Below, in pieces: positions 1-25,816 of a stretch of DNA of 25,816 bases. Positions within the stretch are counted from its first letter, which is position 1. Every line of letters begins with the position of its first letter. Position numbers and translations under genes: made by a program. The notes beneath the pieces were generated by a model, which saw nothing but the letters and a program-made list of their open reading frames with translations, searched no databases and had not been told where the DNA came from. This DNA is from a virus. The stretch covers positions 1 through 25,816 of IMG/VR virus record IMGVR_UViG_3300007734_000521; one strand, given 5' to 3'.

Positions 1-33
1 AACCGAGACAGATTGCTTCCCGACTCAGTTATA

Positions 34-62
34 AGTATAACACAACTTGACATATACGTCAA
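34..62 (-). promoter_or_regulatory. sigma70-type promoter with palindromic operator, reading leftward
   Basis: On the minus strand TTGACG (57-62) is followed after exactly 17 bases by TATACT (34-39). The -35 box lies inside the near-perfect palindrome TTGACATATACGTCAA (47-62), which looks like a repressor site. The same arrangement, with flanking similarity, recurs at 2708-2736. Transcription would leave the window to the left, so the controlled gene is not visible. Box identity and spacing are seen directly; the repressor is inferred. Confidence 0.7.
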
Positions 63-102
63 CCCCTTTACGCAAAATAGTTGTTGGCGTGATGCCAGTT
101 AT

Positions 103-522
103 TTACCAATCTCGCTCGATCGAACGGCTCATGTCCAACCAATCAAGGTCGTAGCTACCGCCCTCCTTATGCTCGATGTCGTCATACTCTTCACCGATGC
201 GCAGGAACATATAGGCGATCTCTGAATGGTTGTCCTCATCGTTCGCCCACTCGTCGGCAAGCTCGATCAACGCATCGTGGCATTTCACATCGGGGTAGTC
301 GGTGTACCACTTCACATTGTCAGCAGAGAAATTAATTCGGTATCGTCCCTCGTCCACGATGAACCCATTGCCCCCACTCCAGTTCTTTTGTTCCTCACTG
401 AAACATGGGGCGGTAGCTGCCCTAGCCTTAGCTTCAGCTATGAATGTATAAAACGATTGCTTGGCTCGCTCGTCATCAGTCGTGAACCTGATGGTGTATG
501 CCACTTCTGATCTATATCCCAT
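103..522 (-). CDS. conserved phage protein of unknown function (139 aa)
   Basis: Starts MGYRSEVAYTIRF. A longer reading to 603 exists, but the ATG at 522 is preceded by AGAAGGAGTAAGCA, a strong Shine-Dalgarno at good spacing, so this start is preferred. The N-terminal MGYRS.V.Y pattern is one I associate with a widespread phage protein family of unknown function. The protein is soluble and acidic, with a helix-rich C-terminal half (about residues 80-120) rich in D/E and several W and Y. No catalytic motif or membrane segment is visible. It is the last gene of the leftward operon that appears to start at the promoter near 2720, and it follows the 131-codon gene with only a few bases between them. 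Function is not known; a role early in infection is suggested only by its position and orientation. Confidence 0.75.
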   Translation of the reverse strand: MGYRSEVAYTIRFTTDDERAKQSFYTFIAEAKARAATAPCFSEEQKNWSGGNGFIVDEGRYRINFSADNVKWYTDYPDVKCHDALIELADEWANDEDNHSEIAYMFLRIGEEYDDIEHKEGGSYDLDWLDMSRSIERDW

Positions 523-526
523 TGCT

Positions 527-922
527 TTACTCCTTCTCATGTGTTGTTGAATCTTCTTCGCTTGCGCTATCGTGCGCTCGGGTCTTATCCACAGTTGTTT
601 CACCTATGTCTCCTATCGCCTTGGCTAAAAGAATCATCAAGTCCTCGTCGGTCTGATACCCATGTGGCTCGTCCTCATCGTCGGACATCACCTCGTATGG
701 GGCATCTATCCGTGAATAGAACAACTGACCACAGACCACGCTCACCCCTTTCCCATTCGGGAACTTGTACTTGGCGTAGAAGTGACCGCCTAGCTTTTTT
801 TCAAACCTACCGCTAGGATGCCGCCCACTATCAACTATGAATTCATCGTATGGCAGGGCGGGTCTGTCCCTGTCGATCGGCAGAAAGACTGCCTCCATGT
901 GGCTCATGTCATCTCGTCTCAT
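527..922 (-). CDS. hypothetical phage protein (131 aa)
   Basis: Small acidic protein with no family I recognise. The N-terminal two thirds contain alternating hydrophobic stretches (for example HFYAKYKFPNGKGVSVVCG) that suggest a small beta-sheet domain. The C-terminal 30 residues are highly charged and probably disordered. The start at 922 overlaps the preceding gene's stop as TGATG and has GGGGAGGG upstream; an inner ATG at 907 (MSHMEAV) is possible but less well placed. Translation is probably coupled to the upstream gene. No signal peptide or membrane segment. Function unknown. Confidence 0.7.
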   Translation of the reverse strand: MRRDDMSHMEAVFLPIDRDRPALPYDEFIVDSGRHPSGRFEKKLGGHFYAKYKFPNGKGVSVVCGQLFYSRIDAPYEVMSDDEDEPHGYQTDEDLMILLAKAIGDIGETTVDKTRAHDSASEEDSTTHEKE

Positions 923-1149
923 CAGATCACCCTCCCCAATTTCTCCAACACATACTCACGCATCAAGGCATACGCCTCGTCCTTGCGCCCCTCCCTGTCG
1001 TGTAACCATATCTTGGTCAACGTCTCGGTCTCGTCAAAGCTCACGCCTTGCGTACCTCGTTCTTTCAACTCCTCGACCAAGTCCTCGGTGTCGAACTCGC
1101 TCAAGTCCACGTCTACCTCGACCTCTGTGTAAATTGTTTTGGTACTCAT
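922..1149 (-). CDS. hypothetical small acidic protein (75 aa)
   Basis: Begins MSTKTIYTEVEVDVDLSEF and is preceded by AAAGGAGGG, a near-ideal ribosome-binding site. The start overlaps the stop of the zinc-ribbon gene upstream as ATGA, and its own stop overlaps the next start. An N-terminal beta-strand-like stretch (residues 5-15) is followed by an acidic helix (DTEDLVEELKERG) and a C-terminal helix of about 25 residues rich in R and E. Many phages carry small proteins of the TEVEVDVDL type, but no function is established that I can name. Confidence 0.7.
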   Translation of the reverse strand: MSTKTIYTEVEVDVDLSEFDTEDLVEELKERGTQGVSFDETETLTKIWLHDREGRKDEAYALMREYVLEKLGRVI

Positions 1150-1364
1150 CTGTGAAACCCTCCTTTGTTGTTGATACCTTTCAAGTCAGCCATGTCAGTC
1201 AGCATCACGTAGTTGCTCTTGTGCATCGGCACGACAGTGCGCACGACTTGCTGTGCCACCTTGTCCCCGCATGGCAGACAGAACTTGTAACCAAGACCCC
1301 AGCGTTGTCTGGAGTACTGATCGCCGCAGTTGCGGCACTGTGGTGTGTGGTTCTCATGGCTCAT
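1146..1364 (-). CDS. small zinc-ribbon-like protein (72 aa)
   Basis: Two CxxC knuckles are visible: C10/C13 (CRNC) and C29/C32 (CLPC), 15 residues apart, matching a short zinc ribbon. The rest (VVPMHKSNYVMLTDMADLKGINNKGG) carries no recognisable motif. The start has AAAAGGAGATGAAGTT upstream, and this ribosome-binding site lies inside the last codons of the preceding 59-codon gene, so the two are translationally coupled. Phage zinc ribbons of this size may bind nucleic acid or a host protein; which applies here cannot be told from the sequence. Confidence 0.75.
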   Translation of the reverse strand: MSHENHTPQCRNCGDQYSRQRWGLGYKFCLPCGDKVAQQVVRTVVPMHKSNYVMLTDMADLKGINNKGGFHR

Positions 1365-1540
1365 AACTTCATCTCCTTTTGTTTCACCAAGACCTCGTAC
1401 CCCAACACTTGTATGCGCTGGATGTCTCGGGGCAGTAGCGTGGTTGTCCCTGCGATGTCGGCAAAGATCTTTGCCTTGTCACACACTGGGTAGATCTTGG
1501 ACTGACCATAGACCTCCCTTATCTCGACTGTGATATTCAT
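1361..1540 (-). CDS. very small hypothetical protein (59 aa)
   Basis: Read directly from the minus strand. The protein begins MNITVEIREVYGQSKIYPVC and ends KQKEMKL. Its start overlaps the stop of the upstream gene (TAATG) with GGAAGGATGAG as ribosome-binding site, and its stop overlaps the next start (ATGA), so it fits the operon exactly. Composition is balanced, with a beta-alpha pattern (TVEIREVYG, KAKIFADIAG, IQRIQVLGYEVLVKQ), suggesting a small folded domain. I do not recognise the family. It is easy to miss because it has fewer than 60 codons. Confidence 0.7.
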   Translation of the reverse strand: MNITVEIREVYGQSKIYPVCDKAKIFADIAGTTTLLPRDIQRIQVLGYEVLVKQKEMKL

Positions 1541-1719
1541 TACTCATCCTTCCATGTCATGACCATCTGCAACACACCCTCGGGTGCGGTCTCAACCACC
1601 TTGTCGTACTGTCCCCATGCCTGACACGCAGGGCACTCGGCATCATGCTCGGGGCAACGCTCGCCCCAATAGAACAACATCGCTTCGTGTATTGCATTGC
1701 GCTCAGAATGCTTGTCCAT
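1540..1719 (-). CDS. very small Cys/His protein, possible zinc finger (59 aa)
   Basis: Read directly from the minus strand. Start ATG at 1719 is preceded by AGAAGGAGGTGAACA, one of the best ribosome-binding sites in the window; the stop TAA overlaps the next ATG. Residues C22, H25, C29 and C32 form a C-x2-H-x3-C-x2-C pattern that could hold one zinc ion. N-terminal helix (MDKHSERNAIHEAMLFYWGE), then the cluster, then a mixed tail ending MTWKDE. Another reading frame over this segment (1557-1745) lacks such a start site and is rejected. Function unknown. Confidence 0.7.
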   Translation of the reverse strand: MDKHSERNAIHEAMLFYWGERCPEHDAECPACQAWGQYDKVVETAPEGVLQMVMTWKDE

Positions 1720-1885
1720 TGTTCACCTCCTTCTCTTGAAGCCAATAGTGAAACCCACGCCCCTCGTCAGCTTCCTCCATGTGGCGTAAGACTTTCTCTG
1801 CCATTACCTTATGGGCAAACACATCCTCAATCCAAGGTCTCTGTGTGTCACTGCCCCACAATATCCAAACTAATCTCATGTTCAT
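1703..1885 (-). CDS. small hypothetical protein (60 aa)
   Basis: Begins MNMRLVWILWGSDTQRPWIE. Two starts are possible: 1885, which overlaps the upstream stop as ATGA, and 1879 (MRLVW), which has better spacing from the AGGGGA box. A hydrophobic N-terminus (VWILWG) is followed by a helix rich in E and K (EDVFAHKVMAEKVLRHMEEADEG) and an aromatic segment (FHYWLQEKE). It overlaps the next gene by 17 bases, which is usual for compact phage operons. The pattern of W, D and Y residues resembles small phage proteins of unknown role. Confidence 0.6.
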   Translation of the reverse strand: MNMRLVWILWGSDTQRPWIEDVFAHKVMAEKVLRHMEEADEGRGFHYWLQEKEVNNGQAF

Positions 1886-2247
1886 TCCCCTGTGTAAGTC
1901 GATTGGTCGTGCATGATCTCAACAACGTAGTAGTCGTCGGGTGTCTCGGTGTAAAACTCTCCCTCGGTGCAGACCCAGCACTCGTAGAACGCCAACGCCC
2001 TGTCCATGTATGAGCGATAGGGGAAACCATTCTTCATCAGCAGATAAACCTTTATCTCAGGCTTAACACTAATCACCGGCAGGCTCACCTCATGAGCTTG
2101 CAGTTCGTCGAGTATGCAATGTATGGCTTGAAGTTCTTCTGGTGTTGGCTTGAAGTTCTCCATGAGGACTCGCAACTCGTCGTCGTTGGGGCAGTCTTGA
2201 TCTGCACGATATGCCATCTCGATGGCAATGTCTTTGAAACGTCCCAT
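1882..2247 (-). CDS. hypothetical phage protein (121 aa)
   Basis: The frame stays open upstream to 2355, but ATG 2247 (MGRFKDIAIEMAYRA) has AAGGAG at good spacing and is chosen. The N-terminal 55 residues look helical with a conserved-looking EELQAIHCILDELQ segment. The C-terminal half is aromatic and acidic (YRSYMDRALAFYECWVC, PDDYYVVEIMHD). No known motif. A CCCAG/CTGGG hairpin sits just upstream of its ribosome-binding site (2275-2290), the same element found ahead of other minus-strand genes, so its translation or processing may be separately controlled. Confidence 0.7.
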   Translation of the reverse strand: MGRFKDIAIEMAYRADQDCPNDDELRVLMENFKPTPEELQAIHCILDELQAHEVSLPVISVKPEIKVYLLMKNGFPYRSYMDRALAFYECWVCTEGEFYTETPDDYYVVEIMHDQSTYTGE

Positions 2248-2274
2248 AAAATTCTCCTTGGTGATAGATAGCAA

Positions 2275-2290
2275 CCCAGACATGGCTGGG
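2275..2290 (-). promoter_or_regulatory. CCCAG/CTGGG leader hairpin, copy 1
   Basis: CCCAG (2275-2279) and CTGGG (2286-2290) can pair around a six-base loop. Flanking bases TAGCAA and GCCGCTGATT are also shared with other copies at 2645-2662, 3265-3280, 4120-4137 and 5089-5108. It lies between the 97-codon and 121-codon genes, immediately upstream of the latter's ribosome-binding site. A protein-binding or RNA-structure role is inferred. Confidence 0.5.
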
Positions 2291-2314
2291 CCGCTGATTG
2301 AAACAACTGTGTGA

Positions 2315-2608
2315 TTAAAGAATGTCGTAGCCAGTGCAGAACTGGAACAACTCAACGTCGGACATGGACTCGGTAATGGTCAAGCCCTCATGCTCGTCGT
2401 CAATGTCTTGGAACTCGTCGAAGTCGTGACCTCTGTCCAAGAACTCTAAATTCTGATTGAAATACGCATCGGCACGCATTGCATCACGACGCATGGTCTC
2501 GGTGAGATCTGTCTGCGCATGGTTGTAAACAGTGCGTGGCTTGTGCAAGCGGATGATGGGGCGTGTTACCGATTGGGGCAACACAGGGGCAACGAAATAC
2601 ATTCTCAT
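2315..2608 (-). CDS. hypothetical protein, first gene of leftward operon (97 aa)
   Basis: Start ATG 2608 follows TAGGAGATAGTC. The N-terminal 30 residues are basic and proline-containing (LPQSVTRPIIRLHKPRTVY), the middle is helical (ETMRRDAMRADAYFNQNLEFL), and the C-terminal third is strongly acidic (DFDEFQDIDDEHEG). No family recognised. It is the first gene after the promoter at 2708-2736 and its leader contains a CCCAG/CTGGG hairpin, so it is probably made early and at high level. The charged bipolar composition would suit a host-factor-binding protein, but that is speculation. Confidence 0.7.
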   Translation of the reverse strand: MRMYFVAPVLPQSVTRPIIRLHKPRTVYNHAQTDLTETMRRDAMRADAYFNQNLEFLDRGHDFDEFQDIDDEHEGLTITESMSDVELFQFCTGYDIL

Positions 2609-2644
2609 GACTATCTCCTAAATGGTCAACAACTTGAAATAACA

Positions 2645-2662
2645 ACCCAGCAACTACTGGGT
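2645..2662 (-). promoter_or_regulatory. CCCAG/CTGGG leader hairpin, copy 2
   Basis: ACCCAG (2645-2650) pairs with CTGGGT (2657-2662). It lies in the 5' leader between the promoter at 2708-2736 and the first gene of the operon, about 37 bases ahead of its start. Same element family as the other CCCAG hairpins. Confidence 0.5.
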
Positions 2663-2707
2663 CACTGATTAGAGTCGGTTAAGCTTTTCTTCCCCGACCC
2701 AATTCAT

Positions 2708-2736
2708 AGTATAGCACAACTTGACATATAGGTCAA
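2708..2736 (-). promoter_or_regulatory. sigma70-type promoter with operator, drives leftward operon
   Basis: On the minus strand TTGACC (2731-2736) and TATACT (2708-2713) are separated by exactly 17 bases. The -35 box is embedded in the palindrome TTGACATATAGGTCAA (2721-2736). It reads into the gene starting at 2608 and the operon down to about 103. The copy at 34-62 has the same boxes and spacing, so both units probably answer to the same repressor. Confidence 0.75.
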
Positions 2737-2749
2737 GTGTTTATATAAA
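2721..2749 (+). promoter_or_regulatory. possible rightward promoter sharing the operator
   Basis: On the plus strand TTGACA (2721-2726) is followed after 17 bases by TATAAA (2744-2749), close to the sigma70 consensus. It would be divergent to the leftward promoter, share the palindrome, and transcribe into the heptamer array, where no gene is found. The left-edge copy lacks this rightward -10 box. It may make a priming or regulatory RNA, or may be a by-product of the palindrome. Confidence 0.45.
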
Positions 2750-2767
2750 ATAGTTAATCCAGCGGTT

Positions 2768-3139
2768 TGTTCTACGTGTTCTAGGTTTGTTCTATTTTCC
2801 TATGTAAAGTTAGAACAAAAATGGGTATTACTTGAAGCGGGTTTTGTGCTGTTTCTGTAAGGGGAAGTATTATTATTTTATAAAATAAATAGATAGATAT
2901 GAAACTTGTTCTAATGTTCTACTGTTTTTAGAGGGGATACGGTTTTATTTCGATTTTTTCCGATGCGAGTTTGCACTCAGCAGGTAAGTCTTGATCTTGC
3001 AAAAATCTTCAAAAATAAGACCCCTATGCTCAAAATCGTAGAACATTAGAACAAAAAAAAATTCTTCAATGCTGACAAGGGGTTACAAGCGTTTTTCTGT
3101 TCTACTCGACCTCATTTGTTCTACTCTTTTTTTAGAACA
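2768..3139. repeat. array of eleven TGTTCTA/TAGAACA heptamers (iteron-like)
   Basis: TGTTCTA begins at 2768, 2777, 2788, 2907, 2915, 3098 and 3117. Its complement TAGAACA begins at 2811, 3039, 3047 and 3133. Several are spaced 8-11 bases apart, near one helical turn. The pair TGTTCTAATGTTCTA (2907-2921) is matched by its exact reverse complement at 3039-3053. The array occupies the non-coding gap and surrounds an AT-rich palindrome. Such clusters are typical of initiator-protein or regulator binding sites. Confidence 0.75.
2873..2888. repeat. AT-rich perfect palindrome within the heptamer array
   Basis: TTATTTTATAAAATAA is a perfect 16-base palindrome inside a nearly pure A/T run of about 40 bases (2867-2905). 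It lies between the two heptamer clusters. Easily melted DNA beside iteron-like sites is the usual form of a replication unwinding element; the role here is inferred. Confidence 0.45.
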
Positions 3140-3264
3140 TGTATAGTTAGCTCGGAGAAAACACTGTTTTACATCAGCTAAGTTTCTCAGAAAATAACTT
3201 TGTAGGTTTGTGGTGGCATCGCTAAAGTTTATAAGAACTGATGGACAAGGATTCTAACTAGCGA

Positions 3265-3280
3265 CCCAGCCATTGCTGGC
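3265..3280 (-). promoter_or_regulatory. CCCAG-type leader hairpin, copy 3 (no gene downstream)
   Basis: CCAGC (3266-3270) pairs with GCTGG (3275-3279) around CATT. Flanks (TAGCGA on the left, a TTAAATAA block on the right) match the copy at 4120-4137. Unlike the other copies, no gene follows on the minus strand; the heptamer array does. Confidence 0.45.
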
Positions 3281-3322
3281 CTCTTAAATAAGTTTCTTGT
3301 GCCATGCTACCCGATCGACTCG

Positions 3323-3349
3323 CGCGCGAGGAAATATAACTGGTTTCAA
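3323..3349 (-). promoter_or_regulatory. 27-bp CGCGCGA...AAATATAACTGG element, copy A
   Basis: Plus strand CGCGCGAGG, then AAATATAACTGG, ending TTTCAA. Copies at 4177-4203 and 5147-5173 differ at only one to three positions over 27 bases. On the minus strand each lies immediately after an intrinsic terminator and before a leader hairpin, which is where a promoter or operator is expected. A TATATT box is present but no standard -35, so a phage-specific promoter or activator site is possible. Confidence 0.5.
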
Positions 3350-3353
3350 ATAG

Positions 3354-3392
3354 GCAAAAAAAATCCCGCATGGCGTGAACCATGCGGGATTT
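3354..3392 (-). terminator. intrinsic terminator of the 201-aa gene
   Basis: AAATCCCGCATGG (3361-3373) pairs with CCATGCGGGATTT (3380-3392) in a 13-base stem with a six-base loop. On the minus strand it is followed by a run of T (complement of 3354-3360). It lies just beyond the stop of the gene 3401-4006. Confidence 0.9.
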
Positions 3393-3400
3393 AATCTAAC

Positions 3401-4006
3401 TTAGGGTTTCCACTTAGCTAGGAAAGCAATGATTGCTTCATTCAACCTTGCTTCATCAGCCGTGGCATCGCCTCGCCGTTTAGAGTTTTTGCACTTATCT
3501 TTCATTGCTGGGATGACACCCTTTTTAGGGTCAGTCAGCCATTCAGCAAAATCTAGATTGGGAGCCCGTGGCGTAGGATTATCTTTCTTAAGGATATCCC
3601 TAGCTTTGCCCTTAAGGTCAGACAATGCGCCCTGACAATAGTCATTGATGCTGCTTCTGATCGGTTGCATCAGTGCATACATTGCTGGCTGAGACAATTT
3701 CAGTTTGCCAAACTCTTGCTGGGTGTAGCTGAAAATGTGGTGCATTCCAATTTCAACCTTTTCAACCTTTTTATTTTTAACCATGTCAGCCGTGGCTTCG
3801 ACATAATTCCCGTCGATCACCGCATACAGTTTTGCGGGATGTGTTGCATCCCAGCGTTGACGATACCCAGTGTAGAGCGCCGCTCTAGCTTCATCAGAGA
3901 CATTCTCAGGAAAGCCCACAATCCGATCTATTGCAAATCGTGCGTGAGATGTAAGTGCATCACCAGTACCAGCCTGAGCAAAGCCCAATTCGATTAAGTC
4001 TTTCAT
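3401..4006 (-). CDS. hypothetical protein, paralogue of the next gene to the right (201 aa)
   Basis: Begins MKDLIELGFAQAGTG, with AGGATT as a modest ribosome-binding site. It aligns along its whole length with the 235-aa product of 4261-4968: shared blocks are LI.LG..Q, GFPE, LY.GY..R, Y..VDGNY (here VIDGNYVEA), YSY/FSYTQQE(F/Y)GKL, LK..AR.I.KK, RAPNLDF..W, C...KKRGD.TAD and a final A..AF. By eye roughly 40 percent of residues agree. No signal peptide or membrane segment, and the protein is basic at the C-terminus. Shorter than its paralogue at the N-terminus by about 20 residues. Own leader module and terminator make it a single-gene transcription unit. The family is not recognised; position among early-type genes suggests a host-takeover or DNA-related role. 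Confidence 0.75.
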   Translation of the reverse strand: MKDLIELGFAQAGTGDALTSHARFAIDRIVGFPENVSDEARAALYTGYRQRWDATHPAKLYAVIDGNYVEATADMVKNKKVEKVEIGMHHIFSYTQQEFGKLKLSQPAMYALMQPIRSSINDYCQGALSDLKGKARDILKKDNPTPRAPNLDFAEWLTDPKKGVIPAMKDKCKNSKRRGDATADEARLNEAIIAFLAKWKP

Positions 4007-4119
4007 TTTGAATCCTATTCAAAGGTTTGTCCCGATCAGCGAATCCGATCAGGTAAAACCATATTAGCTGATGCGGCGGTATAAGTAAAGTTTTGTGGAG
4101 GGAAATGACTTAAATAGCA

Positions 4120-4137
4120 TCCCAGCCAGTACTGGGA
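4120..4137 (-). promoter_or_regulatory. CCCAG/CTGGG leader hairpin, copy 4
   Basis: TCCCAG (4120-4125) pairs with CTGGGA (4132-4137). It is about 115 bases upstream of the start of the 201-aa gene, nearly the same distance as copy 5 from the paralogous gene. Confidence 0.5.
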
Positions 4138-4176
4138 CGTTAAATAATGTTTTTGCTCACGCACTCACTCTCCACG

Positions 4177-4203
4177 CGCGCGAGGAAATATAACTGGTAT
4201 CAA
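4177..4203 (-). promoter_or_regulatory. 27-bp CGCGCGA...AAATATAACTGG element, copy B
   Basis: Differs from copy A (3323-3349) only near the right end (TATCAA for TTTCAA). It lies between the terminator at 4214-4248 and the leader hairpin, about 170 bases from the start of the 201-aa gene. Candidate promoter or operator for that gene. Confidence 0.5.
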
Positions 4204-4213
4204 AGTCAAGGCG

Positions 4214-4248
4214 AAAAAAAAACCCTGCAAGGCTAACCTTGCAGGGTT
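4214..4248 (-). terminator. intrinsic terminator of the 235-aa gene
   Basis: AACCCTGCAAGG (4221-4232) pairs with CCTTGCAGGGTT (4237-4248) around CTAA. On the minus strand the stem is followed by a T-run (complement of 4214-4222). It lies just past the stop of the gene 4261-4968. Confidence 0.9.
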
Positions 4249-4260
4249 CGGGTAGATCGG

Positions 4261-4968
4261 TTAACCGATCAATACAGCCTTAAATGCGACGATCGCTTTA
4301 TCAAGCTTTTCGGGGTCAGCGGTCTTGTCACCGCGTTTTTTTGCAGTCTTGCATCGTACCCGCATAGTCTCTAATACGCCAAGGGTTTCAAGCTTGCCGT
4401 TGACTGTTTCTTTACGATCGACCCAGTCGATAAAGTCTAGGTTCGGTGCGCGTTCGGTTGCACCTGCCTGTTTCTTTATGATTTTGCGTGCCCGACTTTT
4501 CAGATTACCTAAACAGCCCGACATAAAGTCGTTAACAGGTTCGCGCCAAGATTTCAAGACCGCGTACTTTGCAGGGTCTGTAGATCTAAGCTTGCCGTAT
4601 TCCTGTTGAGAATACGAGTAGACAACGTCTACACCGATAACGACTTTTTCTTTTACCTTGTCTTGCATATCTTTATCAAGACTATCAAGTAACAGATAAT
4701 TGCCGTCTACGATGCCGTAAGTAACAGGCGCGTGCTTGTCGTTATAGCGCATCATGTAACCCTTGTACAATTTAGCCTTAGAGTCGTCGTCGATCTTTTC
4801 GGGAAAACCGTCGATTGAACTAATAGCGTATTTCGCTTGGTTGTCTGAGGCATCCTCAGTCTTGCCCTGTTGATAACCAAGGTCTATTAACGATAATATC
4901 GGGGCATCCAAAGCGATGGACAAGGGGTTGACCGCGTAAGCGATCGGGGTTTTTTTGGCTGTTGCCAT
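4261..4968 (-). CDS. hypothetical protein, paralogue of 3401-4006 (235 aa)
   Basis: Starts MATAKKTPIAYAVNPLSI after TAGGAGAATGAACA, a good ribosome-binding site. Carries the same conserved blocks as the 201-aa paralogue: LIDLGYQQGKTEDA, GFPEKID, LYKGYMMRY, YGIVDGNY, YSYSQQEYGKL, NLKSRARKIIKK, RAPNLDFIDWVDRK, CKTAKKRGDKTAD, and a C-terminal AIVAF. It has about 20 extra N-terminal residues and a longer loop after the DWVDRK block. Predicted soluble, mixed alpha/beta, rich in lysine. Own leader (27-bp element, hairpin, 29-bp box) and own terminator. The tandem arrangement with matching control elements shows that gene and regulatory module were duplicated together. Function unknown. Confidence 0.75.
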   Translation of the reverse strand: MATAKKTPIAYAVNPLSIALDAPILSLIDLGYQQGKTEDASDNQAKYAISSIDGFPEKIDDDSKAKLYKGYMMRYNDKHAPVTYGIVDGNYLLLDSLDKDMQDKVKEKVVIGVDVVYSYSQQEYGKLRSTDPAKYAVLKSWREPVNDFMSGCLGNLKSRARKIIKKQAGATERAPNLDFIDWVDRKETVNGKLETLGVLETMRVRCKTAKKRGDKTADPEKLDKAIVAFKAVLIG

Positions 4969-5047
4969 TGTTCATTCTCCTAAAATTGAACGTTGAAAAA
5001 TATCGGTGCGGATCTGCAACCGACAAATACAGTTTGACAGATCGGGG

Positions 5048-5076
5048 TTGAAAAGTCTAGTTTGAAGCAGGGAAAC
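5048..5076 (-). promoter_or_regulatory. 29-bp leader box, copy 1
   Basis: TTGAAAAGTCTAGTTTGAAG followed by CAGGGAAAC. It recurs at 5692-5720 with 27 of 29 bases identical, each time 64-80 bases upstream of a minus-strand gene. On the minus strand TTTTCA is followed after 17 or 18 bases by TGTATT or TATATT, a possible promoter. Weakly similar sequence lies at about 4084-4110. Confidence 0.45.
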
Positions 5077-5088
5077 CCGCTATTTAGC

Positions 5089-5108
5089 GATCCAGCAACT
5101 ACAGGGTC
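5089..5108 (-). promoter_or_regulatory. degenerate CCCAG-type leader hairpin, copy 5
   Basis: GATCC (5089-5093) can pair with GGGTC (5104-5108), one pair being G-T. Flanks TATTTAGCGATC occur on both sides (5081 and 5111). Located about 120 bases upstream of the 235-aa gene, like copy 4 relative to its own gene. Confidence 0.4.
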
Positions 5109-5146
5109 ACTATTTAGCGATCTTGCCCGCACACGCACGCCACACA

Positions 5147-5173
5147 CGCGCGACGAAATATAACTGGCATCAA
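5147..5173 (-). promoter_or_regulatory. 27-bp CGCGCGA...AAATATAACTGG element, copy C
   Basis: CGCGCGACG, then AAATATAACTGG, ending CATCAA. It sits between the terminator at 5181-5205 and the leader hairpin of the 235-aa gene, the same order as copies A and B. Candidate promoter or operator. Confidence 0.5.
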
Positions 5174-5180
5174 TAGGCCA

Positions 5181-5205
5181 AAAGAAAGGGAGCCGAAGCT
5201 CCCTT
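5181..5205 (-). terminator. intrinsic terminator after the 53-aa gene
   Basis: AAGGGAGC (5186-5193) pairs with GCTCCCTT (5198-5205) around CGAA, which is a stable TTCG loop on the minus strand. The stem is followed on that strand by TTTCTTTT. Confidence 0.85.
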
Positions 5206-5208
5206 CCC

Positions 5209-5370
5209 TTACATCGCCTGCATCTGGTGCTTGGTCATGTGGATCGCAACCCACAGCAAGTACAGCGCTCTTACAGTACCTACGTCGCGCCGCGCTTCAT
5301 AGAAAGCATAGGCTTTGCCGTAGTGCCTGACGTTGTCCCGTACGTCGAACGGTGATATGAATAAAGACAT
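5209..5370 (-). CDS. very small basic hypothetical protein (53 aa)
   Basis: Read directly from the minus strand: begins MSLFISPFDVRDNVRHYGKA and ends HMTKHQMQAM. AAAGGAAACGAT precedes the ATG. A helical central part (AYAFYEARRDVGTVRALYLLWVAIHMTKH) is moderately hydrophobic but interrupted by charges, so a true membrane segment is doubtful. It lies between two hairpins, the terminator at 5181-5205 and the hairpin at 5389-5404, in line with the 72-codon gene upstream. Too short to assign; similar small basic proteins are common in phage early regions. Confidence 0.65.
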   Translation of the reverse strand: MSLFISPFDVRDNVRHYGKAYAFYEARRDVGTVRALYLLWVAIHMTKHQMQAM

Positions 5371-5388
5371 ATCGTTTCCTTTCAAAGC

Positions 5389-5404
5389 GGGGGCCGAAGC
5401 CCCC
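5389..5404 (-). terminator. TTCG-loop hairpin between two small genes
   Basis: GGGGGC (5389-5394) pairs with GCCCCC (5399-5404) around CGAA (TTCG on the minus strand). The following T-run is poor, so it may be a weak terminator, a processing site or an mRNA-stabilising hairpin between the 72-codon and 53-codon genes. Confidence 0.5.
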
Positions 5405-5409
5405 TCTGG

Positions 5410-5628
5410 TTAGCGGTAGTAACGCACCGCGACACGTTGACCAAATAGGTTGGTCACCTTGCTGAACTGCTGCTTGGCTACCTTGTCCTTGCGGCTGTGC
5501 AAGTACATCCAAGTCAGTGCCTGCGACTTAGTCCACGACTTGTGCGTGGTAGCCACGCGGTCAGTCAACTGGATCACTGTCGTGTACACACCATGTGTAC
5601 GCAACCAACGGGTGAGAGCTTTAAACAT
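5410..5628 (-). CDS. small basic hypothetical protein (72 aa)
   Basis: Begins MFKALTRWLRTHGVYTTVI after AAAGGGATAT. Strongly basic (many K and R) with several aromatic residues. A central SWTKSQALTWMYLHSRKDKVAKQQF segment is probably helical, and the end FGQRVAVRYYR is probably a strand. This could be a nucleic-acid-binding protein, but no motif proves it. It is the first minus-strand gene left of the central control region. The 29-bp leader box at 5692-5720 and the cytosine-rich region lie upstream of it. Confidence 0.65.
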   Translation of the reverse strand: MFKALTRWLRTHGVYTTVIQLTDRVATTHKSWTKSQALTWMYLHSRKDKVAKQQFSKVTNLFGQRVAVRYYR

Positions 5629-5691
5629 ATATCCCTTTCGTGTCTGCCTCAGACCATCTGAAGCATTGAATATAGATTAGCAGATGTGGAG

Positions 5692-5720
5692 CTGAAAAGT
5701 CTAGTTTGGAGCAGGGAAAC
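5692..5720 (-). promoter_or_regulatory. 29-bp leader box, copy 2
   Basis: CTGAAAAGTCTAGTTTGGAG followed by CAGGGAAAC, 27 of 29 bases identical to 5048-5076. About 64 bases upstream of the start of the 72-aa gene. On the minus strand TTTTCA is followed after 18 bases by TATATT. Confidence 0.45.
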
Positions 5721-5721
5721 A

Positions 5722-5757
5722 CCCCAAAACCCCCGCCCTGCCTGCCCCCCACCCCCC
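5722..5757 (-). other. cytosine tracts, potential G-quadruplex on minus strand
   Basis: Runs of C at 5722-5725, 5730-5734, 5736-5738, 5745-5750 and 5752-5757 give five G-tracts of at least three on the minus strand, with loops of one to six bases. This meets the usual quadruplex pattern. Formation in the cell is not shown. Confidence 0.5.
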
Positions 5758-5875
5758 TAAATTAAAATGAGCCTCTCCCACGCCCCCATACCCTCTGAAC
5801 AACACAAATAACCACATATTTTTCAAAAATCCAACCAACTAATATGTCAAGTTAAGAAATGGCGACTTTCCGCTG

Positions 5876-6008
5876 CGTGTAATTCGCCCCAAGTAATAAT
5901 TCTTGGCTTTCGTGTAGTCGCCGCCCAGGTATGTGTAATTTGTTGAATTACACAGGGCCACTCGTCCGAAAAGGTCAGGCTACCCCCACCCCCCTATCGA
6001 ATTACACA
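5876..6008. promoter_or_regulatory. nested symmetric array of four TGTGTAATT half-sites
   Basis: TGTGTAATT (5932-5940) and AATTACACA (5946-5954) form a perfect 9-base inverted repeat with a five-base spacer. An outer CGTGTAATT (5876-5884) and AATTACACA (6000-6008) flank it at 56 and 54 bases, so the whole array is symmetrical about position 5943. This looks like an operator for a dimeric or looping regulator upstream of the late operon. Confidence 0.6.
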
Positions 6009-6121
6009 TCCCGTAGCAACTTGGAAAAACGAAATGACCCCCGGGTAGGATTCCTTACCTCCTCTTGCACTAAGATATATTTATATGTTACATTTGCCTA
6101 ACTGCCGGAGATTCCGCTTAC

Positions 6122-6694
6122 ATGTCAGAACAGATCATGCCTTATATAGAGGAAAACATCCCTCTGCCCAAGAACGCCTCAGATGCGTTCCCTGACCTGT
6201 CCCCGTCTGAAGAACTCACCATGAGAGCCAACGTGGTGAAGCTGATGTCTGACTTAACAGGCCATCCCCTTGCCCCCACACAAGAGAACGCCAATCAGGC
6301 AAGAGAGATTGCTAAGCAGATGATTTCAGATCCGACGCTCAGACCTGACTTCTCTAAGTACCCCAACGAGACCCTTGCCATGCTTGCCGGTATGGTAGCT
6401 CAGATGAACGTGTCCATCGTTGAAGAGTTGTCTGACTTAAAGATGTATGTGGTCAACAAGCTGGTAGCAGAGATTGAAAGTGCCAAGGACGCCAAGACCC
6501 GGGTAGCAGCACTATCTAAATTAGGTGAGATTGATGGTGTCGATGCCTTCAAGAAGCGCAGTGAAGTGACGCATAAGATCATGTCGATTGAGGAAGTTGA
6601 AAAGGAACTCTTGGATACCCTGACTAAACTCGAAGACAAAGCGATAGATGTTGAGGCCCGCGAAGTTGTCCGGGGCGAAGTTAAAAACGGATGA
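6122..6694 (+). CDS. putative terminase small subunit (190 aa)
   Basis: First gene of the late operon and directly upstream of the large terminase, overlapping its start by four bases. The product is acidic and almost wholly helical; the second half (about residues 85-185) is heptad-like (IVEELSDLKMYVVNKLVAEIESAKDAKTR in pieces) as in oligomerising small terminases. No clear helix-turn-helix is visible to me. A GGAG box lies 12 bases ahead of the ATG, a little far. The small terminase recognises phage DNA and loads the motor; assignment here rests on gene order and fold type, not on a diagnostic motif. Length is normal for the family. Confidence 0.65.
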   Translation: MSEQIMPYIEENIPLPKNASDAFPDLSPSEELTMRANVVKLMSDLTGHPLAPTQENANQAREIAKQMISDPTLRPDFSKYPNETLAMLAGMVAQMNVSIVEELSDLKMYVVNKLVAEIESAKDAKTRVAALSKLGEIDGVDAFKKRSEVTHKIMSIEEVEKELLDTLTKLEDKAIDVEAREVVRGEVKNG

Positions 6695-8217
6695 CTGCAC
6701 TTCCACAACTCTCTCCAGAACAACTGTTTAAACTACGGCAAGCCCTGCCGACGATGCCCGAGAAGCAGAAAAGGCGCACTCTTGAGCTACTGAAGACCTA
6801 CGATGCCCAGATGACACAGACTTTGAGCAAGGAGAGCTTCCTTGACTTCGTCAAACACGTCTATCCGGGGTACAAAGTTGGCCCTCACCACCTGAAATTG
6901 GCCCAAATCTTCGAGGATATCGCCAATGGCAAGAAGAAAAGGGTGATTGTAAATATTGCACCCCGCCACGGCAAGTCAGAATTGATTTCATACCTTGCTC
7001 CAGCATGGTTTTTGGGCAAACATCCTCAGAAAAAGATCATCATGGCCTCCCACACTGCCGATTTGGCGGTGAATTTCGGTCGTAGAGTGCGAAATTTGGT
7101 CGGAATGGAGACCTACAAGGACATTTTTCCGCAAGTTGAGCTGCAAGCTGACTCGAAATCGGCTTCCAGATGGGGTACAAACTTCCAAGGAGAGTATTTT
7201 GCAATCGGTGTGGGTGGCGCTCTTGCTGGTCGAGGTGCTGATCTATTCATTATTGACGATCCTCATTCGGAACAAGACGCTAAAACTGGGCGAGCTGATG
7301 TTTTTCTTCCTGCTTGGGAGTGGTTCCAGTCTGGCCCTCTTCAGCGTCTTATGCCCGGTGGCGCGATCATTGTTGTGATGACTCGGTGGTCGAAACTGGA
7401 CTTGACAGGGATGATTGTCAACCAGATGAACCGCGAAGAGGGTGTCGATCAGTGGGAAGTGGTTGAGTTTCCGGCAATTAAGCCCGATGGAGAGGCACTT
7501 TGGCCTGAGTTCTGGCCCGTTGAGGAGCTTTATGCGAAGAAAGCTGCACTTGATGTGCGGTATTGGAATGCCCAATACATGCAGAACCCCGTTTCAGAAG
7601 AAGGCGCTCTTATTAAGAGGGAGTGGTGGAAGATCTGGGACAAAGAGGAGCCACCCAACTGCGAATTCACCATCATGAGTCTGGATGCGGCGCAGGAAGC
7701 CACAAACCGGTCAGATTACAACGCATTGACGACGTGGGGGGTCTTCTTCAATGAGGAGACGAACAATTACGCGATCATCCTGCTCAACTCAGTCAAGAAA
7801 CGGCTGGAGTTCCCAGAGCTGAAAGCCTTGGTGATCGAGGAGTACAAAGAGTGGCAGCCAGATGCGTTTATGGTGGAAAAGAAGTCCAACGGCGCGGCGC
7901 TGTACCAAGAGTTTAGGCGTATGGGTATACCCGTAGGGGAGTTCACCCCGGGCAAGGGGCAAGACAAGATCGCCCGTGTCAACGCAGTTTCCAGTTTGTT
8001 CCAAGGGGGCGTGGTCTACGCGCCGGACAGACGATGGGCGAAGGAGGTCATAGAAGAATGCAACGACTTCCCTAGCGGAGCGAACGATGACTTGGTAGAC
8101 TCCACAACACTGGCTCTGTTGAGATTCCGGCAGGGTGGCTTTATTCGTCTGGATACTGATGAGCCAGAAGACAATTTCATGAAAAAAATGTTTCGCAAAA
8201 AAGCGGCATATTATTAA
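6691..8217 (+). CDS. terL: terminase large subunit, DNA-packaging ATPase/nuclease (508 aa)
   Basis: N-terminal ATPase: Walker A-type PRHGKSE at residues 91-97, Walker B LFIIDD at 185-190, and the coupling motif VMTRW at 229-233. C-terminal RNase H-like nuclease: SLDAA (D332), an acidic E396 in VEKKSNGAAL, and the final aspartate cluster GANDDLVDST (466-470). These are the expected catalytic residues, so the enzyme looks intact. It pumps DNA into the prohead through the portal and cuts it. Start overlaps the small subunit stop (ATGA). Length of about 500 residues is normal. The nuclease and ATPase motifs make this assignment firm. Confidence 0.95.
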   Translation: MTALPQLSPEQLFKLRQALPTMPEKQKRRTLELLKTYDAQMTQTLSKESFLDFVKHVYPGYKVGPHHLKLAQIFEDIANGKKKRVIVNIAPRHGKSELISYLAPAWFLGKHPQKKIIMASHTADLAVNFGRRVRNLVGMETYKDIFPQVELQADSKSASRWGTNFQGEYFAIGVGGALAGRGADLFIIDDPHSEQDAKTGRADVFLPAWEWFQSGPLQRLMPGGAIIVVMTRWSKLDLTGMIVNQMNREEGVDQWEVVEFPAIKPDGEALWPEFWPVEELYAKKAALDVRYWNAQYMQNPVSEEGALIKREWWKIWDKEEPPNCEFTIMSLDAAQEATNRSDYNALTTWGVFFNEETNNYAIILLNSVKKRLEFPELKALVIEEYKEWQPDAFMVEKKSNGAALYQEFRRMGIPVGEFTPGKGQDKIARVNAVSSLFQGGVVYAPDRRWAKEVIEECNDFPSGANDDLVDSTTLALLRFRQGGFIRLDTDEPEDNFMKKMFRKKAAYY

Positions 8218-8226
8218 GGGCACATC

Positions 8227-8643
8227 ATGGCAACCGGACTAAAACAGTACAGTGGAGATCAAGGGTTAGCCCCCTATGGGTTACGCCACTCTGGTGAAGG
8301 GGCCAAAGGGAAAGGTTATTTTGGCGAGCTTCCGGCTAAAGACGGGAATGTTGCGACTGAGATATCTTCTGACAATGATGAGGGAGAGTACCCGCTTATT
8401 GTCCCGACACTAACAGGAAAAGAACTTAAACATCTTTTGGCAGATAAGAAGCCTACAGATAAGATATATGATAAAGCGGAATCATGGGCGCGTACCCGTC
8501 GTAAAAGTGGCAAGAGTCCGTTTGCTGATCCTACAGAATTAAGAATGCCGATCCCTAAGAAAAAGGGCGGTGTAGTATCAGCTTCTTCCCGTGCAGATGG
8601 CATAGCCAAACGGGGCAAGACTAGAGGGAGAATGGTCAAGTGA
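8227..8643 (+). CDS. small virion-type protein with GYFGEL domain and C-terminal RADGIA tag (138 aa)
   Basis: ATG preceded by AAGGG. Residues about 23-70 (GEGAKGKGYFGELPAKDG, then YPLIVPTLTGKEL) match a short domain I know from many phage internal or virion proteins, usually of the form G.GY.G.L..PDG...TE followed by P.LVPTLT. The last 25 residues are basic and glycine-rich, ending SSRADGIAKRGKTRGRMVK. This tail recurs in the products at 17111, 17792 and 18086. Located between terminase and portal, it is likely a structural or packaged protein; its job is unknown. Confidence 0.7.
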   Translation: MATGLKQYSGDQGLAPYGLRHSGEGAKGKGYFGELPAKDGNVATEISSDNDEGEYPLIVPTLTGKELKHLLADKKPTDKIYDKAESWARTRRKSGKSPFADPTELRMPIPKKKGGVVSASSRADGIAKRGKTRGRMVK

Positions 8644-8903
8644 CTACACAGAAGTTTATGGGACGCAATCAGTTGGTTGATCGACTTGCAGCACAAGTGG
8701 GCAACAAGGATACGGCGATCGCCATACTTAAACAACGTGGGCACATGAAAGATGATGGGTCACTGACAGCAGCAGGACAGAAGCGCAACATGATGACTGC
8801 TGAAGAACGGGCAAAAGATCGTGCGGTGAAACGCACAGGTCACTCCGCGAAAGATTTTACGTATTCAGCTCGTACAAACCGAGCAACTCTAAAGGGTAGA
8901 TGA
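8640..8903 (+). CDS. small hypothetical protein, GTG start (87 aa)
   Basis: GTG at 8640 overlaps the upstream stop (GTGA) with GGGAG nine bases upstream; an ATG at 8658 (MGRNQ) is the alternative. The product is basic and helical: QLVDRLAAQVGNKDTAIAILKQRGHM may form a helix-turn-helix-like unit (about residues 10-40), followed by an alanine/arginine-rich helix and a polar tail TYSARTNRATLKGR. It sits just ahead of the portal gene, so a head-assembly role is plausible. No function is established. Confidence 0.7.
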   Translation: MTTQKFMGRNQLVDRLAAQVGNKDTAIAILKQRGHMKDDGSLTAAGQKRNMMTAEERAKDRAVKRTGHSAKDFTYSARTNRATLKGR

Positions 8904-11419
8904 TGGCAACAAACATGGACAAATCAGTCTATACAGACGCACCTCAGGGCTTGGAACAACTTGGTGACGAGCAAGAGCCGATTGAGATCACTATTGAAGA
9001 CCCGGAGGCTGTGAATATTAAAGGCCCGGGCTTTGAGATTGATATGGAGGAGGCTGAGGACGAGGACGAGTTCAACAAGAACTTGGCTGAAGAGATGAGC
9101 GAGGATGACTTGATACGCTTATCTGGGGACTTGGTCGGTGAGTATGAGGCAGATATTGCCAGTCGTAAAGATTGGATACAGACCTACGTGGATGGCTTAG
9201 AACTCTTGGGTATGAAGCTTGAAGAGCGTATGGAGCCTTGGCCCGGAGCGTGCGGCGTGTTCCACCCCATCCTGAGTGAGTCTGTGGTTAAGTTCCAAGC
9301 TGAGACCATGATGAGTACTTTTCCGGCGGCGGGGCCGGTCAAAACACAGATTATTGGCAAAGAAACACCGGATAAAAAGAAAGCGGCTGAGCGCGTGCAG
9401 GTGGATATGAACTACCAGCTTACAGACGTTATGAAGGAGTTTCGCCCTGAGCATGAGCGTATGTTGTGGGGTTTGGGTCTGGCGGGCAATGCGTTCAAGA
9501 AGGTGTACTTCGATCCCAGCTTGAATCGTCAGGTCTCTATGTATGTGCCAGCCGAAGACGTGGTTGTGCCGTACGGGGCTTCAAGTTTGGACTCTGCGGA
9601 ACGTGTAACTCACGTGATGCGCAAGACAGCCAACGAGTTGAAACGTCTCCAACATGAGGGTTTTTACCGAGACGTGGACTTGGGCGATCCAGTCAATGTC
9701 ATGGACGAGGTGGAGAAGAAGATTGCTGAGAAGCTTGGCTTCAGAGCATCTGAGGATGATCGTTTCAAGCTCTTGGAGATGCAGGTCGAGATGGACTTGC
9801 CCGGCTACGAGCATACGGACGATGATGGAGATGAGACTGGGATAGCCCTGCCTTACATCGTCACTATCGAGAAGAGTTCGGGTGAGGTGTTAGCGATCCG
9901 CAGAAATTGGAGGCCAGAAGATGAACAATGCCTTAAACGTACTCACTTCGTGCACTACGGCTATATACCGGGCTTTGGATTTTACTGTTTCGGCCTTATT
10001 CATCTTATTGGTGCTTTTGCCAAGTCTGGCACTTCTATCCTTCGTCAGTTGGTTGACGCTGGTACGTTGTCTAATCTTCCCGGTGGTTTTAAAACGCGTG
10101 GTCTACGCTCTAAAGGAGATGACACACCGATAAGTCCCGGGGAATTCCGTGATATGGATGTCCCAAGTGGCTCCATCCGCGACAACATCATGCCCCTGCC
10201 ATACAAAGAACCAAGTCAGGTTCTGGCTGCTCTTCTCCAAACAATCATTGATGAAGGCCGCAAGTTCGCTGGCACTGTTGACCTGCAAGTGGCTGACATG
10301 TCTGCCCAGTCCCCGGTCGGGACAACGCTGGCAATCTTGGAGCGTCAACTCAAAACCATGAGTGCAATTCAAGCGCGTGTCCATTATTCAATGAAGCAAG
10401 AGTTCAAGTTGCTCAAGGATATCATCCGCGACTACACCCCTACAGAGTACAGCTACGACCCAGAAGAAGGCGGTCGTCACGCCAAGCAGAGCGACTATGA
10501 CTATGTGGAAGTGATTCCAGTCAGCGATCCCAATGCAGCAACGATGGCTCAAAAGGTTGTTCAGTATCAGGCGGCTCTTCAGTTAGCCCAGACTGCGCCT
10601 CAGTTGTATGACTTGCCCCAGCTTCATAGACAGATGCTGGACGTGATTGGCATTAAGAACTACCAGAAATTGATACCAGTTGCAGAGGACATGAAGCCGC
10701 GTGACCCAGTCACAGAGAACATGAACATACTCTCCAATAAGCCGGTCAAGGCTTTCTTGTATCAGGATCATAAAGCACACATCGCTGTTCACATGGCGGG
10801 TATGCAGGATCCTCATGTACAAGAGATGGTAGGCCAGAACCCTCAAGCAGCGCAGATGTTGCAGGCAGCTATGTCAGCACACATTGGTGAGCATTTAGGT
10901 ATGGAGTACCGTAAGGAGATTGAGCAACGAATGGGTAGGCCGCTTCCTCCTTATAACGAGGATAAAGACGAAGTCGAGATGTCACCAGAGGTGGAAGTTC
11001 AAGTATCTCAGTTAGCGGCGCAAGCGGCTCAGCAGTTATTGCAGCAACACCAGCAAGAATCTCAACAGAAGAAAGCTCAACAGCAAGCTCAGGATCCGCT
11101 TATTCAGTTGCAGCAACAAGAGTTGCAGATCAAGCAGCAAGACCTACAGCGCAAGTCTCAGAAAGACATGGCTGACATGCAGGCCAAGATGGCTCAGATC
11201 CAAGTTGAGATGAAGCGTATTGAGGCCAATCAGGAGACAGAGGGAGCCAAGCTTGCATTGCAACATCAGAACAATGAGAACCAGCGGCAGACTCAGCAGC
11301 AAGAACAAGGGTTCCGTATGGGCATTGAGATGACTAAGCATAGAGAGCAGTTGAGCCATCAGTCACAACAGCAAGACAAACAGCAACGTAATCAACCTCC
11401 GGTAAAAAAGGATAAATGA
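8900..11419 (+). CDS. portal protein, P22-like (839 aa)
   Basis: Position after terminase and a long family-typical core support this. Residues about 60-230 include EYEADIASRKDWIQTYVDGL, W.GACGVFHPILSESVVKFQ and GLGLAGNAFKKVYFDP, a pattern I associate with portal proteins of the P22 type. The first 60 residues are very acidic. The last 150 (about 690-839) are extraordinarily glutamine-rich and probably form a long helical barrel or coiled coil, like the C-terminal barrel of P22 portals. The dodecameric portal forms the DNA channel at the capsid vertex and docks the terminase. Two adjacent ATGs (8900, 8903) overlap the previous stop. Longer than P22 portal because of both ends. Confidence 0.9.
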   Translation: MMATNMDKSVYTDAPQGLEQLGDEQEPIEITIEDPEAVNIKGPGFEIDMEEAEDEDEFNKNLAEEMSEDDLIRLSGDLVGEYEADIASRKDWIQTYVDGLELLGMKLEERMEPWPGACGVFHPILSESVVKFQAETMMSTFPAAGPVKTQIIGKETPDKKKAAERVQVDMNYQLTDVMKEFRPEHERMLWGLGLAGNAFKKVYFDPSLNRQVSMYVPAEDVVVPYGASSLDSAERVTHVMRKTANELKRLQHEGFYRDVDLGDPVNVMDEVEKKIAEKLGFRASEDDRFKLLEMQVEMDLPGYEHTDDDGDETGIALPYIVTIEKSSGEVLAIRRNWRPEDEQCLKRTHFVHYGYIPGFGFYCFGLIHLIGAFAKSGTSILRQLVDAGTLSNLPGGFKTRGLRSKGDDTPISPGEFRDMDVPSGSIRDNIMPLPYKEPSQVLAALLQTIIDEGRKFAGTVDLQVADMSAQSPVGTTLAILERQLKTMSAIQARVHYSMKQEFKLLKDIIRDYTPTEYSYDPEEGGRHAKQSDYDYVEVIPVSDPNAATMAQKVVQYQAALQLAQTAPQLYDLPQLHRQMLDVIGIKNYQKLIPVAEDMKPRDPVTENMNILSNKPVKAFLYQDHKAHIAVHMAGMQDPHVQEMVGQNPQAAQMLQAAMSAHIGEHLGMEYRKEIEQRMGRPLPPYNEDKDEVEMSPEVEVQVSQLAAQAAQQLLQQHQQESQQKKAQQQAQDPLIQLQQQELQIKQQDLQRKSQKDMADMQAKMAQIQVEMKRIEANQETEGAKLALQHQNNENQRQTQQQEQGFRMGIEMTKHREQLSHQSQQQDKQQRNQPPVKKDK

Positions 11420-11622
11420 TGCTGCACGAAGTAAGACAAGCGCTGGAGTACACAGCGAAACAAATTGACGAGAAAGTCAAACAACTCGAAGATGCCTTGG
11501 GAGCGCGAGCTGCTAGGTCATACGACGAGTACTGCGGGATGTGTGGGGAAATTACAGGTCTGCTCACCGCTCGTAGATACATCACAGACCTGACGAAAAA
11601 CATGGAGAACTCGGATGAGTGA
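11416..11622 (+). CDS. small helical phage protein after portal (68 aa)
   Basis: Starts at ATG 11416 overlapping the portal stop, with AAGGAT upstream. The product is a short helical hairpin: AKQIDEKVKQLEDALGARAARSYDEYCGMCGEITGLL, with Y/C residues, then RRYITDLTKNME. Similar 65-70 residue proteins commonly sit between portal and scaffold genes in environmental podoviruses; the role is not known. It overlaps the next gene by eight bases. Confidence 0.7.
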   Translation: MMLHEVRQALEYTAKQIDEKVKQLEDALGARAARSYDEYCGMCGEITGLLTARRYITDLTKNMENSDE

Positions 11623-12025
11623 AACCTTAGATCTTGGACTGGCAGTCGATTTATCGGCAATCATGCACAAGAATGATGAAGAAAAGGCAACGCAACTGCC
11701 AAAGCCTACGGGCTACAAAATCCTGTGCGCAATCCCCGAGCAGGAGAAGGAGTATGAAGGCGATATTGGGATTATCAAAGCAGACGAGACCCTGCGATAC
11801 GACGAGCTGCTCACTACAGTTTTGTTCGTTGTCGATCTTGGCCCGGACTGTTACGCAGACAAGGCAAAGTTTCCGACTGGGCCTTGGTGTCAAAAAGGCG
11901 ATTTTGTGTTGACTCGACCCAACGCAGGCTCACGCCTACTCATCCACGGACGTGAATTCCGCATCATCAACGACGACTCAGTCGAAGGTGTTGTAGAAGA
12001 CCCCCGTGGCATCAAACGCAAATAA
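11615..12025 (+). CDS. GroES-like co-chaperonin (136 aa)
   Basis: Between residues 30 and 130 the order of elements follows Cpn10/GroES: a first strand (GYKILCAIPE), a mobile-loop-like hydrophobic GIIKADE, a LFVVDLGPD segment like GEVLAVGNG, then KGDFVL like VGDIVIF and a terminal GREFRIINDDSVEGVV like EEVLIMSESDILAIV. Phage co-chaperonins such as T4 gp31 replace GroES so that the host GroEL can fold the capsid protein. The location next to scaffold and two genes before capsid-type proteins fits. Overlaps the preceding gene; the next gene follows after a clear AAGGAG. The long insert DCYADKAKFPTGPWCQ is unlike bacterial GroES. Confidence 0.7.
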   Translation: MSETLDLGLAVDLSAIMHKNDEEKATQLPKPTGYKILCAIPEQEKEYEGDIGIIKADETLRYDELLTTVLFVVDLGPDCYADKAKFPTGPWCQKGDFVLTRPNAGSRLLIHGREFRIINDDSVEGVVEDPRGIKRK

Positions 12026-12034
12026 GGAGCGTAC

Positions 12035-13006
12035 ATGTCAAAATTTGGCGGTGAATACAAGTTTCCCGATGAACTTGAAGACGATAAAGCCCAAGAAGTA
12101 AATATCAAGATTGAGGATGATGAAGTCGAGATAAAAATTGTCGATGACACTCCCCAAGAAGATCAATTTACAACACCTCCGTTAGATGACGATACTCAGC
12201 AAGAACTTGAGAGAGCTGATGAGTCTGAGGAGTACACCAAAAACGTAAAAGTCAAGTTTAAGCAATATAAAAAGGCTTGGCATGATGAACGGCGTGCAAA
12301 AGAATCAGCTCTTCGTGAACAACAGGAAGCGCTGACAGTCGCGGAACGAATCCTAGACGAGAATAAAAAACTCAAATCTATGATTCAAACTGGCGAGAAA
12401 GAATTAATTTCCACGTACCAAACCTCTGCGGAGATGGAAGTTGACAAAGCTGAACGGAATTACAAAGAGGCTTATGACTCTGGAGATTCTGACAAGCTTT
12501 TGGCTGCACAGAAGGAGTTAGTTCGGGCAGAAATGAAGCTTGATAAAGCAAAGAATTTCAGGCCTACTGTACAAACCGATGAAAATCGTGTACAAACTAC
12601 CCAAACTAACCAGCCTGCAACTCAGCAGATGGATCCTAAGGTCGCTAACTGGGTCTCGAACAACCCGTGGTTTGTAGACCGGAACAAATTAGCGATGCGC
12701 AAATTTGCTGAAGGATTCCACGAAGAGCTTGCAGAACGGTACGGACGTGGATACATAGGTACTGACGAGTATTACGGCAGTATTGACAAAGAAGTCAGAC
12801 GTAGATTTCCAGAGGAATTCTCGGCGGCTACAAACAACGATGAGGAAAAACCTCAACGTACGAAACCAAGCACAGTTGTTGCACCTGCTAAACGTAGTAC
12901 CGCCCCTAAACAGGTCGTGCTAACAAAGACACAAGTTGCCTTGGCTAAAAAACTCAGATTAACCAACGAGCAGTATGCCCGTGAAATGATGAAATTGGAG
13001 GCCTAA
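12035..13006 (+). CDS. head scaffolding protein (323 aa)
   Basis: Layout is typical of a scaffold: the first 65 residues are very acidic, residues about 70-175 form a charged coiled coil (KQYKKAWHDERRAKE to KAKNFRP), a flexible middle is rich in Q, T and P, and the C-terminus is a small basic helical pair (ALAKKLRLTNEQYAREMM). Such C-terminal helix-loop-helices bind the capsid protein. Scaffold shapes the prohead and leaves or is cut before packaging. AAGGAG precedes the ATG. Gene order co-chaperonin, scaffold, capsid-type proteins supports it. Confidence 0.8.
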   Translation: MSKFGGEYKFPDELEDDKAQEVNIKIEDDEVEIKIVDDTPQEDQFTTPPLDDDTQQELERADESEEYTKNVKVKFKQYKKAWHDERRAKESALREQQEALTVAERILDENKKLKSMIQTGEKELISTYQTSAEMEVDKAERNYKEAYDSGDSDKLLAAQKELVRAEMKLDKAKNFRPTVQTDENRVQTTQTNQPATQQMDPKVANWVSNNPWFVDRNKLAMRKFAEGFHEELAERYGRGYIGTDEYYGSIDKEVRRRFPEEFSAATNNDEEKPQRTKPSTVVAPAKRSTAPKQVVLTKTQVALAKKLRLTNEQYAREMMKLEA

Positions 13007-13007
13007 G

Positions 13008-13475
13008 ATGGCAACAGACGTAAAAGCAGCTGAAAGCAGATTGTCGCGCGAAATGCAGAGTAGAGAGACGCAAGCACGCCCTAAACAGTGGCAGCAAGCG
13101 GATCTCCTTCCCGAACCTGATAAACAGCCGGGATATGCGTACCGATGGATACGGGTTACAACTTTGGGCAAAGCTGACCAACGCAACATTACCGGCAAGT
13201 TCCGGGAAGGTTGGGAGCCGGTGATGGTCGAAGAGCAACCTCAGTTTCAAATGTTAATCGACCCCGATAGTCGATTTAAAAATAATATCGAAATTGGCGG
13301 GCTGTTGCTTTGCAAGTGCCCGGCTGAGTTTATGCAGCAGCGTGATACACACTTCACAGCAGTTACAAAAGCTCAAGCGGATGCTGTAGACAATAGCCTA
13401 ATGCGCCAAAGTGACCCGAGGATGCCACTCTTCCGAGAGAACAAGTCTTCGACGAGCTTTGGTAAAGGTGTTTAA
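13008..13475 (+). CDS. hypothetical pre-capsid phage protein (155 aa)
   Basis: ATG follows GGAGG inside the end of the scaffold gene. The N-terminal 40 residues are a charged, arginine-rich helix. The middle (YAYRWIRVTTLGKADQRNI, FREGWEPV) and IEIGGLLLCKCPAEFM blocks look like a small folded domain. The C-terminus MPLFRENKSSTSFGKGV is polar. I recall similar proteins between scaffold and capsid in other environmental podoviruses, but they are named only as hypothetical or structural. A head-assembly role is inferred from position. Confidence 0.7.
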   Translation: MATDVKAAESRLSREMQSRETQARPKQWQQADLLPEPDKQPGYAYRWIRVTTLGKADQRNITGKFREGWEPVMVEEQPQFQMLIDPDSRFKNNIEIGGLLLCKCPAEFMQQRDTHFTAVTKAQADAVDNSLMRQSDPRMPLFRENKSSTSFGKGV

Positions 13476-13491
13476 TTCAAGGAGTCCTTAA

Positions 13492-14316
13492 ATGGCTTAT
13501 CCAGTGGTCTCAGCCCCGTACGGGCTAAAACCAGTCAACTTGATTGGTGGTCAGGTATTTGCGGGGTCAACCCGTGAACTTCCTATCACCTACGGCTACG
13601 CTACAAACATCTTTTATGGTGATTTTGTAACGTTGGTTCGTGGGGATTTACAACGCATAAGCGTTACAACGGGTGTTGTCGGTACGCTGATGGGGGTTTT
13701 CCTCGGATGTTCGTACACCAACCCTTTGACCGGACAAAAAACCTTTTCGCAATACTGGCCTGCGTCTACGCTTGCTGGCGATGCGGTGGCTATTGTCTGT
13801 GATGATCCTGATACAGTGTTTAAAGCTGTGATGGTTTCTGGTACTACAGTGGTGACTTCTGGCGCTCGCGCCATGATTGGTCAAAACTTAGCAGCAGTTA
13901 ACAACACAGGTAGCACTACCACAGGTAATTCCGCTAACGCCGTCTTGGCAGATACCTCTCTAGCACTTACTGCGGCTTTGCCAATTCGTGTTGTTGGGTT
14001 GGTTACTGACACTGTAGTAGCACAAGGTACAGGTGTTTACTCCTCTATCTCTACCGCTACCGTTACGCTTGCTTCGGCTCTTTCGTTTACGCCAGTGGTT
14101 GGCTCTGACGTTGGCTCCATTGCGGCAAATGGTCAGTACATTGCCAGCGGTTCGTATGTTGCTTCTGTAACAAACTCTACAACGGTTGTGCTTAATGCAG
14201 CACCGCTAGTGGCGTTTGGCGCGGCTTCAACAATTGTGTTCAATCAATATCCAGAAGTACTTGTGAAAATCAATTTCGGTTTGCACAAATACTATGCTGG
14301 TACAGCTGTTGCATAA
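13492..14316 (+). CDS. putative capsid-associated structural protein (274 aa)
   Basis: CAAGGAGTCCTTAA precedes the ATG. Opens MAYPVVSAPYGLKPVNLIGG, a start I associate with a family encoded immediately before the major capsid gene. Beta-strand-rich throughout, with S/T/G/A-rich stretches at about residues 125-160 and 180-250, and few charges. No membrane segment. Likely a virion protein such as a decoration or minor capsid component. The end VKINFGLHKYYAGTAVA looks like a packed beta strand. The exact role is unknown. Confidence 0.75.
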   Translation: MAYPVVSAPYGLKPVNLIGGQVFAGSTRELPITYGYATNIFYGDFVTLVRGDLQRISVTTGVVGTLMGVFLGCSYTNPLTGQKTFSQYWPASTLAGDAVAIVCDDPDTVFKAVMVSGTTVVTSGARAMIGQNLAAVNNTGSTTTGNSANAVLADTSLALTAALPIRVVGLVTDTVVAQGTGVYSSISTATVTLASALSFTPVVGSDVGSIAANGQYIASGSYVASVTNSTTVVLNAAPLVAFGAASTIVFNQYPEVLVKINFGLHKYYAGTAVA

Positions 14317-14329
14317 GGAGTAACATAAA

Positions 14330-15241
14330 ATGGCTATTTCACGTGCACAACTACTTAAAGAACTCCTGCCCGGCTTGAATGCTCTGTTCGGTTTGGAATA
14401 TGCTCGCTATGGTGAAGAACATAAAGAAATTTATGAAATCGAATCCTCTGAGCGTTCTTTTGAAGAAGAAACCAAACTGTCCGGTTTCTCTGCTGCACCA
14501 GTCAAAAACGAGGGTTCTGCCATCGCTTATGACAATGCACAGGAAGCATGGACTGCTCGCTACAACCACGAAACCATTGCTTTGGGTTTCTCATTGACCG
14601 AAGAGGCCATTGAGGATAACTTGTACGACAGCTTGTCTGCTCGCTACACCAAAGGTCTGGCCCGTGCTATGGCTTACACCAAGCAAGTTAAAGGCGCTGC
14701 TGTTATCAATAACGGCTTCTCTGCTAACTACACTGGTGGCGACGGCGTTGCTTTGTTCAGCACTGCTCACCCGCTGATTAACGGTGGAACCAACTCCAAC
14801 CGTCCTTCCACTGCCGCTGACTTGAATGAAACTTCGTTGGAAAACGCTGTTATTCAGATCGCTGCTTGGACAGACGAGCGTGGCCTGTTGATCGCTGCTA
14901 AGCCTAAGAAGTTGATTATTCCTCCTGCATTGCAGTTCGTGGCTACCCGCCTGTTGGAAACCAGCCTCCGTGTTGGCACTACCGACAACGACATCAATGC
15001 TCTGAAGAATAACGGTTCTATCCCTGAGGGATACACACAGAACCACTTCTTGACCGACAACAATGGTTGGTATCTGACTACTGATGTACCTAACGGTATG
15101 AAGATGTTTGTCCGTACTCCGCTGGCTAACAGCATGGACGGCGACTTTGACACCGGTAACGTACGTTACAAGTCCCGCGAGCGTTATTCGTTCGGCTGGT
15201 CTGATCCGTTGGGAGTCTACGGCTCTCCCGGTTCGTCCTAA
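14330..15241 (+). CDS. major capsid protein, Mu gpT-like (303 aa)
   Basis: Strong AAGGAGTAACATAAA ribosome-binding site, then an HK97-fold type protein. Residues 1-60 are helical (LKELLPGLNALFGLEYARYG), then come EETKLSGFSAAPVKNEGSAI and the ALFSTAHPLINGG segment that marks Mu gpT-like head proteins. About 300 residues is normal. The gene is followed by a clear terminator, as expected for the most abundant virion protein. The scaffold and co-chaperonin lie upstream. No protease is visible; scaffold removal may be by release. Confidence 0.85.
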   Translation: MAISRAQLLKELLPGLNALFGLEYARYGEEHKEIYEIESSERSFEEETKLSGFSAAPVKNEGSAIAYDNAQEAWTARYNHETIALGFSLTEEAIEDNLYDSLSARYTKGLARAMAYTKQVKGAAVINNGFSANYTGGDGVALFSTAHPLINGGTNSNRPSTAADLNETSLENAVIQIAAWTDERGLLIAAKPKKLIIPPALQFVATRLLETSLRVGTTDNDINALKNNGSIPEGYTQNHFLTDNNGWYLTTDVPNGMKMFVRTPLANSMDGDFDTGNVRYKSRERYSFGWSDPLGVYGSPGSS

Positions 15242-15249
15242 AAAGACTG

Positions 15250-15279
15250 AAAAGGAGGCCTTGTGCCTCCTTTTCTTTT
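15250..15279 (+). terminator. intrinsic terminator after the capsid gene
   Basis: AAAAGGAGGC (15250-15259) pairs with GCCTCCTTTT (15265-15274) around CTTGT, followed by CTTTT. It closes the capsid transcript or lowers expression of downstream genes. Confidence 0.85.
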
Positions 15280-15289
15280 GGTGTATATT
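15261..15289 (+). promoter_or_regulatory. weak candidate promoter after capsid terminator
   Basis: TTGTGC (15261-15266) and TATATT (15284-15289) are 17 bases apart. The -35 match is poor and overlaps the terminator stem, so this is only a possibility for re-initiation of transcription before the next gene. Confidence 0.25.
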
Positions 15290-15298
15290 GCAACTACC

Positions 15299-15354
15299 CC
15301 GAGATTCATCGGCGTATCAAACAGGCTCGGCTGACCTCATGCAGATTGATACGC
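15299..15354 (+). other. structured leader upstream of the 163-aa gene
   Basis: Two adjacent hairpins can form: CCGA/TCGG (15299-15302 with 15309-15312) and a perfect 9-base pair of arms GCGTATCAA (15312-15320) and TTGATACGC (15346-15354) with a 25-base loop. The element lies between the capsid terminator and the next ribosome-binding site. It could be a structured RNA or a DNA-binding inverted repeat. No known riboswitch is recognised. Confidence 0.5.
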
Positions 15355-15376
15355 TACAACGCATGGAGAATTAAAT

Positions 15377-15868
15377 ATGGGATTCGCAACTCACCTTGGC
15401 CCTTGGCTGCTCGGAACTGTTAAAAACACCACTGGTACTACCGCAGGCACTATTCGTAATATGGGCGCTACTTTAGTTACCCAATCCAAATCCATTTTGT
15501 ACACAGACGTTACGGCAGCTACGGTTGCTTTTACAATACCTGCTGGTTCACAAATCGTAGATGCTACGTTTAACACCACTGTTGCTTATGCAACAACCAC
15601 TCCTACATACGTTTTGCAAGTAAATGGCGTAGCCATTAACACAGCAGCTAACGGTAGCGTGTTTACAAATACAGGTATTGTTAATTTGTTGCTTGGCAAT
15701 AACAACGCCGCAGGCGCTGTACTGTGTAATAACGTAGGTACAGGCGACGCAATCATCACGTTTACACAGGCTAACGTCACCGCCACCTCTGGTGCTGGTT
15801 TCTTGACTGTGAGATACATCGTCAAAGACAGTGACGGCTCTGCTAACCCATCTAGCACACAAGCTTAA
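15377..15868 (+). CDS. small beta-rich virion-type protein (163 aa)
   Basis: GGAG seven or eight bases ahead of the ATG. The protein is alternating hydrophobic and polar with very many T, A, N and V residues, and few charges: predicted all-beta. Segments such as AATVAFTIPAGSQIVDATFNT and TYVLQVNGVAINT look like strands of a jelly-roll or Ig-like fold, and the end RYIVKDSDGSANPSS is polar. Many virion decoration or minor tail proteins look like this, but no family is identified. Preceded by a structured leader and followed by a hairpin. Confidence 0.7.
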   Translation: MGFATHLGPWLLGTVKNTTGTTAGTIRNMGATLVTQSKSILYTDVTAATVAFTIPAGSQIVDATFNTTVAYATTTPTYVLQVNGVAINTAANGSVFTNTGIVNLLLGNNNAAGAVLCNNVGTGDAIITFTQANVTATSGAGFLTVRYIVKDSDGSANPSSTQA

Positions 15869-15876
15869 TTGATCTT

Positions 15877-15892
15877 GGGGGCTTCGGCCCCC
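15877..15892 (+). terminator. TTCG-loop hairpin after the 163-aa gene
   Basis: GGGGGC (15877-15882) pairs with GCCCCC (15887-15892) around TTCG. The same 16-base hairpin occurs on the minus strand at 5389-5404. No T-run follows, so it is more likely a stability or attenuation hairpin than a full terminator. Confidence 0.5.
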
Positions 15893-15911
15893 TCATAACA
15901 GGAGATTAATT

Positions 15912-16190
15912 ATGCAACAGACAGACGTAAAAAGCGGCGCGGCGGCAGCAGGGGCAACCACAACTATTTTTGCTGGCCCAGCCCGTATCAAGGGCGTATC
16001 CATCAGTTATTCAACGGGTGCAACGGTTGTTTTGAATGATGGTACAGCCGGTACAGCCATGTTCTCGTTTACCGCGCCAGCGGCTGCGGGGTCTATCTAC
16101 ATGATGTTCCCCGGAGAAGGCATTAAGTGCAGTACCAACATTTCCGCCGTGGTATCTGCGACGACAACCGCAGTGGTGTTCTATGGCTAA
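15912..16190 (+). CDS. small beta-rich virion-type protein (92 aa)
   Basis: AGGAGATTAATT precedes the ATG. The product has an alanine-rich start (KSGAAAAGATTTIFAGPARIKGV) and then strands rich in S, T, V and A; it ends AVVSATTTAVVFYG. One G/A-rich hydrophobic stretch (about residues 45-60) is too short and polar for a membrane helix. Likely a small capsid or tail decoration protein, by position and composition. It overlaps the next gene by eight bases. Confidence 0.65.
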   Translation: MQQTDVKSGAAAAGATTTIFAGPARIKGVSISYSTGATVVLNDGTAGTAMFSFTAPAAAGSIYMMFPGEGIKCSTNISAVVSATTTAVVFYG

Positions 16191-16437
16191 AAAGACTCCC
16201 TCCCTTGCAATTGGTCGCGGTGAAAAATTACCAGCTTCCAAAGGGGCGGGACTGACTGCCAAAGGTCGTGCCAAGTACAACGCAGCAACAGGAAGCAACT
16301 TAAAGGCTCCACAGCCCCAAGGCGGTAAGCGCAAGGATTCGTTCTGCGCCCGTATGTCTGGTATGCCGGGGCCAATGAAAGATGAAAAAGGTAAGCCTAC
16401 CCGCAAGGCGGCTTCTTTAGCAAGATGGAAGTGTTAA
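16183..16437 (+). CDS. DUF6321-like small basic protein (84 aa)
   Basis: PSLAIGRGEKLPASKGAGLT, the AKYNAATGSNLKAPQPQGGK stretch and KDSFCARMSGMPG are hallmarks of a widespread small phage protein family that I recall as DUF6321. The protein is very basic, low in hydrophobic residues, and ends ARWKC. The family occurs in many phages and some bacteria with no known function; a DNA- or virion-associated role is often suggested by its basic character. ATG overlaps the preceding stop by eight bases and the stop abuts the next ATG. The family match is from memory of its conserved motif, not from a search. Confidence 0.8.
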   Translation: MAKKTPSLAIGRGEKLPASKGAGLTAKGRAKYNAATGSNLKAPQPQGGKRKDSFCARMSGMPGPMKDEKGKPTRKAASLARWKC

Positions 16438-16677
16438 ATGGATATCAACACAATTTGGTCTGCTGGCCTTTCAGCGTTGCTTGGCGGCTTTTGGTTTTTC
16501 ATTCGTGAGAAGCTTGAAGATGTCAAACGAGTTGAGCGACTACTCAACATAACCCGTGAGGAGATTGCCCGTGATTACACTACTCAAGCAGAAGTGCAAA
16601 GAATTACTGACCACATTGACCAACGGTTTAATCGCCTTGAAGCAAAAATTGACCAGCTTATTCAAGCGGGGAAGTGA
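16438..16677 (+). CDS. small membrane-anchored coiled-coil protein (79 aa)
   Basis: A hydrophobic segment at residues 6-22 (IWSAGLSALLGGFWFFI) looks like a single transmembrane helix. It is followed from about residue 24 to 76 by a highly charged coiled coil with regular hydrophobic positions (VKRVERLLNITREE, RFNRLEAKIDQLIQ). Many phages carry such proteins near tail or lysis genes, annotated as hypothetical or holin-like. A holin, spanin partner or membrane-associated virion factor are all possible; the sequence does not decide. It starts immediately after the DUF6321-like stop. Confidence 0.65.
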   Translation: MDINTIWSAGLSALLGGFWFFIREKLEDVKRVERLLNITREEIARDYTTQAEVQRITDHIDQRFNRLEAKIDQLIQAGK

Positions 16678-17096
16678 TGCCAAGCAGTAGTGCGAAGCAA
16701 CACAGATTCATGGAAGCGGTGGCCCACAACCCAGCGTTTGCCAAGAAAGCAGGAGTCCCGCAATCCGTGGGCAAAGATTTTTCAACTGCCGACAAAGGCA
16801 AAACTTTTAAAAGAGGTGGTGAGATGGCTACAAAGATGGATCCCAAGATGATGGCAATGATGGCTGCTAAAAAACGCGGCATGGGCGCTGGTAAACCCGG
16901 TATGGGCGCGGCTCCTGCCGCCCCCGCTGCCCCTGCTGGTATGGGCATGATGAAAAAAGGCGGCGGTGTCAAGAAGATGGCTTCTGGCGGATTCGTCAAA
17001 GCTGCTGACGGTGTTGCTACAAAAGGCAAAACCAAGGCTACTCAGATTTCCATGCCCGGCAACAAAGGCATGAAAAAGGGCGGCAAAGTCTGCTAA
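16677..17096 (+). CDS. small Gly/Ala/Met/Lys-rich protein with SAKQHRFMEAV head (139 aa)
   Basis: An in-frame GTG at 16674 is possible, but ATG 16677 overlaps the stop as TGATG and is better spaced from GGGGA. Residues 5-35 (SAKQHRFMEAVAHNPAFAKK and GVPQSVGKDFS) match a short conserved head seen in many phage proteins. The middle is low-complexity (MMAMMAAKKRGMGAG, AAPAAPAAPAG). The end repeats KKGG and contains VKKMASGG and GVATKGKTK, a weak version of the C-terminal tag shared with neighbours, and stops on cysteine (GKVC). Probably a virion-associated protein; function unknown. Confidence 0.7.
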   Translation: MPSSSAKQHRFMEAVAHNPAFAKKAGVPQSVGKDFSTADKGKTFKRGGEMATKMDPKMMAMMAAKKRGMGAGKPGMGAAPAAPAAPAGMGMMKKGGGVKKMASGGFVKAADGVATKGKTKATQISMPGNKGMKKGGKVC

Positions 17097-17110
17097 TTTA
17101 AAGGTGCGTC

Positions 17111-17788
17111 ATGGCAACTGAAACACGTAAACGGTTTAACGAAGAATTCAGAGCAGCGCGTAATAGCGGTGCTAAAGAATTTGAGTTTGAGGGTAAAAGG
17201 TATACCACCAAATTTAAAGACGATGATTCTTCGCCTCCAGCAAAGAAACAGTCTCAGGATGCGTCTAAGACTGGCGGCGCAGCCGTTGGTAGCCAAAAAA
17301 CGCAGGATAAACCGCAAGAGTTATACAAACCGAAGTCAACAAGTGAGTTATCTCCAGCAGAGCGTAAAAAACGTGACGATATGGAAAGCTCACAGGCACT
17401 TGAAGGTTCACATCCTGAGTTTCTTCTTAACCCGGGGCGAACAGTTTTAGGCGCGATTGCAAGACCTTTGGAAACTGCTGACAAAGTAAGGTCTGCGGTA
17501 GCTACTGGCGCTAACGCTATAAAAAATAGCTCCGCAGGAAAAGCTATTAGAGAGTCGCAGTTTACTAGGGCAGCGGCAAAGGATGCGGACGACATTGCAG
17601 CTGCTGGACGGGGACGGGCGGCGGCTGAAACAGCAAAAGACCTAGAAAAAACTATGCCGGAACTCAATGAAGCCCCAATGAAACGTGGTGGCGCAGTCAA
17701 GAAGATGGCTTCTGGCGGTTCTGTTTCAGCCTCACGTCGTGGGGATGGTATTGCTCAGCGGGGTAAGACTCGCGGAAAGGTGTGCTAA
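17111..17788 (+). CDS. phage protein with FNEEFRAAR/GKRYTTK head and C-terminal tag (225 aa)
   Basis: Residues 8-35 contain RFNEEFRAARNSGAKEFEF followed by GKRYTTKFK. This is a short motif I know from several phage virion-associated proteins. The middle (40-100) is polar and probably disordered. Residues 105-185 are alanine-rich and helical (ETADKVRSAVATGANAIKN, AAAETAKDLEKTM). The C-terminal 45 residues carry KKMASGG and ASRRGDGIAQRGKTRG and end in cysteine (GKVC). The 23-base stretch coding for VKKMASGG is identical to that in the gene before it. Not otherwise recognised. Confidence 0.7.
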   Translation: MATETRKRFNEEFRAARNSGAKEFEFEGKRYTTKFKDDDSSPPAKKQSQDASKTGGAAVGSQKTQDKPQELYKPKSTSELSPAERKKRDDMESSQALEGSHPEFLLNPGRTVLGAIARPLETADKVRSAVATGANAIKNSSAGKAIRESQFTRAAAKDADDIAAAGRGRAAAETAKDLEKTMPELNEAPMKRGGAVKKMASGGSVSASRRGDGIAQRGKTRGKVC

Positions 17789-17791
17789 ATC

Positions 17792-18085
17792 ATGGCAAAA
17801 GATAAAGTTTATACACAAGACATGGGCCAACCGCCCAAAGAACCTGATGACGCATCCGCAGGACGCAAATATGTACCAGAGCAGCTTGGTAGTGGGATCA
17901 AAGTTGAACCGTTGCCTAATGCTACGCCGGGGGCTGCAAAGAACCTGAAACCTAAACCGTTGCCTAATGCCACTCCTGAAGGCGCAAAAGATCTGAAGAT
18001 GCAGAAGCTGGCAAAAGGCGGTACAGCTTCCAGCCGTGGTGATGGCTGCGCGGTCAAAGGTAAAACGAAAGGTAGGTTTGTTTAA
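17792..18085 (+). CDS. small tag protein with duplicated PLPNATP segment (97 aa)
   Basis: Polar, proline- and lysine-rich, without hydrophobic core. Residues about 45-75 contain two copies of a unit PLPNATP.(G/E)AK(N/D)LK. The end, AKGGTASSRGDGCAVKGKTK followed by GRFV, is the shared C-terminal tag. The stop directly abuts the next start. Probably unstructured and built of modules; possibly packaged in the virion. The ribosome-binding site overlaps the end of the preceding gene (GGAAAGGTG). Function unknown. Confidence 0.7.
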   Translation: MAKDKVYTQDMGQPPKEPDDASAGRKYVPEQLGSGIKVEPLPNATPGAAKNLKPKPLPNATPEGAKDLKMQKLAKGGTASSRGDGCAVKGKTKGRFV

Positions 18086-18418
18086 ATGTCAAGAAATAGA
18101 AATAAAGTGTCTTATGAGCAGCTTGAAAACAGGATGGCTGATACTGGATTTTTGCCCGGGACGCCAGAAATGGACGAAGCCGTTAAACAATACGGGAAAG
18201 CAGCGAATAAGGATGTAGATGCTCCCGCCTCCGCAGATCGCAAGTACATACCAAAAACAATGCCCTCCGGCACTAGTGGCATGGGTGCAATTCTTTCCGG
18301 TAAAGGTATGGCAAAAGGCGGTACAGCTTCCAGCCGTGCTGATGGTATTGCCCAACGTGGTAAGACCAAGGGAACCTTCGTCATGTGTGGCGGTGGTATG
18401 GCAAAGGGTAAGCGATGA
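18086..18418 (+). CDS. small tag protein (110 aa)
   Basis: The N-terminal half (YEQLENRMADTGFLPG, DEAVKQYGKAANKD) is helical with alternating charges. A linker rich in P, S and G leads to AKGGTASSRADGIAQRGKTK and a final GGGMAKGKR. The tag DNA at 18310-18345 matches that of the preceding gene (18010-18045) with one difference. The start abuts the previous stop and the stop overlaps the next ATG (ATGA). No known domain; a virion-incorporation role is inferred only. Confidence 0.7.
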   Translation: MSRNRNKVSYEQLENRMADTGFLPGTPEMDEAVKQYGKAANKDVDAPASADRKYIPKTMPSGTSGMGAILSGKGMAKGGTASSRADGIAQRGKTKGTFVMCGGGMAKGKR

Positions 18419-18663
18419 TTGCAAGTCGTGGCATGGGCGACATCCGTGCTTCTAAGATGCCAAAGGCCAAGACGGTCACCCGCAAGGATGATCCGAACAA
18501 GGTCAAGGTATACAAGGAAGGCGGAGAAGTCTGGGATAAACCCAACCCTGCCAAGAAGCATACAAAACTGTCACCAGAGAAGAAAGCCAAAGCTAAGGCT
18601 GCGGCAAAAGCTGCTGGTCGCCCGTACCCAAACTTGATTGACAACATGAGGATGGCTAAATAA
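18415..18663 (+). CDS. conserved small basic phage protein (82 aa)
   Basis: Begins MIASRGMGDIRASKMPKAKT and ends RPYPNLIDNMRMAK. The start (MG.I..SKMP) and the alanine/lysine-rich helix before GRPYPNL.DN are conserved in small proteins of many environmental phages, in my recollection. The region 50-66 (SPEKKAKAKAAAKAAG) is a strongly basic helix like those of DNA-binding tails. No function known. It overlaps both neighbours by a few bases, so expression is coupled. Confidence 0.7.
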   Translation: MIASRGMGDIRASKMPKAKTVTRKDDPNKVKVYKEGGEVWDKPNPAKKHTKLSPEKKAKAKAAAKAAGRPYPNLIDNMRMAK

Positions 18664-19586
18664 TGGCCTATACGACTTCTACCAACACGTTCAACCTTGA
18701 TCTGAATGAGATGATCGAGGAAGCCTATGAGCGGGCGGGTTTAGAGGTTCGTACTGGCTATGAGTTTCGTACAGCACGCCGTTCACTGAACTTGCTCACC
18801 ATCGAGTGGGCAAACCGTGGCATTAACCTGTGGACAGTGGAAGAAGGCGCGATCGCTATGGTTACCGGACAACCGGTATACCCCCTCCCAGAAGACACGA
18901 TTGATCTGCTTGACCATGTTATTCGTCAGAACAACGGTACGGCCTCTACTCAGAGTGACATCAACATCACCCGTATCTCTGAACCTACCTACTCCACCAT
19001 CCCTAACAAACTCACGACCGGTCGCCCGATTCAAGTGTGGATCAACCGCCAGTCTGCCCAGACAAATGCAACATCTGTCACGCTGAGCAGCACAATCACC
19101 AGCACAGACACAACCATTGCGGTCAGCAGTACATCAGGGTTAACCACTACTGGGTTTATTAAGATTGACTCTGAGACCATTGGGTACACCAACGTGGATG
19201 GCAACAGCCTGATAAATTGCACCCGTGGACAGAACGGCACTACGGCAGCGGCGCACACATCCGGCGCGGCGATATACGTCCAGAACCTACCCTGTATCAA
19301 CGTCTGGCCTGCTCCCAACTCGGGCGGGGACTACACCTTTGTGTACTGGCGGCTGCGTCGCATCCACGATGCTGGAACCGGTGTGAACGTGCAAGATATC
19401 CCATTCCGTCTGATCCCTTGCATGGTTGCAGGGCTGGCGTTCTATATTGGCTCAAAGCGACCTGATGTTTCTCCTGAGCGTGTGGCGTTCTTGAAAACTG
19501 AGTACGAGCAGCAATGGCTGTTGGCGTCTCAGGAAGATCGTGAGAAATCTTCAGATCGGTTTGTCCCAAGGCAGTTGTTTTACTGA
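18663..19586 (+). CDS. head-tail adaptor-type protein with inserted beta domain (307 aa)
   Basis: The opening (NTFNLDLNEMIEEAYERAGL and FRTARRSLNLLTIEWANRG) is the helical core of phage adaptor/head-completion proteins, and the later part (CINVWPAPNSGGDYTFVYWR, residues 211-230, and the helix after PERVAFLKTEYEQQW) completes it. Between residues about 135 and 207 lies an extra serine/threonine-rich beta module (TTIAVSSTSGL, FIKIDSETIGYT, CTRGQNGTTAAAHTSG) found in many other phage structural proteins. The protein probably forms a ring below the portal. Start overlaps the preceding stop (TAATG). Confidence 0.75.
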   Translation: MAYTTSTNTFNLDLNEMIEEAYERAGLEVRTGYEFRTARRSLNLLTIEWANRGINLWTVEEGAIAMVTGQPVYPLPEDTIDLLDHVIRQNNGTASTQSDINITRISEPTYSTIPNKLTTGRPIQVWINRQSAQTNATSVTLSSTITSTDTTIAVSSTSGLTTTGFIKIDSETIGYTNVDGNSLINCTRGQNGTTAAAHTSGAAIYVQNLPCINVWPAPNSGGDYTFVYWRLRRIHDAGTGVNVQDIPFRLIPCMVAGLAFYIGSKRPDVSPERVAFLKTEYEQQWLLASQEDREKSSDRFVPRQLFY

Positions 19587-19594
19587 GGTGAACC

Positions 19595-19984
19595 ATGCCC
19601 AGTAAATTTGCCTCAGGTAAGTATTCAATTGCTGAATGCGATAGGTGTGGTCAGCGATACAAGCTCAAAGAGCTACGCAAGCAGGTTCTCAAGACCAAGA
19701 TATACAACATCAAGGTCTGCCAGTCCTGCTGGGATCCAGATCAGCCTCAACTTCAGTTGGGTATGTATCCAGTCAGTGACCCGCAAGCAGTGCGGGAGCC
19801 AAGGCCGGATACGAGCTACCAAGTTTCTGGTGACCTAGTAGATGGGTATAACGGAGGCGGCAGTCGGGTGTTTCAGTGGGGCTGGAACCCGGTTGGCGGG
19901 TCTCAGGCAAACGATGCGGGGCTGACACCAAATAATTTGGTTTTAGCTGTGGAACTTGGTACAGTAACGGTAGCAACGACATAA
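19595..19984 (+). CDS. zinc-ribbon virion-type protein (129 aa)
   Basis: GAGGTGA precedes the ATG. C15 and C18 (CDRCG) and C42 and C45 (CQSC) with intervening RYKLKELRKQ form a zinc ribbon, followed by WDPDQPQLQLG. Many podoviruses carry this CDRCG.RYKL..L...CxxCWDP..PQ protein next to adaptor genes, with unknown role. The C-terminal third (VFQWGWNPVGGSQANDAGLT) is polar and aromatic, perhaps binding another virion protein. A structural or assembly role is plausible. Confidence 0.75.
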   Translation: MPSKFASGKYSIAECDRCGQRYKLKELRKQVLKTKIYNIKVCQSCWDPDQPQLQLGMYPVSDPQAVREPRPDTSYQVSGDLVDGYNGGGSRVFQWGWNPVGGSQANDAGLTPNNLVLAVELGTVTVATT

Positions 19985-19994
19985 GGAGTCGATG

Positions 19995-20174
19995 ATGGAC
20001 AAGAAAGATTTAGCCCAAGATAAAAAAATGATTGGGTCAATGATAAATAAGCATGAGAAAAAAATGCACCAAGGCATGAAGCCAACTAAGTTTGCTAAGG
20101 GCGGTGTGACCACCGATCAAATGAAAGCTGTTGGTCGTAACATGGCGCGAGCAAACAATCAAAGGAGCGGTTAA
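19995..20174 (+). CDS. very small Lys-rich phage protein (59 aa)
   Basis: Two adjacent ATGs exist (19992, 19995); AAGGAG is six bases before the second, so that is chosen. The product begins MDKKDLAQDKKMIGSMINKH and is strongly basic. It contains FAKGGVTTDQMKAVGRNMAR and ends NNQRSG. The DLAQDKK..I opening and the GRNMAR..NQRS ending are shared with small proteins of many environmental phages I know. The KGG pattern links it loosely to the tag proteins upstream. Function unknown; the charge suggests binding to DNA or an acidic partner. Confidence 0.7.
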   Translation: MDKKDLAQDKKMIGSMINKHEKKMHQGMKPTKFAKGGVTTDQMKAVGRNMARANNQRSG

Positions 20175-20437
20175 TGGCTAAGTTCAGCATGAAACAAGGC
20201 GGTAAAGAGGTTGGCAACGCTGCTGTGTATGCCAAGCCTCACACAATGGATGGCAAAGCCATGAAGGTTACTTCAAACGGCAAAGAGCCAAGCAGCAGCA
20301 AGCTTGATACGCTTGATGTAAGCGTCGGTGCAATCAGCAAATCTGCTGGCAACGAAGCTATCAAAACAACTGGCATCAAAATGCGCGGCACTGGCGCAGC
20401 CACCAAAGGCTTAATGTCTAGAGGCCCGATGGCATGA
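20174..20437 (+). CDS. small conserved virion-cluster protein (87 aa)
   Basis: AAAGGAG and a TAATG overlap give the start. Opening GGKEVGNAAVYAKPHTMDGK and closing GIKMRGTGAATKGLMSRGPM are conserved in small proteins of phages with this gene order. The end resembles a weak form of the tag (G.G.A.KG...RG). Polar, no hydrophobic core. A small virion component or assembly factor is plausible; not proven. Confidence 0.7.
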   Translation: MAKFSMKQGGKEVGNAAVYAKPHTMDGKAMKVTSNGKEPSSSKLDTLDVSVGAISKSAGNEAIKTTGIKMRGTGAATKGLMSRGPMA

Positions 20438-21102
20438 ACTACGCCCAGCTTGTAATTGCAATTCAGGATTACACGGAGAATAGTTTTAACTATTCGACTG
20501 ATCCTACGCCCATCAATACCTTTATTGATCAGGCGGAGCAGCGCATTTACAACTCGGTTCAGTTTCCTTCCATCCGCAAGAATGTCACAGGTACAACCAC
20601 AAGCGGCAATAAGTACTTGTCATGTCCCGATGATTTCTTGGCTGTGTATTCGCTGGCTGTTGAGACAACAGACGGGCAAGAGTTTCTTTTAAACAAGGAT
20701 GTGAACTTCATCCGTCAGGCATATCCCAAGGCAACTGACACAGCAACGCCGAAGTACTATGCTTTGTTTGGCCCAACGGTGGCGTCAAGTGTTATTTCCA
20801 ACGAACTGTCGTTCATTCTTGGCCCGACGCCGGATAGCGGCTACACAGTCGAACTCCACTATTACTACTACCCCGAGTCAATCGTCACTGCATCCACAAC
20901 ATGGCTGGGGGACAACTTTGACTCTGTTCTTCTGTACGGCTCACTGGTTGAGGCTTACACGTACATGAAAGGCGAAGCTGACATCATGCTTGGGTACGAT
21001 GCTAAGTACAAGGAAGCGCTTGCGCTGGCTAAACGCCTTGGTGATGGTATGGAAAGACAAGATTCTTATCGTTCTGGTCAGTATAGACAGGCGGTGACGT
21101 AA
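20434..21102 (+). CDS. phage adaptor protein (222 aa)
   Basis: The first 50 residues (YAQLVIAIQDYTENSFNY, PINTFIDQAEQRIYNSVQFP) and the later DSVLLYGSLVEAYTYMKGEA plus a final charged helix match adaptor proteins that join portal to tail in podoviruses, in the SU10/HMO-2011 style. The middle is a beta-sandwich-like segment (SGNKYLSCPDDFLAVYSL, ELSFILGPTPDSGYTVELHY). Length is near the family norm. Start overlaps the previous stop (ATGA). Confidence 0.8.
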   Translation: MNYAQLVIAIQDYTENSFNYSTDPTPINTFIDQAEQRIYNSVQFPSIRKNVTGTTTSGNKYLSCPDDFLAVYSLAVETTDGQEFLLNKDVNFIRQAYPKATDTATPKYYALFGPTVASSVISNELSFILGPTPDSGYTVELHYYYYPESIVTASTTWLGDNFDSVLLYGSLVEAYTYMKGEADIMLGYDAKYKEALALAKRLGDGMERQDSYRSGQYRQAVT

Positions 21103-21518
21103 TGGCTTTCCAAGGAAACTTTGCTTGCAACACGTTCAAAACAGGGCTGATGGATGCGACGTTCGACTTTGTGAACGACACGTTCTACATGGCTCTGTAC
21201 ACTAATGCAGCCACGCTTGATGCCTCTACCACGGCTTATACGGCTACGGGCGAAGTTGTGGATACAGGGTACACGGCTGGTGGTCTTGCTCTTACGATTG
21301 CACAGACTCCAACGGTAGGTAACTCAGGCAGCGTGGCGTACATCTCCTTTGACAATGCGGTCTGGAGTGGCGCTATTACGGCCCGAGGAGCGTTGATATA
21401 CACAGCTAGTGGCTCTGTTTGTGTGCTGGACTTTGGCGCAGACAAGACTTCAACAACAACATTCACGGTACAGTTTCCCGCTGTATCCAACACTTCAGCA
21501 ATCATAAGGATAGCGTAA
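21102..21518 (+). CDS. beta-rich virion protein, paralogue of 21725-22216 (138 aa)
   Basis: Start overlaps the previous stop (TAATG). The protein is nearly all beta: LMDATFDFVNDTFYMALYTN, then YTATGEVVDTGYTAGGLALT and NAVWSGAITARGALIYTASG. The YT.TGEV..TGYTAGG block also occurs in the 163-aa protein two genes on, so they are related. Likely an appendage or tail-tip decoration protein. Family known to me only as phage structural or hypothetical proteins; charge is low and no membrane segment is present. Confidence 0.7.
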   Translation: MAFQGNFACNTFKTGLMDATFDFVNDTFYMALYTNAATLDASTTAYTATGEVVDTGYTAGGLALTIAQTPTVGNSGSVAYISFDNAVWSGAITARGALIYTASGSVCVLDFGADKTSTTTFTVQFPAVSNTSAIIRIA

Positions 21519-21712
21519 TGTTAGTCACTACAACCAAAGGCGACATGGACGAATCTCTGCTTGAAAAGCGGGAAGGTACAGTCGATAATGACAATGAACT
21601 GACCTCATGGGTTGAGTACTGGCTGGAAGGTGAACTTGTTCACCGTTCTGCCCATGTGACCCTGAAGAAAATGCCCGTCTTTGGCGGCGGCGAAACAGCA
21701 TCAATCGGCTAA
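21518..21712 (+). CDS. small conserved phage protein (64 aa)
   Basis: The frame is open from 21419, but the ATG at 21518 overlaps the preceding stop (TAATG) and gives MLVTTTKGDMDESLLEKREG, the start of a family I have seen in many phages with this layout. Core: a helix, then TSWVEYWLEGELVHRSAHVTL, probably a beta hairpin. It ends in a short glycine-rich tail. Function unknown; encoded between two paralogous virion genes. Confidence 0.7.
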   Translation: MLVTTTKGDMDESLLEKREGTVDNDNELTSWVEYWLEGELVHRSAHVTLKKMPVFGGGETASIG

Positions 21713-21724
21713 AGGAGAACTAAA

Positions 21725-22216
21725 GTGGCAAATACTCAATCAATGTGTACCTCTTTCATGAGCGAGCTTATGCTCGGTCAACACCAGCTTGGCACTTCAA
21801 CCATTGTGTCCCGTACAAGTTTGACTGCGCCAACGACAGATACCGTTAAGGCGGCTCTGTATTTGGTTTCCGGTACGATCAATGCGGCAACCACTGTTTA
21901 CACGGTAACCGGCGAAGTCTCTGGCACAGGTTATACCGCTGGCGGCGTAACGGTAACAAATGCTACGGCTCCAACTTCAACCAACAGTTCTGCAACTGCT
22001 GGCGTGGCGTACTGGACACCATCAGCATCAATCAGTTACACCACGGTGACATTGACCACAGCATTTGACACCGTGTTGCTGTACAACTCGACTCAGAGCA
22101 TCAAGGCTATCAGTGTTCACACGTTTGGTTCACAGACCATCACTGCCGGTACGTTCACTCTGACGATGCCTTCAAACTCCACAACAACTGGTTTGCTGCG
22201 TTTGGCAACCACCTAA
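21725..22216 (+). CDS. beta-rich virion protein, GTG start (163 aa)
   Basis: AAAGGAGAACTAAA precedes a GTG start giving MANTQSMCTSFMSELMLGQ. The protein shares the block YTVTGEVSGTGYTAGG with the 138-aa protein upstream, in the same relative order, plus similar following strands. Composition is T, S, A, G and V rich with few charges: all-beta, probably trimeric or repeated in the virion. Likely a structural component near the tail fibre, perhaps at the tail tip. No enzyme motif. Confidence 0.7.
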   Translation: MANTQSMCTSFMSELMLGQHQLGTSTIVSRTSLTAPTTDTVKAALYLVSGTINAATTVYTVTGEVSGTGYTAGGVTVTNATAPTSTNSSATAGVAYWTPSASISYTTVTLTTAFDTVLLYNSTQSIKAISVHTFGSQTITAGTFTLTMPSNSTTTGLLRLATT

Positions 22217-22226
22217 AGGGTAGCTC

Positions 22227-22832
22227 ATGTCTCTTGGCTGGGGCGACAGTACATGGGGCGCAAACGGCTGGGGCGGCACTCTTGAAGCAACGGGGGATGT
22301 AGCAACAGGGGCCGTAGGGACGGTCACGCCCAGCCGGACTGTTGCGCTGAGTGGGGTGTTGTCTTCTGGGAATGTTGGGAATGTTGTTGAGACAAACAAC
22401 CCAACGGAAGACGGCAATATTGCTTACGGGGATGTTGGCAGCGCAGCACCTGTTCTCACAATCGCTCTGACCGGCGTAGTGGCATCGGGTGCAGTTGGCA
22501 CAGTAACCCACGGCGGCACGGTAGTTGAAATAACAGGCAATGCGGCAGCGGGGTATGTGGGTACAGTTGGGTTGACAAAATCCTTTGCTTTGTCAGGAAA
22601 TCAGGCTTCAGGAACAGTAGGGTCTGTGATTGCAGTTTATTGGGCAATCATAGACGACAGTCAGACGGCAAACTGGGCGACAATATCTACCATACAAACG
22701 GCAAGTTGGTCAAATGTAGATGACAGCCAGACCGCAAACTGGCAAAATATCAGCAATCCGCAAACTCCCGGCTGGTCGCAGATTGATGACACGCAAACCC
22801 CGAATTGGGAAGAAATTGAGGTAACAACATGA
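22227..22832 (+). CDS. repeat-containing virion protein (201 aa)
   Basis: AAAGGGTAGCTC ribosome-binding site. Opens with MSLGWGDSTWGANGWGG. Residues about 20-135 hold five or so copies of a unit ending ASGAVGTVT or similar (VATGAVGTVTPS, VASGAVGTVTHGG, AAGYVGTVGL, QASGTVGSVI). Residues 138-198 carry about five W..I...QT..W units (WATISTIQTASW, WSQIDDTQTPNW). Both look like beta repeat structures with tryptophan pins, as in bacterial adhesins and phage fibres. Placed directly before the fibre gene, it may be a fibre-associated or tail-needle protein. Confidence 0.65.
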   Translation: MSLGWGDSTWGANGWGGTLEATGDVATGAVGTVTPSRTVALSGVLSSGNVGNVVETNNPTEDGNIAYGDVGSAAPVLTIALTGVVASGAVGTVTHGGTVVEITGNAAAGYVGTVGLTKSFALSGNQASGTVGSVIAVYWAIIDDSQTANWATISTIQTASWSNVDDSQTANWQNISNPQTPGWSQIDDTQTPNWEEIEVTT

Positions 22833-25012
22833 CGACAGCATATACATCACTTTTAGGCTTGGCACTCCCCGTTACAGGTGAACTAAGTGGTACGTGGGGT
22901 GATACCGTAAATAACAGTATTACCTCGCTGCTTGATTCAGCCATTGCGGGTACTACCACCTTAAGCACTGACGCAGATGTCACGCTGACAACCACCACAG
23001 GGGCGGCAAATACTTCACGGGAAGCCATCCTCCTGTGTTCAGGTGCAAGGACAGGCATCAAGACCATCACGGCTCCTGCTCAGTCCAAGATTTACACCAT
23101 CATCAATTCCACCACGGGCGGGTATGCGGTCAAGATCGTTGGCGTTGGCCCGACAACTGGCCTAACCATACCAAACGGCTCAAGTGCTGTCGTTGCATGG
23201 AACGGCTCTGACTTCATTGAAATTGGCTCATCTACTGTTGGTAACTTCACTGTCAATGGAAACCTGACCGTCACTGGAACATCTACGCTGACCGGCGCAG
23301 TCACCGTACAAGGACTCACCGTAGGCAAGGGTAACAGTGCTGTTGCTACCAACACTGCTTTTGGTGTAAGTGCTTTGGCGGCAATTACAACTGGGGCATT
23401 AAGTACCGCTGTTGGGTATCAAGCAGGACTTACAAATACAACTCAAGACGGTCTTACCGCCATTGGCTACCAAGCTGGTAGATTAAACACTGGAGGCATC
23501 AACACTTTTGTTGGCTACCTATCGGGTACTACAAATGCTGGCGGGGGCGGCCTTGTTGCGGTTGGTGACCGTGCATTAACTGCAAATACCTCTGGTAACT
23601 TTAGTACTTCTGTGGGTGGAATTTCATTACAAAATAACACTTCAGGGTCAAGTAATTCTGCTTTTGGTTATGGCGCACTTAACGCCAACACCACTGGCGG
23701 CAACAACACAGCCATAGGTTATCAAGCCTTTTACACCAATTCAACATCATCTTCCAATACCGCAGTAGGTTATCAAGCGGCTTATTCAACCACGTCAGGT
23801 GCTACGGTAGATGCTTTTGGCTATCAATCGGCATACACCAATTCCAGTGGTAATAATATTGTTGCTATTGGCACTTTTGCTCTTACCAAAAACACAAGCG
23901 GAGGTCAAAACACTGCTGTTGGTAGAGATGCTCTTTATAACAACACATCAGCTTCAAACAATAATGCTGTGGGTTATCAAGCTCTTTACAACAATACAAC
24001 AGGTTCTCCCAATACTGGGGTGGGACATCAGGTTCTTTTTTCTAATTTAACAGGCATAAACAACACTGCTATTGGGCATCAAGCTCTTTACTACAATACC
24101 GTTTCAAGCAATACCGCAATAGGTCATTCTGCTCTTCTTAATCATACTACTGGTGGTGATAACACTGGTGTTGGTTCACAAGTTTTGCAAGCCACCACAA
24201 CTGGCACAACCAATACAGCAATGGGGGTTACAGCACTTGTTTCCAATACAACTGGCTCAAACAATACAGGCATAGGAAAAGACGCACTTAAAGCCAATGT
24301 TAGTGGCGTTCAAAATACCTCCCTTGGTGCTGGCTCTCTTTACACAACAAGCGTAACCCATAACAACACGGCAATTGGATATAACGCTTTAAATTCGTAC
24401 AATCGCACTGTAGATGTAGATGGATTTAGTACGGCATTAGGTTCTTCTGCTGGGTCAAACTTAACAACAGGACAATATGTTGTTTTGCTTGGCTATAACG
24501 CACAAGCATCATCAGTATCTGCGTCAAATCAAATTGTTATTGGCGCAAATAACGTAGGTCAAGCAGATAACACTGTTTCAATAGGTTACGGTGGCACTAA
24601 TTACATTTATGCGACCCCAACATCATCTGCCACATGGACAAAGGCTTCAGACGAGCGCATAAAGAAAAATATCCAAGATTTAGATATTGGTTTGGACTTT
24701 ATCAATGAACTGAAGATTAAATCCTATAACTGGAAGCCATCAAACGAAATTCCAGAATCCATTATTGGTTACAGCGAAATCAACACGCAAGACACCACTA
24801 TAACCATGTACGGTATGTTGGCTCAGGATGTAAAGGCCGCTATGGACAAGCATGGCTACGAACATTTTGGTGGCTGGAACGTGCGTGAGGCTGATGGCTT
24901 GCAAGGCTTGTCCAACGAGATGTTTGTCTTGCCGCTGATTAACGCAGTCAAAGAATTATCGGCACAGGTTGAAACAATGAAGGCAGAAATTGCTTTACTC
25001 AAAGGAGCATAA
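22829..25012 (+). CDS. tail fibre/spike with YadA-like repeats and S74 chaperone domain (727 aa)
   Basis: The N-terminal 50 residues (LLGLALPVTGELSGTWGDTV) are a conserved attachment start in phages of this type. From about residue 175 to 560 comes a long array of 14-20 residue repeats such as NTAIGYQALYNNTTGS, like the left-handed helix of YadA-type trimeric adhesins. The C-terminus (about 600-727) is an S74 intramolecular chaperone: KASDERIKKNI with S607/D608 as the self-cleavage pair, then YGMLAQDVKAAM and a terminal coiled coil. The chaperone trimerises the fibre and is then cut off. It should bind the host surface. ATGA overlap with the preceding gene. Confidence 0.9.
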   Translation: MTTAYTSLLGLALPVTGELSGTWGDTVNNSITSLLDSAIAGTTTLSTDADVTLTTTTGAANTSREAILLCSGARTGIKTITAPAQSKIYTIINSTTGGYAVKIVGVGPTTGLTIPNGSSAVVAWNGSDFIEIGSSTVGNFTVNGNLTVTGTSTLTGAVTVQGLTVGKGNSAVATNTAFGVSALAAITTGALSTAVGYQAGLTNTTQDGLTAIGYQAGRLNTGGINTFVGYLSGTTNAGGGGLVAVGDRALTANTSGNFSTSVGGISLQNNTSGSSNSAFGYGALNANTTGGNNTAIGYQAFYTNSTSSSNTAVGYQAAYSTTSGATVDAFGYQSAYTNSSGNNIVAIGTFALTKNTSGGQNTAVGRDALYNNTSASNNNAVGYQALYNNTTGSPNTGVGHQVLFSNLTGINNTAIGHQALYYNTVSSNTAIGHSALLNHTTGGDNTGVGSQVLQATTTGTTNTAMGVTALVSNTTGSNNTGIGKDALKANVSGVQNTSLGAGSLYTTSVTHNNTAIGYNALNSYNRTVDVDGFSTALGSSAGSNLTTGQYVVLLGYNAQASSVSASNQIVIGANNVGQADNTVSIGYGGTNYIYATPTSSATWTKASDERIKKNIQDLDIGLDFINELKIKSYNWKPSNEIPESIIGYSEINTQDTTITMYGMLAQDVKAAMDKHGYEHFGGWNVREADGLQGLSNEMFVLPLINAVKELSAQVETMKAEIALLKGA

Positions 25013-25014
25013 AC

Positions 25015-25224
25015 ATGAATGAAATCACAGCAGAACAAATCGCACAACACTACTCTGCCGCAATGGACAGCGTAAACCTCATCAATGGTGGCAAGCCTGA
25101 GTGGATGACTGATGCTGATTGGGCAGATTGCCTTGCAAGGAACAAGGCTCACTTACTTATCATGCTTGAAAAAACGTACTGGACGACAGAAGACCTGACT
25201 CCACTGCGTACAGCATCGGCATAA
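25015..25224 (+). CDS. small hypothetical protein (69 aa)
   Basis: AAAGGAGCATAAAC precedes the ATG. Helical: ITAEQIAQHYSAAMDSVNLI, a WMTDADWADCLARNKAHL segment with tryptophans, then a polar tail. It closely follows the fibre stop. Short proteins of this kind often follow fibre genes in environmental phages; function unknown. A hairpin (25233-25256) lies after the stop. Confidence 0.65.
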   Translation: MNEITAEQIAQHYSAAMDSVNLINGGKPEWMTDADWADCLARNKAHLLIMLEKTYWTTEDLTPLRTASA

Positions 25225-25232
25225 GGGGTATT

Positions 25233-25256
25233 CACCGCTGCCCCACTTCAGCGGTG
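25233..25256 (+). terminator. hairpin after the 69-aa gene
   Basis: CACCGCTG (25233-25240) and CAGCGGTG (25249-25256) pair around an eight-base loop. It is followed only by CTTTGG, so terminator strength is uncertain. It lies close to the next gene's ribosome-binding site. Confidence 0.55.
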
Positions 25257-25271
25257 CTTTGGAGAAATCAA

Positions 25272-25457
25272 ATGACAGAAAACGTCAACATCAAACTGGA
25301 ATTGCCCGTGCAAGCTGTAAACATGATGCTTGCTGCTTTGGCAAAGGCCCCCTATGAGCAAGTCGCTGACTTGATTCAGGCCATTCGTGAGCAGGCCATC
25401 CCCCAGATTCCTATGCCTGAAGTCACAGCGCCACAAGCTGAAGAAACTGCGGAGTAA
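25272..25457 (+). CDS. small conserved phage protein (61 aa)
   Basis: ATG 25272 follows GGAG at good spacing; the frame is open further upstream to a GTG at 25254, but that lacks a ribosome-binding site and overlaps the hairpin. Product MTENVNIKLELPVQAVNMML, then a helix (LAALAKAPYEQVADLIQAIR) and a polar P/E-rich tail. The NV.IKL...V...L.ALAK.P...V..LI..I pattern is a frequent small phage protein of unknown role in my recollection. It precedes the last, interrupted gene. Confidence 0.7.
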   Translation: MTENVNIKLELPVQAVNMMLAALAKAPYEQVADLIQAIREQAIPQIPMPEVTAPQAEETAE

Positions 25458-25459
25458 TC

Positions 25460-25816
25460 ATTGATCCCGTCAGTCTTCTTTTCGCCGCCAATGCCTGTGT
25501 CGCTGCTATCAAGCAGGGATGCAAGCTGTACAAGGACGCTAAAACGTCTTTTATGGAGGTCAAGAAGACTGTCGATGAAATTGTTTCAGATGCAAAGCAG
25601 TTCGGAGTTTTTGGCAAAAGTTGTTTGGAGCAGACTCCGAGCCAGCCAAGCCTGTGGCGAAAAAGGTGGAGAAGTTCGTTGCCATTGACGAAACCCAAGT
25701 CATGGCGGACATTGTCAGCCAGCTTACCAAGCTGTTCAGGCTTGAAGAGCAGTTAGCAACGCTCATCCGGGAGGAAGAAGAAAAGTCCAGCAACGTTTAT
25801 GACCCAGATGCGAAAT
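25460..25816 (+). CDS. phage protein, apparent ATT start and internal -1 frameshift, cut by window edge
   Basis: Reads from ATT (25460) with GGAG five bases upstream: IDPVSLLFAANACVAAIKQG, continuing to QFGVFGK. At 25616-25620 the frame is lost. In the -1 frame from 25621 the text continues LFGADSEPAKPVAKKVEKF and later LTKLFRLEEQLATLIREEEE to the window edge. Adding one A to the AAAA run (25616-25619) would give GKKLFG and restore one frame. The N-terminus resembles the DP.SLL.AANA..AIK.G start of a common small phage protein family. Original gene, a sequencing error or programmed shifting are all possible. Start and frame are both unusual. Confidence 0.6.

Follow-up and report, generated by a model that had tools for sequence, protein, structure and literature searches.

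The last gene of the window

The DNA analyzed here (the window) corresponds to one complete virus record, 25,816 bases in length. Its last gene, on the plus strand, reaches the right edge of the record and carries a frame loss close to that edge. Comparison with relatives places it in a phage family coding for a helical protein of about 220 to 240 residues, encoded upstream of a holin/endolysin cassette in those relatives. A putative non-canonical start codon, ATT (25460 to 25462), is preceded at a distance of 5 bases by a Shine-Dalgarno-like GGAG (25451 to 25454). Next to it on the 5′ side lies a small gene on the same strand (25254 to 25457), whose start is GTG at 25254 or ATG at 25272. It shows approximately 67 to 69% nucleotide identity to the related loci L027 and L009, and family searches with the 25272 version gave no match. 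Farther upstream, positions 22829 to 25012 code for a tail fiber or spike whose C-terminal part is an S74 chaperone domain (Peptidase_S74, E = 1e-13). In the related locus L010, a 93-codon frame that contains a hydrophobic stretch overlaps the main gene on its 3′ side, and genes for a holin (phrog_3427, E = 1.4e-14) and for an endolysin (phrog_465, E = 1.4e-14; Pfam Peptidase_M15_4) come after it.

The main protein was modeled with AlphaFold2 as helical, with a long C-terminal helix ending hydrophobic (mean pLDDT, 74), and family searches returned no function for it. Relatives with 39 to 67% identity were found in BFVD (A0A6J5N4E1, A0A6J7WAV8, and A0A6J5SJA7, all from uncultured Caudovirales phages). 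These three proteins are uncharacterized, and two of them are shorter, with 162 (a fragment) and 191 residues. A pattern scan of bacterial genomes for relatives matched 45 stretches, none of which was confirmed. The gene family was not met in a literature search that covered titles and abstract openings, with most subscription journals outside its scope. Within the lysis region, the main protein might act as a coiled-coil protein with low output and a membrane anchor.

One base is missing after codon 47

The two halves of the broken gene were searched separately, which confirmed 509 and 180 relatives, and the best 80 of each were kept. In the pooled set of loci, in which many contigs are present twice as they were fetched via both halves, tblastn identified 160 entries with both halves. 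Two of those were the window itself (L001 and WIN), with a one-base offset, and both halves were found in a single frame in all 158 other loci. The comparison with homologues proposed by the sequence-only reading thus revealed an uninterrupted gene. Two separate genes were also considered and rejected, since the relatives carry one continuous gene of about 220 to 240 codons. To reduce the redundancy, 197 distinct sequences, the window among them, were examined as well. In this set, 164 sequences read through to a stop after at least 200 codons, 31 leave their locus before a stop, one (L029) is interrupted by an in-frame stop, and the window copy stops after 98 codons.

The frame that begins at 25460 reads IDPVSLLFAANACVAAIKQGCKLYKDAKTSFMEVKKTVDEIVSDAKQ and then stays open, and the later residues that match relatives are one base out of register. 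Its first 47 codons (25460 to 25600) are in register with the relatives, and frame-matched homology stops at codon 47 (CAG, 25598 to 25600). Six relatives (L009, L010, L027, L054, L003, and L005) have one extra base directly after that codon in the alignment, locating the loss at 25598 to 25601, and a second alignment with other settings and 44 relatives gave the same gap position. The remainder of the main frame (RSFWQKLFGADSEPAKPVAKK...; 25603 to 25815) is shifted by one base and runs as far as the edge of the contig. Read from the ATT, the frame of the window consists of 47 main-frame codons and then of the +1 frame of the family, which passes through a segment encoding SLWRKR and ends at a TAG, for a total of 98 codons (25460 to 25756). 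Compared with its family, the window copy lacks a single base after codon 47, and we hold this account of the frame loss with high confidence.

Earlier inspection had described one frame from 25460, followed by the −1 frame. The frames themselves were correct, as the later matching codons do lie in −1, but the switch had been placed at GGC AAA (25613 to 25618), beyond the point where homology ends. The stretch from 25601 to 25618 looked like a continuation because nearly every relative is free of stops in the alternative frame; the unusual openness, across the family, of the frame entered after the loss is what misled that reading as to the site.

The break itself is an ordinary single-base loss, a GG/G difference located about 16 bases upstream of the T and A runs (25608 to 25619) that had been suspected. 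Taken alone, it matters for annotation only. The break lies 216 bases from the contig end and reflects either an error of sequencing or assembly in that region or a private loss-of-function mutation; we slightly favor an error. Error or decay had been proposed before, and this stands for the kind of event but not for the A homopolymer as its place. A pattern search of viral_contigs, from which near-identical records may be left out, found 0 matches to the short allele in other contigs. The comparison for further breaks covered approximately 16 to 25.8 kb of the window, for which the fetched loci include relatives (they are almost absent for the first 16 kb). This is the only frame break that it revealed, and we regard it as more than a chance finding. 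A further break signal at around 21720 came from one low-scoring match on the opposite strand. General decay of the window copy was rejected, since private changes are not enriched at its conserved positions. There was no sign of a chimeric join at the break either: the two sides share top-ranking relatives, L054/L082 (the closest fetched relative across the gene, with about 92% identity) and L010/L084 being high on both.

Slippage on TTT to yield a fusion had also been raised, and the T and A runs near the apparent switch might suggest programmed −1 slippage on TTT/AAA in this phage. Such slippage is very improbable, since close relatives whose T and A runs are identical show no change of frame. 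The frame change is not conserved (158 of 158 other loci in one frame), and in the phase GTT TTT GGC AAA AGT neither run forms an X XXY YYZ heptamer, leaving the window sequence with no in-phase slippery heptamer at the switch. Programmed frameshifting is not supported as an explanation of the break. Least probable of all, and rejected by the alignments, is a homopolymer error that removed one A from the A run: adding one A there restores the downstream frame arithmetically, but the TTTTT (25608 to 25612) and AAAA (25616 to 25619) runs are of equal length in close relatives such as L003, L009, and L054, and the homopolymer argument does not apply because the lost base lies upstream, in the GG/G difference after codon 47.

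The main frame appears to start at ATT or GTG

The codon before Asp-Pro at the beginning of the main frame is ATT in 160 of the 197 distinct sequences, window included, and GTG in the other 37; it is never ATG, TTG, ATC, or ATA. The subset obtained with a pattern that left the start codon free comprised 64 ATT and 26 GTG. A C-terminal pattern scan provided 44 further loci, 26 of them usable and 18 cut by contig ends or with a diverged start. The usable ones have ATT in 23 cases and GTG in 3, all 3 GTG preceded by AT.

Between the upstream in-frame stop and the ATT, canonical starts are absent in 159 of the 160 ATT members, and in 68 of the 160 the stop immediately precedes the ATT. Shine-Dalgarno-like 4-mers are present 5 to 7 bases before it in 122 of the 160. 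Codons 2 to 31 of the main frame evolve as coding sequence. Because ATC is used freely at the other Ile positions of the frame, the ATT is not an ordinary Ile codon. A conserved ATT as the sole possible start, as would characterize an AUU start, is therefore what this family has, and translation of the main frame appears from these comparisons to start at ATT or GTG. Gene callers limited to ATG, GTG, and TTG would misplace the start of the family, as in two distant relatives from GenBank. Those are annotated from 24 bases (L282:3998-4025) and 21 bases (L283:4001-4022) after the first aligned residue. The start also lies at a recombination boundary, the upstream genes being often unrelated, with 116 distinct upstream 16-mers among the 160 ATT members.

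ATT and GTG were interchanged about 17 to 20 times on the family trees. The two bases before the GTG are AT in 34 of the 37 members, GT in 2, and AC in 1, and therefore an ATG or GTG in the +1 frame overlaps the GTG start in 36 of the 37. ATT followed by GAY always contains TTG (25461 to 25463 in the window), a possible start of an overlapping +1 frame; for that reason, the TTG does not represent separate evidence for a start there. The ATT is likewise retained by members whose +1 frame closes early, and in L283, a distant relative, ATGTGG comes with a +1 frame of only 7 codons.

The +1 frame is open beyond chance

In 153 of 169 full-length members, the +1 frame stays free of stops for 64 codons or more. 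Its length is most often 103 codons, and across the family it avoids stops to about codon 97. For comparison, 0.42% of 963 other open reading frames on the same loci are open for at least 98 codons in +1. Random recoding of the family proteins with the codon usage of their own loci gave a mean of 30 codons in +1 versus 93 observed, and 0.9% of single recoded sequences reached 98 codons. As related sequences are not independent in such length statistics, a site-level comparison was made as well. It considered the Leu, Val, and Ile codons before A that make a stop in +1. Their mean usage was 0.01 for NTA and 0.00 for NTG in codons 2 to 64 (5 sites) and 0.01 and 0.03 in codons 65 to 97 (3 sites), to be compared with 0.32 and 0.39 in codons 105 to 223 (15 sites). 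The second frame is open beyond chance, as would be expected of an overlapping gene.

Part of this stop avoidance may represent regional codon bias, GTG for Val being rather rare in codons 1 to 97 even where no +1 stop results. The +1 codons 2 to 64 show no constraint at the residue level, and the third positions of the main frame vary there as freely as elsewhere. The +1 frame closes before codon 64 in 16 of the 169 members, in 7 of them at codon 40.

An 18-mer shared by both frames is nearly frozen

Codons 65 to 70 of the main frame (AAG CCT GTG GCG AAA AAG) show almost no synonymous variation. In the window, they correspond to AAGCCTGTGGCGAAAAAG (25648 to 25665), which codes for KPVAKK in the main frame and for SLWRKR in the overlapping frame. 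Pairwise synonymous difference over these six codons was 0.049 among 60 members drawn at random from the 153 with an open +1 frame. In the other regions of open members, it ranged from 0.39 to 0.56, except in codons 71 to 85 (0.296). It amounted to 0.42 at codons 65 to 70 of the members whose +1 frame closes before codon 35, a group of 9 that represents few lineages, the 7 members closing at codon 40 being in neither group. The freeze is absent where the +1 frame closes by codon 31, L279 excepted. The AlphaFold2 model of the main protein has low confidence at residues 55 to 77, a linker that includes the residues encoded by the 18-mer, and hence the main protein offers no obvious reason for the freeze.

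Among the 153 open members, 148 have the motif LW[RQK][KR] in +1. In the 16 closed members, the motif is never found before the stop and is found beyond it in 8. Of the 26 further loci, 22 are open for at least 64 codons in +1, 20 of these with the motif, and the 4 closed ones do not have it ahead of their stop.

Substitution patterns within the 18-mer were then compared between frames. Open members display 7 distinct single-base variants. Five change the main protein and are silent in +1, 1 does the reverse, and 1 changes both, the corresponding numbers of possible variants being 18, 11, and 24 of 54. Another 13 variant types differ by at least 2 bases, and most of those alter +1 residues. 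By parsimony on two trees, first positions of the 18-mer change at the usual rate and third positions two- to five-fold less than elsewhere. The counts of events in codons 65 to 70 were balanced, with 39 main-silent, +1-changing versus 43 main-changing, +1-silent events on one tree and 37 versus 35 on the other, both taking all 169 members, closed and poorly aligned ones included. This balance weakens the claim of residue-level selection in +1. Altogether, residue-level constraint on the +1 frame is suggested at codons 65 to 70 and, more weakly, to about codon 85.

The 18-mer was also considered as a repeated DNA site. This was rejected, as there is one copy in the window and one per locus listed; the 16-mer used in this search had no exact counterpart in 89 of the 281 loci. 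In one relative (L029:3001-3660), the main frame has a stop at codon 69, inside the 18-mer, which is silent in +1. The +1 frame of L029 itself has stops at codons 16 and 40.

A candidate overlapping gene

The family is of more interest than the break. We estimate at about 0.55 the probability that it has an overlapping gene in the +1 frame of the main gene, as suggested by the stop avoidance and by the frozen segment. This gene would comprise some 70 to 120 codons, including a selected SLWRKR segment, and would be invisible to gene callers. Its start would probably be a TTG or ATG overlapping the ATT or GTG of the main frame. The window frame would then stay open past the break since the +1 frame of the family is itself kept open. 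Searches with the +1 product gave no family match, and its predicted structure shows no confident fold (pLDDT, 60).

Another explanation, which we regard as clearly less probable although a serious rival, is that codon bias and a signal in the RNA or DNA together produce the open +1 frame and the frozen 18-mer, with no second protein. The unconserved N-terminal part of the +1 product, the rarity of GTG mentioned above, the 8 closed members that keep SLWRKR beyond their stop, and parsimony counts that are not one-sided are all in line with it. It accounts poorly for an 18-mer whose third positions are held while its first positions change as usual, for single-base variants that are mostly silent in +1, and for the loss of the freeze in members that close +1 by codon 31, except L279. 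In addition, no conserved RNA structure was found around the 18-mer: a double change was seen in 1 of the 15 pairs, and the covariation term was −0.3.

It is unlikely that the 18-mer is a site of frameshifting at which CGA AAA AGR slips back by one and connects the +1 frame to the main frame. Such a site might be suspected from the A-rich run, from the avoidance of stops upstream, and from the several members that stop in +1 shortly past the 18-mer. However, the constraint reaches upstream across SLW, and the +1 frame is kept in some members in which the A run is interrupted (GCG AAG AAA and GCG CAA AAA).

Returning to the overlapping gene, the comparisons make its association with an overlapping double start probable. 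The fullest form of this reading is more tentative, and we hold it at somewhat less than even odds. It proposes a widespread family in which a double start (ATTG, or ATGTG/GTGTG) serves two frames: the long one would begin at a weak ATT or GTG, and the second one, with its selected SLWRKR segment, at TTG, ATG, or GTG. In the window copy, the two products would then be fused naturally. Should the double start be real, the absence of ATG at the beginning of the long frame would be explained by the requirement that the second frame have a start as well. Such a double start would also represent a compact tie between the outputs of two overlapping genes in the phage lysis region.

Overlapping (overprinted) phage genes are well known, for instance Rz/Rz1. 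As in that pair, the second frame would be nested in a gene of the lysis region. Unlike it, the second frame described here seems to start where the host gene starts, and no family was found for it. With respect to initiation, the non-canonical starts of infC (ATT, Escherichia coli) and sigR (GTC, Streptomyces) let IF3 repress translation (PMC5472188). The phage family would share with them a conserved start outside ATG, GTG, and TTG, expected to be weak and IF3 sensitive (PMC5472188). It differs from infC and sigR in alternating between exactly ATT and GTG, with the number of changes given above. Toward the other end of the main gene, an additional frame overlaps its 3′ end in L010 (3564 to 3845), and synonymous variation is also low near codons 183 to 185 and 202 to 207.
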